Below, in pieces: positions 1 through 63,113 of a stretch of 63,113 nt of DNA. Origin of the DNA: Prochlorococcus sp. AG-409-P01 (lineage in GTDB: Bacteria; Cyanobacteriota; Cyanobacteriia; PCC-6307; Cyanobiaceae); NCBI GenBank assembly GCA_003215335.1, contig QCKM01000009.1, positions 1 to 63,113 on the forward strand. Direction: 5' to 3'. How positions within the stretch are numbered: position 1 is the first letter of the stretch; each line of letters begins with the position of its first letter. The notes under the pieces were generated by a model. It saw only the letters and a list, made by a program, of their open reading frames with translations. It made no database searches and was not told the origin of the DNA. The position numbers were made by a program, and so were the translations under genes.

Positions 1-656
1 GAGAAATAGCAGAAGAGGTTGTTAATTGGTTGTGTGCTCAAGAGGTTTCTGCATTAGTTATGGCTTGTAATACAACTAATTCATTGGCTTTTGATGTTGT
101 TCATAGGTGTTCTCGCGTCCCTGTATTTGGTTTGATAGATGCAGCTACTGAAATGGTTACCAAATCAAGAGTGGGCGTTCTTGCAACCTCAGCGACAGTG
201 AGTTCTGGTTCATATCGCAAACATATTCAGGCTTCAAGGCCTGGCACGTTCGTTTTGGAAAAGGCTTGTCCGGATTTTGTGCCCTTAATTGAGGCTGGTG
301 ACTTTTCTTCTGAGCAATTGCATTACAGGGCTGGTGAATATTTGAAGCCGCTTTTGGCTGCAAAGGTTGAAGAAGTGGTTTTGGGTTGTACGCATTACCC
401 AATCTTGTCCCCTCTTTTGCGGCAGTTCCTCCCGGAAAATGTTCGACTAATTGATCCTTCAATTGTTTTAGCAACCAAACTTGATTTTCTTTTGGGTAGG
501 CCGATTGGCTTTGAGAAAAGACCCTTTTCTCTTGATGGGACAAGGATTTGTGTTACTTCTGATCCCTCTGGGTTCGCTTCTCGTGCGTCAAGATTTTTAG
601 GAGCGCATCCTGACGTTGAGCAGATAAATCTGCGATCTAAGGCCTGTTTCTTCTAG
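1..656 (+). CDS. murI: glutamate racemase, 5' end cut by the window edge
   Basis: Interconverts L- and D-glutamate in the cytoplasm to supply D-Glu for peptidoglycan. The frame is open from base 3, so the N-terminus lies outside the window. Both catalytic cysteine motifs of the Asp/Glu racemase family are visible: ACNTTNS near bases 63-83 and GCTHYP near 385-402. The visible part of about 217 residues is most of a usual 260-270 residue racemase, so roughly 45-50 residues are missing. The sds gene starts 22 bases downstream on the same strand, suggesting cotranscription. Confidence 0.93.
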   Translation, partial: EIAEEVVNWLCAQEVSALVMACNTTNSLAFDVVHRCSRVPVFGLIDAATEMVTKSRVGVLATSATVSSGSYRKHIQASRPGTFVLEKACPDFVPLIEAGDFSSEQLHYRAGEYLKPLLAAKVEEVVLGCTHYPILSPLLRQFLPENVRLIDPSIVLATKLDFLLGRPIGFEKRPFSLDGTRICVTSDPSGFASRASRFLGAHPDVEQINLRSKACFF

Positions 657-678
657 GATCTCACTAGAGAGGGGGTAC

Positions 679-1650
679 ATGGCTACAGTCACTGAGCTGC
701 TGATGCCGGTAGAGCTGGATCTTGAGACCCTGCTCAATGATTTGCGGAGTCTTATTGGAGCAGGGCATCCAATTCTTCAAGCGGCGGCTGAACATCTTTT
801 TAGTGCTGGAGGCAAGCGTATCCGCCCAGGGATAGTTTTGTTGCTTTCTAGGGCGCTATCTCCAGATGGAGAGCTTTCTGCAAGACATAGAAGGCTTGCA
901 GAGATCACAGAAATGATTCACACTGCCTCACTTGTTCATGATGATGTTGTAGATGAGGCAGCAACGCGAAGAGGTGTTGCTACTGTTCATAGCCGATTTA
1001 ATCATCGAGTTGCAGTTCTAGCAGGTGATTTTCTATTCGCTCAAGCAAGTTGGCATTTAGCGAATTTGGAGAACTTAGATGTAGTAAAACTTCTGAGCAG
1101 GGTGATTATGGATCTTGCTGATGGTGAAGTGAAACAAGGTCTTTATCGATATGACTCAGGTCAGTCTTTTGCTACTTATTTGCAGAAGAGCTATTGCAAG
1201 ACGGCTTCATTGATGGCTAATAGTTCTCAAGCGGCAGGTGTCTTGAGTGGCGAGAGTAAAGAACATCTTCAGGCACTCCATTATTTTGGTAGACAGTTGG
1301 GTCTCGCTTTTCAGGTAGTAGATGACATTCTTGATTTCACAGCAAGTGACCAGCAATTAGGGAAACCAGCAGCCAGTGATCTTGCTAGTGGCTATTTGAC
1401 TGCGCCAGCTCTTTATGCGCTTGAAGAGCACCCTTCACTTGCCGGTTTGATTGAAAGGGGATTTAGCGAGAAAGATGATTTAGAAAAGGCATTTGATCTT
1501 GTTCGTGACTCAAAAGCTATTGAAAGATCAAGAAAGTTAGCTGAGGACTTCTCCAGGGAATCAAGAGAATCCCTTGCTTGGTTAGCTGAGTCGCCATGTA
1601 AAAGAGCCCTGTTAGAACTTCCGGAATTTGTTTTAAGCAGACTTTATTGA
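679..1650 (+). CDS. sds: all-trans polyprenyl (solanesyl-type) diphosphate synthase
   Basis: Long-chain trans-prenyl transferase that condenses isopentenyl diphosphate units; in cyanobacteria the product is the side chain of plastoquinone. The 323-residue length is normal for the family. The first Asp-rich motif is seen as DDVVDEA near residue 88 and the second as DDILDFT near residue 215, and GGKRIRP near residue 45 is the usual IPP-binding segment. An ATG start follows a GAGAGGGGG stretch that can serve as ribosome binding site. The 3' end overlaps the convergent HAD gene by 7 bases. Product chain length cannot be read from the sequence, so solanesyl is a family-based inference. Confidence 0.9.
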   Translation: MATVTELLMPVELDLETLLNDLRSLIGAGHPILQAAAEHLFSAGGKRIRPGIVLLLSRALSPDGELSARHRRLAEITEMIHTASLVHDDVVDEAATRRGVATVHSRFNHRVAVLAGDFLFAQASWHLANLENLDVVKLLSRVIMDLADGEVKQGLYRYDSGQSFATYLQKSYCKTASLMANSSQAAGVLSGESKEHLQALHYFGRQLGLAFQVVDDILDFTASDQQLGKPAASDLASGYLTAPALYALEEHPSLAGLIERGFSEKDDLEKAFDLVRDSKAIERSRKLAEDFSRESRESLAWLAESPCKRALLELPEFVLSRLY

Positions 1651-2333
1651 TTTGCCTTTAATGAATCCCATTCCATTTGTAGAAGCTTGGTGATTGTGCC
1701 CAGATTGTTTATCTTAATTGGGTTGTGACCCTCAATTCTGGGTTCAGATTCTTGACTGACTGAGTTTTCTTGCAAGACCCATACTTGACATCCTGCTGCT
1801 AGGGCCGCTGCAGTGCCAGCAGTGGAATCTTCCATGGCCCAGCAAGCATTAGCTTCTACATCAAGGTATTTTGCAGCTAATAGGAAAGGCTCTGGGGATG
1901 GTTTGCCTGCTAAGAGAGATGGGTCGTCTCCTAGGACTCTTGTTTTAATTAGTGATAGCCAAGGGTGGGGAGCACTCTTTATGGCGATTGATTCTTTTGT
2001 ACTACTTGTCACTAGCGCCATTGGTATTTCGTGCTCATGGCACCATCTGACAAGAGTCTCTGCGCCCGGCATTGGTTTGGAGTTTTTAAGAAGTTTTTTT
2101 GCTATTGGCTGTTGTATTGAAATAATTTGATCTGTTCCGATTTGAGTCCCAATCCATTTTTCTACTTGTTGTGCACAGTCAATTCTTCTTTTTCCTCTTA
2201 AGCTAAGTAATTGATCATTGCTTAGTTCTTTTCCAAAGGCTGCAGATGCCTCAAACCATGCTTTCCCATGGAGAGTCTCGGTGTCCAGAAGAAGTCCATC
2301 GAGGTCAAAGAGGCAGGCTTTTGGGATCTTCAT
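1644..2333 (-). CDS. HAD-superfamily phosphatase (beta-phosphoglucomutase / Gph-like)
   Basis: Haloacid dehalogenase-like hydrolase of 229 residues. Motif I is FDLDGLLLDTE near residue 9, with the nucleophilic Asp and the second Asp two residues on. Motif II is LVTSST, motif III Lys is in KPSPEPF, and motif IV is MEDSTAG. The helical cap after motif I fits the C1-cap group that includes phosphoglycolate phosphatase and beta-phosphoglucomutase. The substrate cannot be told from sequence; phosphoglycolate or a sugar phosphate is plausible. It is convergent with sds, sharing 7 bases, and divergent from acs. Confidence 0.85.
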   Translation of the reverse strand: MKIPKACLFDLDGLLLDTETLHGKAWFEASAAFGKELSNDQLLSLRGKRRIDCAQQVEKWIGTQIGTDQIISIQQPIAKKLLKNSKPMPGAETLVRWCHEHEIPMALVTSSTKESIAIKSAPHPWLSLIKTRVLGDDPSLLAGKPSPEPFLLAAKYLDVEANACWAMEDSTAGTAAALAAGCQVWVLQENSVSQESEPRIEGHNPIKINNLGTITKLLQMEWDSLKANQ

Positions 2334-2439
2334 AGAAAGGGTTTGAACTTTTTCTTTTAAACAAGCGTGTCACCCGACTGCGAGTAGATGGCTCTACTGG
2401 CTTGAATGCTCCAACAGAGAGTTTGCTTCTTTTCTACAG

Positions 2440-4416
2440 ATGACCTCCAATTCTTCTAAGACTATTGAGTCGGTTCTTCATGAGCAGCGAGTCTTTCAAC
2501 CACCTTTAGAGAGTGCTTCCTCTTCAAGAATTGGTAGCCTCGATGCTTATAAGGAGATGGTTGAGGCCGCAAAGGCTGATCCAGAAAGTTTTTGGGGAGA
2601 AGCTGCTCGTAGTGAACTGAAATGGTTTGAACCTTTTCATACTGTGTTGGATTGGAGTAAGCCACCTTTTGCTAGATGGTTTGAGGGAGGAACGACAAAT
2701 CTTTCTTTTAATTGCTTGGATCGACATTTAGATGGTGAAAGAGCTGATAAGGAAGCTTTGATTTGGGAAGGCGAGCCAGGTGATGTTCGCAGATTTACAT
2801 ATAAAGAATTACACGTAGAAGTTTGTCGAGCGGCGAATGCTTTGAAATCGCTTGGAATAGGGAAAGGTGACTTGGTTGCTCTTTATATGCCCATGGTTCC
2901 AGAAGCGGCAATTGCCATGTTGGCTTGTGCTCGTATTGGAGCTCCTCATTCAGTTGTTTTTGGAGGGTTTTCGTCTGAAGCTTTGCGCGATCGATTGGTA
3001 GATGGTGACGCTAAAGCAGTTATCACTGCAGACGGAGGGTTTCGTAAAGATAAGTCAGTTCCGTTGAAAGCGGCTGTGGATGCTGCTTTGGCTGATGGAT
3101 CTTGCACCAGTCTTAAGTCTGTAGTCGTCGTCCAACGGACAAAAGAACCTGTTGAAATGCTGCCAGGGAGAGATGTTTGGTGGCATGACTTGGTGCCCTC
3201 TCAAAGTGAGACTTGTCAAGCAGAGCCTATGGCGAGTGAGGATCGCTTATTTGTCTTGTATACCTCTGGCTCAACTGGAAAGCCAAAAGGGGTTGTTCAT
3301 ACAACAGCTGGTTATAACCTTTGGGCCCATTTGACATTCAAGTGGATTTTCGATATTCGCGAAGATGATGTCTACTGGTGTACCGCTGATGTTGGTTGGA
3401 TTACCGGCCACAGCTATATCGTTTATGGGCCGCTTTCAAATGGGGCTACAACTGTTATGTATGAAGGTGCGCCTAGGCCTTCAAAACCTGGTGCTTTCTG
3501 GGAATTGATTGAGAAGCATGGAATTACTATTTTTTATACAGCTCCTACTGCAATTCGCGCTTTTATGAAGAGTGGTAGGGATGTCCCTGATCAGTATGAC
3601 ATGAGTAGCTTGAGGCTTTTGGGCACAGTAGGTGAACCAATTAATCCCGAGGCTTGGATGTGGTATCGAGATGTTATTGGAGGGGAACGTTGTCCAATTG
3701 TTGATACATGGTGGCAAACAGAAACGGGCGGAGTGATGATTAGTCCTTTGCCTGGAGCCACTCCTACTAAGCCAGGTTCGGCAACACTTCCTCTTCCAGG
3801 AATTGAAGCCGATATCGTTGATGATCGCGGTGAAGCAGTCGGACCTGATCAAGGTGGATTTTTGGTCATTCGCAAACCTTGGCCTGGGATGATGCGCACT
3901 GTCCATGGGAATCCAACGCGCTTTAGAGAAAGTTATTGGGAATATCTACGTCCAAGTGACGGTAGTTTTATTTATTTTGCTGGAGACGGTGCTCGTCGCG
4001 ATGCTGATGGGTATTTTTGGGTTATGGGTCGAGTAGATGATGTCATAAATGCGTCTGGTCATCGACTTGGCACTATGGAGATTGAATCTGCGCTAGTTAG
4101 TCATCCAGCTGTATCTGAAGCTGCTGTTGTAGGTCGTCCAGATGAGGTCAAAGGAGAGGCAATAGTGGCTTTTGTGACTCTTGAGAGTGGAAGGGAAGCG
4201 ACAGAACAACTCGTAAAGGAATTGCGTTCCCATGTAGGAAGTGAAATAGGTCCAATTGCCCGACCAGATGAGATTCGATGCAGTGATGCACTGCCAAAAA
4301 CTCGTAGTGGGAAAATCATGAGAAGAATCCTTAGAGCATTGGCAGCTGGAGAGGAGGTGCGGGGTGACACCAGTACCCTTGAAGATCGCTCAGTACTTGA
4401 CAAGCTCAAGGGTTAA
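2440..4416 (+). CDS. acs: acetyl-CoA synthetase (AMP-forming)
   Basis: Converts acetate, ATP and CoA to acetyl-CoA, AMP and diphosphate. The 658-residue length matches the family. The P-loop-like [11 protein letters not shown] lies near residue 273, the adenylate-binding WWQTETGG near residue 424, and the C-terminal RSGKIMRR near residue 622. The last carries the Lys that makes the adenylate and is the site of regulatory acetylation in other bacteria. Its stop codon overlaps the stop of the convergent DUF1350 gene (TTAA at 4413-4416). It stands alone on its strand, divergent from the HAD gene. Confidence 0.95.
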
Positions 4417-5147
4417 ATGTCTTCCCTTGAGCAAGTACATACGAGTTTGATTAATTGTTTTTGTGACTTGGATTTAGCAGAACCCCCTCCCCATTCTTTG
4501 AGGATAGTTTGACGAAGGCCAGCGCTTGCTGGTGTTAGGTGATCTCCTGGAAGATGGATTGCTCTAGAGGCGTCTTCATCTCGTTGGGTTAGGCATTCCA
4601 GGAGACTTGAACTTTGATCTAGCTGGTCTTCTCCAAAACTAATTAGAAGATTTTTAGGTTGTAGATAATGTTTGCGGATTAACTTTAGGGTCTCATTGGG
4701 GCTAGGACTGAACTCTGAGAAGAATCCAAGTTTCGGGGCTATTTTTCGCAACATTGGAATTGATTGCTCAGCACCAAAATTGTTGAAACTCATAGAAATT
4801 AATGCCCGAGAGTTTCTGCCACCATCAGGTGCTAGTAAGTGCAATTTGCTTCCAAGACTATGGCCTAGACGAAGAACAGTTGGTAGATAGCCAATCCGAG
4901 ATTCAAGCATTTGTCTACATGAGCGCAGACTTTTCCATGCTTCATTTGCTTGAGCTTGATGGTCAAATCCTGGGACATAACTCCATGCATGAATGGCAAT
5001 GCTTTCTAATGCAAGAGATTCAAGTAGAAGTTTGTAACTGAGCTGTGGATTTATTGCAAGGTAACTTCCTCCGATCATCTCTATAAGGGCCAATGGCTTG
5101 GCTGGCCAAATAGCCCAGACCGGACCTATTCGCCTCCATCTGTTCAT
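4413..5147 (-). CDS. DUF1350 family protein (alpha/beta-hydrolase-like)
   Basis: A 244-residue protein of the DUF1350 family, found in cyanobacteria and plastid-bearing eukaryotes, with no settled function. The N-terminal stretch with GGSYLA near residue 27 and the nucleophile-elbow-like GHSLGS near residue 95 point to an alpha/beta-hydrolase fold. A late [11 protein letters not shown] and PGDHLTPAS fit positions of the acid and the His (GDHLTP). No signal peptide or membrane span is seen. The gene is convergent with acs. Whether it is enzymatically active is unknown. Confidence 0.75.
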
Positions 5148-5612
5148 GATTTAGTTGGGAAAATTTGCATTAAGAGGAGCTTCTCTATAAGAGGATGATC
5201 CCTTGAAAGGGTTTTTCAGAAAAAGCCTGACTTTACTTTTTTTAGTAGAGGAGAAGAGGAAGTGACTACAAGTTTTTGTGGATCTATGCAGATAATAAAT
5301 CTTTGTCTTTTTTCCTTTTTTGTGCAGTTCGGAATTTAAGTTTATAGAAGGATGGTTATCCCCAACTGGCATTGTTTTTAAATTCCAAATACTTCTTGAT
5401 GATGATCGATGGCAGAGATAAGTTTTTTTGAAAGATCGTTGGCTTGATAATGGTTGTCTGTTTGCGCTGGAAAATATTTGATTTTCTTCAACTTTGAGCC
5501 TTGCTTGTATATGTCCGGGCCTGCAATAAAAATCTGCAGGCACTTGATCCTTGCGGGACAATGATTCTGGCAATCAAATTTACTAGGTGTGCAGGCTGAG
5601 AAGGAGAATCCC
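5148..5612. other. gene-poor stretch with one doubtful minus-strand frame
   Basis: About 460 bases between divergent DUF1350 and exonuclease genes. A minus-strand frame is open from 5573 to 5151, but it starts with TTG directly after a stop and has no ATG until about half-way. It is rich in Ser and Lys and matches no family I know. I do not call it a gene. The region should contain the promoters of both flanking genes, but no clear -10/-35 pair stands out by eye. A decayed gene or an untranslated RNA is possible. Confidence 0.4.
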
Positions 5613-6431
5613 TTGAGTACAGATCAAATGGATTTTCTTGGAGATCTATGTTCTTCGTCTGTGGCTTCTGGTCCAGATAAACTTATTTCGGTGAAACAAC
5701 CTGGAGCATTACCTGTTTCCAGTCAGGACGGTCAGATCGAGAGCTCAATGCCCAGCATGCTCTTGATTATTGATACAGAAACTACTGGACTTGATCCTAT
5801 ACGTGATCATTGCTTAGAAGTAGGTGCAATTCTTTTTCATGTAGCAAGCCGGTCTGTTTTGGCTCAACAATCTTTCTTAATGCCTGTAGAAACAAATGAA
5901 GCAGAAGCAATAAATCATATACCTGCAGAAATAACAAGACTGGTTCAGCCTTGGCAAAACGGATTGGATTACTTGCAAGCTCTAATAGATGTATCGGATT
6001 TGTTGGTGGCTCATAATGCTGCTTTTGATAAGCAGTGGTTTGGAAGTTATCCATTGCCTTTTGTCGAGAAATCATGGCTATGCACAATGGAAGATATCTC
6101 TTGGCCGGAAGAGCGCCAACTTCGCTCTAGGCCTTCAGTTAGGGATTTGGCTTTGGCTTATGGGATTCCTGTTTGGTCTGCGCATAGAGCTTTGACGGAC
6201 TGTATTTATTTAGCTGAAGTTTTTTCTCGTTGTGATGATTTGGAATTCCTTTTGAAGCGTGGTTTGGAACCACGTAGGTTGATGCGTGCTCAGGTGTCCT
6301 ATGAGGAACGCCATTTGGCACGCGATGCAGGTTTTCGTTGGAATGACCCTATTAAAGGGGCATGGACAAGACGCTTAAGTGAGAGAGAGGCTCAAGCTTT
6401 GGGATTTCCTGTTGTCTTGATTGAGACCTAA
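5613..6431 (+). CDS. DnaQ/ExoX-like 3'-5' exonuclease
   Basis: DEDDh exonuclease of about 272 residues. Exo I is IIDTETTGLDP, Exo II is in HNAAFDKQ and Exo III in HRALTD, so the four acidic residues and the His are present. After the exonuclease domain comes a C-terminal segment with ARDAGFRWN and KGAWTR, like the small C-terminal domain of exonuclease X-type proteins. I chose the TTG at 5613 because AAGGAG at 5601-5606 sits 6 bases before it; a GTG at 5589 and an ATG at 5628 are alternatives. It could be a repair nuclease or a proofreading subunit acting with DnaE; a repair role is more likely. Confidence 0.8.
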   Translation: MSTDQMDFLGDLCSSSVASGPDKLISVKQPGALPVSSQDGQIESSMPSMLLIIDTETTGLDPIRDHCLEVGAILFHVASRSVLAQQSFLMPVETNEAEAINHIPAEITRLVQPWQNGLDYLQALIDVSDLLVAHNAAFDKQWFGSYPLPFVEKSWLCTMEDISWPEERQLRSRPSVRDLALAYGIPVWSAHRALTDCIYLAEVFSRCDDLEFLLKRGLEPRRLMRAQVSYEERHLARDAGFRWNDPIKGAWTRRLSEREAQALGFPVVLIET

Positions 6432-6539
6432 TGAAGAATCTGCTTGGTTTTTTATAAATCAAGGTCATATTTCCTTTAGCAGTCCGAAGTAAGACGGGTG
6501 ATTCTGGCGTGTTGCTAATCGGCTTGGCACCCTAGTGTT

Positions 6540-6872
6540 ATGGCTGGACTTCAAACTGAGAAATTTCAGTATCACGGTTGGTCCTCTCGACGCAAGGTTC
6601 TATGTGACCCTTTGAGAAGACGCCTTCGCCATTGGCAGCAGGTAAGAACATGGGCAAGGTTGATTCGCGAGGCGGAATCTCTTTGGCATGTTGATGTTAG
6701 GGAGTTGAGACGTCTTGGGGCATTGGAGTTGTCCCAGCTCTTGCAAGAAGTCCCTCCTTGTCAGCGCTCTAGGGTTAATCGTTGGTTAGACGGCTATGCA
6801 GTAGTAACCCGTTTTGAAAGAGAAGCCTCTGAAGATTCCTATAAAGACTTGGAGGATTTGGAGTGTCAGTGA
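6540..6872 (+). CDS. conserved hypothetical protein, small and basic
   Basis: 110 residues from an ATG, rich in Arg and Trp in the first half (an RRKVLCDPLRRRLRHW segment near residue 17) with an acidic C-terminal tail (LEDLE). It has no signal peptide or membrane span. I do not recognise the family; the basic helical half suggests nucleic-acid or rRNA contact, but that is only a guess. It is followed at once by a very strong terminator, which supports it being a real expressed gene in its own unit. Confidence 0.6.
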   Translation: MAGLQTEKFQYHGWSSRRKVLCDPLRRRLRHWQQVRTWARLIREAESLWHVDVRELRRLGALELSQLLQEVPPCQRSRVNRWLDGYAVVTRFEREASEDSYKDLEDLECQ

Positions 6873-6883
6873 CTTGGGGTTGT

Positions 6884-6932
6884 GCTCATCATGGCTTCAA
6901 AAAAATCCTTTTTGAAGCCATGATGAGCTTTT
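6884..6932 (+). terminator. strong rho-independent terminator, perfect 20-bp stem
   Basis: A left arm at 6884-6903 and a right arm at 6909-6928 are perfect inverted copies of 20 bases with a 5-base loop. The right arm is followed by TTTT. It lies 12 bases after the stop of the 110-residue gene and ends its transcript. No T-run follows on the minus strand, so it is mainly a plus-strand terminator. Confidence 0.85.
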
Positions 6933-6979
6933 CTCAGTACTGATAATCCAGAAATGCTCAGGAAGGCATCTTAAAAAAA

Positions 6980-7053
6980 TCGGAGCGGCGGGATTTGAAC
7001 CCACGACCCCCACTACCCCAAAGTGGTGCGCTACCAAACTGCGCCACGCCCCG
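6980..7053 (-). tRNA. tRNA-Pro (anticodon GGG)
   Basis: The minus strand folds as a full cloverleaf of 74 bases. The acceptor stem CGGGGCG pairs with CGCTCCG (one G-U) and the discriminator base is A. The anticodon stem CCACT/AGTGG encloses the loop TTGGGGT, giving anticodon GGG, which reads CCC and CCU. The T-loop is GTTCAAATC. CCA is not encoded. A run of seven T directly after the 3' end (bases 6979-6973) can end transcription. Confidence 0.95.
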
Positions 7054-7529
7054 CAAAAGAAAACTATCACAAGCCATTCCTTTGCCCAATCTAAAATTGT
7101 CTTTATTAGGACATTTGGCTACTGTTTCTCTTTGGAAATCTTTTGGAAGGAAACCAACGGCATTGAGTTGAATATTCTTGACCTTATTGTTGACTGTGAG
7201 GCTTTTGCTAGATATTAAAATTTAGAACCCTTGATTTTTTAAATGTATTTTGAAAAGCCTACTAATAAACAAATCTATATTTGCAATGAGTTTGGATTTG
7301 TCGGAGAAGACTCTTTCCATAGAATAGAAGGTTGCTGCTTTCCTTTATTTGGACTGAAGCTGAATGCCAAGCTGAAGACTAACAATAAAGTAGCGAATAT
7401 AACAAGAATAGTTATGTTGTCGGGGAGCTTGTCTTCATTCATTTGGTTGTGGATCTTTAGTGATTTTTATTCTTATTGATTAAAAATTGATTTGGAACTT
7501 CTTTTTTGAAATTGATTTAAAAAGTTAAT
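7054..7529. other. gene-poor stretch with a doubtful 78-codon ORF
   Basis: About 475 bases between the tRNA and msrA. A plus-strand ATG frame at 7243-7479 encodes 78 residues ending in a hydrophobic segment (IVMLSGSLSSFIWLWIF) that could be one membrane span. It has no clear ribosome binding site and no recognised family. I treat it as possible but unproven. The rest is AT-rich without a clear hairpin. Confidence 0.35.
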
Positions 7530-8258
7530 TCAGCAAGGAACTTGCTTAATAGGTGTATTGCTGCTTCGAAGTACACAGTGGCGCTCTGACCAGTCAAAAT
7601 GAGACCAAGTCTCTTCTGTGAGCTTATAATTTGCCCCTTGAAAATCTTTTAATATTGCTGTAGTTGGCATCGCAGAGCAATAAGGCCTGCTACCTGGCTT
7701 GGCAAGATATTGTTGATGATACTCCTCAGCAAAATAAAATTTTTGATTTTCTTTTATCTCAGTTGTAATTGTGCCAAAACCTTTTTGATTCAGTTCTTTT
7801 TGAAAGGAGTCAAGACTTGCAGTTGCTAAATTCAAATGATTTTCTGTTTTGATATAAATTGCAGATCTGTACTGTGTTCCACGATCATTGCCTTGACCAT
7901 TGCCTTGGGTTGGATCATGACATTCCCAAAACATTTTAAGTAGATCACTGAAATCAATATCAGACTTTTTCCAAATCACTCTTACTACTTCTGTATGTCC
8001 TGTTTGACCTGAACAGACTTGTTGATAATTGGGGTTTTCCAAATGTCCTCCTGCATATCCAACTGCGGTGGAAACAACTCCTGGTAATTTCCAAAAGCTT
8101 TTTTCTGCTCCCCAGAAACAACCACAAGCAAATAATGCTTCTTCTTCAATTTCATTAATTGGGCTTTGGAGCAGAGTGCCCAGCACAGCATGTTTTGTAT
8201 CGTTTGGAATCATTGCTCTTTTCTTAGTAAGGTTTTTGCTAAACCATTTGATTGCCAT
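7530..8258 (-). CDS. msrA: peptide methionine sulfoxide reductase A
   Basis: Reduces methionine-S-sulfoxide in proteins, repairing oxidative damage in the cytoplasm. The catalytic Cys is in ACGCFWGAE near residue 45, and the conserved VGYAGG, GHTEVV, FWECHDPTQ and GNDRGTQYRS segments follow in order. At 242 residues it has about 40 residues before the catalytic Cys, slightly longer than a minimal MsrA. An ATG at 8213 inside this tail is an alternative start. The small membrane protein gene lies just upstream on the same strand (23 bases), so the two may share a transcript. Confidence 0.93.
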   Translation of the reverse strand: MAIKWFSKNLTKKRAMIPNDTKHAVLGTLLQSPINEIEEEALFACGCFWGAEKSFWKLPGVVSTAVGYAGGHLENPNYQQVCSGQTGHTEVVRVIWKKSDIDFSDLLKMFWECHDPTQGNGQGNDRGTQYRSAIYIKTENHLNLATASLDSFQKELNQKGFGTITTEIKENQKFYFAEEYHQQYLAKPGSRPYCSAMPTTAILKDFQGANYKLTEETWSHFDWSERHCVLRSSNTPIKQVPC

Positions 8259-8281
8259 GACAAATTTTTAAAGAGTTAGAC

Positions 8282-8533
8282 CTATTGGGGTTGAATTGGT
8301 TCAAGTTCAATGTGGTTAAGGAGGGTTGTGACAAATGCAAAAAGTAAGAAAGGAAGACTTAATACCAAGATCAACCCAACCCCTACGAGTGCAAATATTG
8401 GTCTAGAAGAACCCATTAGGCCAAGTCCAGCAGCAAGGCTTACAAAGATCACGGCCATCCATGCAAGAACCTGTGCATAAATATCGCCAAACGATAAGTT
8501 GCATCGCACAGCGAATGGTGTAACTGGGTTCAT
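8282..8533 (-). CDS. small two-span membrane protein, unknown
   Basis: 83 residues with two hydrophobic segments, near residues 20-42 and 46-70, the second starting at IFALVGVGL and rich in Leu and Phe. The short polar C-terminus ends in IELEPIQPQ. It sits between msrA and an ABC exporter on the same strand, with 94 bases to the exporter stop. I do not recognise the family; it looks like one of the many small inner-membrane or thylakoid proteins of picocyanobacteria. Confidence 0.6.
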   Translation of the reverse strand: MNPVTPFAVRCNLSFGDIYAQVLAWMAVIFVSLAAGLGLMGSSRPIFALVGVGLILVLSLPFLLFAFVTTLLNHIELEPIQPQ

Positions 8534-8627
8534 AAGCTCTTCCGCGTAAATACTCTTATACAGGGTGCCTTTATAAGTTTGACTGGCTTTAACTTTTTCT
8601 CAACCTCTCATTGTTGAGAAAGATGCT

Positions 8628-10385
8628 TTAGTTGACAACTCCTTTGAATTCTTCAGCTGCTTTTTCTCTTTCCCAAAGTCTTCGATAAGTCCCCGCTATG
8701 TTGATCAGCTCCTTATGGCAACCTTGTTGAACTATTCGACCTTCTTCCATTACCAAGATTCGATCACATCCTGCAGCTGCTGATAATTGATGGCTAATCA
8801 TCAACACGGTTCTTTTTTGTTGTGACCTTATCGATTCAAGTATTCCCGAAGCAGTCTTGTTATCGACACTTGCGAGAGCGTCATCAAGTACAAGTATTGG
8901 AGAACTAATTATTAGGGCTCTTCCAAGAGCGGTTCTTTGACGTTGCCCTCCACTAAGGGTGATTCCTCTCTCCCCTACAAGAGTCTCGTACCCATCTGGG
9001 AATCCTTTTATATCTTCAATAATGTGGGCTTGAGTGGCTGATAGCTCTACTTTTTTCATGCTTGCGGCTGGATCCCCATAACGAAGATTGTCAGCAAGGC
9101 TGCTAGTAAAGAGATATCCCTCTTGGGGGACCAGTGAAATATTTTTTCTTAGGTCCTCTAAGCGAAGATCATTTATATCGTGACTATCAAGAAATAATTG
9201 GCCTTTTGGGACATCAATCATTCGTCCCAATGCTCTTGCTAAAGTTGTTTTCCCACAGCCGACTGGACCGACGACTGCAACGAGTTCCCCTGGTTCAATG
9301 ATGAAGTTTATTCCAGAAAGGATTTCTCTGCTTTTATTTTTCTCGTATTGAATTTTCAGATCACGTGCTTCTAAACGTCCAGTAATTGGCTCCTTAAGTA
9401 TTAATGGCTTGCTTGAATCTCTAATGGTTGGAACTTTTTTTAAAAGTTCTTCAACGCGCTCTAGACTTACTTGTCCAACTTGAAAGGTATTAAGAGTGAA
9501 CCCTAGAAGAGCTGTTGGGAAAACAAGTCTTTCTACATAAAGTATTAGTGCAACAAGACCTCCAATACTTAGTGATTCTCGTTCTAGTTGACCACTGCCA
9601 AGAGCTAAAAGAAGTAAAAGTGAGATAGACGAAATCCCCTGTAAAAGTGGGAACAATGTGCTGGCTGTTTTTGCCAGATTGATTGCCGAGTCTCTATAGG
9701 TTGTGTTCCTGCTAGCAAAAGCTGCCTGCTCAGCATTCTCTTGACCATAGATTTTTATGGCACTAATTCCAGAAAGGTCTTCTTGAATTAGTTCGCTTAG
9801 GCTTGCTAAAGCTTCCTGTTGGCGTTTTCTTTGTCGGACCATTCTCCCGCCAAATAGGCCTACTGTCCCGAGCATCAAAGGATATAAAGCAACAGCTGCA
9901 AGAGTTAGCCAAGGATCAATAGCCAGCATTGCGGGGATAGTGAAGCTATAAGCCAGCAATGTGTTTGTGAGACTAAGAACTGTAAAGCCAAGTAATCGAC
10001 GAATGTTTTCGACGTCGCTTGTTGCTCGACTAATAACTTCACCGCTTCCAATCTCTTGGACCCAGCCTGGGTCTTGTTTGAGCATGTGATCAAACAAGCG
10101 TTGACGAAGAGTTACTTCGACCTGTCTTCCAACGCCAAAGACAAGTTGCCTTGAAATAAGTCGGACCATTCCCATCGAGGTTGCCAAGGCCACGATCCAT
10201 ATCGCTTGTTGCAGAACATCTCTAAATAAGAACCCTTCTTGAAGTTCATCTATCACCTTCCGTACTTCCATTGGGATGGCAACGCTGAGAACGTTTACCA
10301 CCACAAGTGATATCGCTCCTAAAAGCAAAGTTTTTCGATGCGGCCTCAGGTATCGGCCGATCAGATCTAGGCGAAGTGACGCCAT
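8628..10385 (-). CDS. ABC exporter, fused membrane and ATPase domains
   Basis: 585-residue half-transporter that works as a dimer: six-span membrane domain (about residues 15-300), then ATPase. Walker A is GPVGCGKTT near residue 375, the signature is LSGGQRQRTALGRAL, Walker B is ILVLDDALASVD, and the switch His is in ISHQLS. The residue after the Walker B Asp is Asp rather than the usual catalytic Glu. This occurs in some MdlA/MdlB-like exporters and may mean one weak ATP site if it pairs with another half. The substrate is unknown. It is divergent from the DUF3288 gene with about 70 bases between. Confidence 0.9.
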   Translation of the reverse strand: MASLRLDLIGRYLRPHRKTLLLGAISLVVVNVLSVAIPMEVRKVIDELQEGFLFRDVLQQAIWIVALATSMGMVRLISRQLVFGVGRQVEVTLRQRLFDHMLKQDPGWVQEIGSGEVISRATSDVENIRRLLGFTVLSLTNTLLAYSFTIPAMLAIDPWLTLAAVALYPLMLGTVGLFGGRMVRQRKRQQEALASLSELIQEDLSGISAIKIYGQENAEQAAFASRNTTYRDSAINLAKTASTLFPLLQGISSISLLLLLALGSGQLERESLSIGGLVALILYVERLVFPTALLGFTLNTFQVGQVSLERVEELLKKVPTIRDSSKPLILKEPITGRLEARDLKIQYEKNKSREILSGINFIIEPGELVAVVGPVGCGKTTLARALGRMIDVPKGQLFLDSHDINDLRLEDLRKNISLVPQEGYLFTSSLADNLRYGDPAASMKKVELSATQAHIIEDIKGFPDGYETLVGERGITLSGGQRQRTALGRALIISSPILVLDDALASVDNKTASGILESIRSQQKRTVLMISHQLSAAAGCDRILVMEEGRIVQQGCHKELINIAGTYRRLWEREKAAEEFKGVVN

Positions 10386-10456
10386 ATTTTTGTTGGGGAC
10401 GGCATCAACTTAGTCATCCAAAGTGCGCGAGTGTAGGGGTATGCCAAATTGATTTG

Positions 10457-10780
10457 ATGAAAGGCACTCATTCGAAGCAGGAGCAAAGTCATCCCCTTTA
10501 TTCAACTGACCGTGATCTTGTTGACAAACTTTTAGCCAAAAAGGTCCCTGCTGATGGGGATTTGGTTGATTTGGCTCGCTTATTGCTTCGTTATGAAGGG
10601 TTTCCTGGTTCTTTAGATATTCAATCGGACATGATGAAAATCCTAAGCTTGTGGGGGCTTACAAGAGAAAAACTGAACTTGAAGACACGAAAAATCTGGA
10701 ACGAGGGTTATCGACCTGGTTCTGACGTGGAAGAGTCAGTAGGCTCAGGCTTTGATACAGAAGATAATGAGACGGTTTGA
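10457..10780 (+). CDS. DUF3288 family protein
   Basis: 107 residues from the ATG at 10457; the frame stays open upstream but runs into the divergent exporter gene. The pattern HPLYSTDRDLVDKLL, then DLARLLLRYEGFPG, then LWGLTREKL matches the cyanobacterial DUF3288 family as I know it. Function is unknown; the protein is soluble and mostly helical. It lies upstream of trpD, and any transcript that enters trpD from here must pass two T-rich hairpins. Confidence 0.75.
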   Translation: MKGTHSKQEQSHPLYSTDRDLVDKLLAKKVPADGDLVDLARLLLRYEGFPGSLDIQSDMMKILSLWGLTREKLNLKTRKIWNEGYRPGSDVEESVGSGFDTEDNETV

Positions 10781-10860
10781 GCCAAGATTCATTTGATTCT
10801 TAATTGTTGCTCGCCAGTTGAGCTTTTTTAGGTGATATTGGAGTTGTCCCCATCACCTGG

Positions 10861-10889
10861 CCCGGAGTGCAGCGCACCCGGGTTTTTTT
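10861..10889 (+). promoter_or_regulatory. terminator-type hairpin in the trpD leader (possible attenuator)
   Basis: The left arm at 10861-10870 (CCCGGAGTGC) pairs with the right arm at 10874-10882 (GCACCCGGG), with one bulged A and a 3-base loop, followed by seven T. This is a textbook intrinsic terminator, yet it ends only 8 bases before the trpD ATG at 10898, leaving no room for a promoter. Either transcription from upstream is attenuated here or it starts inside the hairpin region. A weaker 4-bp hairpin with six T lies at 10809-10829. No Trp-rich leader peptide is visible. Confidence 0.65.
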
Positions 10890-10897
10890 CTGATCAG

Positions 10898-11938
10898 ATG
10901 TCCATTTCTAAAGAATCTTGGCCAAACATCCTCGAGAATTTGATCGAGGGGAAGAATCTCTCTGAGGTCGAGGCCAGTGCACTTATGAATGCCTGGCTTG
11001 CTGAGACCCTCACAGAGGTTCAGACTGGAGCTTTTCTTACAGCGCTTAGATCCAAACAAGTTGATGGAGGTGAGTTGGCTGCAATGGCTCGTGTTTTGCA
11101 TGAGGCATGTCCTTTGCCTTGTGCTTTGCCTCAGATTCCTATGGTTGATACTTGTGGAACAGGAGGAGATGGCGCTGATACTTTCAACATTTCCACAGCA
11201 GTGGCATTTACTGCTGCTGCATGTGGGGCCAATGTTGCAAAACACGGAAATCGAAGTGCAAGTGGCAAGGTTGGTTCTGCAGATGTCCTAGAAGCACTTG
11301 GAATTCGCCTTAAAGCTTCTCTTGTCAGGGTTGTGGATGCTCTTCCTAAAACAAAAGTCACATTTTTGTTCGCCCCAGCTTGGCATCCGGCTTTGGTTAA
11401 TTTGGCACCTTTGCGGAAAAGCCTAGGTATTCGAACGGTTTTTAATCTTTTAGGACCTCTTGTAAACCCTCTACGACCACAGTCGCAGGTTCTTGGAGTG
11501 GCAAGATTTGAGCTTCTTGACCCTATGGCTGAAGCTTTGAGAAGACTAGGCTTGAAAAGGGCTGTTGTTGTTTATGGTGCTGGTGGATTAGATGAGGCTT
11601 CTTTGGAAGGCCCCAATCCAGTCAGGATGATTGAAAACGGTCATATCAAGAATTTGATGATTGATCCTTATGACTTAGGCCTTCCAAATGCGCCTTTGGA
11701 TTCTCTTAAGGGAGGAGATCTAGAAGTGAATCAGCAAATTCTTTCTTCAGTGCTCCAAGGTGGTGGCACTTCCTCGCAGCGCAATGTGGTTGCTCTGAAT
11801 ACTTCTTTGGTCCTTTGGGCTGCTGGTATTCAGGAAGACTTAAGAGAGGGGTTGTTCATGGCCAGAAAATCTTTGGAAGAAGGTCATCCTTGGAAACATT
11901 TGGAGGCTCTTAGAGACGCCTTAGATGAGCCCTCTTAA
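10898..11938 (+). CDS. trpD: anthranilate phosphoribosyltransferase
   Basis: Joins anthranilate to PRPP in tryptophan synthesis. The 346-residue form from the ATG at 10898 has the usual length. [16 protein letters not shown] (PRPP-binding glycine loop) is near residue 85, [16 protein letters not shown] near residue 115, and [10 protein letters not shown] further on. The frame stays open upstream to a GTG at 10832, which would add 22 residues read through the leader hairpin; I prefer the ATG because the family starts there. No other trp gene is nearby. carA follows with 47 bases between. Confidence 0.93.
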
Positions 11939-11985
11939 ATGACTTGAGAACTTACTCCTTTCAATTCATCGCCTTGTCAACACAA

Positions 11986-13125
11986 ATGACTCGATTCAAT
12001 ACCTCGAAAGCTTTTTTAGTGCTCTCAGATGGCCTGTTCCTTGAGGGGGTGCCTTTTGGTTGTAAAGGCACCGTAGTTGGGGAAGTGGTTTTTAATACTG
12101 GTATGACTGGCTATCAAGAGGTTTTGACTGACCCCAGTTATTGTGGACAACTTGTCACTTTTACTTATCCAGAGCTGGGAAATACAGGAGTTAACAGAAA
12201 TGATCAAGAGGCGCCATTGCCACATGTTAAAGGGGTAATTGCACGACAACTTTCACCTGTTCCAAGCAATTGGCGAAGTGAGCAGCCTCTTGATAGTTGG
12301 TTAGAGCAAAACAAGGTAGTTGGCATTAGCGGAGTTGATACCAGGGCACTGGTCAAACACTTAAGAGAGAAGGGGGCAATGAATGGGATTATCTCAAGCG
12401 ATGGAAGTGCTCCTGAGGAGCTCTATAGAAGGTTGAAAAAGATCCCTCCGATGGAAGGCTTGAATTTGATTGGACAAGTGTCTACAAAGACTTCTTACAA
12501 AGTGGACTCTTTTTGCTCAGTCGCTTTTGATAGAAGGATTAAGAAATCACATAAGAAGCCTTTTCAAGTTGTGGCAATTGACTTTGGGATTAAACGGTCA
12601 ATCCTTGATCGTTTGGTTGCCCATGGTTGTGAGGTGACTGTCTTGCCTGCTTCTTCAGATTTTGAAGAAGTAATTGGTTCTTCCCCTGAAGGAGTTTTCT
12701 TGTCCAATGGACCGGGAGATCCCTCAACCGTGGGAGGTGGAAAAAAGCTTGTGAAGCGCTTGATTTCAGAGACAGACCTCCCTGTGTTTGGCATTTGCCT
12801 TGGCCATCAAATTCTGGGCCTTGCACTAGGAGGAAGGACTTTTAAGTTGAGATATGGACATCGGGGGTTGAATCATCCTTGTGGAACTTCAGGACAAATT
12901 GAGATAACTAGCCAAAACCATGGCTTCGCATTGGATGCAGATTCTTTGCTCGATACAAATGTTGATGTGACACATCTAAATCTTAATGACCGTACAGTTG
13001 CCGCGATCTCTCTCCGAAACAGGCCTGTTTTCGGCGTTCAGTATCACCCTGAGGCAAGTCCCGGGCCTCATGATGCTGATCATCATTTCTCTCGTTTTGT
13101 TGGTCTGATGGCAGAACGCCGTTGA
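11986..13125 (+). CDS. carA: carbamoyl phosphate synthase small subunit
   Basis: Glutaminase subunit that passes ammonia to CarB to make carbamoyl phosphate for arginine and pyrimidines. 379 residues from the ATG at 11986. The N-terminal domain has the family's [14 protein letters not shown]. The class I amidotransferase domain has the nucleophile in GICLGHQ near residue 268 and the catalytic His and Glu in QYHPEASPG. carB is not in this window. The GTG/ATG choices upstream at 11944 would add 14 residues of non-family sequence. Confidence 0.94.
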
Positions 13126-13198
13126 ATCGTGGTCCTTATCGGCTTAGATCATTACACTTCGGGCGATTGCGTTCCGGGGGACTAAGCACATCACCGAA

Positions 13199-13555
13199 TT
13201 GCAGCGATTGACAGTTTCACTTAGAGGTGGGTTTGAGAGGCGAAGCGGCTGCTTGGTTTTCCACTTCACTGGCCAGCTTGATGCTTACTCAGAAAAGCAT
13301 TTTCTTACTTATGTGGAGGATGTTTTTAAAACAAACTCATCTTCAACAGTTTTAGATCTGAGCAAGGTCGATTTTATTGACTCTTCTGGTCTTGGTGCTT
13401 TGGTTCAAACGGCAAAGCAATGCAACAAAGCCAAGCGTAATTTTTTGGTAGTTGGCAATGCCCGCGTTGTTCAGACTGTAAAGCTGGTACGACTAGAAGA
13501 ATTTCTTCATTTGGTGGATGACCTGCCAACAGCCCTTAGTCAGTTATCAGCTTGA
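13199..13555 (+). CDS. STAS-domain protein (anti-sigma-factor antagonist type)
   Basis: 118 residues, essentially one STAS domain. LDLSKVDFIDSSGLGALV near residue 60 is the family's core, with the Ser that is phosphorylated by partner kinases in SpoIIAA-like proteins. The start is TTG at 13199; no ATG fits, because the first ATG would remove the domain's first strands. The stop overlaps the TTG start of the Mini-III gene (TTGA at 13552-13555), so the two are translationally coupled. No anti-sigma kinase or phosphatase gene is nearby, so the partner is unknown. Confidence 0.82.
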   Translation: MQRLTVSLRGGFERRSGCLVFHFTGQLDAYSEKHFLTYVEDVFKTNSSSTVLDLSKVDFIDSSGLGALVQTAKQCNKAKRNFLVVGNARVVQTVKLVRLEEFLHLVDDLPTALSQLSA

Positions 13556-13959
13556 GTGATTGGGTTCGCGTTCAAAAGCCTCATTGCGGCTCCGATGATT
13601 TGGGGCCGCAGCAACTGGCTTGGTTAGGAGATTCCGTATGGGAATTGCATCATCGGTTGCGCCATTGTCATAAAGCCGGCCGCTCTGCTGATTTGCATCG
13701 GGCTGTTGTTTCAGAGGTAAAGGCAGCAGCTCAGGCAGAAGCATTAAGCCGTTTAGAACCCTACTTGTCAGAGTTTGAAATGGATTTGGTCCGTCGTGGA
13801 CGAAATAAGTCTGGCCAAGGACCTCGTCGAACAACCCCGGCCACCTATGGAAAAGCCACAGGGTTTGAGACAATGATTGGCTGGCTCTTTTTGAAGAATC
13901 CAGTGCGGCTTGCGCAGCTCTTGGATCAGCTGGAGGAGACATCACCCGATCCTCAATAA
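13552..13959 (+). CDS. mrnC: Mini-ribonuclease III
   Basis: 135-residue RNase III catalytic domain without a double-stranded-RNA-binding domain. AWLGDSVWELHHR near residue 24 has the conserved Asp and the family's GDSVYE-like core, and ATGFETMIGWLFL near the C-terminus gives the second metal-site Glu. In other bacteria Mini-III trims 23S rRNA precursor ends. It starts with TTG overlapping the STAS stop, and rlmB follows 14 bases later. Both neighbours' context (23S methyltransferase downstream) supports an rRNA-processing role. Confidence 0.85.
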   Translation: MSDWVRVQKPHCGSDDLGPQQLAWLGDSVWELHHRLRHCHKAGRSADLHRAVVSEVKAAAQAEALSRLEPYLSEFEMDLVRRGRNKSGQGPRRTTPATYGKATGFETMIGWLFLKNPVRLAQLLDQLEETSPDPQ

Positions 13960-13973
13960 CAAAAATAACCACC

Positions 13974-15389
13974 ATGAGCCAACGTTTTGATCGTCGTTCC
14001 AGTAATTCTTCTCGGCAGGGCCGTTTTGTTGGTGGACGGGGAAAGGATGCGAGGAGATCTTCCGGCAGACGTTCAACTAATACAAGGGATTTTGGGGACG
14101 CTCGTTCTAGAGGGGATAAAGATAGCGGTGGTGGTGATGCTTCTTTTTTTTCGAAAGGAGATAGCTCCGATCGCGGCAGTTATAGAAGAGTGCGATCTGA
14201 AGAAGGGGGAAAGAATTTTCGCTCGGCAAGATCGCGATCTGACTCACGTTCATTTAATAGAAAACGAGCATCTTCAGTTCAAAGGTATGAATCTCAGTCA
14301 AGGTTGAGGCGCTCAGAAGCCAATGAAGTCTTATCTTCACGATCTTCCAAGGATCAAGAAATTCCTTCTTCAGAGGCAAACAGATTTGGAGCGAACCTTC
14401 CAGATGATTTGGTTTGGGGGAGACACGCTACACAAGCTGTTTTAGAGGCAGGAAGACCAATTCATAGGATTTGGTGTACTGCTGAATTAAGAACTTCTTC
14501 TAAGTTTCTTCAATTATTAAGGGAGTCAAAGGCTTCTGGGGTACTTGTTGAGGAGGTTAGTTGGGCTCGTTTGGGACAGATAACTGGAGGTGCTGTTCAT
14601 CAAGGGATTGCTCTTCAGACTGCTGCTGCAGAAACATTAGACCTAAAGAGTTTGATACAGGGATGTAATCAAATCGAAGAATCTCCCTTGCTTTTGGCTG
14701 TAGATGGTTTGACTGATCCCCAAAATCTTGGGGCGATTGTTCGATCTGCAGAAGCACTTGGTGCTCATGGTTTGGTTGTCCCCCAGAGGCGAAGTGCTGG
14801 TTTGACAGGTTCTGTAGCGAAAGTTGCAGCAGGTGCTCTCGAGCATATCCCTGTAGCAAGAGTGGTCAATTTGAATCGCTCTTTAGTTGCTCTCAAAGAC
14901 GAGGGCTATCGAGTAATTGGACTTGCCGAGGAGGGTGATTTAACTATCTCTGAAGTCGATCTTGAGGGGCCATTGGTTGTAGTTACTGGGTCTGAGGCTC
15001 AAGGTCTTTCATTGCTTACTAGACGGCATTGCGATCAGCTGGTGCGAATTCCTTTGCGTGGTTTAACGCCTAGCTTGAATGCTTCAGTTGCTACTGCGAT
15101 TGTTCTTTATGAAGCTGCCAGACGTGGCTGGATGAAGGGGTTGAGTGGTCAAGCACCTTCTCCAAGGATGGTTCGGCCTAAGTGTTCCCCTCTTACAAGT
15201 TCTAAAAAAGACGAAGAACTGACCACCTCCAAACAAGGTCAGTTGAGAGAGGATTTTAAGAATGCAAGCTCAACATCTGTTGAGGAAAATGGTGGAGAAC
15301 CTTTGTCAGGAAAGTTCTCTAGTGATATGCGACTTGACCTTGACATGAATTCAAAAGACTCAAATTTTGACAAGAGCATTCACCTCTAA
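13974..15389 (+). CDS. rlmB: 23S rRNA 2'-O-ribose methyltransferase (RlmB/TrmH family) with long disordered tails
   Basis: SPOUT methyltransferase of 471 residues; the family is usually 240-270. The first 140 or so residues are Arg/Ser/Gly-rich low complexity. The catalytic part begins near VWGRHATQAVLEAG, with DGLTDPQNLGAIVRSAEALG (motif 1), VVTGSEAQGLS (motif 2) and PSLNASVATAI (motif 3). About 75 residues of polar tail follow. RlmB methylates G2251 of E. coli 23S rRNA; the exact target here is inferred. The basic tail may aid RNA binding. The DUF1816 gene follows on the same strand. Confidence 0.88.
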   Translation: MSQRFDRRSSNSSRQGRFVGGRGKDARRSSGRRSTNTRDFGDARSRGDKDSGGGDASFFSKGDSSDRGSYRRVRSEEGGKNFRSARSRSDSRSFNRKRASSVQRYESQSRLRRSEANEVLSSRSSKDQEIPSSEANRFGANLPDDLVWGRHATQAVLEAGRPIHRIWCTAELRTSSKFLQLLRESKASGVLVEEVSWARLGQITGGAVHQGIALQTAAAETLDLKSLIQGCNQIEESPLLLAVDGLTDPQNLGAIVRSAEALGAHGLVVPQRRSAGLTGSVAKVAAGALEHIPVARVVNLNRSLVALKDEGYRVIGLAEEGDLTISEVDLEGPLVVVTGSEAQGLSLLTRRHCDQLVRIPLRGLTPSLNASVATAIVLYEAARRGWMKGLSGQAPSPRMVRPKCSPLTSSKKDEELTTSKQGQLREDFKNASSTSVEENGGEPLSGKFSSDMRLDLDMNSKDSNFDKSIHL

Positions 15390-15483
15390 TTTATAAATTG
15401 CCTAATAAAAGTCAGGGAAAGCTTTCTTTTAAGAAGCAATATTCCTCATGAGAAGGCAATATAAAAACAATTGCTTGGTAATC

Positions 15484-15717
15484 ATGGGCCCTCTTTTTAG
15501 GGCGATTCGCAGCCTTGGGAATAGTTTTGGATTGGCTTGGTGGGCTCGTGTTGAAACTTGTCGACCTAATGTCATTTATTGGTTTGGTCCTTTCCTCACT
15601 AGGAAGAGTCTTAAGGCAAATTTGAATGTTTTCCTTGATGATCTCTCTTTAGAAGGACCTGACTCTATTGATCATCGATTGTTGCGTTGCCGCCGAGGAG
15701 AACCACTTACAAATTAA
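15484..15717 (+). CDS. DUF1816 family protein
   Basis: 77 residues from the ATG at 15484; an in-frame ATG at 15448 would add 12 residues. The pattern GLAWWARVET, then YWFGPFLTRKSLKANL, then DLSLEGPDSI matches DUF1816, a cyanobacterial family with a fold related to the CpcD linker domain. Prochlorococcus lacks standard phycobilisomes, so a linker role is doubtful and the function is open. It lies between rlmB and gatA. Confidence 0.78.
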   Translation: MGPLFRAIRSLGNSFGLAWWARVETCRPNVIYWFGPFLTRKSLKANLNVFLDDLSLEGPDSIDHRLLRCRRGEPLTN

Positions 15718-15769
15718 TCGATGATTGACAGGCAACTGATAGCGTCGTTTTGTATAGCTCCATAAACAG

Positions 15770-17230
15770 ATGTTTATTGCCGAATTACGCCAGCAATTAA
15801 AGGGGGGCGAGATCTCGGCCAGGGAGCTTATTGAGCATTATCTTGGTCGAATTGAATCAGTTGAAAATACTCTTCATGCTTATTTGGAAGTCACTGCAGA
15901 AAGGGCTCTTGCCGAGGCTGATCTGATTGATCAAATGAGGGCTGAAGGGAAGCCTCTGCCCCCTCTTGCAGGCGTTCCTATTGCTGTTAAAGACAACCTT
16001 TGTACCCAAGGGATACGCACCAGTTGCTCAAGCAAAATGCTTGAAAAGTTTGTTCCTCCTTACGAGTCAACCGTTACTAAAAGACTTTGGGAAGCTGGTG
16101 CAGTACTGCTTGGAAAAACTAATCTTGATGAATTCGCCATGGGCAGCTCTACGGAGACTTCGGCGTTTGGAGCGACTTCTAACCCATGGGACCCATCTAG
16201 GGTTCCTGGCGGTAGTTCTGGTGGGAGTGCGGCTGCAGTCGCGGCAGGGGAATGTATTGCTGCTTTGGGCTCAGACACTGGAGGTTCGATAAGACAGCCA
16301 GCATCTTTTTGTGGAGTTGTTGGGGTCAAGCCTACTTATGGACGAGTAAGTCGCTGGGGATTGGTGGCCTTCGCTAGCTCATTGGATCAGGTTGGTCCCT
16401 TCGCTACAAATGTTGCGGATGCTGCAGAAATTTTGAAGGTCATATCCGGACATGACCCTCTTGATTCGACATCTATCAATGCATCAGTTCCTGATTACTG
16501 TTCATCGTTGTCCAACTCTGTTCAGGGTTTGCGGATCGGATTGATAAAGGAGTGTTTTGAACAAAAAGGATTGTCTTCTGAAGTGAAGACTTCTGTAATG
16601 ACTGCTGCAAACCTGCTGCAATCTCTTGGGGCTGAATTACTAGAAGTTAGTTGTCCGCGTTTTAATGATGGGATTGCCACTTATTACGTCATTGCTCCCT
16701 CAGAAGCATCAGCAAATTTGGCACGTTATGACGGGGTTAAATATGGCTACCGCTCAGAAGGAGCTAATAACTTAGCCGAGATGACCTCTCGAAGTCGCGC
16801 TGAAGGCTTTGGGAGCGAAGTGCAACGGAGAATACTCATAGGCACTTATGCGCTATCTGCTGGATATGGTGAGGCTTATTACAAGAAGGCTCAGCAGGTT
16901 AGGACTCTTATTCGTAGAGATTTCGAGAAGGCTTTCGATTCAGTGGATATTTTATTGACGCCAACCTCTCCCACAACCGCATTTAGTGCAGGAAAACATG
17001 CCAACGATCCCCTTTCAATGTATTTGGCCGATCTTTTGACTATTCCTGCGAATCTTGCTGGTCTTCCTGCCTTAAGTCTTCCCTGTGGCTTTGACGGCTC
17101 AGGCTTGCCAATTGGCGTTCAGTTGATCAGCAATGTTCTGGAAGAGTCTCGGTTACTCAATGTTGCTCATCAATATGAGCAGGCAGCAGAAGTTATGGCA
17201 AATCGTCCTAAAGCCAATTTAGTCCCCTAG
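15770..17230 (+). CDS. gatA: Asp-tRNA(Asn)/Glu-tRNA(Gln) amidotransferase subunit A
   Basis: Glutaminase/amidase subunit of GatCAB, which turns Glu-tRNA(Gln) into Gln-tRNA(Gln). 486 residues, normal length. Amidase signature triad: Lys in IAVKDN near residue 75, and the Ser pair in [13 protein letters not shown] and [11 protein letters not shown] near residues 150-175. gatB and gatC are not in this window. A weak GGGTG/CACCC hairpin lies in the 70-base gap before dnaE. Confidence 0.95.
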
Positions 17231-17306
17231 GTTCTAAAGAACCCTATATATGGGGTGTTGTGACTTGATGCACCCTTTATATTGAGCCTGGCGTTAGGTT
17301 GTGGTC

Positions 17307-20300
17307 ATGTCATTTGTCCCTCTCCACAATCACAGCGACTACAGCCTTCTTGATGGAGCTAGTCAGCTTCCGAAAATGGTAGAGAGGGCTAAGGATCTTG
17401 GCCTTCCTGCTTTAGCTCTTACTGATCATGGGGTGATGTATGGAGCGATAGAGCTTTTAAAGCTTTGCAAGTCTGCTGGTGTGAAGCCAATTATTGGTAA
17501 TGAGATGTATGTGGTAAATGGTTCTATAGATGACCCGCAGCCAAAGAAGGAACGCCGTTATCACTTAGTAGTACTTGCTAAGAATTCAGTCGGATATCGC
17601 AATTTGGTAAAGCTTACAAGTATTAGTCATTTGAGAGGTATGCGTGGTCGAGGTATTTTTGCCCGCGCTTGTATAGATAAAGCTCTTCTTAAGCAATATA
17701 GGGAAGGCTTGATTGTTGCCACAGCTTGCCTTGGGGGTGAGATTCCCCAGGCGATTCTTCGTGGAAGAACAGATGTAGCAAGGGATATTGCGGCTTGGTA
17801 TAAGGAAGTTTTCGGTGAAGATTTTTATTTAGAAATTCAAGACCATGGCTCACCAGAAGATCGAATTGTCAACGTTGAGATGGTTCGTATTTCGAAAGAG
17901 TTGGGCATAGAACTTATAGCTACTAATGATGCACATTATCTCACTAAATATGATGTTGAGGCTCATGATGCCCTCCTTTGTGTACTGACTGGAAAGTTGA
18001 TCAGTGATCAGAAAAGACTTCGCTACACAGGTACTGAATATATTAAACCTGAAGAGGAGATGATTAATTTATTTGCAGATCACATTGAACCAGAAGTGGT
18101 GAGAGTTGCTGTTGCTAATACAGCAGTTGTTGCTGAAAAGGTGGAGGAATATTCAATTCTTGGTAAACAACAGATGCCAAGATTTCCTATTCCGGGTGGG
18201 TATACACATGTGAGCTACTTGCGAGAAGTTTCTGAGAATGGACTTCGGAAAAGATTGGGTTTGAAAGAGAATGAAGAAATTGAAAAAGTATATGTGGATA
18301 GACTTCTTTATGAGCTTGGAGTGATGGAGGAGATGGGATTCTCTACATACTTCTTGGTGGTTTGGGATTATATTCGTTTTGCCAGAGATAAAGGAATTCC
18401 GGTTGGGCCTGGTCGAGGCTCTGCCGCCGGATCATTAGTTGCATATGCACTTTCTATAACAAATATTGACCCTGTTGAACATGGATTGTTGTTTGAAAGG
18501 TTCCTAAACCCTCAGCGTAAATCTATGCCAGATATTGATACTGATTTCTGCATTGAGCGTAGAGGTGAAGTTATTGATTATGTGACTCGACGATATGGAG
18601 AAGACAAGGTGGCACAAATAATTACTTTTAACAGAATGACTTCAAAAGCCGTGCTTAAAGATGTTGCAAGGGTTTTGGATATTCCTTATGGAGAAGCTGA
18701 TCGACTTGCAAAGTTGATTCCAGTAGTAAGGGGAAAGCCAACAAGACTCTCAGTGATGATTAGTCAAGAATCCCCTAATAGTGAATTTCGAGATAAGTAT
18801 GAGAACGACCAAATAGTCAGAAAATGGGTGGATATGGCGATAAGGATTGAAGGAACAAATAAAACATTTGGGGTTCATGCTGCCGGTGTTGTTATTGCAG
18901 CAGAACCTCTTGATGATCTTGTTCCTCTTCAACGTAACAATGAAGGTCAAGTCATTACTCAATATTTCATGGAGGATGTTGAGTCGATGGGACTTTTGAA
19001 GATGGATTTTCTTGGCTTGAAGAATCTTACGATGATTGAAAAGGCCGTTGAACTTGTGCAAGCGAGTACGGGTAAAAAAATAGACCCTGATCTATTACCT
19101 GAAAATGATTCGGAAACTTTTGATTTGCTTTCCAGAGGTGATTTGGAGGGTATATTCCAGCTCGAATCCAGTGGAATGCGGCAGATAGTTAGAGATCTAA
19201 GGCCTTCATCTCTAGAGGATATTTCTTCAATTTTAGCCTTGTATAGACCTGGTCCATTGGATGCTGGACTTATCCCAAAATTTATCAACCGCAAACATGG
19301 AAGAGAGAAAATTGATTTCGCACATCAAGTTCTTGAGCCAATACTTTCTGAGACCTACGGAATTATGGTTTATCAAGAGCAGATAATGAAGATCGCTCAA
19401 GATCTGGCGGGTTATTCATTGGGAGAGGCGGACTTATTGCGAAGAGCTATGGGCAAGAAAAAGGTCTCGGAGATGCAAAAACATCGCGATATTTTTGTTA
19501 ATGGTTCGGTAAAACGTGGAGTTGATTCATCTTTAGCACATGAACTTTTCGACCAGATGGTCTTATTTGCTGAGTATTGCTTTAACAAGAGTCATTCGAC
19601 TGCATATGGAGCAGTTACATATCAGACCGCTTATTTAAAGGCTCATTATCCAGTCGCATATATGGCAGCCTTACTTACAGTGAACTCTGGATCAACTGAA
19701 AAAGTTCAACGTTATATATCTAATTGTAATTCCATAGGGATTGAAGTTATGCCTCCAGATATAAATGCTTCTTTTACAGACTTTACTCCGACTAATAATC
19801 GAATACTCTTTGGACTTTCTGCTGTGAGAAACCTTGGAGAAGGAGCTGTTAGGCAGCTAATTGACAACCGATTAAAAGATGGACCATTTAAATCTTTGTC
19901 CAATCTTTGTGATCGAGTCCCCTCAAATATTCTTAATCGAAGGGGATTGGAATCCCTTATTCACTGTGGGGCTCTAGACAATCTTGAGCCTGATGGTAAT
20001 AGAGCTCAAATGATTGCGGACTTAGATTTGCTTGTTGATTGGGCGGCCTCTCGTGCTCGGGACAGGATTAGTGGTCAGGGAAATCTATTTGATCAATTGT
20101 CAGGCGTTTCTTCTGACCAAGCCCCCTTGGAAATGAATGAAGCTCCAAAGTCTTCTCCTGTGGCTGATTATCCCCCCACTGAAAAGCTTCGCCTTGAGAA
20201 AGAACTTGTGGGTTTCTATTTGTCCGATCATCCTTTAAAGCAGCTCACTTCACCGGCCAAGCTTCTTGCTCCAATTGGATTGGGATGTCTTCAAGAGCAA

Positions 20301-20822
20301 TCAGACAGGGCTAAGGTGACTGTGATCGCAATGCTTTCAGATGTTCGCCAAGTGACAACTCGCAAGGGTGATCAAATGGCAGTGCTAAAGCTCGATGATT
20401 TGACTGGAAGCTGTGAAGCTGTTGTTTTCCCAAAAAGTTACCCCCGTCTTTCAGAGCATCTCGTTGCTGAGGCCCGCCTTTTGATATGGGCATCAGTCGA
20501 CTTGAGAGACGATCGTGTCCAATTAATTGTTAATGACTGTAGAGCTATCGATGACCTAAGGATTTTGTTGATTGACCTTCTCGCTGATCAAGCGAGCGAT
20601 ATTGCTGTTCAGCATCGACTTAGAGAATGCTTGAATCAGCATCGAGTTAGTCAAAATGATTTTGGTTTGAAAGTACCTGTAGTGGCTTCAGTTAGAGATG
20701 GATCTAATGTTCGTTACGTGCGATTAGGACATCAATTTTGCGTTAAAGATGCATCTGCTGCGGTGACTTCATTGAAGCAAGAGTCTTTTGCTGCTAGTTG
20801 TAGCGAAAGACTTTTAGTTTGA
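17307..20822 (+). CDS. dnaE: DNA polymerase III alpha subunit
   Basis: Replicative polymerase of the C family, 1171 residues from the ATG at 17307 (a GTG at 17301 would add two). PHP domain at the N-terminus ([14 protein letters not shown]). The polymerase core has [16 protein letters not shown] near residue 367 and the catalytic Asp pair in PDIDTDF near residue 407, with a third Asp in the palm near residue 560. Helix-hairpin-helix and OB-fold regions follow ([20 protein letters not shown] near residue 1015). No intein is seen. Confidence 0.96.
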
Positions 20823-20841
20823 GTCAATGATCTAAGGGCTT

Positions 20842-21285
20842 TTATTCTTCTTTAGAATTATCTGTTTTAAAAGCATCTTTTACTCGTCTAATGTTTGGCT
20901 GAATGTTCTCTAACCCTAGAAAAGTTCCGGGAGAACTCTCCCAACTTGCTGAAAGGATTCCATAGCTAAGACCAACTAGGCCAGTAAGGAAGAATGCTGC
21001 AGAGGTAAGCAAAGTTATAAAAGGAGGAATGTCAAATATGCCTTTGCTCACTAATAAATAACTTGCTATAAAAACCCCCATCCCACTAATAGTTGGTAAT
21101 CCAGTTGTTAATGCAACTCTCCTTGCCATTCTATTGGCTACATTCTTTGGAATTGCAGACTTTTGAGTTGATTTTATTTGATTTTTTTTGGCAGTCGGTT
21201 TTTTGTTATGCGCTGCTTCTTGCTTTTTTTTAAATCCACTCCCTTTTTGATCTATGGGCTCTGGGTTATGAGGTTCGGCCATCAT
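20842..21285 (-). CDS. PAM68-family photosystem II assembly protein
   Basis: 147 residues: a Lys-rich N-terminal tail of about 50 residues, then two membrane spans (about residues 60-83 and 90-112, the first starting near PTISGMGVF) and a C-terminal segment with GLSYGILSASWE. This matches PAM68 (also called DUF3464), which in plants and Synechocystis helps assemble photosystem II. It is expected in the thylakoid membrane. It lies 37 bases downstream of rpsO on the same strand. It is convergent with dnaE (19 bases). Confidence 0.85.
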   Translation of the reverse strand: MMAEPHNPEPIDQKGSGFKKKQEAAHNKKPTAKKNQIKSTQKSAIPKNVANRMARRVALTTGLPTISGMGVFIASYLLVSKGIFDIPPFITLLTSAAFFLTGLVGLSYGILSASWESSPGTFLGLENIQPNIRRVKDAFKTDNSKEE

Positions 21286-21322
21286 GAAAATGAGGGAAGC
21301 TAGAGGTGAATTTCAAAATTTA

Positions 21323-21592
21323 TTAGCCTCTTATTCCAAGTTTGGCGACAAGTTGGGTGTAGCGCTGCTCACTTTTTTCACGTACATAAGTTAAAAGTCG
21401 CTTTCTACGTCCAATCATTTTGAGTAGCCCTTGCCGAGAGGAAAAGTCGTGCTTGTTTCCTTGAAGGTGCTCACTGAGCTTTGAAATGCGCTCGCTCAGC
21501 ATTGCAACTTGAACTTCTACTGATCCAGTATCAGTACCATGGGTCTGGTGGGTGTTGATGAGTTCTTGTTTCTGGGCAGTATCAAGCGACAT
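21323..21592 (-). CDS. rpsO: 30S ribosomal protein S15
   Basis: 89 residues, the standard S15 length, with [21 protein letters not shown] near residue 22, [20 protein letters not shown] near residue 45 and the closing [13 protein letters not shown]15 binds the central domain of 16S rRNA. It has its own 54-base leader after ruvA. Autoregulatory S15 leader structures occur elsewhere, but the leader here is too short to show one. Confidence 0.97.
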
Positions 21593-21646
21593 GCTTAATG
21601 TTTGAGTATCAGTTCGAAAAGTTAATTTAACTCTTTATGTGCCCTT

Positions 21647-22318
21647 TTAGTCAGGACTCTTAGTAAGCCATAGCAAGCTGGCTCTTAGCCATCCTTCTAT
21701 ATCGTCAGGGGAAGGTGCTTTGCTTAGGCTGTTTTGGGACTCGCTTGCGGTACTTGTTATTGCCCCTATGGCGCGGCGAATTTCAAGATCCTCATAGCCT
21801 AGAGAGCTTAGGATCGATTGAAGTTCTTCTAGATTTGAAGCGTCGATTTTTGAAGAGCTTGGGCCGATGGCCTCTACAAGTGATCTGCTAGGTCCATGGG
21901 TGCTTAATTCTGATAGCTTTTCACGCAATTCCACAGCAAGTCTCTCCGCAGTCCTTTTGCCAACCCCTTGGGCCTGAGTGAGCTTTTTTAAGTTGCCTTG
22001 CACTATTGCTTCAATTAGTTCTTTTAATTTGAACTCTTCTATTAGTGCTACCCCAACTTGAGGCCCTACCCCACTAACAGTGATAAGCGTTCTAAATAGA
22101 TCCCTCTCTTCCTGTTTGATAAAGCCAAATATGTTGAAACCGTCTTCACGCTGTATTTGATGAACCCAGAGGGAGATCGTTACTTCAGGTCGTATTTCTT
22201 TCAGCTGACGAGGAGGCATCTGGACTTCATATCCAACACCTCCACAGGCCAGCAAGACTCCTTGGCGAGTACCTTGCTGCCAGGTTTCTATCTTCTGTCC
22301 TTGGAGCCAGCCAATCAT
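21647..22318 (-). CDS. ruvA: Holliday junction branch-migration protein RuvA
   Basis: Binds Holliday junctions as a tetramer and loads RuvB. 223 residues, a little longer than the usual 190-210. N-terminal OB-fold (MIGWLQGQKIETW), helix-hairpin-helix motifs (VSGVGPQVGVALI and AQGVGKRTAERLA near residues 78-125), then a linker and the C-terminal RuvB-binding domain (LGYEDLEIRRAI). It is divergent from the lipoprotein gene, whose start is only 21 bases away, so their promoters must overlap the coding regions. Confidence 0.95.
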   Translation of the reverse strand: MIGWLQGQKIETWQQGTRQGVLLACGGVGYEVQMPPRQLKEIRPEVTISLWVHQIQREDGFNIFGFIKQEERDLFRTLITVSGVGPQVGVALIEEFKLKELIEAIVQGNLKKLTQAQGVGKRTAERLAVELREKLSELSTHGPSRSLVEAIGPSSSKIDASNLEELQSILSSLGYEDLEIRRAIGAITSTASESQNSLSKAPSPDDIEGWLRASLLWLTKSPD

Positions 22319-22339
22319 AAGGTTGCTTTTGGTGAATCC

Positions 22340-22813
22340 ATGCTGCCTGATTTCACGAAACTTTTATTGAGCTCTTTTTTTTCATGTTTTCCTTGGAAGA
22401 GATTTTTCTCGATTGTTCTTAGCTTATTGCTTTCCTTAGGAATCTATGGATGCACAAGACCACCACTGCCAGAACAATCAATTGTGTTGAATGCGCTTGC
22501 TCTTCAGCTTGAACTCACGGATGGAGCAATAGCAATATCTTTAGGATCTAAACCTAAAAACTTGGCTCAAGTAATGCGCTATAGATTGGGAGCTCAAGAT
22601 GGAATTCTTTTAGAAGACAATAAAAAGCAGATACTGCGATTGACCGGGCGCTGTGACTTGAAGTTAGAAGGTGATAGAGAAAAACTTGACAGGCCTTTTG
22701 TTTTGTTTTTGAAGAGAAGTCAAAAGGGGAATTGGCTTTTGGCACTTCCTATACATTCTATAGGCTCAAACACCTTATCGTGGATAACTTTCCCACTTAC
22801 TGTTTATAATTAG
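22340..22813 (+). CDS. predicted lipoprotein, unknown function
   Basis: 157 residues from the ATG at 22340. A hydrophobic stretch rich in Leu and Ser ends in the lipobox-like GIYGC near residue 40, followed by TRPPLPEQ, so a lipid-anchored exported protein is likely. The rest is a beta-rich domain with no recognised family. The upstream frame is open into ruvA but those bases are shadow. It is convergent with the glycine-zipper gene. Confidence 0.6.
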   Translation: MLPDFTKLLLSSFFSCFPWKRFFSIVLSLLLSLGIYGCTRPPLPEQSIVLNALALQLELTDGAIAISLGSKPKNLAQVMRYRLGAQDGILLEDNKKQILRLTGRCDLKLEGDREKLDRPFVLFLKRSQKGNWLLALPIHSIGSNTLSWITFPLTVYN

Positions 22814-22875
22814 TGGGTAATAATATGAAGATCTCCAGTTAATTTTTGGAGATAATTGTGAATAAACCTTGGCTT

Positions 22876-23268
22876 TTAACCTCCATCTACCTGGCATCCA
22901 ATCATTGCACCTGCCACACCACCTGCTGGCACGGTTAACCAACGGTCTTTTCCTCTGGTTCCCATGCCAGCCAGGCCTGCCCCTAGTAGCCCCCCAATAA
23001 TTGTTCCTTGTGAGCAGTCATTGGTATCTACTTCTGTGACTGGGACTCTTCTATTAACTGATACTGCTCCAGGTGAGTTGCATGGGACTTCAACAGATTC
23101 AGTCCATGACCTTACATAGCCTGGATTCTGCTGTGTCCCTGGAACATATTCTTCTCTGTATTCACTTCGCGTGCAGGTGCGAATAGTCGTGTAGCCAGGT
23201 TGATACTCTTCCGCTTGTAATGGAGCTGACGATCCAAGTGCGATCAGAGTGGCTAGGAGGATTTTCAT
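22876..23268 (-). CDS. exported glycine-zipper protein, unknown function
   Basis: 130 residues. A typical signal peptide ends at APLQAEE near residue 20. The mature part has paired Cys (RTCTRS, VPCNSP, NDCSQG, MIGCQV) that may form disulfides, and a C-terminal Gly-rich segment (GTIIGGLLGAGLAG, then PAGGVAGAMIGC) like glycine-zipper proteins that insert in outer membranes. The family is common in marine picocyanobacteria as far as I recall but has no assigned role. A 216-base spacer separates it from the next gene upstream. Confidence 0.6.
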   Translation of the reverse strand: MKILLATLIALGSSAPLQAEEYQPGYTTIRTCTRSEYREEYVPGTQQNPGYVRSWTESVEVPCNSPGAVSVNRRVPVTEVDTNDCSQGTIIGGLLGAGLAGMGTRGKDRWLTVPAGGVAGAMIGCQVDGG

Positions 23269-23484
23269 GGATTTAGTTGCCCTGCTTAGATTTTCCTAAA
23301 TTAATGACAGTGATTTTTGAGCTAACACCATTCTTTAAAGACTCTTTTATTGTGATCTATTTACTGCTTTATAGGCAACCCTTTGTGAAGAAGCATGAGG
23401 GGCTATGCAGATGCTTTGGTTTGTTTTGAATCAATAGAGTTATTTTTTAGTTGATTTAAGTAATGCTAGGCAATATAGTTTATT

Positions 23485-24399
23485 TTAACCATTACTAATA
23501 AGGTCTTGATTATTTTTTTGTAGACTGATCATGGTTGCCGCTAAAACAAAAAGTGCTCCTAGCATTACTATGCTATTAAGTGACTCTTTGAATAAAATTA
23601 GGCCCCATAGGCTTGCAAATAAAACTTGTATGTAATTTATTGAACCTGCTCTGGAGGCTGGTAGTTTTGAGAGACCCTGAGTAACCCATATTTGCCCTAA
23701 TTGGGTAAAGACTCCAACGCCAAGTAGCCATGCCCAGTCAAGGCCAGTTGGTATAACTGATTGATAAAAGAGAAATGGAATGGTTATTGGTATAGAGACC
23801 AATGGAAAGTAATAAATGATTACAAGTTGATGCTCTTTTCTTGATAGCTGCCTTACGCATATATATGCGAGTGCGGTTAACAAGGCTCCAGTGAGACCTA
23901 TAGTTATAGGAAGCAGTTTCTCTAAAAATGAACTATTGCTTTCTATCCAGTTTGGCTGAACTACTAATGTGACACCAATCCATCCGAGAATAACCGCCAA
24001 AAAGATTTGGTTATTCATTTTTTCTTTTAAAAAAATCCAACCAGCAATTGCTGTAAAGGTTGGATAGGTGTATTGAAGAACAGTTGATACATTTAAGGGC
24101 AGAGTTGATATTGCATAGAAGACACAAAATAGTGCTCCTGTTCCAAGGCAGCCTCTAAGTAAAAGGAGTCTCTTGTTTATACCCCAAGGAGAAATCTGTA
24201 GACGCTTTAGTAGTATTTGTGTGATTAAAAGGCTAAAAAGAGCTCTTGCGAGCAAGATCTCTGCTATTGGTATTCGACCTTTCAGTTGCTTGACGCAAAC
24301 AGTCATGAGGCTGAAAGCAAATGCACTAGCCAGTAACGACCTGCTTCCCTTGCCGTGATCTGTGGAGCCTTTAATCCAAAGATGCCATTGGGATTTCAT
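23485..24399 (-). CDS. EamA/DMT-superfamily permease
   Basis: 304 residues with about ten hydrophobic spans in two repeats of five, the layout of EamA drug/metabolite transporters. QYTYPTFTAIAGWIFLKE near residue 108 and the matching YIQVLFASLWGLILFKE near residue 253 are the repeat-end signatures. Substrate cannot be predicted; amino acids or metabolites are usual. It is expected in the cytoplasmic membrane. It is divergent from dnaG. Confidence 0.85.
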   Translation of the reverse strand: MKSQWHLWIKGSTDHGKGSRSLLASAFAFSLMTVCVKQLKGRIPIAEILLARALFSLLITQILLKRLQISPWGINKRLLLLRGCLGTGALFCVFYAISTLPLNVSTVLQYTYPTFTAIAGWIFLKEKMNNQIFLAVILGWIGVTLVVQPNWIESNSSFLEKLLPITIGLTGALLTALAYICVRQLSRKEHQLVIIYYFPLVSIPITIPFLFYQSVIPTGLDWAWLLGVGVFTQLGQIWVTQGLSKLPASRAGSINYIQVLFASLWGLILFKESLNSIVMLGALFVLAATMISLQKNNQDLISNG

Positions 24400-24506
24400 T
24401 ATCTATATGGCTTTTGGTTTGATTTGAAGGCATGGACCCTTTCTTAGGTTGTTGATTGGCATGAAAATCTGTGGACCAATCTAGGCTTGACCTTCAAAAT
24501 GGTTAG

Positions 24507-26561
24507 ATGCCATTCCCACGTCTACATCCCAGAACGATCGAGGCCGTTAAAGAGCGTGCGGACATTGTTGATGTTGTTGGGGAGCACGTAGTACTTAAAA
24601 AGAAAGGACGAGAGTTTGTTGGGATATGTCCTTTTCATGACGACAGCAAACCGTCGATGACGGTTTCACCTGCTAAGCAGTTTTATTACTGCTTTTCCTG
24701 TGGGGCAGGGGGAAATTCCATCAAGTTTTTGATGGAATTTCAGCGTCAGAGTTTTGGTGATGTTGTTCTTGATTTAGCCCGCAAGTATCAACTTCCCGTA
24801 GAAACAGTTGAGGGCCCTCAGCAGGAACGATTTCGACAACAGCTTTCTCGTAGAGAGACGCTGTATCGGGTCCTTTCTCTTGCGGCAGGTTGGTTCCGTT
24901 CCCAGTTGCGTTCTCCAGAAGGGCTGGCAGCCCTTGACTATCTCAAAATTAAAAGAGGATTAAGTGAGTCAATTATTGATGGTTTTGAATTGGGGTTTGC
25001 TCCTGAACAATGGGATGGTTTGTTGAACTATCTCCAAGAGGTTGAGAGCCTTAATTCAGAATTGATTGAAAACGCTGGTTTGGTTGTCGCTCGAAAGGGA
25101 GGAGGAGGTTTTTATGACAGGTTTAGAAATCGAATTATTGTTCCGATCAAAGATAGGCAGGGACGTGTAATTGGTTTTGGTGGTCGCAGTCTGGATGGCT
25201 CAGAACCTAAGTATTTGAACTCTCCAGAGACGGAGGTTTTTGAGAAAGGCAAGCATCTGTTTGGTCTTGACCGTGCGGCCTCTGCGATCCGAAAGGAAGA
25301 TAGGGCAGTAGTTGTAGAAGGATATTTTGATGTAATTGCTTTGCATAGCAAAGGAATTACTAATTCAGTTGCTTCTTTAGGTACTGCACTTAGTAGTCAG
25401 CAAATTACTCAATTGTGTCGGAGTAGTGAGAGTAAGCGCATTGTCCTTAATTTTGATGCAGACACTGCTGGTGTGCGCGCAGCGAATCGGGCTATTGGTG
25501 AAGTCGAACAGTTGGCAATGCAAGGTCAACTGGATCTAAGAGTGCTTCACTTGCCTTCTGGGAAGGATCCAGATGAATACCTTCAGGAGAATGGACCTGG
25601 AGATTATCTAGCACTTATCGACAAGGCCCCAATTTGGCTCGATTGGCAGATTGAACAGGTTTTGGTAGGACGTGATTTGAGTCGGGCTGATCAGTTTCAA
25701 AAGGCTGTAGCGTCTTTGGTAGAGCTTCTAGGCAAGCTTCCACAGACAGCTTTAAGAACTCACTATCTCCAAAAGGTTTCTGGACTTTTGAGTGGTGGAC
25801 AGGGGCGTTTGGCACTTCAGCTTGAGGAAGATCTTCGCCAGCAGGTAAAGGGACAGCGATGGCATGGAAGATCTAGTCGACATGAACAGCCTGGAGAGAT
25901 CAGTCAGCGAGAACGGAGTGAAGCTGAGATTATTCGCTTGTATCTCCATTGTCCCAGCCATCGTGTAGCTATACGTAGAGAGTTGCATCAAAGAGAGCTT
26001 GAAGAATTTGCTCTTCAGCACCATCGTTTGCTTTGGGCATCCATTACTGATCTTGAAGAAGGGAATCTGGGTTCAAGTCGATTGGAGTCAATTATTCGGG
26101 GCTCTGATCAAGGCGAGGAGCTTCAAGACATTGATTTACCGAGATTGCTTACAGATCATTTGCTTGTGGAAAATAGTCCTTTGATTACTCGTCTTACTCC
26201 CTTGCTAGAACCAGGAGAGGTTCAGCTTGCGGCCCTTTCTCAACCAATCCTTCAACTCCGTGGCATTGCGGCAGCCTTAGAGCGACAAAAGAGCCTAAAG
26301 AGATGTCGACATTTGCTTGAGGCGTGGGGAGGGCAGAGACTGGAGACTCTTGAGCGGTGTATAGCTGCATTGATTGAGGAAGAGCGTAAAAACCCTGAGG
26401 AATTATTTGATATGGAAACTCGTATTGATGCAATGTTTGAGGAGTTAAATTCTGATGCGCTTCGTTTTCAAGAGCTTTATTATTCTGAACGCAAGCATAT
26501 AGTTCATTTAGACCGGCAACGTTGTGCTGGCTTCGATGATATAAATGTTGTTTCAGCCTGA
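24507..26561 (+). CDS. dnaG: DNA primase
   Basis: Makes RNA primers for replication. 684 residues. The CHC2 zinc finger is seen as CPFHDD near residue 41 and YYCFSCGAGG near residue 60. The catalytic core follows, with TOPRIM VVVEGYFDVIALH near residue 266 and NFDADTAG near residue 315. The C-terminal DnaB-interacting region is about 230 residues with little conservation. The genome's other primosome genes are not in this window. Confidence 0.95.
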   Translation: MPFPRLHPRTIEAVKERADIVDVVGEHVVLKKKGREFVGICPFHDDSKPSMTVSPAKQFYYCFSCGAGGNSIKFLMEFQRQSFGDVVLDLARKYQLPVETVEGPQQERFRQQLSRRETLYRVLSLAAGWFRSQLRSPEGLAALDYLKIKRGLSESIIDGFELGFAPEQWDGLLNYLQEVESLNSELIENAGLVVARKGGGGFYDRFRNRIIVPIKDRQGRVIGFGGRSLDGSEPKYLNSPETEVFEKGKHLFGLDRAASAIRKEDRAVVVEGYFDVIALHSKGITNSVASLGTALSSQQITQLCRSSESKRIVLNFDADTAGVRAANRAIGEVEQLAMQGQLDLRVLHLPSGKDPDEYLQENGPGDYLALIDKAPIWLDWQIEQVLVGRDLSRADQFQKAVASLVELLGKLPQTALRTHYLQKVSGLLSGGQGRLALQLEEDLRQQVKGQRWHGRSSRHEQPGEISQRERSEAEIIRLYLHCPSHRVAIRRELHQRELEEFALQHHRLLWASITDLEEGNLGSSRLESIIRGSDQGEELQDIDLPRLLTDHLLVENSPLITRLTPLLEPGEVQLAALSQPILQLRGIAAALERQKSLKRCRHLLEAWGGQRLETLERCIAALIEEERKNPEELFDMETRIDAMFEELNSDALRFQELYYSERKHIVHLDRQRCAGFDDINVVSA

Positions 26562-26675
26562 CTATTGATTTTATTTAACAAGCAGAAGTTTGAATCAGCT
26601 TGTCTATATGGCTTAGGTCTTTAATCTGATTTTGCTTACTTAGTTATTACACTATTGTTGGCAGGCTTTAAATCT

Positions 26676-26930
26676 ATGAGCTTCTACGAAGCTTTCTGGC
26701 ATGGTAAAGGTATAGGCGATGGTGCTGATTTGCAGGAGGCATTGCAGTCTTATCTTGTTGTCAAGGTTGAGGACCTTGAATGGGCAGCAGCTTGTGCTAA
26801 GCCTGGAGCTAATCCTCACATTGATCGCTACAGGACATTTGATGAATTTTTAGATAATGCCGACCCTTTGGAGGTAATAACTATCAGACCAGACATGATT
26901 GAAGAAGCTCTTAAAGGACTTTTGGACTGA
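26676..26930 (+). CDS. small acidic hypothetical protein
   Basis: 84 residues from the ATG at 26676 (upstream frame adds 7). It is acidic with the pattern FDEFLDNADPLEVITIRPDMIEEAL near the end. No signal peptide or membrane span. Not recognised; helical and soluble by composition. It lies 114 bases after dnaG and 35 before the next small gene, in a chain of small genes leading to cdsA. Confidence 0.6.
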   Translation: MSFYEAFWHGKGIGDGADLQEALQSYLVVKVEDLEWAAACAKPGANPHIDRYRTFDEFLDNADPLEVITIRPDMIEEALKGLLD

Positions 26931-26965
26931 GCATTTATAGATGAAATGCATTTTGAGGATTGCTA

Positions 26966-27265
26966 ATGAGTGACTCATTTCCTTTTGACTTTTCTGGTTG
27001 TAATTCAGTTAATCACTTATGGCCTGATTTCGTTGAGAGATTTGGTGTCCAGAAATCTGCACGTGCAGTTCGCCAGGCTTTAGATCTTCAGAGTATGCAA
27101 GGCCATAGTGAAACCCTTGCTGTTCTACTTGTTGAGACGTGCGGAATGGGTTTAGTTAGTGTTGATTTAGTCCGCTATCAGACAGGTCTTGTGGGGAATG
27201 GGGCCTCAATGGTCCTTATGTTGAGTACAAAGGCCAGAGAGGTGCAGTTGCTAAAAGAGCTTTAA
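26966..27265 (+). CDS. small hypothetical protein
   Basis: 99 residues from the ATG at 26966, with GAGG about 10 bases before it as a likely ribosome binding site. Mostly helical, with HLWPDFVERFGV near residue 18 and VRQALDLQSMQGH near residue 34; the second half has ETCGMGLVSVDLVRY. No family recognised. It shares direction and spacing with the small genes either side. Confidence 0.6.
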   Translation: MSDSFPFDFSGCNSVNHLWPDFVERFGVQKSARAVRQALDLQSMQGHSETLAVLLVETCGMGLVSVDLVRYQTGLVGNGASMVLMLSTKAREVQLLKEL

Positions 27266-27403
27266 GTCAGTGTCAGTGGATTTCCTACAGGTTTGTGGTG
27301 CTGAGTCTGACCATAGGAGGGCGATTTATGGATTTGTAGTACTTGCACCTATGGCAGGAAAACCTTCTGTATTGCATTTTTTATGTGATCGTTGTTGTTT
27401 TAG

Positions 27404-27607
27404 ATGTCTGATCATCCAGTCCTACTTCATTCATCCTCTAAAGGAGGCACTATTCACAGCTACCCATTAAGCGGTGGCAAGCGTTCTTTTAGTCGTTTCC
27501 TTGGATGCTATTTGGGTAGATGTAAGTTTTGCAATGATTTTGATGAGGCAACTGCTTTTTTGCAGAACATCGAGACTGGTGAATTAATTCAGCCGTCCAT
27601 TCAATGA
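27404..27607 (+). CDS. small hypothetical protein with a Cys pair
   Basis: 67 residues from an ATG. RCKFCNDFDEATAFLQ near residue 39 contains a CxxC pair that could bind metal, but only one pair is present. The end reads ETGELIQPSIQ. No family recognised. Its stop overlaps the start of a 34-codon ORF by ATGA. A rival frame from GTG 27270 overlaps its start and looks less gene-like. Confidence 0.5.
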   Translation: MSDHPVLLHSSSKGGTIHSYPLSGGKRSFSRFLGCYLGRCKFCNDFDEATAFLQNIETGELIQPSIQ

Positions 27608-27708
27608 GTGGAATCGATACAGGTGATCGTGGGTTTCTTCAAGATATTGGATTTATGAGATCTAGTAGGCATAGTGCTTTAGTGAATCTGCTTAGATTTG
27701 GGACTTGA
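27604..27708 (+). CDS. possible 34-residue coupled small protein
   Basis: An ATG frame of 34 codons whose start overlaps the stop of the gene before it (ATGA at 27604-27607). Its TGA overlaps the cdsA ATG (TGATG at 27706-27710). Overlap at both ends is the usual layout of translational coupling. The peptide begins MSGIDTGDRGFL and is not membrane-like. It could be a true small protein, or merely carry ribosomes into cdsA. No family recognised. Confidence 0.4.
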   Translation: MSGIDTGDRGFLQDIGFMRSSRHSALVNLLRFGT

Positions 27709-28607
27709 TGACGTCAGGTTTCTCAAAAAAAAGGTTGATCAGTGGTATTGCTGCTGGCCTGATTGGTCTTTTTGTGGTTGGTCTGGGTGGCTGGTGGTTC
27801 ACCATTGCCTTGGGAATCATTGTCCATTTTGCGTTATTAGAGTTTTTTCGTATGGCCCAGTTCACGGGCATTAGACCTGCGACAAAAACTACTCTTGTTG
27901 CGTGTCAGCTTTTGTTGGTAAGCACTCAATGGGATGTATATGGTGGCCTCCCTGCTGATATGGCTGCAGCAGTTCTTCCCTTGTCAGGAGCAGCTATATG
28001 TGGCTGGTTGTTGTTGCAGCCGATTACTGGTTCGATCGCTGATATTGCAGCATCTATTTTTGGTTTGTTTTATTTAGGCTTTTTGCCCAGTCATTGGCTG
28101 CGATTACGAAACCTTATGGATTTTGATATTGCGCCTGGTTTATCTGTGCTCTCTGATCGTTGGGCTGATTTGCTTTCCCCTGGCATGGCAATAACACTAG
28201 TCGCGTGTTTAATGATTGTTGCTAGTGATATTGGTTCCTATTGCTTAGGAAGGACTTTTGGGCGTATTCCTCTTTCCCCAATTTCACCCGGTAAGACCAT
28301 TGAGGGCGCTATAGGAGGAGTTCTTTGTGCAATGTGTGTTGGTGCGTTAGCAGGCGTGCTATTGGGGTGGGGATTGGGCTGGTTGTTAGGAGGAGTGTTA
28401 GGGGCATTGGTGGCTTTATTTGCATTGGTTGGCGATTTGACCGAGTCAATGATGAAAAGGAATGCAGGGTTAAAGGATTCTGGAGATGCGATTCCTGGTC
28501 ATGGAGGGATTTTGGATAGGATTGACAGCTATTTATTTACACCAGCAGTTATTTATTACGTTGTCACACTGGTGATCCCTTTGATAAGTGGACAAATTCA
28601 AGGCTGA
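27708..28607 (+). CDS. cdsA: phosphatidate cytidylyltransferase (CDP-diglyceride synthase)
   Basis: Makes CDP-diacylglycerol from phosphatidic acid and CTP, the branch point for phosphatidylglycerol. 299 residues from the ATG at 27708; TTG at 27705 is an alternative. About eight membrane spans. The family signature is clear near residue 250: SMMKRNAGLKDSG then PGHGGILDRIDS. In cyanobacteria phosphatidylglycerol is needed in thylakoids. Its stop overlaps the convergent DUF2993 gene by 10 bases. Confidence 0.95.
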   Translation: MTSGFSKKRLISGIAAGLIGLFVVGLGGWWFTIALGIIVHFALLEFFRMAQFTGIRPATKTTLVACQLLLVSTQWDVYGGLPADMAAAVLPLSGAAICGWLLLQPITGSIADIAASIFGLFYLGFLPSHWLRLRNLMDFDIAPGLSVLSDRWADLLSPGMAITLVACLMIVASDIGSYCLGRTFGRIPLSPISPGKTIEGAIGGVLCAMCVGALAGVLLGWGLGWLLGGVLGALVALFALVGDLTESMMKRNAGLKDSGDAIPGHGGILDRIDSYLFTPAVIYYVVTLVIPLISGQIQG

Positions 28608-29257
28608 ACTAATGCATGGCCAGTTATATGAACCATCCCTTTTTGTAGATATGCCTTTTCAATGTAAATATCTTTGTCCATTGGGATTAGGGTTCTTATA
28701 GGCAGATTTTTATGACTTATAAGAATGGATCCTGAATTTGCATTGAGTATAAATGTTTCTTTTTTTGAGACTTGATTGTCTAGAGAGAGATCATTTAATT
28801 CAAGAATGTCATCGTTTATATCAAGGGCTCCAAATTTTGACTGACCCAAAAGATTCTCGAAAAGCATATCACCTAGCCAGCTCCACCTTGTTGATTGAAG
28901 GGTTTGACTGAGAGCATTCCCATTCATTGCAACGGTGCCATTGACCTGAAAACTTTGTTCGAGACTTATTGAATCATTTAATTTGTTGAGATTGATTTTT
29001 ATCTTTAAAGGTCCAGCCTTTAATTTTGCAAAGTCAAATTCGAACCCTTGATATTTGATTTTCTTTGCAGTGATACTTATGCCATTTAGGTGACCTTTTA
29101 TAAGCTCTAACGCAGAACCATTTAATTCAAGTGTTAGATCGTGAACCTCGTCTAATTGATTCTTAAGCCAAAATTTTAGTCCTGTTGCAATTAATTGAAG
29201 TAGCGGACCATTATTGGAAGTCTTATTGGTCATCTCAAATTGAACCCTTTCAGCCAT
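28598..29257 (-). CDS. DUF2993 (LmeA-like) lipid-binding protein
   Basis: 219 residues fitting DUF2993, with a helical N-terminal FWLKNQLDEV segment and a beta-rich body containing ELNGSALELIKGHLNGI and KIKYQGFEFDF. The related actinobacterial LmeA binds phospholipid and acts in envelope glycolipid synthesis; cyanobacterial members are undescribed. No strong signal peptide is seen. Its start overlaps the hydrolase gene by 28 bases, so the two are likely translationally coupled. Confidence 0.72.
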   Translation of the reverse strand: MAERVQFEMTNKTSNNGPLLQLIATGLKFWLKNQLDEVHDLTLELNGSALELIKGHLNGISITAKKIKYQGFEFDFAKLKAGPLKIKINLNKLNDSISLEQSFQVNGTVAMNGNALSQTLQSTRWSWLGDMLFENLLGQSKFGALDINDDILELNDLSLDNQVSKKETFILNANSGSILISHKNLPIRTLIPMDKDIYIEKAYLQKGMVHITGHALVQP

Positions 29258-30153
29258 CTTGCAGCAACAATTTCGGGATGGTCTAAATGTGGGAGGTGTC
29301 CACAGTTTGCGATCTCTTCAACTCTCTTTCCTAACAAGTTGAGCACTTCTTTCTTTTGACTGTTGCTTAGAATCCTGTCTCCTTTCCCCCAGATAACGTG
29401 AAGTTCTTGTTTTGGCACTGGGGAGCCAAAACCTATAAAGCCACCATTATGAGCAAAGGAAGCTAGGGAGTCACTCCATCCAGGCACTTGTAAATGCAAT
29501 GAGGCGATTTGTTCTTCGCAATCGCCTACGCATGTTTCTGGACTAGCAAAGGCCTGTCGGCACAAGTTTCTTCTAACCAAGGGCCTACTAAGAAACCATA
29601 CGCCTATCTCACTAAGGAGTTTAGGCATTGGCATTGGTTTTCCTGTTAAACCTGCAGGGGCCAATAATAAAACCTTATTAATTTTTTGTGGATTTCTTCT
29701 AGCCAACTCCATGGCAACAGCTCCACCCATGGATGCTCCTATCAGGCCTACTTTTGGCTGATTGGGAACTTCATTAAGTATTGCCTCGAGGTGGGTTATA
29801 ACCATTTCTGAATTGCAATCAATGTCGTCAAAACGTGGACAGAAACCAAATCCAAATAAATCTGGAATGATTAGCTGATGATGATTTTTTAATAAAGGTG
29901 CAAGGCGCCTAAATTCAAGAAAGCTGCTGTCAAACCCATGTAGACAAATTATTGGCGGTCCTTTGCCTACAACAGCAACTGGGAAGCAAGTAGATTCTTT
30001 GCTTGATGATGTACTGCAATTTGGCAAAGACCACCACTCGACTTTTTGCGCAATATCTCGGCCTAAAGGATCCAAAATATTTGGTGTTAGCTTCAGCAGC
30101 AACTCTTTGGAGGAAGAGATGGCTTTTGTTTTTTTATTAGTAATGAGACTCAA
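29230..30153 (-). CDS. alpha/beta-fold hydrolase
   Basis: 307-residue alpha/beta hydrolase. Oxyanion segment CLHGFDSS near residue 75, nucleophile elbow GASMGGAVAM near residue 140, late acid in VIWGKGDRIL and catalytic His in NCGHLPHLDHPE near residue 290. Substrate is unknown; lipase or esterase types share this layout. It overlaps the next gene upstream by 4 bases and DUF2993 downstream by 28, forming one three-gene unit. Confidence 0.82.
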   Translation of the reverse strand: MSLITNKKTKAISSSKELLLKLTPNILDPLGRDIAQKVEWWSLPNCSTSSSKESTCFPVAVVGKGPPIICLHGFDSSFLEFRRLAPLLKNHHQLIIPDLFGFGFCPRFDDIDCNSEMVITHLEAILNEVPNQPKVGLIGASMGGAVAMELARRNPQKINKVLLLAPAGLTGKPMPMPKLLSEIGVWFLSRPLVRRNLCRQAFASPETCVGDCEEQIASLHLQVPGWSDSLASFAHNGGFIGFGSPVPKQELHVIWGKGDRILSNSQKKEVLNLLGKRVEEIANCGHLPHLDHPEIVAARWLKGFNLR

Positions 30154-31283
30154 GTTGATTTAAGTTTGTTTGTTGCTTTGTATTCAATACGTTTGCAGTC
30201 TTCATTTGCACTGAAAAAGGCTTCTAGCATTGTGCAAGGATTGACTACAAATGGTAGACGTTTTATATCTGAGGTGCGTAAGCATGCATATTCACAGACT
30301 TGTTGTATCTCTTTCAATGTTGCCTGTGACAATCCAAGATCATTAAGGGTTGTAGGCAGACCAAGTTCATTCAGAAATGATATGAGTTGACGTCTAGCTT
30401 GACCAGATAGTTGATCTTGACCAACTATCTCTTCTAAACGCAGCTGTACAAGTATCCCGTAGCCAACCTTTTCTCCATGAAGACTTCCATGGCAGGCTTC
30501 AAGTTGGGTGAGCCCGTTGTGAATTGCATGGGCGGCTACAGTTCTACATTGCGCTCCTCCTATCCCGCCAATTAGACCGGCTGTTATGGCACATCCCTCT
30601 GCTACACGTATCCATGCATCACTAGTCGAATCTTGAAGAGCTTCAATACTGTCGATTAGCAGTTGATCACGTAAGACCCTTGCAAGTTGAACAGCTTGTT
30701 GAACTAGACCATCAGTGCTTTCACGACTACTTACGGAGGATTCATACCACTTTGCAAGTGCATCTGCTATGCCACTTGCAAGTGTACGGACAGGAGCTGT
30801 CCGTACAAAGCTATGGTCAAAAATCATAAGTTCAGGACAACGATCAAGTAACTCATCCCTTTGGAACTTTCCTTTAGAAGAATAAATATTAGAAAGAGCT
30901 GTCCAGCCTGCGCAGGTTGCGGCACTGAGCGGAACCGTAATACAAGGAATCTTTAGTCGATTCGCTAAAAGCTTTCCGGAATCAAGTACTTTGCCCCCAC
31001 CTGCGGCAATTACTCCATCACATCCAGCCTCCCTTGCAATGATTTCTAGTTGTTGTAAGTCTTCTTCGCAGCAGTCATTTTTGATTTCTACAGAAGCAGA
31101 ATTTAATTCAAGAGATTGGAGGTCTTTAAACAACTTGCTCCGTATTTGTTTTGTGCGCTGACTTCTGCCTATTAGTAGTGGACTACGACAAATCTTGGGT
31201 ATGAACAAGAGGCTTTCTTCCCAAGCATGTTCTCCACGAATCACCCGCTCAGGAGCTATAGAGTGTTTGGCATAGGTGAACAT
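30150..31283 (-). CDS. iron-containing alcohol dehydrogenase (glycerol dehydrogenase-like)
   Basis: 377 residues with the NAD-binding DGVIAAGGGKVLDSGKLLA near residue 88. The metal site carries the Asp in GIADALAKWYE near residue 170 and the His residues of AAHAIHNGLTQL and HGSLHGEKVGYG near residues 250-272. This fits the GldA branch, which also contains glycerol-1-phosphate dehydrogenases; the exact substrate is open. It is the first gene of the unit with the hydrolase and DUF2993 genes. clpC ends 30 bases upstream. Confidence 0.85.
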   Translation of the reverse strand: MFTYAKHSIAPERVIRGEHAWEESLLFIPKICRSPLLIGRSQRTKQIRSKLFKDLQSLELNSASVEIKNDCCEEDLQQLEIIAREAGCDGVIAAGGGKVLDSGKLLANRLKIPCITVPLSAATCAGWTALSNIYSSKGKFQRDELLDRCPELMIFDHSFVRTAPVRTLASGIADALAKWYESSVSSRESTDGLVQQAVQLARVLRDQLLIDSIEALQDSTSDAWIRVAEGCAITAGLIGGIGGAQCRTVAAHAIHNGLTQLEACHGSLHGEKVGYGILVQLRLEEIVGQDQLSGQARRQLISFLNELGLPTTLNDLGLSQATLKEIQQVCEYACLRTSDIKRLPFVVNPCTMLEAFFSANEDCKRIEYKATNKLKST

Positions 31284-31313
31284 TGTTAATGAGAAAACTA
31301 TCTTTTGTGACTT

Positions 31314-33896
31314 CTAAACGCCTGCACTAGCGAGTTCTGGCTTTGAGTCGTTCCTGCTTTTATGACTCACAACAACTTGCTTGTTCTCATCAACATCTAC
31401 TACGGCATTATCACCTTCTTTAATTCGTCCCGAGAGCACCTCTTCTGCCAGGCTGTCTTCTAAAAGCCTCATTACGGCACGTCTTAGTGGTCTTGCACCA
31501 TATGAAGGGTTGTAGCCTTCCTCGACAAGTCTTTCTTTGAAAGAGTCAGTAACAGAAAGAGTAATTCCTTTGTCCACCATCCTTGAAAAAACTTCTTTGA
31601 GCATAATTTCTGCAATTTCCTTTACTTCATCTCGGGTGAGTTGACGGAAAACGATGATTTCGTCGAGTCTGTTCAGGAATTCTGGACGGAAATATTGCTT
31701 TAGTTCTTCATTGACTAGGGATCTGATTCGGTGATATTGGCTATCTTCGGAGCTTTCTCCTGAGAATTCAAAACCAAGACCACCACCACCTTTCTCAATA
31801 ACCTTTGATCCAATATTGGAAGTCATGATGATCAAAGTATTTTTGAAATCTACAGTTCTTCCCTTCGAATCTGTGAGTCGACCATCTTCAAGTAATTGAA
31901 GTAGGAGATTGAAAACGTCAGGATGAGCTTTTTCTATTTCATCAAAAAGAACTACTGTGTAGGGCCTGCGTCTTACTGCTTCAGTTAGCTGCCCCCCTTC
32001 ATTGAAGCCAACGTACCCAGGAGGGGACCCGATCAATTTACTTACGGTATGACGTTCCATGAATTCCGACATATCAAGGCGAATCATGGCGTCTTCACTG
32101 CCAAAGAAATATGTCGCTAGAGCTTTAGTTAGTTCGGTTTTGCCTACTCCAGTAGGACCTGAAAAAATAAAACTTGCAATTGGACGATTTGGGTTTTTTA
32201 ATCCAACTCGTGCACGGCGAATTGCCTTCGAGACAGCCTTAACTGCTTCGTCTTGTCCGATTAATCTTTTGTGCAATGTTTCTTCCATATTCAGCAGCTT
32301 CACTGACTCGCTTTCAGTTAATTTTTGAACAGGTACACCAGTCCAAGAAGCGACAATGTGAGCGATATCCTCTTCATCCACAACGGGCGTAATCAATTGA
32401 GAAGGACTATTTGTTGTGGCAGCACTTGATTTTTCTCCGGGCTGAGCTTCCTGTTTTGAGACGGACTCTGTTTCAATGACTCCTGATTGGAGAGGCTCGT
32501 TTTTTTCTTGACTAGTGCTTTGGAGAAGATTGCGTATTTTCTCTCGGAGCTGGACTTCTTGCTCACGTAATTCACCCGCTTTAGTGAAGTCTTGATCTCG
32601 CACGGCTTCCTCTTTCTCCTTTTGGACTTTGCGGAGTTCTTTGTCTACTTCTTTGGCGGAAGGGGGTAGCTTTGAATTAAGTAGACGTACACGACTTCCT
32701 GCCTCATCTATTAAATCAATAGCCTTATCAGGGAGGAACCTGTCAGAGATATATCGATCACCTAGTGTCGCAGCTGCTTCAAGAGCTTCGTCGGTAATTT
32801 TGAGGCGATGATGTTGCTCATAGCGTTCTCTTAGCCCACGTAAAATTTCAATTGTGTCTTCTATAGAAGGCTCCCCTACCATGACGGGTTGGAAGCGCCT
32901 CTCTAGAGCTGCATCTCGTTCGATATGTTTCCGATATTCATCGAGGGTTGTTGCACCAATGCACTGAAGCTCACCTCTTGCTAACGCTGGCTTAAGAATG
33001 TTGGCTGCATCAATAGCTCCTTCAGCTGCTCCTGCCCCTATAAGTGTATGCAATTCATCGATAACAAGAATTACGTTTCCTGCTGATTTAATTTCTTCCA
33101 TGATTTTTTTTAAACGTTCTTCGAACTCACCTCTGTATTTCGTGCCAGCAACTAGGAGTCCTATGTCAAGTGTTAGTACTCTTTTTTCTTCAAGAATATC
33201 TGGTATATCGCCTTGCTGAATTCTTTGAGCGAGACCTTCAGCGATAGCTGTCTTCCCTACACCTGGTTCCCCAATTAATACAGGATTGTTTTTAGTTCGT
33301 CGTCCAAGTATTTGGATTACACGATCAATTTCATGATGTCTACCAACAACAGGATCCAATTTTGATTCGCTTGCCAGTTGTGTGAGGTTTGTGCCGAATT
33401 CATCAAGTGTTGCAGTTTTTGCTGAGCCTCGGCCACCACCTCCACCAGCTGTGACTTCTGCAGTCTCGCCAAGCATTCTTATGACTTGAGTACGTACTTT
33501 TGCTAAATCAACCCCTAAGTTCTCAAGAACTCGAGCTGCTACTCCTTCTCCTTCTCGAATGAGTCCCAATAAAAGATGTTCTGTTCCTATGTAATTGTGT
33601 CCTAGCTGTCGCGCTTCTTCTAAGGAAAGTTCTAGTACACGCTTTGCTCTAGGGGTGAAAGGAATCTCCACTGCTACAAAACCAGATCCTCTCCCAATAA
33701 TTTTTTCGACCTCAACCCGAGCATCCTTAAGGTTCACACCCATTGATTTAAGGACTTTTGCTGCAACTCCAGTACCTTCACCAATAAGACCTAAAAGGAT
33801 CTGTTCAGTACCTACAAAGTTGTGCCCTAGGCGGCGTGCCTCTTCTTGGGCCAGCATGATCACCTTGATGGCCTTTTCAGTAAACCGCTCGAACAT
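31314..33896 (-). CDS. clpC: ATP-dependent Clp protease ATPase subunit ClpC
   Basis: HSP100 unfoldase that feeds substrates to ClpP/ClpR. 860 residues. Two N-terminal Clp repeats, first AAA+ domain with [13 protein letters not shown] near residue 210, a middle domain with a UVR motif ([15 protein letters not shown] near residue 450), second AAA+ domain with [16 protein letters not shown] near residue 575. The middle domain identifies ClpC rather than ClpB. Essential in cyanobacteria where tested. Upstream lies a 203-base gap with no gene. Confidence 0.96.
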
Positions 33897-34099
33897 GGTC
33901 TAAGCCACGTGCATGTCTATCTAACCTATCAGGATTAGGAAGGGTTTGTGGCACCATTGCTCATTCTGGTATAGCCCAGTCATGAAGTGGTTTGTCAAGC
34001 ATAAAAAAGTGATAACGAAGGACTAAAGATCTAGACTCTATTTGTAGTTACATGCCGGTAATCCGCACTAATTCAATTTCTTTCTATTTGGAAGCTCTA

Positions 34100-34561
34100 T
34101 TATTTCAGATTTCTCCATTGAATAAGTGCATCCCCACCATCCTTATAGTAATTAGGTCTACATCCTGCAGTTTTGAAGCCGCAACTTTGATAAAGCGCTA
34201 TGCCAGGAATGTTTTTAGTGTTTACTTCAAGAGTTGCATTTAATGCTCCATTGACTTGAGATTTTTCAAGGAGTTTTGATAAAACTAACTTTCCCAATTC
34301 CTTTCGACGATGATGAGGGTGAACAGCCACTGTTGTCACATGTAGTTCGTCTAAGACAAGCCACCCACATGCGAATGCGACAAGATTTGGCGAGCCCTGG
34401 ATGCCTATGCATATCCGTAGTGGGTCGCTAAGTTCTTTCTCCCATTGCTGTTGGCTCCAAAGGCCATTAAGTGCTAACTGATCAAGTTCTAAGCAGGCAT
34501 TTATATGGTCAAGACCAAGCTCGATTAGCTTCATAAGTTGATTTCTGTTATGAGGTTGCAT
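34100..34561 (-). CDS. rimI: GNAT acetyltransferase, RimI-like
   Basis: About 153 residues from the ATG at 34561 (an in-frame ATG at 34534 is equally possible; GTG at 34579 would be longest). GNAT fold with TTVAVHPHHRRKELGKLVL near residue 90 as the acetyl-CoA loop and NIPGIALYQSCGFK near residue 130. RimI acetylates the N-terminus of ribosomal protein S18 in E. coli; the target here is inferred by family. It is divergent from lysA. Confidence 0.8.
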   Translation of the reverse strand: MQPHNRNQLMKLIELGLDHINACLELDQLALNGLWSQQQWEKELSDPLRICIGIQGSPNLVAFACGWLVLDELHVTTVAVHPHHRRKELGKLVLSKLLEKSQVNGALNATLEVNTKNIPGIALYQSCGFKTAGCRPNYYKDGGDALIQWRNLK

Positions 34562-34636
34562 CAGACATGAGTAGCCCACGTTTGAGTGGGATTCCTCTTG
34601 GAAGACTTACTCTTCATTTCCTAATTGCAGAATTAA

Positions 34637-36004
34637 ATGGAAACACGCGCTCCATATGAAACTGGGACTGATCTTCTCAGTCCTAATCGAAACCTCTCTC
34701 CAATTTCTACTGAATTGGATGAAAATGGAAGATTGATGGTTGGAGGTTGCCGATTGAGTGAACTTGCTGACCATTACGGCACTCCTCTATATGTTCTTGA
34801 TGAAGCCACTTTGAGGCAGTCTTGTTTTGCCTATAGACAAGCTTTTGAAAGACATTATCCAGGTAAATTCTTGACTGTCTATGCTTCAAAGGCAAACAGC
34901 TCATTAATGATGAGCTGTTTGATTTCTTCTGAAGGGTTCGGCCTTGACGTTGTATCTGCTGGTGAGTTGATAACAGGCCTTGAGGGAGGTGTTTCAGGAG
35001 ATAGAATTCTTTTACATGGAAATAATAAATCTGATCAAGAGCTAATTCTTGCCTATAAAAATAATGTGACAATTGTCATTGATAACCAACATGATATTGA
35101 CAGGCTTTCTGAATTGATACCCTCAGAATTACCGCCAGTAAATATCATGTTGCGGTTTACTCCTGGGATTGAATGCCATACACATGAATATATTCGAACA
35201 GGACATCTTGATAGCAAATTTGGCTTTGACCCTGAACAACTGGAAAATATTTTTCGGCAATTAAGATCTTGCAAATGGGCAAAACTTATTGGTATTCATG
35301 CCCATATAGGCTCACAAATTTTTGAGTTAGGTCCTCATCAAGACTTGGTGCCAGTAATGGCAGATGCAATGCTTATGGCTAGAAAATTTGGCCATCCAGT
35401 TCAAGATCTAAATATTGGAGGAGGACTAGGAATTAGGTATGTCCATTCAGACGACCCGCCTTCTATTGAGAGCTGGGTAAAAGTAATTTCTGAGGCTGTA
35501 ATTTCTGCATTCAGATCAAGAAACATGCCTTTGCCTCGTTTGCTTTGTGAGCCAGGGCGCTCTTTAGTTGCTACTGCTGGAGTAACTCTTTATAGAGTTG
35601 GAGCTAGAAAAAATATTCCAGGTATTCGCACTTACCTTTCTTTAGATGGGGGTATGAGTGATAACCCACGCCCTATTACTTATCAATCATTGTATACAGC
35701 TTGTCTGGCAGATAGACCACTTGTGAAACCCGAAGAGAGGGTTACTCTTGCCGGGAAGCATTGTGAATCAGGAGATGTGATTATTAAAGAAATTGATTTG
35801 CCATATGCAAGCACTGGAGAAATCTTGGTTGTTTTCTCCACAGGAGCTTATAACTCTTCAATGAGTTCTAATTACAATCGAATTCCACGGCCTGCAACGG
35901 TTCTTGTTCAGGCTGGACATGCTGAAGTTGTTCAGAGAAGAGAGCAGCCAGAGGAGATATTGAGATATGACCTTCTCCCAGAGCGCTTTAAAGAGTTAAA
36001 GTAG
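34637..36004 (+). CDS. lysA: diaminopimelate decarboxylase
   Basis: PLP enzyme that turns meso-diaminopimelate into lysine. 455 residues. The PLP Lys is in VYASKANSS near residue 80, the phosphate-binding GGGLGIRY near residue 265, CEPGRSLVA near residue 300, and the dimer-interface Cys in HCESGDVI near residue 375. The uncleaved substrate is also a cell-wall building block, fitting the wall-linked genes that follow. dacA starts 25 bases after. Confidence 0.95.
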   Translation: METRAPYETGTDLLSPNRNLSPISTELDENGRLMVGGCRLSELADHYGTPLYVLDEATLRQSCFAYRQAFERHYPGKFLTVYASKANSSLMMSCLISSEGFGLDVVSAGELITGLEGGVSGDRILLHGNNKSDQELILAYKNNVTIVIDNQHDIDRLSELIPSELPPVNIMLRFTPGIECHTHEYIRTGHLDSKFGFDPEQLENIFRQLRSCKWAKLIGIHAHIGSQIFELGPHQDLVPVMADAMLMARKFGHPVQDLNIGGGLGIRYVHSDDPPSIESWVKVISEAVISAFRSRNMPLPRLLCEPGRSLVATAGVTLYRVGARKNIPGIRTYLSLDGGMSDNPRPITYQSLYTACLADRPLVKPEERVTLAGKHCESGDVIIKEIDLPYASTGEILVVFSTGAYNSSMSSNYNRIPRPATVLVQAGHAEVVQRREQPEEILRYDLLPERFKELK

Positions 36005-36029
36005 TAAAAATAATCAAAGGGGTTGATAA

Positions 36030-36923
36030 GTGAATCTATGGGGGCTGGTAGACACTCGCCTGCTCCTAGATGTTTTGTTTGCTTCTGGTATTGGTACATT
36101 GCTTTTTGCAAGAGTCAATGAGCCGAGAACCCTTTGGTTGCTAAGGGGATATCTATTTCTTGTATCACTTGCGTGGTTTGTTCAGAGATTTGAGAAGCTG
36201 CCTCTGACTTCTAAGTTGATTGACGCATTAGTCCTTGCATGCTCCTTGTCTTTGGCAATTCTTTGGCAGGGGGAATTGAGGAGACTTATGGAATTACTTG
36301 GCACAGGCCGTCTTGCAGCTTTAATGGGCAACCCTGACAATGAATTCAGTGCAACTGCAAATACAATTTCACAATTAACCGAAGCTGCCGGTCGTCTTTC
36401 TCAGAGTCGTAGAGGTGCGCTAGTGGTGGTTGACATGGGGAGTGACCTGCGTCCAGAAGATTTTCTATATGCAGGGATTCCAATTGATGCTCAGCTAAGT
36501 AATGAGCTTCTTTTAAATCTTTTCGCCTCTGATACTCCTCTTCATGATGGGGCAGTTTTGGTGAAAGGTAATCGAATCATTTCAGCTGGTGTGATACTTC
36601 CTTTGTCTAGGCAGGGTATTAGTCGCTATGGAACACGACATCTGGCTGCTCTTGGTATAACTGAACGATTTGATCGTTGTATCTGTGTTGTGGTCTCTGA
36701 AGAGACAGGAACCTTGTCATTGGCTAGTCAGGGAAGGCTTGAAAGGCCTATTACCAGTAGCAGGTTGGGCGAATTGTTAAAAGATTTGATTGGGGGCACT
36801 GTTGGCCAGGCATCTGCTAAAGGTACTGTTGTTACTTCCAAGTCGAATGCAAATTCTGATTCTTCTGAAGTCACATCTAGGCGTAGCCTAAGCAATTCTT
36901 CTACTAACGATCCGCCTCAGTGA
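36030..36923 (+). CDS. dacA: diadenylate cyclase (CdaA/DisA_N family), c-di-AMP synthase
   Basis: Makes cyclic di-AMP from two ATP. 297 residues with a GTG start. About three membrane spans at residues 5-90, then the DAC domain with LHDGAVLV near residue 175 and GTRHLAALG near residue 205. The usual RHR triplet reads TRH here. The C-terminal 45 residues are polar and Ser-rich. Known roles of c-di-AMP include osmotic, potassium and wall control. The stop overlaps the uppS start by GTGA. Confidence 0.9.
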
Positions 36924-37717
36924 GCCGCCTCTCGACCATCAGTTCAGACCAATCCAAGGCCTGTGCTCATATCTCGGGACTAGACCCACAACGCATGCCT
37001 GCACATATTGCAGTCATCATGGACGGTAATGGGAGGTGGGCTAAGAGAAGAGGTCTGCCTAGGGCAATGGGGCACAGAGCTGGTGTAGAGGCTTTAAAGA
37101 CAACCTTGCGCCTTTGTAGTGACTGGGGAATTAGCGCCCTTACTGCGTATGCATTTTCCACTGAAAATTGGGCCAGACCTGGAGATGAAGTAAGTTTTTT
37201 GATGACTCTTTTTGAGCGGGTTCTTCAGAGGGAATTGGAATCATTAGAACGAGAGCAGGTTCATATAAGGTTTTTGGGTGATTTAGAAGCTCTTCCAATT
37301 CGTTTGCAGGATTTGATATCTGAGGCGACTGAACGCACTATTGACAATACAGGTATTCATTTCAATGTATGCACAAATTATGGAGGGAGAAGAGAACTTG
37401 TTCTTGCTGCTCAGAAGCTTGCAGAGCGCGCTGCAAAAGGTGATTTAGATCCTGCATTGATCGATGAGAATATTTTTGCTGCTGAACTTTTTACTGCAGG
37501 AGAAGCAGATCCTGACCTATTGATTCGAACTAGTGGAGAGAGACGCATTAGTAATTTTTTGCTATGGCAACTTGCTTACGCTGAGATTCATGTTACGGAT
37601 GTGCTTTGGCCTGATTTCGATGAAAGTGCACTGAAAAGTGCACTGGTTGATTATCAGTCAAGATGCCGTCGTTTTGGTGGTTTGGATCCTGTTAATGAAG
37701 ATCAATTGCACAACTGA
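36920..37717 (+). CDS. uppS: undecaprenyl diphosphate synthase
   Basis: cis-Prenyltransferase that makes the C55 carrier lipid for peptidoglycan and other polymers. 265 residues with a GTG start overlapping dacA's stop. [14 protein letters not shown] near residue 33 carries the catalytic Asp; [13 protein letters not shown] near residue 80 and [15 protein letters not shown] near residue 202 are typical. The overlap with dacA means the two are made together. bioB follows after 18 bases. Confidence 0.95.
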
Positions 37718-37735
37718 ATTTGTTAGCAATCTTTT

Positions 37736-38734
37736 ATGACCCGCCTTTCTAAAAAAACATCCATCTCTGAATTAATTGTTTTTCGCCATGATTGGACATC
37801 GGCTGAAGTGCGATTAATTTTGGAAAAGCCTTTGATCGAACTTCTTTGGCAAGCCCAACATGTTCACCGTATTGCGAACCCAGGCTACAAGGTCCAATTG
37901 GCATCTCTTTTGAGCGTGAAGACAGGAGGATGTGAAGAGGATTGCGCTTATTGCCCACAGTCGATGCATAACAGTAGTGATGTCAATATGTATCCGGAAC
38001 TGGAAGTGAAAACAGTTCTTCAAAGGGCTAAGGCTGCGAAAGATGCTGGTGCCGATCGTTTTTGCATGGGATGGGCTTGGCGTGAGATTCGAGAAGGTAA
38101 AGATTTTGAAGCCATGCTTTTGATGGTAAAGGGTGTTAGGGAATTGGGTCTGGAAGCTTGTGTTACTGCTGGGATGCTTACCGATAAGCAGGCTTGTCGA
38201 CTTGCAGAGGCTGGATTGACGGCTTATAACCACAACCTTGATACAAGTCCAGAAAACTATGGACAAATAATTTCAACTAGAACTTATCAGGATCGTTTGG
38301 AAACTCTTCAACGTGTTCGAGCTGCAGGAATCACCCTTTGTTGTGGCGGAATTATTGGAATGGGAGAGTCAATTGCTGACAGGGCTTCATTGTTAACAGT
38401 ATTAGCCAATCTTGACCCTCATCCTGAAAGTGTTCCTATTAATGCTCTTGTTGCTGTCGAAGGAACTCCACTTGAAGATCTCTCTTGTATAGACCCTATT
38501 GAGATGGTTCGGATGGTTGCCACGGCCAGGATCATTATGCCTAAGAGTCGAGTACGTCTTAGTGCAGGGCGAGAACAGCTTGGAAGAGCAGCGCAAATCC
38601 TTTGCCTACAAGCAGGAGCCGATTCAATTTTTTATGGAGATACTTTGTTGACCACTGCCAATCCAGCTGTTGCTGAAGATCGTGAATTGTTATCTGAAGC
38701 AGGTGTTCAAGTTAGTTGGGGGCAAGCTCAATAA
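37736..38734 (+). CDS. bioB: biotin synthase
   Basis: Radical SAM enzyme that inserts sulfur into dethiobiotin. 332 residues. The cluster Cys are in [13 protein letters not shown] near residue 62; further on are [19 protein letters not shown] and [10 protein letters not shown], all family-specific. No other biotin gene is nearby. The stop overlaps the trhO start (TAATG at 38732-38736). Confidence 0.96.
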
Positions 38735-39678
38735 TGCAATCAAGTTTCAACTATTCTGCAGATAAACAATTTCAGATAGCAGCTTTTTATTGTTTTACAC
38801 CCCTCCTGGAGGAAGTAATAAAGAATTTGCAAGGTGAACTTACTACGACTGCTAAAAACTATCAATTAATGGGAACTATTTTACTTGCTAAAGAAGGGAT
38901 TAATGGAACTATTTGTGGTCCATCTAGTGGTGTGAATATTTTACTTGAATTGTTGGGTTCTGTTCTTTCAGGTATTGATTTAGAAGTTAAATTTAGCTGG
39001 TCAAAACAACAAGCTTTTGAAAGATTTAAAGCACGTCTAAAAAACGAAATTGTGACAATGGGCGTCCCCGATGTTAATCCTTTAATAAGAGTGGGAGAAT
39101 ACATAGAGCCTTGTCAATGGAACTCCTTTATTGACGATGAAAAAACACTTCTGATTGACACTCGTAATGACTATGAGGTAGCAATTGGCAGCTTTCGTGG
39201 TGCTTTGAATCCGAATATTCGCTGTTTTCGTGATTTCCCTATATGGGTAAAGAAATCTCTAATTCCAATTCTTGAGAAAAAGAAACCAAAGAGGATCGCT
39301 ATGTTCTGCACTGGTGGAATTAGATGTGAGAAGGCGACCTCATTTTTAAAACAAAAGGGTATTGAGGATGTGCATCATTTACATGGAGGCATTCTTCGTT
39401 ATTTAGAGGAAGTTCCTAATTCTGATACTCGTTGGGAAGGTGAGTGTTTTGTTTTTGACAAACGTGTCGCTTTGAACCATGCCCTTCAGCCTGGCGTTCA
39501 CAGCCTTTGCTATGCATGTGGTCTTCCTCTTTCCCCAAAAGAGAGGGAAAGTCCTGACTACATAGTTGGTGTGCAATGTGGAAATTGCGTGAAACTTTTC
39601 AGTGATGAGGACCGTAAGCGCTTTGCTGAAAGGCAACGCCAAAAGGAGTCATCTACCTTGAGGAGAAATTCTTTATAA
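38734..39678 (+). CDS. trhO: tRNA uridine-34 hydroxylase, rhodanese domain
   Basis: 314 residues from the ATG at 38734. N-terminal acylphosphatase-like region with EGINGTICG near residue 55, then a rhodanese domain with the active Cys in FCTGGIRCEKAT near residue 195, then a Cys-rich end (CYACGLP, CGNC). TrhO (YceA) makes 5-hydroxyuridine at the wobble position of some tRNAs. It starts inside the bioB stop, so it is coupled to bioB. Confidence 0.9.
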   Translation: MQSSFNYSADKQFQIAAFYCFTPLLEEVIKNLQGELTTTAKNYQLMGTILLAKEGINGTICGPSSGVNILLELLGSVLSGIDLEVKFSWSKQQAFERFKARLKNEIVTMGVPDVNPLIRVGEYIEPCQWNSFIDDEKTLLIDTRNDYEVAIGSFRGALNPNIRCFRDFPIWVKKSLIPILEKKKPKRIAMFCTGGIRCEKATSFLKQKGIEDVHHLHGGILRYLEEVPNSDTRWEGECFVFDKRVALNHALQPGVHSLCYACGLPLSPKERESPDYIVGVQCGNCVKLFSDEDRKRFAERQRQKESSTLRRNSL

Positions 39679-39689
39679 ATACGAACGCC

Positions 39690-40208
39690 TTGTCTAGACC
39701 TGATTTGAAAATGTTGGAACAGGAAGCAGCAAGAATGGGCTTGTTGTTGAGACTTCAAGTCAGAAGACCATTGAATTGCTGGACATTAAGACTGGTTGTT
39801 GCTGAAAATCTTTCGCCAACAAGGATTCAAATGTGGGGCGAAATGAAGGCTTGGGCTTATGGCGGTAAAAAAGGGTTGCAACTTGACACGATGCGGGTAA
39901 ATCCTAGGAAACCTGAAGGGGTCAGTCATTTGATTTGGGCTGCAACTATGGCATGGGCATTGGATTGCACGCCTTGCAAAGAGGCACGATTACTAGCGAT
40001 CCATGATGAAGATCGTAGGCACATTGCACTTTCGCGATATTTTCGGCTGAGAGGATTCCATCTTGTTAGGGAGGTAGGAGCTGCTCCGAAGGATCTCCCC
40101 TTGAGAATGGTTTGGGGAGGCTCTGGTTCACTAATGATTGCCAACTGCCAAGAAGTATTAGAAAAAAGTTATTTGCTTTGGAGGAGTTCTTGTTTAGACA
40201 GGAATTAA
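39690..40208 (+). CDS. conserved hypothetical, GNAT-like C-terminus
   Basis: About 172 residues from TTG at 39690 (ATG at 39711 is possible). The middle has LIWAATMAWAL, and the end has ARLLAIHDEDRRHIALSRYF followed by RLRGFHLVREVG, which looks like the acetyl-CoA part of a GNAT domain but lacks the clear glycine loop. I cannot name a family with confidence. It follows trhO by 11 bases and ends in an AATT repeat. Confidence 0.6.
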   Translation: MSRPDLKMLEQEAARMGLLLRLQVRRPLNCWTLRLVVAENLSPTRIQMWGEMKAWAYGGKKGLQLDTMRVNPRKPEGVSHLIWAATMAWALDCTPCKEARLLAIHDEDRRHIALSRYFRLRGFHLVREVGAAPKDLPLRMVWGGSGSLMIANCQEVLEKSYLLWRSSCLDRN

Positions 40209-40221
40209 TTAATTAATTAAT
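40203..40221. repeat. AATT tetranucleotide repeat
   Basis: Four and three-quarter copies of AATT cover the TAA stop of the plus-strand gene (40206-40208) and the TAA stop of lipA on the minus strand. The two convergent genes end inside it, 8 bases apart. Confidence 0.8.
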
Positions 40222-41137
40222 CTTTCTCAGCATGGAAGCTACTTCTTACCAAAGGTCCACTTCTAACTTTAATGAAACCAAGATCATTGGCTAACTTCCT
40301 GAAACCCTCAAACTCTTTTGGTGTCCAATATTTTTGAACAGGTATATGAGCTAAAGAAGGACGAAGATATTGTCCGAGAGTTATTTGTTGACAATCAACT
40401 TTGCGCAAATCTTTTAAGGTCTCAACAATTTCTTGACAGGATTCTCCTAGCCCTAGCATTAGGCCTGATTTTGTTGGGATGCTTGGGGCAAGTCGCCGTG
40501 CTTTTTTAAGAAGCTCTAAGGACCTTTCGTAAGTAGCACCTCGTCGAACTTCCTTTTGAAGGCGTTTTACTGTTTCAATATTGTGATTGAAGCATATTGG
40601 TCTGGCTTGAAGAACTTTCGATAGACGTTCTGATTGGGCTTGCTTGTTTTTGTGTAAATCAGAAAAGCCGCCCCAAAAATCTGGCGTTAAAACCTCTATC
40701 GCAATAGATGGACTTTTTTGGCGAATTGCCTCCATTGCTTTTGTGAAAAGACTTGCTCCGTGGTCATCTAAGTCGTCCCTCGCAACAGATGTGATTACTA
40801 CATAGCGAAGTTTTAGTAGATGTACTGCTTCTGCTACACGTTGAGCTTCTAAAGGGTCGATAGAGTTAGGCGCTTTCCCTTTGTCTACTTGGCAGAAAGC
40901 ACAACTTCTAGTGCAGATAGATCCTCCAAGAAGAAATGTTGCTGTACCGGATGCGTAGCATTCTCCACGATTTGGGCATCGACCTTCTTCGCAGATTGTG
41001 TGTAATTTCGATCGTTTGACAACACTTTGGACTAGTTCAATTTGGGAGACGTTCCCAATAGGACGGGTAAGCCAAGAGGGAAGCCGCTCTTTTGGCTTGA
41101 TATTGCTGTACTTGGATTTGCGAGGGGATGTGGTCAT
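40217..41137 (-). CDS. lipA: lipoyl synthase
   Basis: Radical SAM enzyme that adds two sulfurs to octanoyl groups. About 306 residues from the ATG at 41137 (GTG-type start at 41176 would add 13 and overlap recR). Auxiliary cluster Cys in [12 protein letters not shown] near residue 55, radical SAM cluster in [10 protein letters not shown] near residue 85. The C-terminal motif is RSSFHA where most have RSSYHA. Prochlorococcus, like other cyanobacteria, can carry two lipA copies; only one is here. recR lies just upstream. Confidence 0.94.
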
Positions 41138-41150
41138 TTGTCCATGATAT

Positions 41151-41750
41151 TTATTGCATGGCTCTTCGTCCTTCAAGTGCGCGACTCAGAGTTACTTCAT
41201 CTGCATATTCCAGTTCGCTTCCCATAGGCAATCCATATGCAATACGACTTACTGATGTGAATGGCTTGAGAAGTCTCGCAAGATAAAGACTTGTGGTATC
41301 ACCTTCAACACTTGGAGTAAGGGCAAGAATGACTTCTTTGATTTCTTCTTGGTCAACTCGGTTGACCAAACTGGAGATTTGAAGCATTTCTGGCCCAATC
41401 CCATCCATAGGAGAAATTAAACCTCCTAGAACGTGATATTTCCCTTTGTATTCCCTTGTACGTTCAAGTGCAATTAAGTCCCGTGAGTCAGCAACTACAC
41501 AGATGATGTCAGTCAGGCGTGATGTGTTTTGACAGATTTCGCAGAAAGTCTCAGCACTTAGATGAAAGCATTTCTGACATTGCCCAACTTTTGACTTGGC
41601 TTCTAGGAGTGCATCAGCAAAGCTGCGAATTCGTCCCTCTGGCTGTCTAAGCAGATGTAAAGCAAGTCTTTGTGCCGTTCTTGGACCAATGCCAGGGAGT
41701 GCCTCGAAATGGTCAATGAGACGCGAGAGGGGTCGGGTAAAGCCGCTCAG
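41151..41750 (-). CDS. recR: recombination protein RecR, non-standard start codon
   Basis: Acts with RecF/RecO to load RecA at gaps. The frame reads as a full Rec[13 protein letters not shown] then [20 protein letters not shown] (helix-hairpin-helix), zinc finger Cys in CQKCFHLS and CEICQN, and a TOPRIM domain from [12 protein letters not shown] on to [11 protein letters not shown]. But between the upstream stop (41775-41777) and the ATG at 41408 there is no ATG, GTG or TTG. The best start is CTG at 41750, giving 199 residues; ATT at 41774 or 41768 is possible. lipA follows. Confidence 0.88.
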
Positions 41751-41847
41751 AGTTCCGTAGCAGATAATGGAAATCTAGAACTGTTTTGCTGTTGATTACT
41801 TATTTTCTAACCTTCGGCAGAATGTACTTAGGTGCAGGTTCCTATTT

Positions 41848-42402
41848 ATGTCCCAACTCGTGCGGTTCCCATTTCGTGTCTTTTTGGCATGTTTACTGGC
41901 TTTTCTCGTTACTGCATGTAGTTCGACCTCAGCAGGTTTAAATTCTTTTCAGAGTCCTGACGGTCGATATGCTTTCTTCTATCCGACTGGCTGGACTAGG
42001 GTGGCTGTTAATAATGGCCCTCAAGTCGTATATCACGACCTTATCAATAGTGATGAAACTCTAAGTTTGGTTGTTTCTAAGATCGATAAAGATGATGACC
42101 TCCAATCTTTAGGTAGTCCTGTTTCTGTAGGGGAAAGGTTGATTAATGATGTTATTGCGCCAAAAGGTACAGGCAGAACTGTTGAGTTAGTTGATGCTGA
42201 AGCTCGTGAGTCGACAGGACATACCTTTTATGATTTGGAGTATGTAGTTCATCTGACAGATCGTGATAGGCATGAGTTGGCTACAGTAGTTATTGATAGA
42301 GGGTCTTTATATACACTTGCAACTAGTACGAATGAAAGCCGATGGCCTAAAGTGAAAGGTGTATTTGAGAAGGTTGTCAAATCATTTAGCTTCCCGACTT
42401 AG
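41848..42402 (+). CDS. psbP: PsbP-family photosystem II lipoprotein
   Basis: 184 residues. A lipoprotein signal ends at LVTACSS with the lipidated Cys near residue 24. The mature part has FQSPDGRYAFFYPTGWTRV, VYHDLINSDETLSLVVSK and HTFYDLEYVV, matching PsbP (CyanoP), which binds the lumenal side of photosystem II during assembly. Expected in the thylakoid lumen, anchored by lipid. Confidence 0.88.
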   Translation: MSQLVRFPFRVFLACLLAFLVTACSSTSAGLNSFQSPDGRYAFFYPTGWTRVAVNNGPQVVYHDLINSDETLSLVVSKIDKDDDLQSLGSPVSVGERLINDVIAPKGTGRTVELVDAEARESTGHTFYDLEYVVHLTDRDRHELATVVIDRGSLYTLATSTNESRWPKVKGVFEKVVKSFSFPT

Positions 42403-42509
42403 CATCCAGATTGAGAACATATAATTACTGCCTGAGTTTCTATTTCTATATTTAATGATTGATATTATTAATCTAAATACTCATTATGTGCAAAAAAACT
42501 GATTCTAAT

Positions 42510-44316
42510 TTATTGGTTTTCCCCTGATTGTACTCTCCATAGATCTTGGTATGGACCTGTTACTTTTGCGAGGGAGCTGTGACTACCTTTTTGAATGATT
42601 TGACCTCTGTCCATTACAACAATCTGATCTGCATTTCTTACAGTGCTGAGCCTATGCGCAATCACAATTGTGGTCCTGTTTCTTGTTAAGTAATTTAAGG
42701 AGCGCTGTATTGCTGCCTCAGTCTCGTTGTCAACTGCTGCAGTTGCTTCGTCAAGTATAAGAATTGGGGCATTTTTTAGGATTGCTCTTGCTAGTGCGAT
42801 TCTTTGACGTTGACCTCCTGATAGGCGTTGTCCTCTTTCCCCAACAACAGTCTCAAAGCCATTTGGGAGCAGTTTTATGAAATCAAGTGCTTCAGATATT
42901 CTTGCTGCTTCTACAATGTCATTTTTGGTTGATTTGTTGCTACCATAAGCAATATTTTCAGCCACTGTTCCATGAAATAGATAAACTTCTTGACTTACTA
43001 ATGCAATGCAATTGCGAAGGTCTTTTAGCCTTAATGTATCAATTGAATGCCCGTCAAGATATATCTTTCCGCTATTAAGTGGATAGAGCCTCAGTAGAAG
43101 CTTTATTATAGAGCTTTTGCCAGAGCCAGTTGCACCTACTATTCCAATTGTTTGACCCGAAGGAATAACGAGAGTGAAGTTTTTAAATAAAGCGGGCCTA
43201 TCTTCGTATCCGAAGCAAACATTTTCAAATTTGACTTGACCATTTATTTGGTTTATCGCGAGTTTTTTTGATCCACTAGCAATTTGAATAGGAGTGTCTA
43301 TTAGATCTAAAACTCTATTTGTTGATGCCATTGAGCGTTGGTAATCGTCTAGTGTTTGCCCAAGGGTTGTTAGGGGCCAGAGAAGTCTTTGTGTAATGAA
43401 TACAAGAAAGCTATATGTTCCTATGGCCATTCCCCCTTGCCAGGTTTGAAGGCCTCCAAGTATCAGGATTGCAAGGAATGCAAATAAAATTGCGAAACGT
43501 ATTAGTGGAATAAATGCCGCTGCAAGTTTGATAGCCCGTTTATTGCTTTGTCTATAAGCTTCACTTTCGATTCGTAAACGATCCAGCTCCCACTTCTCAG
43601 TGGTGAAACTTTTTATTGTCAGGATTCCACCAAGATTATTGCTGAGCCTTGCTGAGATGTTGCCAGCCCTTTCTCTTACTTCTCGATAGCGAGGTGCTAG
43701 AAGTCTTTGAAAGTTAAGTGATCCCAAGAGGATTATTGGTATTGGTAAAAAGGCAAGCAATGCAATCCTGGGCGCTACAAAGGCCATTGCTCCTCCCACA
43801 AGAGAGACTGTGACTATTAGCTGAAGAATCTGATTAGCACCATGATTTAGAAATCTTTCGAGTTGGTTTATATCGTCATTCATCACGGAAAGTAGTCGGC
43901 CACTGCTATCGGACTCGAAGAAAGCCATTTCTAGCTTTTGTAGATGGTCATAGGCCTTTAGACGTAAATTATGTTGTGTGGTTTGAGCTAAGTTTCTCCA
44001 TAAGAAGCCATATAAATATTCGAATAAGGATTCTGCGCTCCAAATAAAGAATGAGAGCAAAGCTAAGAAAAATAATTGGCTTGGTACTTCTTTGACACCT
44101 AAGCCGGCTAGCCAGGAGGCTTTCTCTTTGGCGACAACATCAACTGCCAGGCCTATTAGTACTGGTGGGGCTAGATCAAAAACTTTGTTGAGAATCGAGC
44201 AAGTACTAGCCGCGATAATCAGATTCCGATCCTTACTTAAATTGCTTATTAGCCTTACTAAGGGGGGGGGGGGCTGAATTTTTTCTTGTCACTATCCCCT
44301 TTGTGAGGCTTTCCAT
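42510..44316 (-). CDS. ABC exporter, half-transporter, frameshifted at a poly-C tract
   Basis: Membrane domain plus ATPase. Walker A GATGSGKSS, signature LSGGQRQRIALARAI and Walker B ILILDEATAAVD are all intact. The main frame is unbroken from 42510 to the tract at 44262-44273 (12 C on the coding strand), and before it the frame hits a stop with no start. An ATG at 44316 begins a plausible N-terminus (MESLTKGIVTRKNSAPPP) but is out of frame by one base: 11 or 14 C would join them into about 602 residues. As written, translation from this ATG stops after about 9 further codons; TTG at 44060 would give a 516-residue form missing the first membrane helix. Sequencing error or phase variation are both possible. 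Confidence 0.85.
44262..44273. repeat. 12-base G homopolymer (C on the coding strand)
   Basis: Twelve consecutive G on the plus strand inside the N-terminal coding region of the ABC exporter. It is by far the longest G/C run I noticed in this AT-rich window and sits exactly where the reading frame breaks. Such tracts slip readily in replication. Confidence 0.95.
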
Positions 44317-44423
44317 CAAAGTAGTGCCGTCTTGTTGATGTTGAAATTTAGTTGAATCACTAGAATTAATAGAGACTATGAATTGTTAAAGGTTCAACAA
44401 TCTCTTTATTCGGAGGAGCATTG

Positions 44424-44621
44424 ATGGAACGATCTCGAGCTTTGAATCGATTTAATCGCCTTAATGCAAAAAGGCATCGACGCGCTATTAGATCTTCTCG
44501 AATAGTTTTGCAAGGCGAAGAAAATCAAGATAAGCAAATAAAAGAATCATTCAAAGCCTTTAAAACCTTACGAACTGAAAAACTAAGAAAAGACTCTCTG
44601 TTGGACTTTTTGGAGTCGTAA
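44424..44621 (+). CDS. small basic protein, unknown
   Basis: 65 residues from the ATG at 44424, with GGAGGA at 44412-44417 as a strong ribosome binding site 6 bases before. The first half is very basic (NRLNAKRHRRAIRSSR), the second half is helical with mixed charge, ending DFLES. Size and charge suggest nucleic-acid or ribosome binding. No family recognised. An 8-bp inverted repeat follows about 28 bases after the stop. Confidence 0.65.
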   Translation: MERSRALNRFNRLNAKRHRRAIRSSRIVLQGEENQDKQIKESFKAFKTLRTEKLRKDSLLDFLES

Positions 44622-44648
44622 TTTCAAGACCCACTCCCAGTGATTTTT

Positions 44649-44675
44649 GGAAGGCCATTTAAGTAGAGGCCTTCC
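44649..44675 (+). terminator. possible terminator between convergent genes
   Basis: GGAAGGCC at 44649-44656 and GGCCTTCC at 44668-44675 form an 8-bp stem with an 11-base loop, followed only by TTT. It lies between the small basic gene and the convergent RRM gene. The short T-run makes it a weak candidate. Confidence 0.4.
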
Positions 44676-44699
44676 TTTGGGGGCTCGTAAAAGAAATAT

Positions 44700-45014
44700 T
44701 TACCAGCGGTTGCCGCCACCGCCGCCACCGCCGCCATATCCGCCGCGTCCACCACCTCCGCCTCCAGAGCGTTCTCTTGGGGTTGCTTTGTTAACTCGGA
44801 TCATTCGACCCATCCATTCAACATCTTGTAAGTCGTCAATTGCTTTTTGTTCGTCTGCATCGTTGCTCATTTCGACGAAAGCGAAACCACGCTTCCTCCC
44901 AGTTTCGCGGTCGAGGGGGAGACTGCATTGCTTGACTTCACCGTATTGGCTGAATAGGTCAAGCAGGTCTTCTTGTTCTGCCTGGAAAGATAAGTTTCCG
45001 ATGTAAATGGTCAT
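44700..45014 (-). CDS. rbp: RNA-binding protein, one RRM and a Gly-rich tail
   Basis: 104 residues from the ATG at 45014. RRM with RNP2 IYIGNLSF at the start and RNP1 KRGFAFVEM near residue 45, then a Gly-rich tail of about 25 residues (GGGGGGRGGYGG). Cyanobacterial Rbp proteins of this type are often cold-induced or localise thylakoid mRNAs. The frame runs upstream to 45059 without a better start. The DEAD-box helicase gene lies upstream on the same strand, a natural cold-response partner. Confidence 0.9.
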   Translation of the reverse strand: MTIYIGNLSFQAEQEDLLDLFSQYGEVKQCSLPLDRETGRKRGFAFVEMSNDADEQKAIDDLQDVEWMGRMIRVNKATPRERSGGGGGGRGGYGGGGGGGGNRW

Positions 45015-45460
45015 TCCTAAATGGACTGATGGGATGTGCTCAGTGAAGCTTTGGTCCAAAAAGGAAAGTCCTTTAATGCTGTAGCGGGAAAGCTGAAGCC
45101 TGGGGAGCGAGCCGTTTGGGTCCTGTGAGCTGATGCTGATGCCTAACTAAGTTACAGGGAGGGCGTTAAAACGTCATAGAAACGCGAAGTGAATCACCCT
45201 TCACCTGTTTGTTTTGATTACTCTGTTAATGGATTAATCCTTAAAAAGTGTCTGAAATTGTCAAGTTTTTTTGATCAACCTTATGCATTTTGGATTTCTT
45301 AACCTTATTGGCTTTACTGGGCTGGTCCAGTTATTTGTCTTTGAATAAATGCTTGGCGAGGACACCCCTTAGTGGTTTGTTTGGAACAAAGGTCTTCTTG
45401 TTCGTTGATAATGCCTTAGTTAGATACTACGTTTTATTGCCAGCGATTCGAATTTAATCT
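45015..45460. other. spacer between rbp and the DEAD-box helicase gene
   Basis: About 445 bases. It should hold the rbp promoter and leader on the minus strand; such leaders are often long in cold-shock genes. A plus-strand ATG at 45283 opens a 21-codon hydrophobic ORF (MHFGFLNLIGF at its start), too short to call. No strong hairpin was found by eye. Confidence 0.5.
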
Positions 45461-47281
45461 CTAAGGAGAACGTTGGATTCGCAACTCCTTGTTCATTACT
45501 TTTAGTCGCTTGAGGCATTCGAAAATATCTTTGGGCATACCTTTCGGTAGATCTATCAAGCTGTAGGACTCAAAGATTTGGATGCGTCCGATCATTCTTC
45601 CTTTTAAACCAGATTCATTAGCTATTGCACCCACTAGATTTCCGGGTTTTACGCGGTCACGGTGGCCAACCTCCACACGGAAGCGTTCCATATCCTCTTC
45701 CATCACTCTTGATGACCGTTCAGATCGCCTGCTTGATACAAATTGACTTTCTTGTCGGCTATTCCTTCGATTACGATTATTTGATTCGTCTACCCAACTT
45801 TCATCTGCTTCTAAAAGAAGACTTTCAGGACCTATAGCAAGGCTTAATGATGCCAAAGCCATTTGTTCATGGCTTAGGCTCAGTTCAGTCGTAAGTCTAG
45901 TTAGTAAGTTTTGGAGTAGCTCAGTTTCTTCCTTGTTTTTACGCTCTTCCATCGCAACTGTTGTGAGACGTTTGTGGAGTCGATCTAAACGACTTTTATT
46001 TACTTCTGTATTGTTTGGGATGTCCATGGGCTCCATTTGTTGCCCCACCGCACGTTCAAGACTACTTACAAAGCGTCGTTCTCTTGGATTTACAAATAAA
46101 ATAGCCTCACCATTCCGACCGGCTCTACCTGTTCTCCCTATTCGATGAATATACGCTTCACTATCAGACGGTATATCGTAATTTATGACGAGACCAATTC
46201 TTTCAACGTCTAATCCTCTAGCTGCAACATCTGTGGCGACTAATATATTTACTTTGCCCTTCCTGAGACGTTCAACAGTTCGTTCTCGTTGCGTTTGAGG
46301 AACATCGCCATTAAGTACTGCCACATCATGTCCTGCTGCTTCCAGAGATTCAGCTAATGAGATAGTGATTACTTTTGTTCGGGCAAAGATAATTACACCT
46401 TCATCGGAAACTGCTTCGAGAACTCTTTTGAGGGCTTCGATTTTGCGACTGCTATGAAGCGTAATAAAGCGTTGACGAATTAGTCGTGGACTTTGTTTAG
46501 TTGTTCTAATGGTTATTTCAGCAGGTTCGTGAAGATATCGTTTAGAGAGCCTTCGTATTTCTGAAGGCATGGTTGCCGAGAATAAGATCATCTGACGATC
46601 CTTTGGCAATTGCTCAAGTATCCATTCGACGTCGTCGATAAAACCCATTCGAAGCATTTCATCTGCTTCATCGAGCACAAGACTGCGTAGGCCAGAAGTA
46701 TTGAATGTGCCTTGCCGCATGTGATCCATAACTCGACCAGGAGTGCCTACGACCACATCCACGCCTCTCCTAAGGGAAGTGATTTGCGAACGAAAATCAG
46801 CTCCTCCATACACAGCGAGAACTTTGAGGTGTGGGTGTCCGGCTGCATATGCTCTAAAAGAGTCTGCCACTTGCATGGCGAGTTCTCGAGTTGGGGCAAG
46901 AACTAGTACCTGAGGTTTTCCATGGTTGTCTTCAAGGCGTTCGAGGAGTGGGAGAGCGAAGGCAGCAGTTTTACCCGTGCCCGTTTGGGCTTGGCCTACC
47001 AAATCTCTCCCTAGCATTAGTTCAGGGAAAGCAGCTTTTTGGATAGGGGAGGGCTCTTTGTACCCTTTCTCTGCGAGGGTTTTTACTAAATTTGTACTGA
47101 AGCCAAAACCTTCAAAACCTTCAAAACCTTCGGCTGAATTTGAAATCTCTTTTTGTGAGCTCAAATCTTCAGGGCTAACTGATGCTTTTAAAGATTCTTT
47201 CTCTTTGGAAGAATTGCTCTCATTGGCAATTAACTCTTCTGAACACGAGAAATCCTCGTGAGACTTTCTCTGTGACATCAA
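45461..47281 (-). CDS. deaD: DEAD-box ATP-dependent RNA helicase (CsdA/DeaD type)
   Basis: 606 residues. An acidic, Ser-rich N-terminal 55 residues lead to the Q motif (GYKEPSPIQ). Helicase motifs: AQTGTGKTAAF, PTRELA, VLDEADEML, FSATMP, VATDVAARGLD and HRIGRTGRAG. The C-terminal part has a DbpA-type RNA-binding domain (GNLVGAIANESG, then GRIQIFESYSLIDLP). CsdA-type helicases aid cold-time ribosome assembly and mRNA decay. The N-terminal tail holds a 9-base tandem repeat. Confidence 0.94.
   Translation of the reverse strand: MMSQRKSHEDFSCSEELIANESNSSKEKESLKASVSPEDLSSQKEISNSAEGFEGFEGFGFSTNLVKTLAEKGYKEPSPIQKAAFPELMLGRDLVGQAQTGTGKTAAFALPLLERLEDNHGKPQVLVLAPTRELAMQVADSFRAYAAGHPHLKVLAVYGGADFRSQITSLRRGVDVVVGTPGRVMDHMRQGTFNTSGLRSLVLDEADEMLRMGFIDDVEWILEQLPKDRQMILFSATMPSEIRRLSKRYLHEPAEITIRTTKQSPRLIRQRFITLHSSRKIEALKRVLEAVSDEGVIIFARTKVITISLAESLEAAGHDVAVLNGDVPQTQRERTVERLRKGKVNILVATDVAARGLDVERIGLVINYDIPSDSEAYIHRIGRTGRAGRNGEAILFVNPRERRFVSSLERAVGQQMEPMDIPNNTEVNKSRLDRLHKRLTTVAMEERKNKEETELLQNLLTRLTTELSLSHEQMALASLSLAIGPESLLLEADESWVDESNNRNRRNSRQESQFVSSRRSERSSRVMEEDMERFRVEVGHRDRVKPGNLVGAIANESGLKGRMIGRIQIFESYSLIDLPKGMPKDIFECLKRLKVMNKELRIQRSP
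47105..47131 (-). repeat. three tandem 9-base units in deaD
   Basis: Three exact copies of AAAACCTTC on the plus strand encode Glu-Gly-Phe three times in the helicase's N-terminal tail, just before the Q motif. Because units are 9 bases, gain or loss keeps the frame. Confidence 0.85.
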
Positions 47282-47616
47282 GGTAAAGACACTGGTCTGA
47301 TTGATCCTTTAAATCAGGCCTGCAACTCTCCATCCGCAGATAACCGCGCTGTGTTGCCTTGCCTTTACTTCAAAGGTTGTCTCATTAACTTATCATTCGA
47401 TGCTGACGTTCCTCTTGATTAACTTAGTTGAGAGTGGATTGTTCTCGTCTCAAGGAGGCAATATGAATGTCTAAAAGGCTTTTTATTGAATGAGAGTGCT
47501 TTGTTTGATGCTAAGTCGAATAGACATTGAGAATCTTTTGATGCTTTTGTGAAGAAGTAAGGACCTGTTTGTATGAGTTGGAGATTTTGTTTAGGTGAAG
47601 AAGGAAGGATCTTCTC
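47282..47616. other. spacer upstream of deaD
   Basis: About 335 bases between recD's stop and the deaD start, both on the minus strand. It should hold the deaD promoter and leader. No ORF, tRNA or strong hairpin with T-run was seen. Confidence 0.5.
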
Positions 47617-49347
47617 TTAGTAAAAGAGATTGTTTCCATCGCTTGTAGTTAAGATATCTACTTTTTCAGTTGCTCTTGTGATTGCTGTGTATAGCAACTT
47701 TGCACTGTATTCTTGACTTTGTTTTCTGAGTTGATCAGTTTGATCAGACTTTAAAATTTCATCTGGCCAAAGTAAAATCACATGTTTTGCTTCACTTCCT
47801 TGTGATTTGTGAACAGTGAGTGCTAGTGCTGGTTGAAGTAGTTTTAATCTCGCAGGGTGAATTAATCTGATTTGATTGTCGTTCTCCTCTGAGACGACTT
47901 GGAAAAGTAGGCGTAGATTATTCCCTTGGCCAATAATTAGCCCTATGTCACCATTTGACAGCCCTAGCTCAGGTTGGTTTTCACCACAAATCACTGGAGT
48001 CCCTTCAGGCCAACTTGCTATATCTTCTTGGAAGTTAGGACCTAGCAGGGATTTATGCACATCATCTATTCCCCACTGACCACGACGCATAGGACAAAGT
48101 ACCATTAAGTTGTTTAACTGACTTAAGAGCTTTTCTGCTGACAAAATGAAGTCACTATTTTGATTGTTTAACTCATTCACATCTTCAAAGTGACTTGACA
48201 TTAGTTGCTTAGTCAATAGGGCAAGCCTCTTGAGATGAGTTGTCATATGAATTTTTAATGACTGAGGTATCGCTTTTGTTTTATGGCAATGTTTCTGAAG
48301 ATTTGAGGATTGTGGGAGTACTGAAAGTTGTTTCCAGAATTCGCATGGGCCGTGATCACGCAGGATCTTACTGAGTACAGCAAGATCTCCTCTATTCCTG
48401 TAAAGCTGATGAAGATGTACAGCACTTGTGCCAAACTTGTTTTTAATGTGTTCTTGTTGGAGTTCGCGCCATATCGCTCCGAGCCCAACAGGAGGCAATT
48501 GATCAGCATCGCCTACCAGCACTAATTTGCAGGTGTAAGGCAAGGCATTTAGCAATGCTTTCATTAGAGTTAGGTCTACCATCGACATCTCATCAACGAC
48601 AATTAGATCAATTGGTAATTGATTTTGCTTGTTGTGACCAAATTCTCCATGACTAGCTTTTAGCCAACGATGCAACGTGTTACACGGAAGGGCCGCTATT
48701 TGTTGTCCCTTATCTAAATTTGGATTTTGAGAATTCTTTAGCAGAGATTCTTGAAGTCTTCGTGCGGCTTTTCCAGTTGGTGCAGACAACCCGACTCTGA
48801 TTTCCGGTTCGAATGTCAGGGCTCTTTCAAGGAGCATAGTTATTGTGCTGGTTTTTCCTGTCCCTGGCCCGCCACTTATTAAAACCACCCTGTGATCGTC
48901 TAATGCCTTTACAGCAGTTTCTTGTTCTTGATTCAGTCCTTTGATATGTGAGTAATGAGTGCTTAGCTTTTTTGGGGAGGAATTTTGATTAGTTGCTTTT
49001 GACCTGGTAAGAAGTTCGTTTGTCACTGAATTCATCTCTTCATACCAACGACGCCAGCTCAGCTCATTGCCAATTAAAATCATTGGACTACTGTCGCCAT
49101 CCAACCAACCACTTTTGGTTAGTGCATGAATATGTGATTGAGGCCAATCCTTGGCTGTTATTTTATGATCAGATGAATTGCTATCTAGATTTATAGATAT
49201 CTCTCCTCTAGAAAGAGCATCTGTTAATGCATTAACTAGATCTTGTAGATGAGGAGAATACTCTTTGGGAGGTATGCATCTTGCTAGGGTTTGGAATAAT
49301 TTCTCGCGTAAATCAGGCCCCCAGTCAGCGTTGTTTTTGTTTGTCAT
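47617..49347 (-). CDS. recD: exodeoxyribonuclease V alpha subunit (RecD)
   Basis: 5'-3' helicase subunit of RecBCD. 576 residues. Walker A GGPGTGKTSTI near residue 160, Walker B VVDEMSMVDL near residue 252, and the late helicase motif VHKSQGSEAKHV near residue 525. Start overlaps the recB stop by 4 bases (49344-49347), so the two are coupled. Length is normal. Confidence 0.92.
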   Translation of the reverse strand: MTNKNNADWGPDLREKLFQTLARCIPPKEYSPHLQDLVNALTDALSRGEISINLDSNSSDHKITAKDWPQSHIHALTKSGWLDGDSSPMILIGNELSWRRWYEEMNSVTNELLTRSKATNQNSSPKKLSTHYSHIKGLNQEQETAVKALDDHRVVLISGGPGTGKTSTITMLLERALTFEPEIRVGLSAPTGKAARRLQESLLKNSQNPNLDKGQQIAALPCNTLHRWLKASHGEFGHNKQNQLPIDLIVVDEMSMVDLTLMKALLNALPYTCKLVLVGDADQLPPVGLGAIWRELQQEHIKNKFGTSAVHLHQLYRNRGDLAVLSKILRDHGPCEFWKQLSVLPQSSNLQKHCHKTKAIPQSLKIHMTTHLKRLALLTKQLMSSHFEDVNELNNQNSDFILSAEKLLSQLNNLMVLCPMRRGQWGIDDVHKSLLGPNFQEDIASWPEGTPVICGENQPELGLSNGDIGLIIGQGNNLRLLFQVVSEENDNQIRLIHPARLKLLQPALALTVHKSQGSEAKHVILLWPDEILKSDQTDQLRKQSQEYSAKLLYTAITRATEKVDILTTSDGNNLFY

Positions 49348-52300
49348 TGACCTCCCTGTTGAAGTAGTTGATCTAGACTTTTTATTCGTTCTATTGGTGC
49401 TGAATCGATGATTAGGCCTGGTATAAAGTTTGTTTTTGGCTGGTTCTTTACCTCTTCTAAATCAGGAATACCTCTAAGGAAAACGTAGACGTACCCGCCC
49501 AAATGTTTTTCTGGATCATAGTCTTTTAGTCGCCATTGGAGAAAGCGGTGAAGTGCTAATAGGTATAGGTGTGATTGAAGAGGATAGTGGTGCAAAATCA
49601 TTTGCTGCTCCATTGCCTCAATGTTGTAGTGGAATGGTCCACATTCAATACTTTTACCATTTGAGTCACATTTGCCAATCCAGTTGCTTTTCCAGTCAGC
49701 AACCCACCACTGTGCTTTGGATGGGTCTTTGTGATCAGTAAAAACCAGATCAATAGAGCCAGTGAAGAAACCTTTGCTGGAAAAATCTAAGTTCATCAAC
49801 TGTTTTGCATAATCTTCAGCAAAGCGAGATTGTGGATCTTTCTTGAATATATTTACTAGATCTTCTGCTCGTATTTCTTTGCCTCTATAGGCAATTGGCA
49901 TGTCGAAGCTGAGCTCATGTATACGACGCACTTTGGTAAGTTGATTAAGGCTCAGACTTCCAAGTGGACCTCGCAAAGGAGTATTAAACACTCTAGTCAG
50001 ACCTTCTTGAATGGAACTCAATAAGTTACTTTCTAGGCCGGCTCTCCTTAGCTCCTGCTCGATAATTGCTATTGACTTGACTTCTGTAAGTTGAGTTGAA
50101 AAATCAATTCGTTCAAGGATTCTGTGTAAGCATTCACCTGCAGTGGGACCACGTGGGAATTGTCCAAGAGGATTTTGCTTTGACCAAAATGTTTCTAATA
50201 TGGGAAGTTGATTTGTTTCATTCTTCGCACTTAGCCAACTCAGGTGATTTTGTTGTTCTCGTTCTCGACCTTCTTCAAGACTAGAAGGGTCTGAAGGTGC
50301 ATTTTCATCATTGATAAAAGAAGCAGAGATCCACGCTGAGTAACTACTTCTCCCCCAACTTGTATTTAGTCGATGTTTTGGTGTGGGACCTAATCTTAAG
50401 TCGCCTTTGGGAGAAGGCCTTTTCCAACGTTTGAGAGATTTTCGATGATTTGCTTTTAATATGCTTATCTCTACATTGTTACCCTTAAGCCATTTGTTCA
50501 TTCTATTTGGAGTGAGCTCTTCCATCCTTGCTTGCATTGCTTGAGGGCCAAATAGCAGAGGTGTTAATGGGTTGCCTTCTTGGTTTACACCTCTAGCCCA
50601 AACAATCATTAGAAGACTTTTGGCTCGAGTAAGTGCTACATATGCAAGTCTTTCGGCTTCCTGAAGAGTTGACGCCTCAGCTTGGTCGGCTAATTTTTTT
50701 GCTTCCCCCCATAAGTTTCCGAGAGAAATTTGCCAAAATGGTTCTGGTGATAATCGCCATAGAGGTCCATTTGGTGTAGGAGGTGATTGCCATAAATATG
50801 GGCAAACTACGGCTTTGAATTCAAGACCTTTGCTCCGATGAACAGTTAAAACATTAATGGCATTTTCTTCTACATCACTATGAGGTTGACGGTTGTCTAC
50901 GAGGAATTCATCTGATTGAAGTCTTTGCCGCTTGAGCCACCTTGCAGCATTCGTAGCATCTAGTCCTTGTTGATGAATAGCCTCTTGCACTAATTGAGCA
51001 CATTGCTGCATATCTCCAAGAAGCCTCCCTCTTTCGGACAGGTCGGCCAAGTTGCGACCTTCAAGTAGTTCTCCAAGGCAACCAAGAAGTCCTACGCTAG
51101 ATAGCCTGTTTGCCCAATCTTGAAAACGGAGGGCTAGGCGGTCAATTTCACCATTGCTCTCAGCTTCCGCTAATTGTTTTGCGTTCCACTGCAAAAGTGC
51201 AGAACAGGCTAAAAGTCTTAAGCTCTTTGAATCTCCTGGGTTGGCTAGACAATTGATAAAACGCTGCAATATTTGTGAGGAATCACTCTTGAGCACATCA
51301 CCTTGACTGACAAGTCGACTTGACAAACCAACTAATGCAAGTCCTTCCCGAATGCTTGCAGCTTGATCATGTCGATTAACTAAAATACATATCTCTGAAG
51401 GTTGCAATTTATTTTTATGGACCTCCAACGCTTCCACAATTGCATTCGCAACTGCAGAAGGAATTTGCTTCTCTAAATCACTTTTCGTCATTAATGTGTT
51501 TGAACATTCGTTGCTTGAATCATTGGCCGGGTTGAGTTCTAAGAGCTGTAATGGATGCATTCCCTTAGGGAATGCAAGCTCTATTTCTTGCTTGTGAGAG
51601 ATTAGGCAGCGCACTTCTAGTTCCGATCTTCTCAGGCCGGGAGACATTAATTGGTTTAACCCCTCCATTAATCGAGCTGTTGTACGAAAATTGTCTAGTA
51701 ACACATCTGTGCGATTAACTTGATCACGTACCTTCAAATATGTGTTTAAGTCTCCACCTCGGAATTTGTAGATAGCTTGTTTGGGATCGCCAACTACCAA
51801 AAGAAGATGACCTTTGCTTTTCCCAAACGCATGATCAAGAATGCGCCATTGAATTGGATCTGTGTCTTGAAACTCATCAATTAGGACGGCTTTGTAACGC
51901 TGTCTTAGCCCAGCTAGCAAGTGTGATTCTGCTTCTAAAGAATCGTGATTGTTTTTGAGATTACTTGCAGGATCCATAGCTGTGATAAGACCTCCATAGC
52001 TCATTTCTCCACTTTTAAGTCTCCTTGCTTCTATTTCTTTGATGCCCCATCGCAATCCATGACTTAAAACTTGTTCGGCTGGACTATCCCAAATATCTGC
52101 AATGGCTTTTTGTAACCCAGGTTTTAAAAGAGGAGAGTGCTCCAGTCCTGAAAGTTTAGATACTTTCTCGAAAATCGCCGGATGGAAATAGTTTCCTAAA
52201 ATTATTTGATTTCTTATTTCGCCATAAGAAGGTCTTTCTTTTGATCTTTCTTGAAGTAGAAGTAAGTTGTTGATCCATTGATTAACAATATCAAAACGAT

Positions 52301-53147
52301 TTTTTGTTGGCTTTGGACTGTATGGCGTTGTCTTTTCTAACCCTAGTGTTCTCCATTCTTTGGCTTTCTCTCTTAATTGCAATTCAAGCTCTCTGCCTTC
52401 AAGTATCCAGTTCTCAACGAAGATATTCCATAGCTGAAGTTGTCTATTTTTAAACTGCTCTTTGAGAGGCTGAAAAGAATCAAAGCTTTTCTCTTCAATT
52501 TTGAGACTTAAACTTGGATCATTATCTGTTTTCTGTAGTGATGCTGCTAATTGATCAGAGCTTAGCCCTGCACTCAGAAGTCCTTTGACATCTTGAGCAT
52601 CTAGTTCAAGAACTTGTTGCTCCCAATATTTGTGCGCTATTTGATTAATTAGCTCCTCTCCTTTCTCTTCAAGCCTTGGTTCAATTGGAGATCCATTGGC
52701 AAGAGCTTCTCTCCGTAAGGTTCGTCTACAGAAACCGTGAATAGTTGTGATATCTGCTCGGTCAAGGTCTTCTAGTGCTTCTAATAATGAATATTTCCAT
52801 TTGTGGAGTTGTGATTTATTCGTAGCTTGCAATTCAAGCCATTCTTTGAGAATTATGTCTGGAGATTCATAGTTACTTTTTTTTTCTAGTGCTTCTATTC
52901 CTTTAAGGGCGGCTTCTAGACGATTGCAGATCCTTGCCCCAAGTTCTGAAGCGGCAGCTTCAGTAAAGGTGATCACCAATAGGTCTTTGAGTTTGTACTT
53001 GCCTTCAGTTACTAGCCTCAACACAAGGTGGGCTAGAGCAAACGTTTTCCCAGTTCCAGCACTAGCTTCTATTAACCTGAGGCCTGTTTCAAGTGGATAA
53101 CTGTTGGCCTCAAAACGTAACTCAATTTTTTTATTTGACGAATTCAT
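49344..53147 (-). CDS. recB: exodeoxyribonuclease V beta subunit (RecB)
   Basis: 3'-5' helicase and nuclease subunit, 1267 residues. UvrD-type motifs: EASAGTGKTFALAHL near residue 28, LLVITFTEAAASELG, IDEFQDTDPIQW near residue 430, VGDPKQAIYKFRGGD and LTVHRSKGLEFKAVV. The C-terminal nuclease has GSIDLVFTD and ADWKSN near residue 1148, matching the metal-site Asp and Lys. The catalytic set is intact, so this is a nuclease-active RecB. Confidence 0.94.
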   Translation of the reverse strand: MNSSNKKIELRFEANSYPLETGLRLIEASAGTGKTFALAHLVLRLVTEGKYKLKDLLVITFTEAAASELGARICNRLEAALKGIEALEKKSNYESPDIILKEWLELQATNKSQLHKWKYSLLEALEDLDRADITTIHGFCRRTLRREALANGSPIEPRLEEKGEELINQIAHKYWEQQVLELDAQDVKGLLSAGLSSDQLAASLQKTDNDPSLSLKIEEKSFDSFQPLKEQFKNRQLQLWNIFVENWILEGRELELQLREKAKEWRTLGLEKTTPYSPKPTKNRFDIVNQWINNLLLLQERSKERPSYGEIRNQIILGNYFHPAIFEKVSKLSGLEHSPLLKPGLQKAIADIWDSPAEQVLSHGLRWGIKEIEARRLKSGEMSYGGLITAMDPASNLKNNHDSLEAESHLLAGLRQRYKAVLIDEFQDTDPIQWRILDHAFGKSKGHLLLVVGDPKQAIYKFRGGDLNTYLKVRDQVNRTDVLLDNFRTTARLMEGLNQLMSPGLRRSELEVRCLISHKQEIELAFPKGMHPLQLLELNPANDSSNECSNTLMTKSDLEKQIPSAVANAIVEALEVHKNKLQPSEICILVNRHDQAASIREGLALVGLSSRLVSQGDVLKSDSSQILQRFINCLANPGDSKSLRLLACSALLQWNAKQLAEAESNGEIDRLALRFQDWANRLSSVGLLGCLGELLEGRNLADLSERGRLLGDMQQCAQLVQEAIHQQGLDATNAARWLKRQRLQSDEFLVDNRQPHSDVEENAINVLTVHRSKGLEFKAVVCPYLWQSPPTPNGPLWRLSPEPFWQISLGNLWGEAKKLADQAEASTLQEAERLAYVALTRAKSLLMIVWARGVNQEGNPLTPLLFGPQAMQARMEELTPNRMNKWLKGNNVEISILKANHRKSLKRWKRPSPKGDLRLGPTPKHRLNTSWGRSSYSAWISASFINDENAPSDPSSLEEGREREQQNHLSWLSAKNETNQLPILETFWSKQNPLGQFPRGPTAGECLHRILERIDFSTQLTEVKSIAIIEQELRRAGLESNLLSSIQEGLTRVFNTPLRGPLGSLSLNQLTKVRRIHELSFDMPIAYRGKEIRAEDLVNIFKKDPQSRFAEDYAKQLMNLDFSSKGFFTGSIDLVFTDHKDPSKAQWWVADWKSNWIGKCDSNGKSIECGPFHYNIEAMEQQMILHHYPLQSHLYLLALHRFLQWRLKDYDPEKHLGGYVYVFLRGIPDLEEVKNQPKTNFIPGLIIDSAPIERIKSLDQLLQQGGQ

Positions 53148-53239
53148 TCTTTATTATTCACCATGGAAAAGGTTTTTAAGATTGCCGACAGGTTTTGTGA
53201 TGCTTTTATTTTTTTTTAGGAAATAGACTTTTTCTATCA

Positions 53240-53794
53240 TTATTTACGCCAATCAAAAAATATTAACTTTGGAATTATAGCTGGTGTACTGGCCATATAA
53301 GAAGTGTAATTCTTATGTATTTCCTTTAGTTGAAGCTCTTCTCTTTTTGCCTTTCCGATGAGCAGAATACATAAACATATTAATAATAATAAATGGAGTA
53401 GACTTGCTTTTGCAAAAAGAACCCCTACAGAACAAATTAAAATGGATTGATAAAGAGGATGTCGACAACGAAAATATTCGCCTGATGTGATCAATGAAGC
53501 TCCTGGCTTTGGATCTGGTAGTGGCGAAAGGCTTGGGCCTAGTCCCCAGAAGGCTTTAATTGCAAGAAATATTCCTGCTATGAAAATTGCCCAGCCGAAG
53601 ACAGGTAATTGCCATTGGCCAAAAAAAATTGGTTTCGTTGGCCATGTTGGTAATAGATGGGCTGAGATTAGTAATGCTTGGCCGGCCAACCACCATTCAC
53701 CATGACGGTTGTCTATCCAGCCACCCCAAGACATTCCCCAGTTTGAGAATGCTAGTTCCAGACGTTTATGGCTTTGGCTTGTCGAAGGTTTCAT
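53240..53794 (-). CDS. isoprenylcysteine-methyltransferase-like membrane protein
   Basis: 184 residues with about four to five membrane spans. The end has GEYFRCRHPLYQSILI near residue 107 and a late EELQLKEIHKNYTSYMAS, the SAM-binding pattern of the ICMT / phospholipid-methyltransferase / NnrU superfamily (RHPxY then EE...Y). Substrate unknown. It sits between recC and recB, with 92 and 113 base gaps, in the same direction. Confidence 0.8.
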   Translation of the reverse strand: MKPSTSQSHKRLELAFSNWGMSWGGWIDNRHGEWWLAGQALLISAHLLPTWPTKPIFFGQWQLPVFGWAIFIAGIFLAIKAFWGLGPSLSPLPDPKPGASLITSGEYFRCRHPLYQSILICSVGVLFAKASLLHLLLLICLCILLIGKAKREELQLKEIHKNYTSYMASTPAIIPKLIFFDWRK

Positions 53795-53907
53795 AAGTAA
53801 AGAGCAATTCGTTAGCTAGCAAGAAATCATCTGAATAACATTAAATTACATTGATAATGGATTTCTTTTTTGTTCAACCTTTAATTTATTGATTATAGAC
53901 TGACAAG

Positions 53908-56900
53908 TTATTTAGTTAAAGAATTGACGATTGGCTCATAGAGTTTAGAAAATGCATCTTCAAATCCTGGACTTTTAAGTAGATCTTTAGCCTCATAGTC
54001 TGTTCCGAAACAGAGTTGCATTTCATTTTGTTTGCGTTCCCCAGGTTTTTTGAAGCTTCCATCCCAGGTCTTTTGAAAAGCGAGATCACCTTTTACACTT
54101 GATTTGAGATTTATTTTTGCTCTAGACCATCCGCTTTCTGGAGGTATGGGCCAACAACTTACCAAGCCTTGGGATGCCAAGCTTTTAATCGTTTTTAAGT
54201 GTTCCTTGGCTTGATATGGTTGGAGTGAATTCCAACGAAGTACTATCTCAAATTTGTCTTTATTTGTGGTTCTCGGATTCCTTGCTATTACGACTGTTTG
54301 AATTGGAAATTGGTGGTTCGCGCAGACTTCAAGATGGGTTAACCAACCTTCCATAACACCTTTTGAGTTAAGAAGTCCTGCTTGGATTAATACAACTGTT
54401 TTGCCCGCCCAGAGAATTGGTTTAGTCCTTTCCGCTCCTAAAAGATAGTTGCTTGAACATGGACCTAACTTAGTTAAAATGCTTATAATATTCTGCCAAC
54501 GATTTTCGATCTTTTCACTCTCAAGTGTGCCGGCGGCCTTGGGAGGAAATATTCCTTGGCCAGAATAATTATTCTCCCAAGCTGTTATAAATTGACCTTG
54601 AATTGTCTTTTCTGGCTGTCTCTCAAGGTTGACAAGGAGTTCATTTATTTGCTTTGAGAGAAGTTTATGACGATGCTTTTCTTCTAATTCAAGTTCTTCT
54701 AGATTTTTTAAAGGGTCTATCCATTCTCTTGGTGAAAGTTGAAGTTGCTTTAACCAAGCCAGTTGAGGAGAGATCATCCAATTGAGCATGATTTCATAAG
54801 AAATTGGAGTTGATGTTGTTGATGAAATATTGCTCCAATCCAATGGCAACGCCAGTGAAATTGGAGAAGTCACCAGACCTTTTTCAATCCAAAGGCGCGC
54901 TTTAAGGTTTCGATTGTCACAGCTGTTGGGGGGAAGGCCGTTGTTAGGCAAGAAGTTGTTTCGATCAAGAGGGTTGGGAGGGGGTTCCCTAAGGAGTCCT
55001 TTGAAGCCATCTTCCCCTAGATCATCTTTTAGTTGACCTAACATTTGTTGAACAGGTCTTGAGGGCGGAAGCGGTTCTCCTGTCCGTTCATCTCGTCCAT
55101 TCCAGGTAATGAGTAGATGTTGTCTTGAAGACATCAATGCTTCAAGGAGCACATAACGGTCTTGATCGCTGCGTCTGTTGTCGCCAAGTCGATGTTCTTG
55201 TTCTAGTAGATGAAAACCTGGGCGCTCTTTATTGCGAGGAAACGATTCAGCATCGAGTCCCATTAGAATAATTACTCGATGTGGAATTGCTCTCATTGGC
55301 TCTAAAGCACTCACAGTAAGGACCCCAGTGCGATGTCCAAATCTTCCACTTTCTTGTGAGATTGCTTGATTAAGAACTTCCGCGACTACAGATGCCTCAA
55401 GAGAAAAATTGCATCTGCCAGCGCGCTCTCTCCAGTCTTCAATTATTGAAAGAAGTTGTTGCTTCTCCCAAGCCCATATGCCGCCATCCCCAAAAATCTC
55501 TTCGACAAGTGTTGTGAGGACTTTCACCCATTCTTGACACGGTCGTGGTGAACGCAGTTGCTTTAATTGCTTGCTAAGCATCGAAAGTAATTGCCCCCAT
55601 TCAGCAATTTTTTGGGGCTCTAGTCCATCTGAGAAAGGAGCAACTCCTTGGAAGGAAAGTCCTTGTCGGTTGGGTAGGACTAAACCAAGCAACCAACGTT
55701 CAATACACCAGTTCAAGCTATGGGTTTCGTCCCCACCTCTTTCCTTTGCATCTAGTCCCCATCGAAAACCTGTTAATTGAAGATATCGGTTGATTTCATC
55801 GGCATCTACTTGTGTAAAACCTTGTTGATTTTGGATCGCTTTGTTTGTTAATAACCTTTCCAAAGATGTTGCATTCACCCTGTTAGATGCGAGCTCGAGT
55901 AGTTCGATTAATCCACTCGTCAATCCAGGCTTTTTTTGTTGACTACGGTCAGTGATCCTCCAGGGAATGTTCACTCCAGTAGAGTCATTATCGTTGAAAA
56001 CTGAGGCTATAAGAGGTGCAAATTTTTCAACCTGTGGAGTCATGATCAATACGTCTCGTGGTTCGAGACTCGTGTCAATAGCTAGCCATTGCAGAATCTG
56101 ATCACGGACTAACTGAACTTCGCGCCATTTCCCCGGGCATGAAATGAATATTAGAGAGTTGTCTTTTTGATCACGTAGAAGTGGCACATCCTTTTCTTCT
56201 TGAGAGGCAAGTTTTTGTTGAAGCTTTTCAAGCAGAGTTGAGTCTCTCCCGTAACTGGATGCGATGGTTACTGGTGCGGCAAATAGGTTCTCTTCATGCA
56301 GTTGACCTAACTGATATTCACCTGACCCTTCAACTAATTGTTGAAATTCAGCACCCATACGACCGAGAAAACCTTCTAGTCGAGGGGATTCAATTAACCA
56401 TTGGCTATCAGCTGTTGTATTCCAATTGATCCCAATACTTTCTCGTCTGCTTTGGCAGCGTTGCCAAAGATTGGGACAGCTAGTTATTAGAAACATTTTT
56501 ATATCAATCGCACCTGAGATTGCTTGAATCAATTCCACCTGAATAGGAGCTAGACTGCTAATGCCAAATACATAAAGTTGTTTTGGCAAGTCCTTTAGTT
56601 GAGCCTTGTCAGATTGTATTTTTGAAATGGCTTTTTTTGCTTGAATGCAAAAAGGCTCAACCCCAAGCTCGTGTGCCAATAAACGCATAAGTGATATTTG
56701 CCATTGAATTTTCTGTGGGACGTTTTTGTTTGTTTTAGAAGATGAATGGCTAGTACTTAGCCAAGATTCAACCATATCTGGCCGATAGAGAATATAATCA
56801 TCAAAAGCATTTGCGATGCTTTTTGCTAATTGCCACTGCTCCTTATTTACTTGCCCAGATACAAAGTTTTGCTGTTGTATCCATTGACTCAAATAATCTA

Positions 56901-57222
56901 TTTCTCCGTTATCTAGAAGTTTTGGTAATAATTCAAGTATTGGCCATACAAGATGATTTGCTTTCCACGGATCTAGTTGATCCGGGTCCATTTCCAGCAA
57001 GATTCGTACAAGCCTCCTGAGGTGGGCTCCTGGGAACGGGAAGCGAACTAAGGAACTTATTCCATTTGATAAACAAATCTGCTCGCCTAGCCAACGACTT
57101 GTTGGCCATGTATTCACGATTATATCTACATTTTCGAAGGGCCCTGGTGGCATTGCCTTGAGCTCTTCAGCTAATAATTGAGCTAACCATTCCGCCCGGT
57201 TGCTTCGATAGACAGTCAGCAA
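53908..57222 (-). CDS. recC: exodeoxyribonuclease V gamma subunit (RecC)
   Basis: Scaffold and Chi-recognition subunit, 1104 residues. N-terminus LTVYRSNRAEWLAQLLAE and WPTSRWLGEQICLSNGI match RecC, as do VLIMTPQVEKFAPLI near residue 395, VSALEPMRAIPHRVIILMGLD near residue 640 and LLITWNGRDERTGEPLPPS. Helicase residues are dead by nature in this family. The divergent Nif11-like gene starts about 175 bases away. Confidence 0.92.
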   Translation of the reverse strand: MLTVYRSNRAEWLAQLLAEELKAMPPGPFENVDIIVNTWPTSRWLGEQICLSNGISSLVRFPFPGAHLRRLVRILLEMDPDQLDPWKANHLVWPILELLPKLLDNGEIDYLSQWIQQQNFVSGQVNKEQWQLAKSIANAFDDYILYRPDMVESWLSTSHSSSKTNKNVPQKIQWQISLMRLLAHELGVEPFCIQAKKAISKIQSDKAQLKDLPKQLYVFGISSLAPIQVELIQAISGAIDIKMFLITSCPNLWQRCQSRRESIGINWNTTADSQWLIESPRLEGFLGRMGAEFQQLVEGSGEYQLGQLHEENLFAAPVTIASSYGRDSTLLEKLQQKLASQEEKDVPLLRDQKDNSLIFISCPGKWREVQLVRDQILQWLAIDTSLEPRDVLIMTPQVEKFAPLIASVFNDNDSTGVNIPWRITDRSQQKKPGLTSGLIELLELASNRVNATSLERLLTNKAIQNQQGFTQVDADEINRYLQLTGFRWGLDAKERGGDETHSLNWCIERWLLGLVLPNRQGLSFQGVAPFSDGLEPQKIAEWGQLLSMLSKQLKQLRSPRPCQEWVKVLTTLVEEIFGDGGIWAWEKQQLLSIIEDWRERAGRCNFSLEASVVAEVLNQAISQESGRFGHRTGVLTVSALEPMRAIPHRVIILMGLDAESFPRNKERPGFHLLEQEHRLGDNRRSDQDRYVLLEALMSSRQHLLITWNGRDERTGEPLPPSRPVQQMLGQLKDDLGEDGFKGLLREPPPNPLDRNNFLPNNGLPPNSCDNRNLKARLWIEKGLVTSPISLALPLDWSNISSTTSTPISYEIMLNWMISPQLAWLKQLQLSPREWIDPLKNLEELELEEKHRHKLLSKQINELLVNLERQPEKTIQGQFITAWENNYSGQGIFPPKAAGTLESEKIENRWQNIISILTKLGPCSSNYLLGAERTKPILWAGKTVVLIQAGLLNSKGVMEGWLTHLEVCANHQFPIQTVVIARNPRTTNKDKFEIVLRWNSLQPYQAKEHLKTIKSLASQGLVSCWPIPPESGWSRAKINLKSSVKGDLAFQKTWDGSFKKPGERKQNEMQLCFGTDYEAKDLLKSPGFEDAFSKLYEPIVNSLTK

Positions 57223-57398
57223 GGTAAAAACTCAAATAAACGAATAAGTCGACCTTTTATCGAGGCTCACCCTCAAGCGAGCAATCTCTTTTATGAGGGA
57301 TGGTCATATTGTCTAAAGCAGACCCCTGAAGACTTTCATGGACCAGTTGTAGCTATCTATCTCTATTATCTAGTTTGAAACTGCTTCAAGTGGTTGCT

Positions 57399-57749
57399 AT
57401 GGATGCAAAAACTTTGCCTGTTAATGAGAGGGTCAAACTTTTAGTCGAGGCACTTGATGGTGCAGAAAGAACTAATGAAGCTCTTTCTAGATGTGAGGAT
57501 GGGGAGGCAATGGTTGGAGTGTTGCTAGGAGCCTCTGAAAAGCTTGGACTAGGACTTACTAGAGATGACTTAATTGATAAACCGCCTATCCGTGATTGGA
57601 TCTGGTACAAAAATGGTGGTGCTCTATTGACTGTTGGCGATGGAGTTCCCCGATATCAGCAAGACAAAAATTCTACGAGTCTTCGCTTTATTGGTGGCGG
57701 TCTTGTGATAGCACTTCTTTTTATAGTTGGAATGCTTTGTGGATTTTGA
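57399..57749 (+). CDS. Nif11-like domain protein with a C-terminal membrane anchor
   Basis: 116 residues from the ATG at 57399. The first 60 resemble a Nif11 domain: a helix VKLLVEALDGAERTNEAL, then EAMVGVLLGASEKLGLGLTRDDL. Then comes RDWIWYKNGGALLTVGD and a polar stretch, and at the end one membrane span (LRFIGGGLVIALLFIVGMLCGF region). Nif11 domains are common as leaders of modified peptides in this group, but no core peptide or modifying enzyme is near. Family call is tentative. Confidence 0.55.
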   Translation: MDAKTLPVNERVKLLVEALDGAERTNEALSRCEDGEAMVGVLLGASEKLGLGLTRDDLIDKPPIRDWIWYKNGGALLTVGDGVPRYQQDKNSTSLRFIGGGLVIALLFIVGMLCGF

Positions 57750-57838
57750 GTTTTGGAAATATTCTTTCTCTTTGCTCTGAGGCTTCGCTAAAGCATTAAG
57801 TGATTGGGACTATTGATATTTGATTGGTTTGAAAGCAG

Positions 57839-58591
57839 TTATCTCTTTTCTTGTATTCCAAAAAGAGGATCAGTTCGAGGATATTGGATAAGCTTCTTCA
57901 TCTCTCTGACAGCTTCCTGAAGTCCAATAGATAGAGCTCTTGTGACAATGGTGTGTCCGATATTTAGCTCCTCCATATCTTGTATTGCAGCTATTGGCTC
58001 TACATTTTGATAAGTCAGTCCATGCCCCGCGTTAACTCTTAGTCCAAGACTTTTGGCTCTTGTTGTTGCTTCTATTAGCTTTGCTAATTCAACATATTTG
58101 GCTTTGGCGGGTGCCAGGGCATATTTGCCAGTGTGGAGTTCTATCCAATTTGCTTGGCTTTTTGAGCAGGCTTCAATTTGACGTCCATCAGGATCTACGA
58201 ACAAGCTCACCGGAATATTGGCTGTTTGAAGCTGGTTGATCATGGTTGTGAGAGGTTTTTGTTGATTTAAAACATCTAGTCCTCCTTCAGTTGTGACTTC
58301 TTCTCGCCTTTCTGGAACAAATGTAACCATGTCTGGGCGGGTCTTAATTGCCATCTGAACCATCTCAGGAGTTGCTGCAATTTCTAGATTGAGTCGTGTT
58401 TGCAAAGTCGCTCTTAGAAGCTCCACATCACGGTCTTGGATGTGACGACGATCTTCTCTGAGATGGACAGTGATTCCATCTGCCCCACCAAGTTCAGCAA
58501 GTAATGCCATAGGCACCGGATCGGGTTCGTTTGTTTGGCGGGCTTCACGTACATTTGCAATGTGGTCAATGTTCACCCCAAGGCTTGCCAT
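57839..58591 (-). CDS. pdxJ: pyridoxine 5'-phosphate synthase
   Basis: Last ring-closing step of DXP-dependent vitamin B6 synthesis. 250 residues. [15 protein letters not shown] at the start, [17 protein letters not shown] near residue 32, VSLFVDPD near residue 132, and [11 protein letters not shown] near residue 192. All family-typical, TIM barrel. It is convergent with the Nif11-like gene and divergent from plsC. Confidence 0.95.
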
Positions 58592-58744
58592 GACTGGATT
58601 CCATTAGGTTTAATCCTATTCCGGCTTGGTGAACTTGACTTGCTTTGTCTCCTTAGCCGCCGAATCAACTGCCCAATGCAAATAGTAGAAAGCAGTTGAT
58701 AAGTTTTAAGTTCAGATAATTGGATGATTTCGTGAAGGCCCCCC

Positions 58745-59425
58745 TTGGATCTGGCTACCCGTGAAACGAGCTTGTGTTTGGGGGTTGATCCTTTTTGGAG
58801 TCCATTGGCAATGGTTACTACTCAGGACCTTGTGCTAAGAAATTTTTTTCGGGAGAGGATTGTCTTAGGTCAAGAGTATTTGCCTAAGGATGGCCCAGTA
58901 CTACTTGCTCCAACACATCGTGCCCGTTGGGATGCCCTCATGCTTCCCATGGCTGCAGGTAGGAGGGTGACTGGAAGAGATTGCAGATTTATGGTTACTG
59001 TTACGGAGATGAAAGGCTTGCAAGGCTGGTTTTTACATCGATTGGGATGTTTTCCTGTAGATCAATCTCGACCATCTTTAAAGGCTCTTAGATATTCAAT
59101 TGATTTGATGGTTGACGGCCAACAATTGGTTGTTTTCCCAGAGGGAAAGATTAATCGGTCTAGGGGGCCTATCACTATTCAACAGGGCTTGGCTCGACTG
59201 GCTCAAATGGCTTTGCGTAAGGGGGTAAATGTGCAAGTGGTTCCAGTTGGTTTGGGCTATAGCGAGGCGATTCCTGAATTGTTTGGTAAGGCTGCAATTT
59301 GTTTCTCGGAGCCTATGACAGTTCCTCAGTTCAGCAGAGATGGAACAAGAAGTTTCAACAATGAGCTTTGCGAAAGAATGCACGCAGCTGAACAAGCGGC
59401 CCTTATGGCCGTTGGCCGTTATTAG
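58745..59425 (+). CDS. plsC: 1-acylglycerol-3-phosphate acyltransferase (PlsC family)
   Basis: 226 residues from TTG at 58745; ATG at 58811 would remove the first 22, but I recall similar GVDPFWS-type starts in relatives. The acyltransferase motif PTHRARWDALM near residue 57 has the catalytic H-x4-D, and FPEGKINRSRGP near residue 132 is the acceptor-binding motif. Makes phosphatidic acid, the substrate of CdsA at 27.7 kb. Confidence 0.85.
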   Translation: MDLATRETSLCLGVDPFWSPLAMVTTQDLVLRNFFRERIVLGQEYLPKDGPVLLAPTHRARWDALMLPMAAGRRVTGRDCRFMVTVTEMKGLQGWFLHRLGCFPVDQSRPSLKALRYSIDLMVDGQQLVVFPEGKINRSRGPITIQQGLARLAQMALRKGVNVQVVPVGLGYSEAIPELFGKAAICFSEPMTVPQFSRDGTRSFNNELCERMHAAEQAALMAVGRY

Positions 59426-59465
59426 ATAGCCCTTTAAAGTTCCGCTCATATGCCCCTTTTTGATT

Positions 59466-60008
59466 ATGTCTATGCGTTGTCAACGTCAGATGACCGTGTT
59501 TGCTCTTCTTGCTGGTCTGTTTTTTTGTCCTATTGCCACATTCGCTGAATCTTCTTCACAAGCAAGTTACAAAGTTTTGGCTAAAAAGACAGGGGGCTTC
59601 AATGTCTCTTCAGTTAAGGACCTTTTGATTAAAGGAGATGCAGAGGCGGCAAGAGGAAACCTTGAAAAAGCCCGAAAACATTACGAAAAAGCCAAAAAAG
59701 CTTCCAGGGAATTGCTTTCTTTTTACCAGAGTTTGGCCGGCTCATTTAGGGGCCTAGATGCACGGATTCCTAGGGAAATGGACTCCAAAGGTCGAGAGGC
59801 ATTGGTCCTATTGGCGAAAGTCAATCTCAACCTTGCTGCTGTTTGGCGCCGAAAAAATCAGCCTGAGGTTGCAGTTCCTCTTTTGGTTGAGGTAGTAAGG
59901 CTTGTCACTCCCGCTGCGCGAGAAGGTCAGCAGGCTTATCAAAGGCTTTTGGAATTGGGCTTTGTTGATACTCCCTATGCTGCTGCTAGAGGTAGTTCTC
60001 TTGACTGA
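59466..60008 (+). CDS. exported helical-repeat protein, unknown
   Basis: 180 residues from the ATG at 59466. Signal peptide with VFALLAGLFFCP and cleavage after TFAES near residue 28. The mature part is helical with a TPR-like pair (GDAEAARGNLEKARKHYEKA and LAKVNLNLAAVWRRKNQPEV). Lumenal or periplasmic. No named family. It is followed by the bolA gene after 55 bases. Confidence 0.65.
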   Translation: MSMRCQRQMTVFALLAGLFFCPIATFAESSSQASYKVLAKKTGGFNVSSVKDLLIKGDAEAARGNLEKARKHYEKAKKASRELLSFYQSLAGSFRGLDARIPREMDSKGREALVLLAKVNLNLAAVWRRKNQPEVAVPLLVEVVRLVTPAAREGQQAYQRLLELGFVDTPYAAARGSSLD

Positions 60009-60063
60009 TTAATTGGTCTGGATGTTTTCTGTCAGTATTTCATTTGATTTCGCACTTTTTTAA

Positions 60064-60297
60064 ATGGTTCAATTTGACGATGTTTGCAGTGCAATTAAAA
60101 GAGCAATGCCAGATGCTGAGGTCATTGTTGAAGACATCAACGGCGGAGGAGATCACCTTCATGTAAAGGTTGTTTCCAGTGCGTTTGTTGGCATGTCTTT
60201 AATCCGTCAGCATCAAATGGTCTATGGCGCTCTTAAGGATGAGTTGGCCAGTGAGGCTATACATGCTCTTGCCTTAAATACATCAACCCCTAACTAA
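60064..60297 (+). CDS. bolA: BolA-family protein
   Basis: 77 residues with [22 protein letters not shown] near residue 17 and [16 protein letters not shown] near residue 46, the BolA core. BolA and CGFS glutaredoxin form a heterodimer around a 2Fe-2S cluster. The partner gene lies 16 bases downstream. Confidence 0.94.
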
Positions 60298-60313
60298 GAC
60301 TTCTTCCTTTCCT

Positions 60314-60637
60314 ATGGATCCCAAGACTCTTAATCGAATTGAGACATTGCTTCAGTCAAGTCCAATTATGGTTTTTATGAAGGGCACGAAACTAATGCCA
60401 CAGTGCGGCTTTTCAAATAATGTTGTTCAGATTCTCAATGCTCTTGGAATGAACTTTGAGACTTTTGACGTCCTGACAGATATGGAAATTCGTGAAGGCA
60501 TTAAGGAATTTTCAAACTGGCCAACTATTCCTCAGGTTTATGTAAAGGGGGAATTTATTGGTGGGTCTGATATTTTGATTGAGATGTATAACTCAGGAGA
60601 ACTTCAAGAGAAACTAGAGGTTTCTTTAGCTTCATAA
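60314..60637 (+). CDS. grxD: monothiol CGFS glutaredoxin
   Basis: 107 residues. The CGFS active site is in QCGFSNNVVQ near residue 31, after VFMKGTKLMP; TIPQVYVKGEFIGGSD near residue 75 binds glutathione. It holds and transfers Fe-S clusters with BolA, whose gene is just upstream, likely in one transcript. Confidence 0.95.
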   Translation: MDPKTLNRIETLLQSSPIMVFMKGTKLMPQCGFSNNVVQILNALGMNFETFDVLTDMEIREGIKEFSNWPTIPQVYVKGEFIGGSDILIEMYNSGELQEKLEVSLAS

Positions 60638-60653
60638 GACTTCCTTTGTTTTC

Positions 60654-60926
60654 TTACCACCCTTTTTCCTTTTGTTGAAAGAGCGTACTTATGTCACCAT
60701 CTGGTCCGATGAAGCTAGAAGGGTCAAGAATCCATCTTTCTATAAGTGATTCAAGCTTGGCCTGCTCTTTCTGATCTAACCGGTTGCAACGTCTTAGGGC
60801 GTGTAAGTACCCATCGGCATATAGTCGCAATTCAAAAGGACTGTGATTTCTCGTAGTTAGTTCTTGGCATGCATCACAAATTGATTGGAAGTGCCTTATT
60901 GCCTCAGGGTGATCAATTGATGTCAT
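60654..60926 (-). CDS. cyanobacterial conserved hypothetical protein
   Basis: 90 residues with FQSICDACQELT near residue 13, LRLYADGYLHALR near residue 33 and a helical rest. The AICDACQEL / LYADGYLHALR pattern is one I associate with a cyanobacteria-only family (possibly DUF6761). Function unknown. Convergent with grxD and divergent from the response regulator. Confidence 0.65.
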   Translation of the reverse strand: MTSIDHPEAIRHFQSICDACQELTTRNHSPFELRLYADGYLHALRRCNRLDQKEQAKLESLIERWILDPSSFIGPDGDISTLFQQKEKGW

Positions 60927-61002
60927 TGTCTTCTAGTAAGGAGGCCTTTCCTAACAGACTGGCATTGAATTTGGTTAGCGTAAGGGGGCTCTGTATTTAC
61001 AA

Positions 61003-61767
61003 GTGACTTTTCCATCTCAAGATCTACTCTCAGCGGAGCAAAATCAATCCCCAATGGGTTCTTCCGATTTGGCCTCAGGTTCACCTAATGGCCCTTCAAG
61101 GGTTTTGGTGGTTGAACCTCATCCGACTCTTCGAACTGTCTTGGTGCAGCGTTTAAGACAGGATGGACATTTGACTGCTGCGGTTCATTCGGCAGCTGAA
61201 GCAATCAATCTTTGCCGAGATGAAGCACCTGATCTTCTTGTGAGTTCAGAAATACTTGAAAAAAGTTCTGCATTACGTCTGGCTCAGCAACTTGGCTGTC
61301 AGGTCATAGTTCTCACTGCTCGAACTGGTGTCGAGCCAGTAGTTGGACTCTTGAACGAAGGTGCTGATGATGTACTTAGAAAACCATTTGGTCTTGAAGA
61401 GCTGGCAGCACGCTCCAGAACATTGTTAAAGCGTGGTCGAAGTGGTCTTCAAGAATGTGTATCTGTAGGGCCACTTGAAGTTCATTTGCTTTTGAGGCAA
61501 GTCACTCTTCGTGAGAAGCCTGTTGAGTTAAGTCCAAGGGAATTTGCGCTTCTCTGTGCTCTATTGATGCCTCCTGGCATGGTTCGTAGTCGTCAGGAGC
61601 TTCTCAGAATGGCTTGGCCTCCTTTTAGTGGAGGTCCACGATCAGTTGACACACAAGTGTTAACACTTAGACGAAAACTTGAGCAAGCCGGACTTGGTGA
61701 AGGAGGAGGTATTACAACTGTTCGTCAGCAAGGATATCGATTTAGTTTAGATAACCTACCTTCATAA
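61003..61767 (+). CDS. OmpR/PhoB-type response regulator with a degenerate receiver
   Basis: 254 residues starting at GTG 61003. After a 30-residue polar tail comes a receiver (RVLVVEPHPTLR to LLKRG), then a winged-helix DNA-binding domain (LSPREFALLCALL, then RSVDTQVLTLRRKLEQAG and TTVRQQGYRF). The receiver keeps LTAR and LRKPFG, but the phospho-accepting Asp is Ser (APDLLVSSEI near residue 80) and the acidic pair is EP. So it likely works without phosphorylation. Target genes unknown. No kinase is nearby. Confidence 0.85.
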   Translation: MTFPSQDLLSAEQNQSPMGSSDLASGSPNGPSRVLVVEPHPTLRTVLVQRLRQDGHLTAAVHSAAEAINLCRDEAPDLLVSSEILEKSSALRLAQQLGCQVIVLTARTGVEPVVGLLNEGADDVLRKPFGLEELAARSRTLLKRGRSGLQECVSVGPLEVHLLLRQVTLREKPVELSPREFALLCALLMPPGMVRSRQELLRMAWPPFSGGPRSVDTQVLTLRRKLEQAGLGEGGGITTVRQQGYRFSLDNLPS

Positions 61768-61826
61768 TCTTATTTATTCTTGCTTGGAAATCTTATTTAA
61801 ATTTGGTTGATTTAAGGATGATTTGT

Positions 61827-63113
61827 TTACTTTGGAAGACTCCATTTGTTGATCCCTAGCTCAGCTCCAATTTTATGAGCACAAGCATATCCGCTGAAGG
61901 CCACAGCATTAAGACCTTGTCCAGGGAAGCATGAGTCTCCAACACAAAAAAGGCCTTTAATTCCAGTGCTGTTAAAGGGCATTGTTAATAAGCCAGGGAG
62001 ACGCATTGAAGGTATTGGACCATAACTTCCTTGGAATCTTCCTAAAAACCGTCGATGACTTCTAGGAGTGCCTATTTCCTTATGAGTGATTGAACTTTGA
62101 AGCCCTGGAATAATCTTTTCTAGCCTCGAAATAAGAATATTTGCGTCATTTTGCTTTTTGTTTGCATATTCAGAAGGGCTCAACCCTTTCCATTCATTTA
62201 TTGAAGAAGGTGTAAATGTATGAACAATATGATGCCCATCAGGAGCTAAGCTTGGATCAAGCAAGGTGGGCATAGAGACGAAAGCAACTCCTTGCTCAGA
62301 ATTCATTTCATTCCATTGCTCTAAAAGAAGGTGATGACAATGCTTTTGTGCTGCTATCCCTTCGCTTTTTACACCAAGATGGAGCGATAAAAATGATGGA
62401 GAGGGCCTGTATCTACGAAGCCAGGTCTTTTCTTTTTCTGGCACATAATCCGCATCTATTAGTGGATTTTTTGAACCTTCTCCTCCAAAAGTATCCCAAC
62501 GAGTGGCATTGGAGATCACTCTTCTCGAATGAATCTCTTCACCAGTAGAAAGCTTTACGCCAATAGCTTTTTTGTCTTCTAACAAGACTTTTACAACTCT
62601 TGCCTTGTAGCGGATTTGGCCGCCATTGTTTTTTAGACCGCGTACAAGTTTTTCGGCAATAATTCCCACTCCTCCTCTTGGGTAGTTGATTCCGCCAGCA
62701 TGACGATCTGAGAAAACCATGCCTGCGTTAATCATGGGTGTTTCGTTGGCTGGCATTACAGACCAACAAAAACATTCAATATCAATAAACCTTAAGAGCT
62801 CCGGATCTTTTATGAGACGACGGGCTAAATCTCCAACATTGATTGGTAACCATCGAGCAAGGCCTAAACACGAGAGTGGTGATTTAAAAAAAACCTTTGC
62901 TAAATAGGCTGGATCTTCAATAGATAAAAGTGGCATCGAATCTAGACAATTAAAAACTTCCCAGCAAATGTCATAGAAACTTCGAATACCTTTTGCTTCG
63001 TGTGGAAAAAGAGCTGTGAGGTCATTGATGAATTTGTTGTAGTCCCTATCCACAGCTAGCTCTAGTCCTCCGGGGAGGTGATATGCAAGCTGAACAGGGT
63101 CAGGGAATGTTTC
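61827..63113 (-). CDS. crtH: carotenoid isomerase (CRTISO/CrtH-like), N-terminus cut by the window edge
   Basis: Flavoprotein of the phytoene desaturase superfamily that isomerises poly-cis-lycopene. The frame is open to base 63113, so the N-terminal FAD-binding Rossmann motif lies outside. About 429 residues are visible. NYPRGGVGIIAEKLVRGLK near the middle, the SNATRWDTF segment and the C-terminal GLFCVGDSCFPGQGLNAVAFSG (FAD-binding) fit CRTISO. A CrtP/CrtQ desaturase is less likely from these motifs. Confidence 0.85.
   Translation of the reverse strand, partial: ETFPDPVQLAYHLPGGLELAVDRDYNKFINDLTALFPHEAKGIRSFYDICWEVFNCLDSMPLLSIEDPAYLAKVFFKSPLSCLGLARWLPINVGDLARRLIKDPELLRFIDIECFCWSVMPANETPMINAGMVFSDRHAGGINYPRGGVGIIAEKLVRGLKNNGGQIRYKARVVKVLLEDKKAIGVKLSTGEEIHSRRVISNATRWDTFGGEGSKNPLIDADYVPEKEKTWLRRYRPSPSFLSLHLGVKSEGIAAQKHCHHLLLEQWNEMNSEQGVAFVSMPTLLDPSLAPDGHHIVHTFTPSSINEWKGLSPSEYANKKQNDANILISRLEKIIPGLQSSITHKEIGTPRSHRRFLGRFQGSYGPIPSMRLPGLLTMPFNSTGIKGLFCVGDSCFPGQGLNAVAFSGYACAHKIGAELGINKWSLPK

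Follow-up and report, generated by a model that had tools for sequence, protein, structure and literature searches.

The window, meaning the whole stretch of 63,113 nucleotides from Prochlorococcus sp. AG-409-P01 that was analysed, encodes an OmpR/PhoB-type response regulator without the aspartate that accepts phosphate in canonical receivers. The protein is probably a kinase-independent orphan regulator, set by its own level or by a partner, with the neighbouring DUF6761 protein as the best candidate for that partner or for a target. Despite loss of the aspartate, the fold, the conserved lysine and the dimer-face residues D123, E133 and R137 are kept. In the mechanism proposed, the regulator would dimerise through alpha4-beta5-alpha5 and bind its DNA sites without phosphate, and its output would be set by its own amount, by a protein partner acting on the pseudo-receiver, or by both, the DUF6761 protein across the shared intergenic region being the prime candidate for a partner or co-regulated gene product. 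The phospho-site has changed repeatedly in the family, the picocyanobacterial DNA-binding domain is as constrained as that of RpaB, and the conserved neighbour is a concrete candidate for the pseudo-receiver's missing input.

The locus and its altered phospho-pocket

The original prediction of a receiver joined to a DNA-binding domain in the frame at 61003-61767 was borne out by Pfam, both domains passing their cut-offs, and a search by fold placed OmpR/PhoB regulators first. The features of the locus are as follows.

60064-60297, + strand: bolA (Pfam BolA, 64.9 bits)
60314-60637, + strand: glutaredoxin gene (Pfam Glutaredoxin, 79.6 bits)
60654..60926, - strand: DUF6761 protein, 90 aa, divergent conserved neighbour (Pfam PF20547, 108.5 bits, cut-off 27)
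60927..61002, no strand: divergent intergenic region of 76 bp between the DUF6761 gene and the regulator
60976-60981: TAGCGT, a -10-like block upstream of the regulator that recurs in many relatives (alignment of 30 sequences)
61003..61767, + strand: aspartate-less OmpR/PhoB-type response regulator, 254 aa, GTG start (open reading frame list, Pfam and orthologues)
61102..61413, + strand: pseudo-receiver domain, residues 34-137 (Response_reg, 46.7 bits, Pfam cut-off 30.2)
61246..61248, + strand: codon TCA for Ser82, in the phospho-aspartate column (alignment)
61516..61743, + strand: winged-helix DNA-binding domain, residues 172-247 (Trans_reg_C, 58.6 bits, Pfam cut-off 26.2)

Most of the 30 relatives' rows of the upstream alignment share the position of the GTG start, and inspection of that alignment by eye showed no conserved operator or repeat between the DUF6761 gene and the regulator. 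Upstream lie genes for an acyltransferase, a protein whose TPR matches fall below threshold, BolA, a glutaredoxin and the divergent DUF6761 protein. Downstream, a convergent frame at 61827-63053 runs off the end of the window; by eye it resembles a carotenoid-isomerase-like oxidoreductase, and it has no Pfam match at 0.001.

Serine had been predicted in place of the phospho-acceptor, and alignment with the genome's four other receivers, all of which carry aspartate in this column, places Ser82 there. The first acidic position is Glu38, the second acid is replaced by Pro39, and Thr105 and Lys127 are retained; Val124 occupies the tyrosine/phenylalanine switch position, such that the aromatic switch is gone. 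The pocket and switch positions therefore read E38, P39, H40, S82, E83, T105, V124 and K127, and with serine for the aspartate and proline for the second acid this is not a canonical phosphorylatable receiver. A shortening of the loop directly after the site, also predicted, was not found: the beta3-alpha3 stretch is of normal length, and the approximately four missing residues belong to alpha3 and to its turn into beta4, further along the chain. Correspondingly, alpha3 is short, at about residues 90-97, in an AF2 model (pLDDT 88.6, pTM 0.55) whose 60 input sequences took in OmpR-type regulators of viral contigs; a model using only 22 close sequences (pLDDT 53) was dropped.

Across 167 orthologue loci, the aspartate column holds alanine in 160, threonine in five, serine in one and a gap in one, the last being a fragment that does not cover the site; aspartate occurs in none. 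The loci were not drawn at random: 80 are the best 80 of 488 matches and another 28 come from 30 genomes picked for weak or partial matches, the other two of these 30 being fragments that were also counted. Overlap between the collections reduces the 167 loci to 148 distinct sequences. Ser82, together with the absence of aspartate from all 167 loci, places the protein in the aspartate-less subset as defined in a 2025 review (PMC12632262). As judged from these sequences, the loss of aspartate in picocyanobacterial orthologues is old and fixed and the serine of the window is a local change from alanine, since alanine prevails, aspartate is found in no locus and the alanine codons are all GCN. 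Thus the residue fixed among orthologues proved to be alanine, with serine the odd one, and orthologues with aspartate, which would have overturned the original prediction, did not appear.

That the serine is a sequencing error, or the gene a pseudogene, is vanishingly improbable. The window's genome is a draft of 1.78 Mb in 31 contigs, and TCA is one base from an alanine codon, both of which might raise suspicion; the other serine row, however, comes from a single-contig genome (locus L012 of genome G057, 85% identity) and has the same TCA codon, aspartate occurs in no examined orthologue, the reading frame is unbroken and conservation of the DNA-binding domain is strong.

The same genome has five receiver-bearing regulators and five HATPase_c matches, none of the latter on the window's contig, in agreement with the earlier statement that no histidine kinase lies nearby. 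Three of the five HATPase_c frames are taken for kinases, one passing a curated histidine-kinase model and another being NblS-like (941 bits, below the NblS cut-off of 1000); the remaining two, judging by their length, are presumably GyrB and HtpG. One of the five receiver-bearing regulators of this small genome is therefore without the aspartate that accepts phosphate from a kinase, and counts pairing every response regulator with a kinase would mislead for these organisms. As separate observations, a second regulator of the window's genome, G000 C2:9052-9756 (L209), clears the RpaB cut-off of 330 with 354.7 bits, beside P0002 at 387 bits, and in genome G008 a LuxR-type regulator (L238:5162-5926; GerE, 67.3 bits) lies directly downstream of the regulator. 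This LuxR-type protein has no Response_reg match at 0.001, its N-terminal half appears by eye receiver-like without the aspartate, and it is perhaps a second kinase-independent regulator.

Distribution and constraint in picocyanobacteria

The 400 genomes searched were an even draw from the family; 398 of them give some match at E<=0.001, the weak ones being paralogues. At the stricter threshold of E<1e-50, counted from the table by eye, the orthologue occurs in every one of the 71 single-contig genomes and in 244 of the 251 with a completeness of at least 90%; of the 149 below that completeness, 39 are without it. Of the seven near-complete exceptions, G343 carries a fragment and the other six are without DUF6761 too, for which reason absence is attributed to assembly gaps. 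Matches to glutaredoxin in five of these six drafts are weak at best (25-32% identity); the sixth, G243, has a glutaredoxin gene whose end is at contig base 6, so that the regulator would fall off the contig. True gene loss was set aside, the locus being missing or cut by the contig start, and missing assembly is the simplest cause of these absences. Near-universal presence, in a genome with five receiver-bearing regulators, fits the suggestion that this is a core regulator in a lineage with few of them. Titles of the best 80 of 488 named loci nearly all give Prochlorococcus or Synechococcus; one orthologue, L096 (83% identity), stands on a contig labelled as the planctomycete Rubripirellula. 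This contig is probably picocyanobacterial and strayed into that bin.

In a set of 145 distinct orthologues, invariant positions number 62 of 100 in the DNA-binding half (residues 150-249), 32 of 104 in the receiver and none among the 32 N-terminal residues. Mean pairwise identity across the same 29 genomes is 0.929 for the DNA-binding domain as against 0.925 for that of RpaB, and 0.762 for the receiver as against 0.905. The DNA-binding domain is as strongly constrained as that of RpaB and the receiver less so; the former, expected from the outset to be intact, is well kept by both its Trans_reg_C match and its conservation. H40, C71, E83, D123, V124, E133, R137 and C185 occur in all 145 sequences, K127 and the charged receiver residue E132 are likewise invariant, and C138 is found in 143 and C99 in 129.

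The receiver evolves faster than a working one, and could act as no more than a passive scaffold for dimerisation in an ordinary constitutive regulator controlled by its expression level alone. The gap in receiver identity beside equal DNA-binding domains is consistent with such decay, as is loss of both the tyrosine switch and the second acid, but 32 invariant positions, E132, E133 and R137 among them, are perhaps beyond the needs of a free scaffold, and this explanation is regarded as somewhat unlikely.

The wider cyanobacterial family and its DUF6761 neighbour

Beyond the picocyanobacterial family, 88 cyanobacterial genomes were searched. The best match lies between 8e-41 and 1.8e-29, at 34-42% identity, in 75 of them; for the remaining 13 it is weaker than, or close to, 1e-28 and is possibly a paralogue, and the regulator family is therefore not universal. 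The distant alignment covers 63 of the 75 genomes in 64 rows, two of which, L187 and L242, come from one genome; left out were 11 of the 75, row L241 (G403) and the 13 genomes with weak matches. A tree was built from the picocyanobacterial and distant rows together with 25 further OmpR-type regulators drawn from five genomes, NblR, RpaB and some presumed to be RpaA-like among them; no curated RpaA model was matched. A single branch with support of 100/99 splits the picocyanobacterial and distant rows from the 25 others, and the same split has 99 SH-aLRT in a larger, quick second tree. The picocyanobacterial branch is very long, and was flagged as such in the first tree, which is why gene order matters for orthology.

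This gene order is highly consistent among close relatives, with a divergent DUF6761 neighbour in 79 of the 79 testable loci of the set L040-L119; the eightieth, L096, has only 68 bp of upstream sequence. Position in the tree and the divergent neighbour both place the regulator in a DUF6761-associated cyanobacterial OmpR-type family. It is, on sequence and gene order, the orthologue of an unnamed OmpR-type regulator found in most cyanobacteria searched, and is not NblR. The orthologue alignment, when scanned against viral contigs, found no relative.

The aspartate column of the 64 distant rows holds aspartate in 55, serine in five, alanine in two and glutamate in two, while the second acid is absent from 59; serine occupies the threonine position, and the lysine and tyrosine switch are kept, in all 64. 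Aspartate and its alternatives are separated by at least five changes on the second tree, which came from a short search and has many open forks. Since the second acid is gone from 59 of the 64 rows and the aspartate kept in 55, the metal site was already altered in most of the family, the aspartate then being lost repeatedly, apparently once before the picocyanobacterial radiation. With aspartate in 55 rows, some distant members may still be phosphorylated.

The distant rows also bear on whether residues E38, H40, E83, T105 and K127 of the old phospho-pocket might bind a metal or a small molecule, making the protein a ligand or metal sensor. The distant family has asparagine at the position of H40 and variable residues at that of E83, and since both are invariant in the picocyanobacterial orthologues the pocket seems to have been rebuilt rather than merely lost; the invariance of K127 is in keeping with this. 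Such invariance may, however, serve salt bridges that hold the fold, and a sensor of this type is considered quite improbable.

A search for DUF6761 in 30 distant genomes, hand-picked from the 75, found it in 25. It is divergent from the regulator at less than 700 bp in ten of these and at 1.3 kb in one, and lies elsewhere or on another contig in 14. The ten genomes with a close pair span seven taxonomic families, and are therefore not fully independent. The five genomes without DUF6761 belong to a single family (f26), and each of them has a match to the regulator. Among 14 control genomes DUF6761 was matched only in Synechococcus elongatus, and in G409, taken for this species, the distant regulator lies divergently beside the DUF6761 gene. 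Of the window's neighbours that were looked for, DUF6761 alone was found beside distant regulators. The conserved pairing favours a partner or a co-regulated target and proves neither; with DUF6761 unlinked in 14 of 25 genomes and absent from five of 30, linkage does not make it a universal partner. A stronger form of this association, in which the two proteins are an ancient cyanobacterial kinase-independent pair and DUF6761 senses or relays a signal, binding and switching the pseudo-receiver, is held tentatively and thought unlikely. Were it so, phosphorylation would have become dispensable, and the aspartate could have disappeared in parallel on at least five occasions, one of them at the base of the picocyanobacterial group.

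In close relatives the pair is itself adjoined by bolA and a glutaredoxin gene, which lie upstream in 73 of the 80 loci L040-L119 and in L238; the other seven of the 80 begin less than 1 kb from the regulator. This adjacency possibly indicates an iron-sulphur or redox link, and would suit a thiol switch in which conserved cysteines set the oligomeric state according to the photosynthetic redox state. Invariance of C71 and C185 and near-invariance of C138 and C99 agree with this idea, and there are precedents: redox control of oligomeric state through cysteines is reported for Rre1, RpaA and RpaB in PMC9321951, and RpaA, RpaB and ManR are listed as putative thioredoxin targets in PMC4361706. 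However, the window's own protein has serine at 138, the alpha3 cysteine described in the former source is at a different place from the cysteines here, and C185 falls within a near-invariant DNA-binding domain where conservation needs no redox cause. Moreover, neither bolA nor glutaredoxin was found in the 10-kb surroundings of seven distant regulators. Redox switching is accordingly judged distinctly unlikely, and the preferred reading remains a kinase-independent regulator set by its level or by a partner, DUF6761 foremost.

Relation to known regulators

No description of this regulator family, and no paper containing the word DUF6761, was found in a literature search of sources outside subscription journals. 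Named identities were tried and rejected by score. Against the NblR model (NCBIfam NF045914, cut-off 300) the protein scores 75.6 bits, as against 399.6 for the NblR of G409 itself, and it forms a separate clade from NblR in the tree. Against the RpaB model (NCBIfam NF045944, cut-off 330) it scores 94.2 bits, the genome's own RpaB, P0002, reaching 387, and against the PhoB model (TIGR02154, cut-off 296.2) it scores 117.7. From its gene number, the orphan PMT9312_0717 of PMC6365647 is probably not this regulator.

The AF2 model aligns by Foldseek over approximately 225 columns with KdpE, PrrA, RpaA, CosR, RitR and HP1043, and GlnR is also among the matches spanning both domains. Receiver-only matches have an rmsd of about 2 A, and whole-length matches of about 7 to 16 A, so the domain arrangement, which is uncertain in the model (pTM as above), is not matched. 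RpaB and RpaA have the same domain order and occur in the same genome, as cousins with intact receivers in which the aspartate is present.

RitR, ChxR and GlnR share the architecture and are aspartate-less or phosphate-independent OmpR/PhoB regulators; in RitR, a cysteine plays a role. RitR likely retains Y/T coupling, according to PMC4395418, unlike the regulator described here, which has valine at the aromatic switch position. NblR of Synechococcus elongatus offers a likeness as another atypical cyanobacterial OmpR-type regulator, for which activity without phosphorylation is reported (PMC12632262). CosR of Campylobacter and HP1043 of Helicobacter are similarly OmpR-type proteins with altered phospho-sites and no kinase gene nearby. 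Between these two, the receiver is 38% conserved and the DNA-binding domain 83%, and HP1043 has four receiver residues deleted; they belong to another lineage, however, and essentiality is a reported feature of CosR, whose phosphorylation is left open in the source (PMC3139631). Aspartate-less regulators made up 2% of the OmpR-type architecture in one survey (PMC4395418), and the switching of pseudo-receivers is called a mystery in the 2025 review that treats them (PMC12632262). Regulators of the OmpR type without the aspartate are already known; what is unusual here is the repeated change of the phospho-site.
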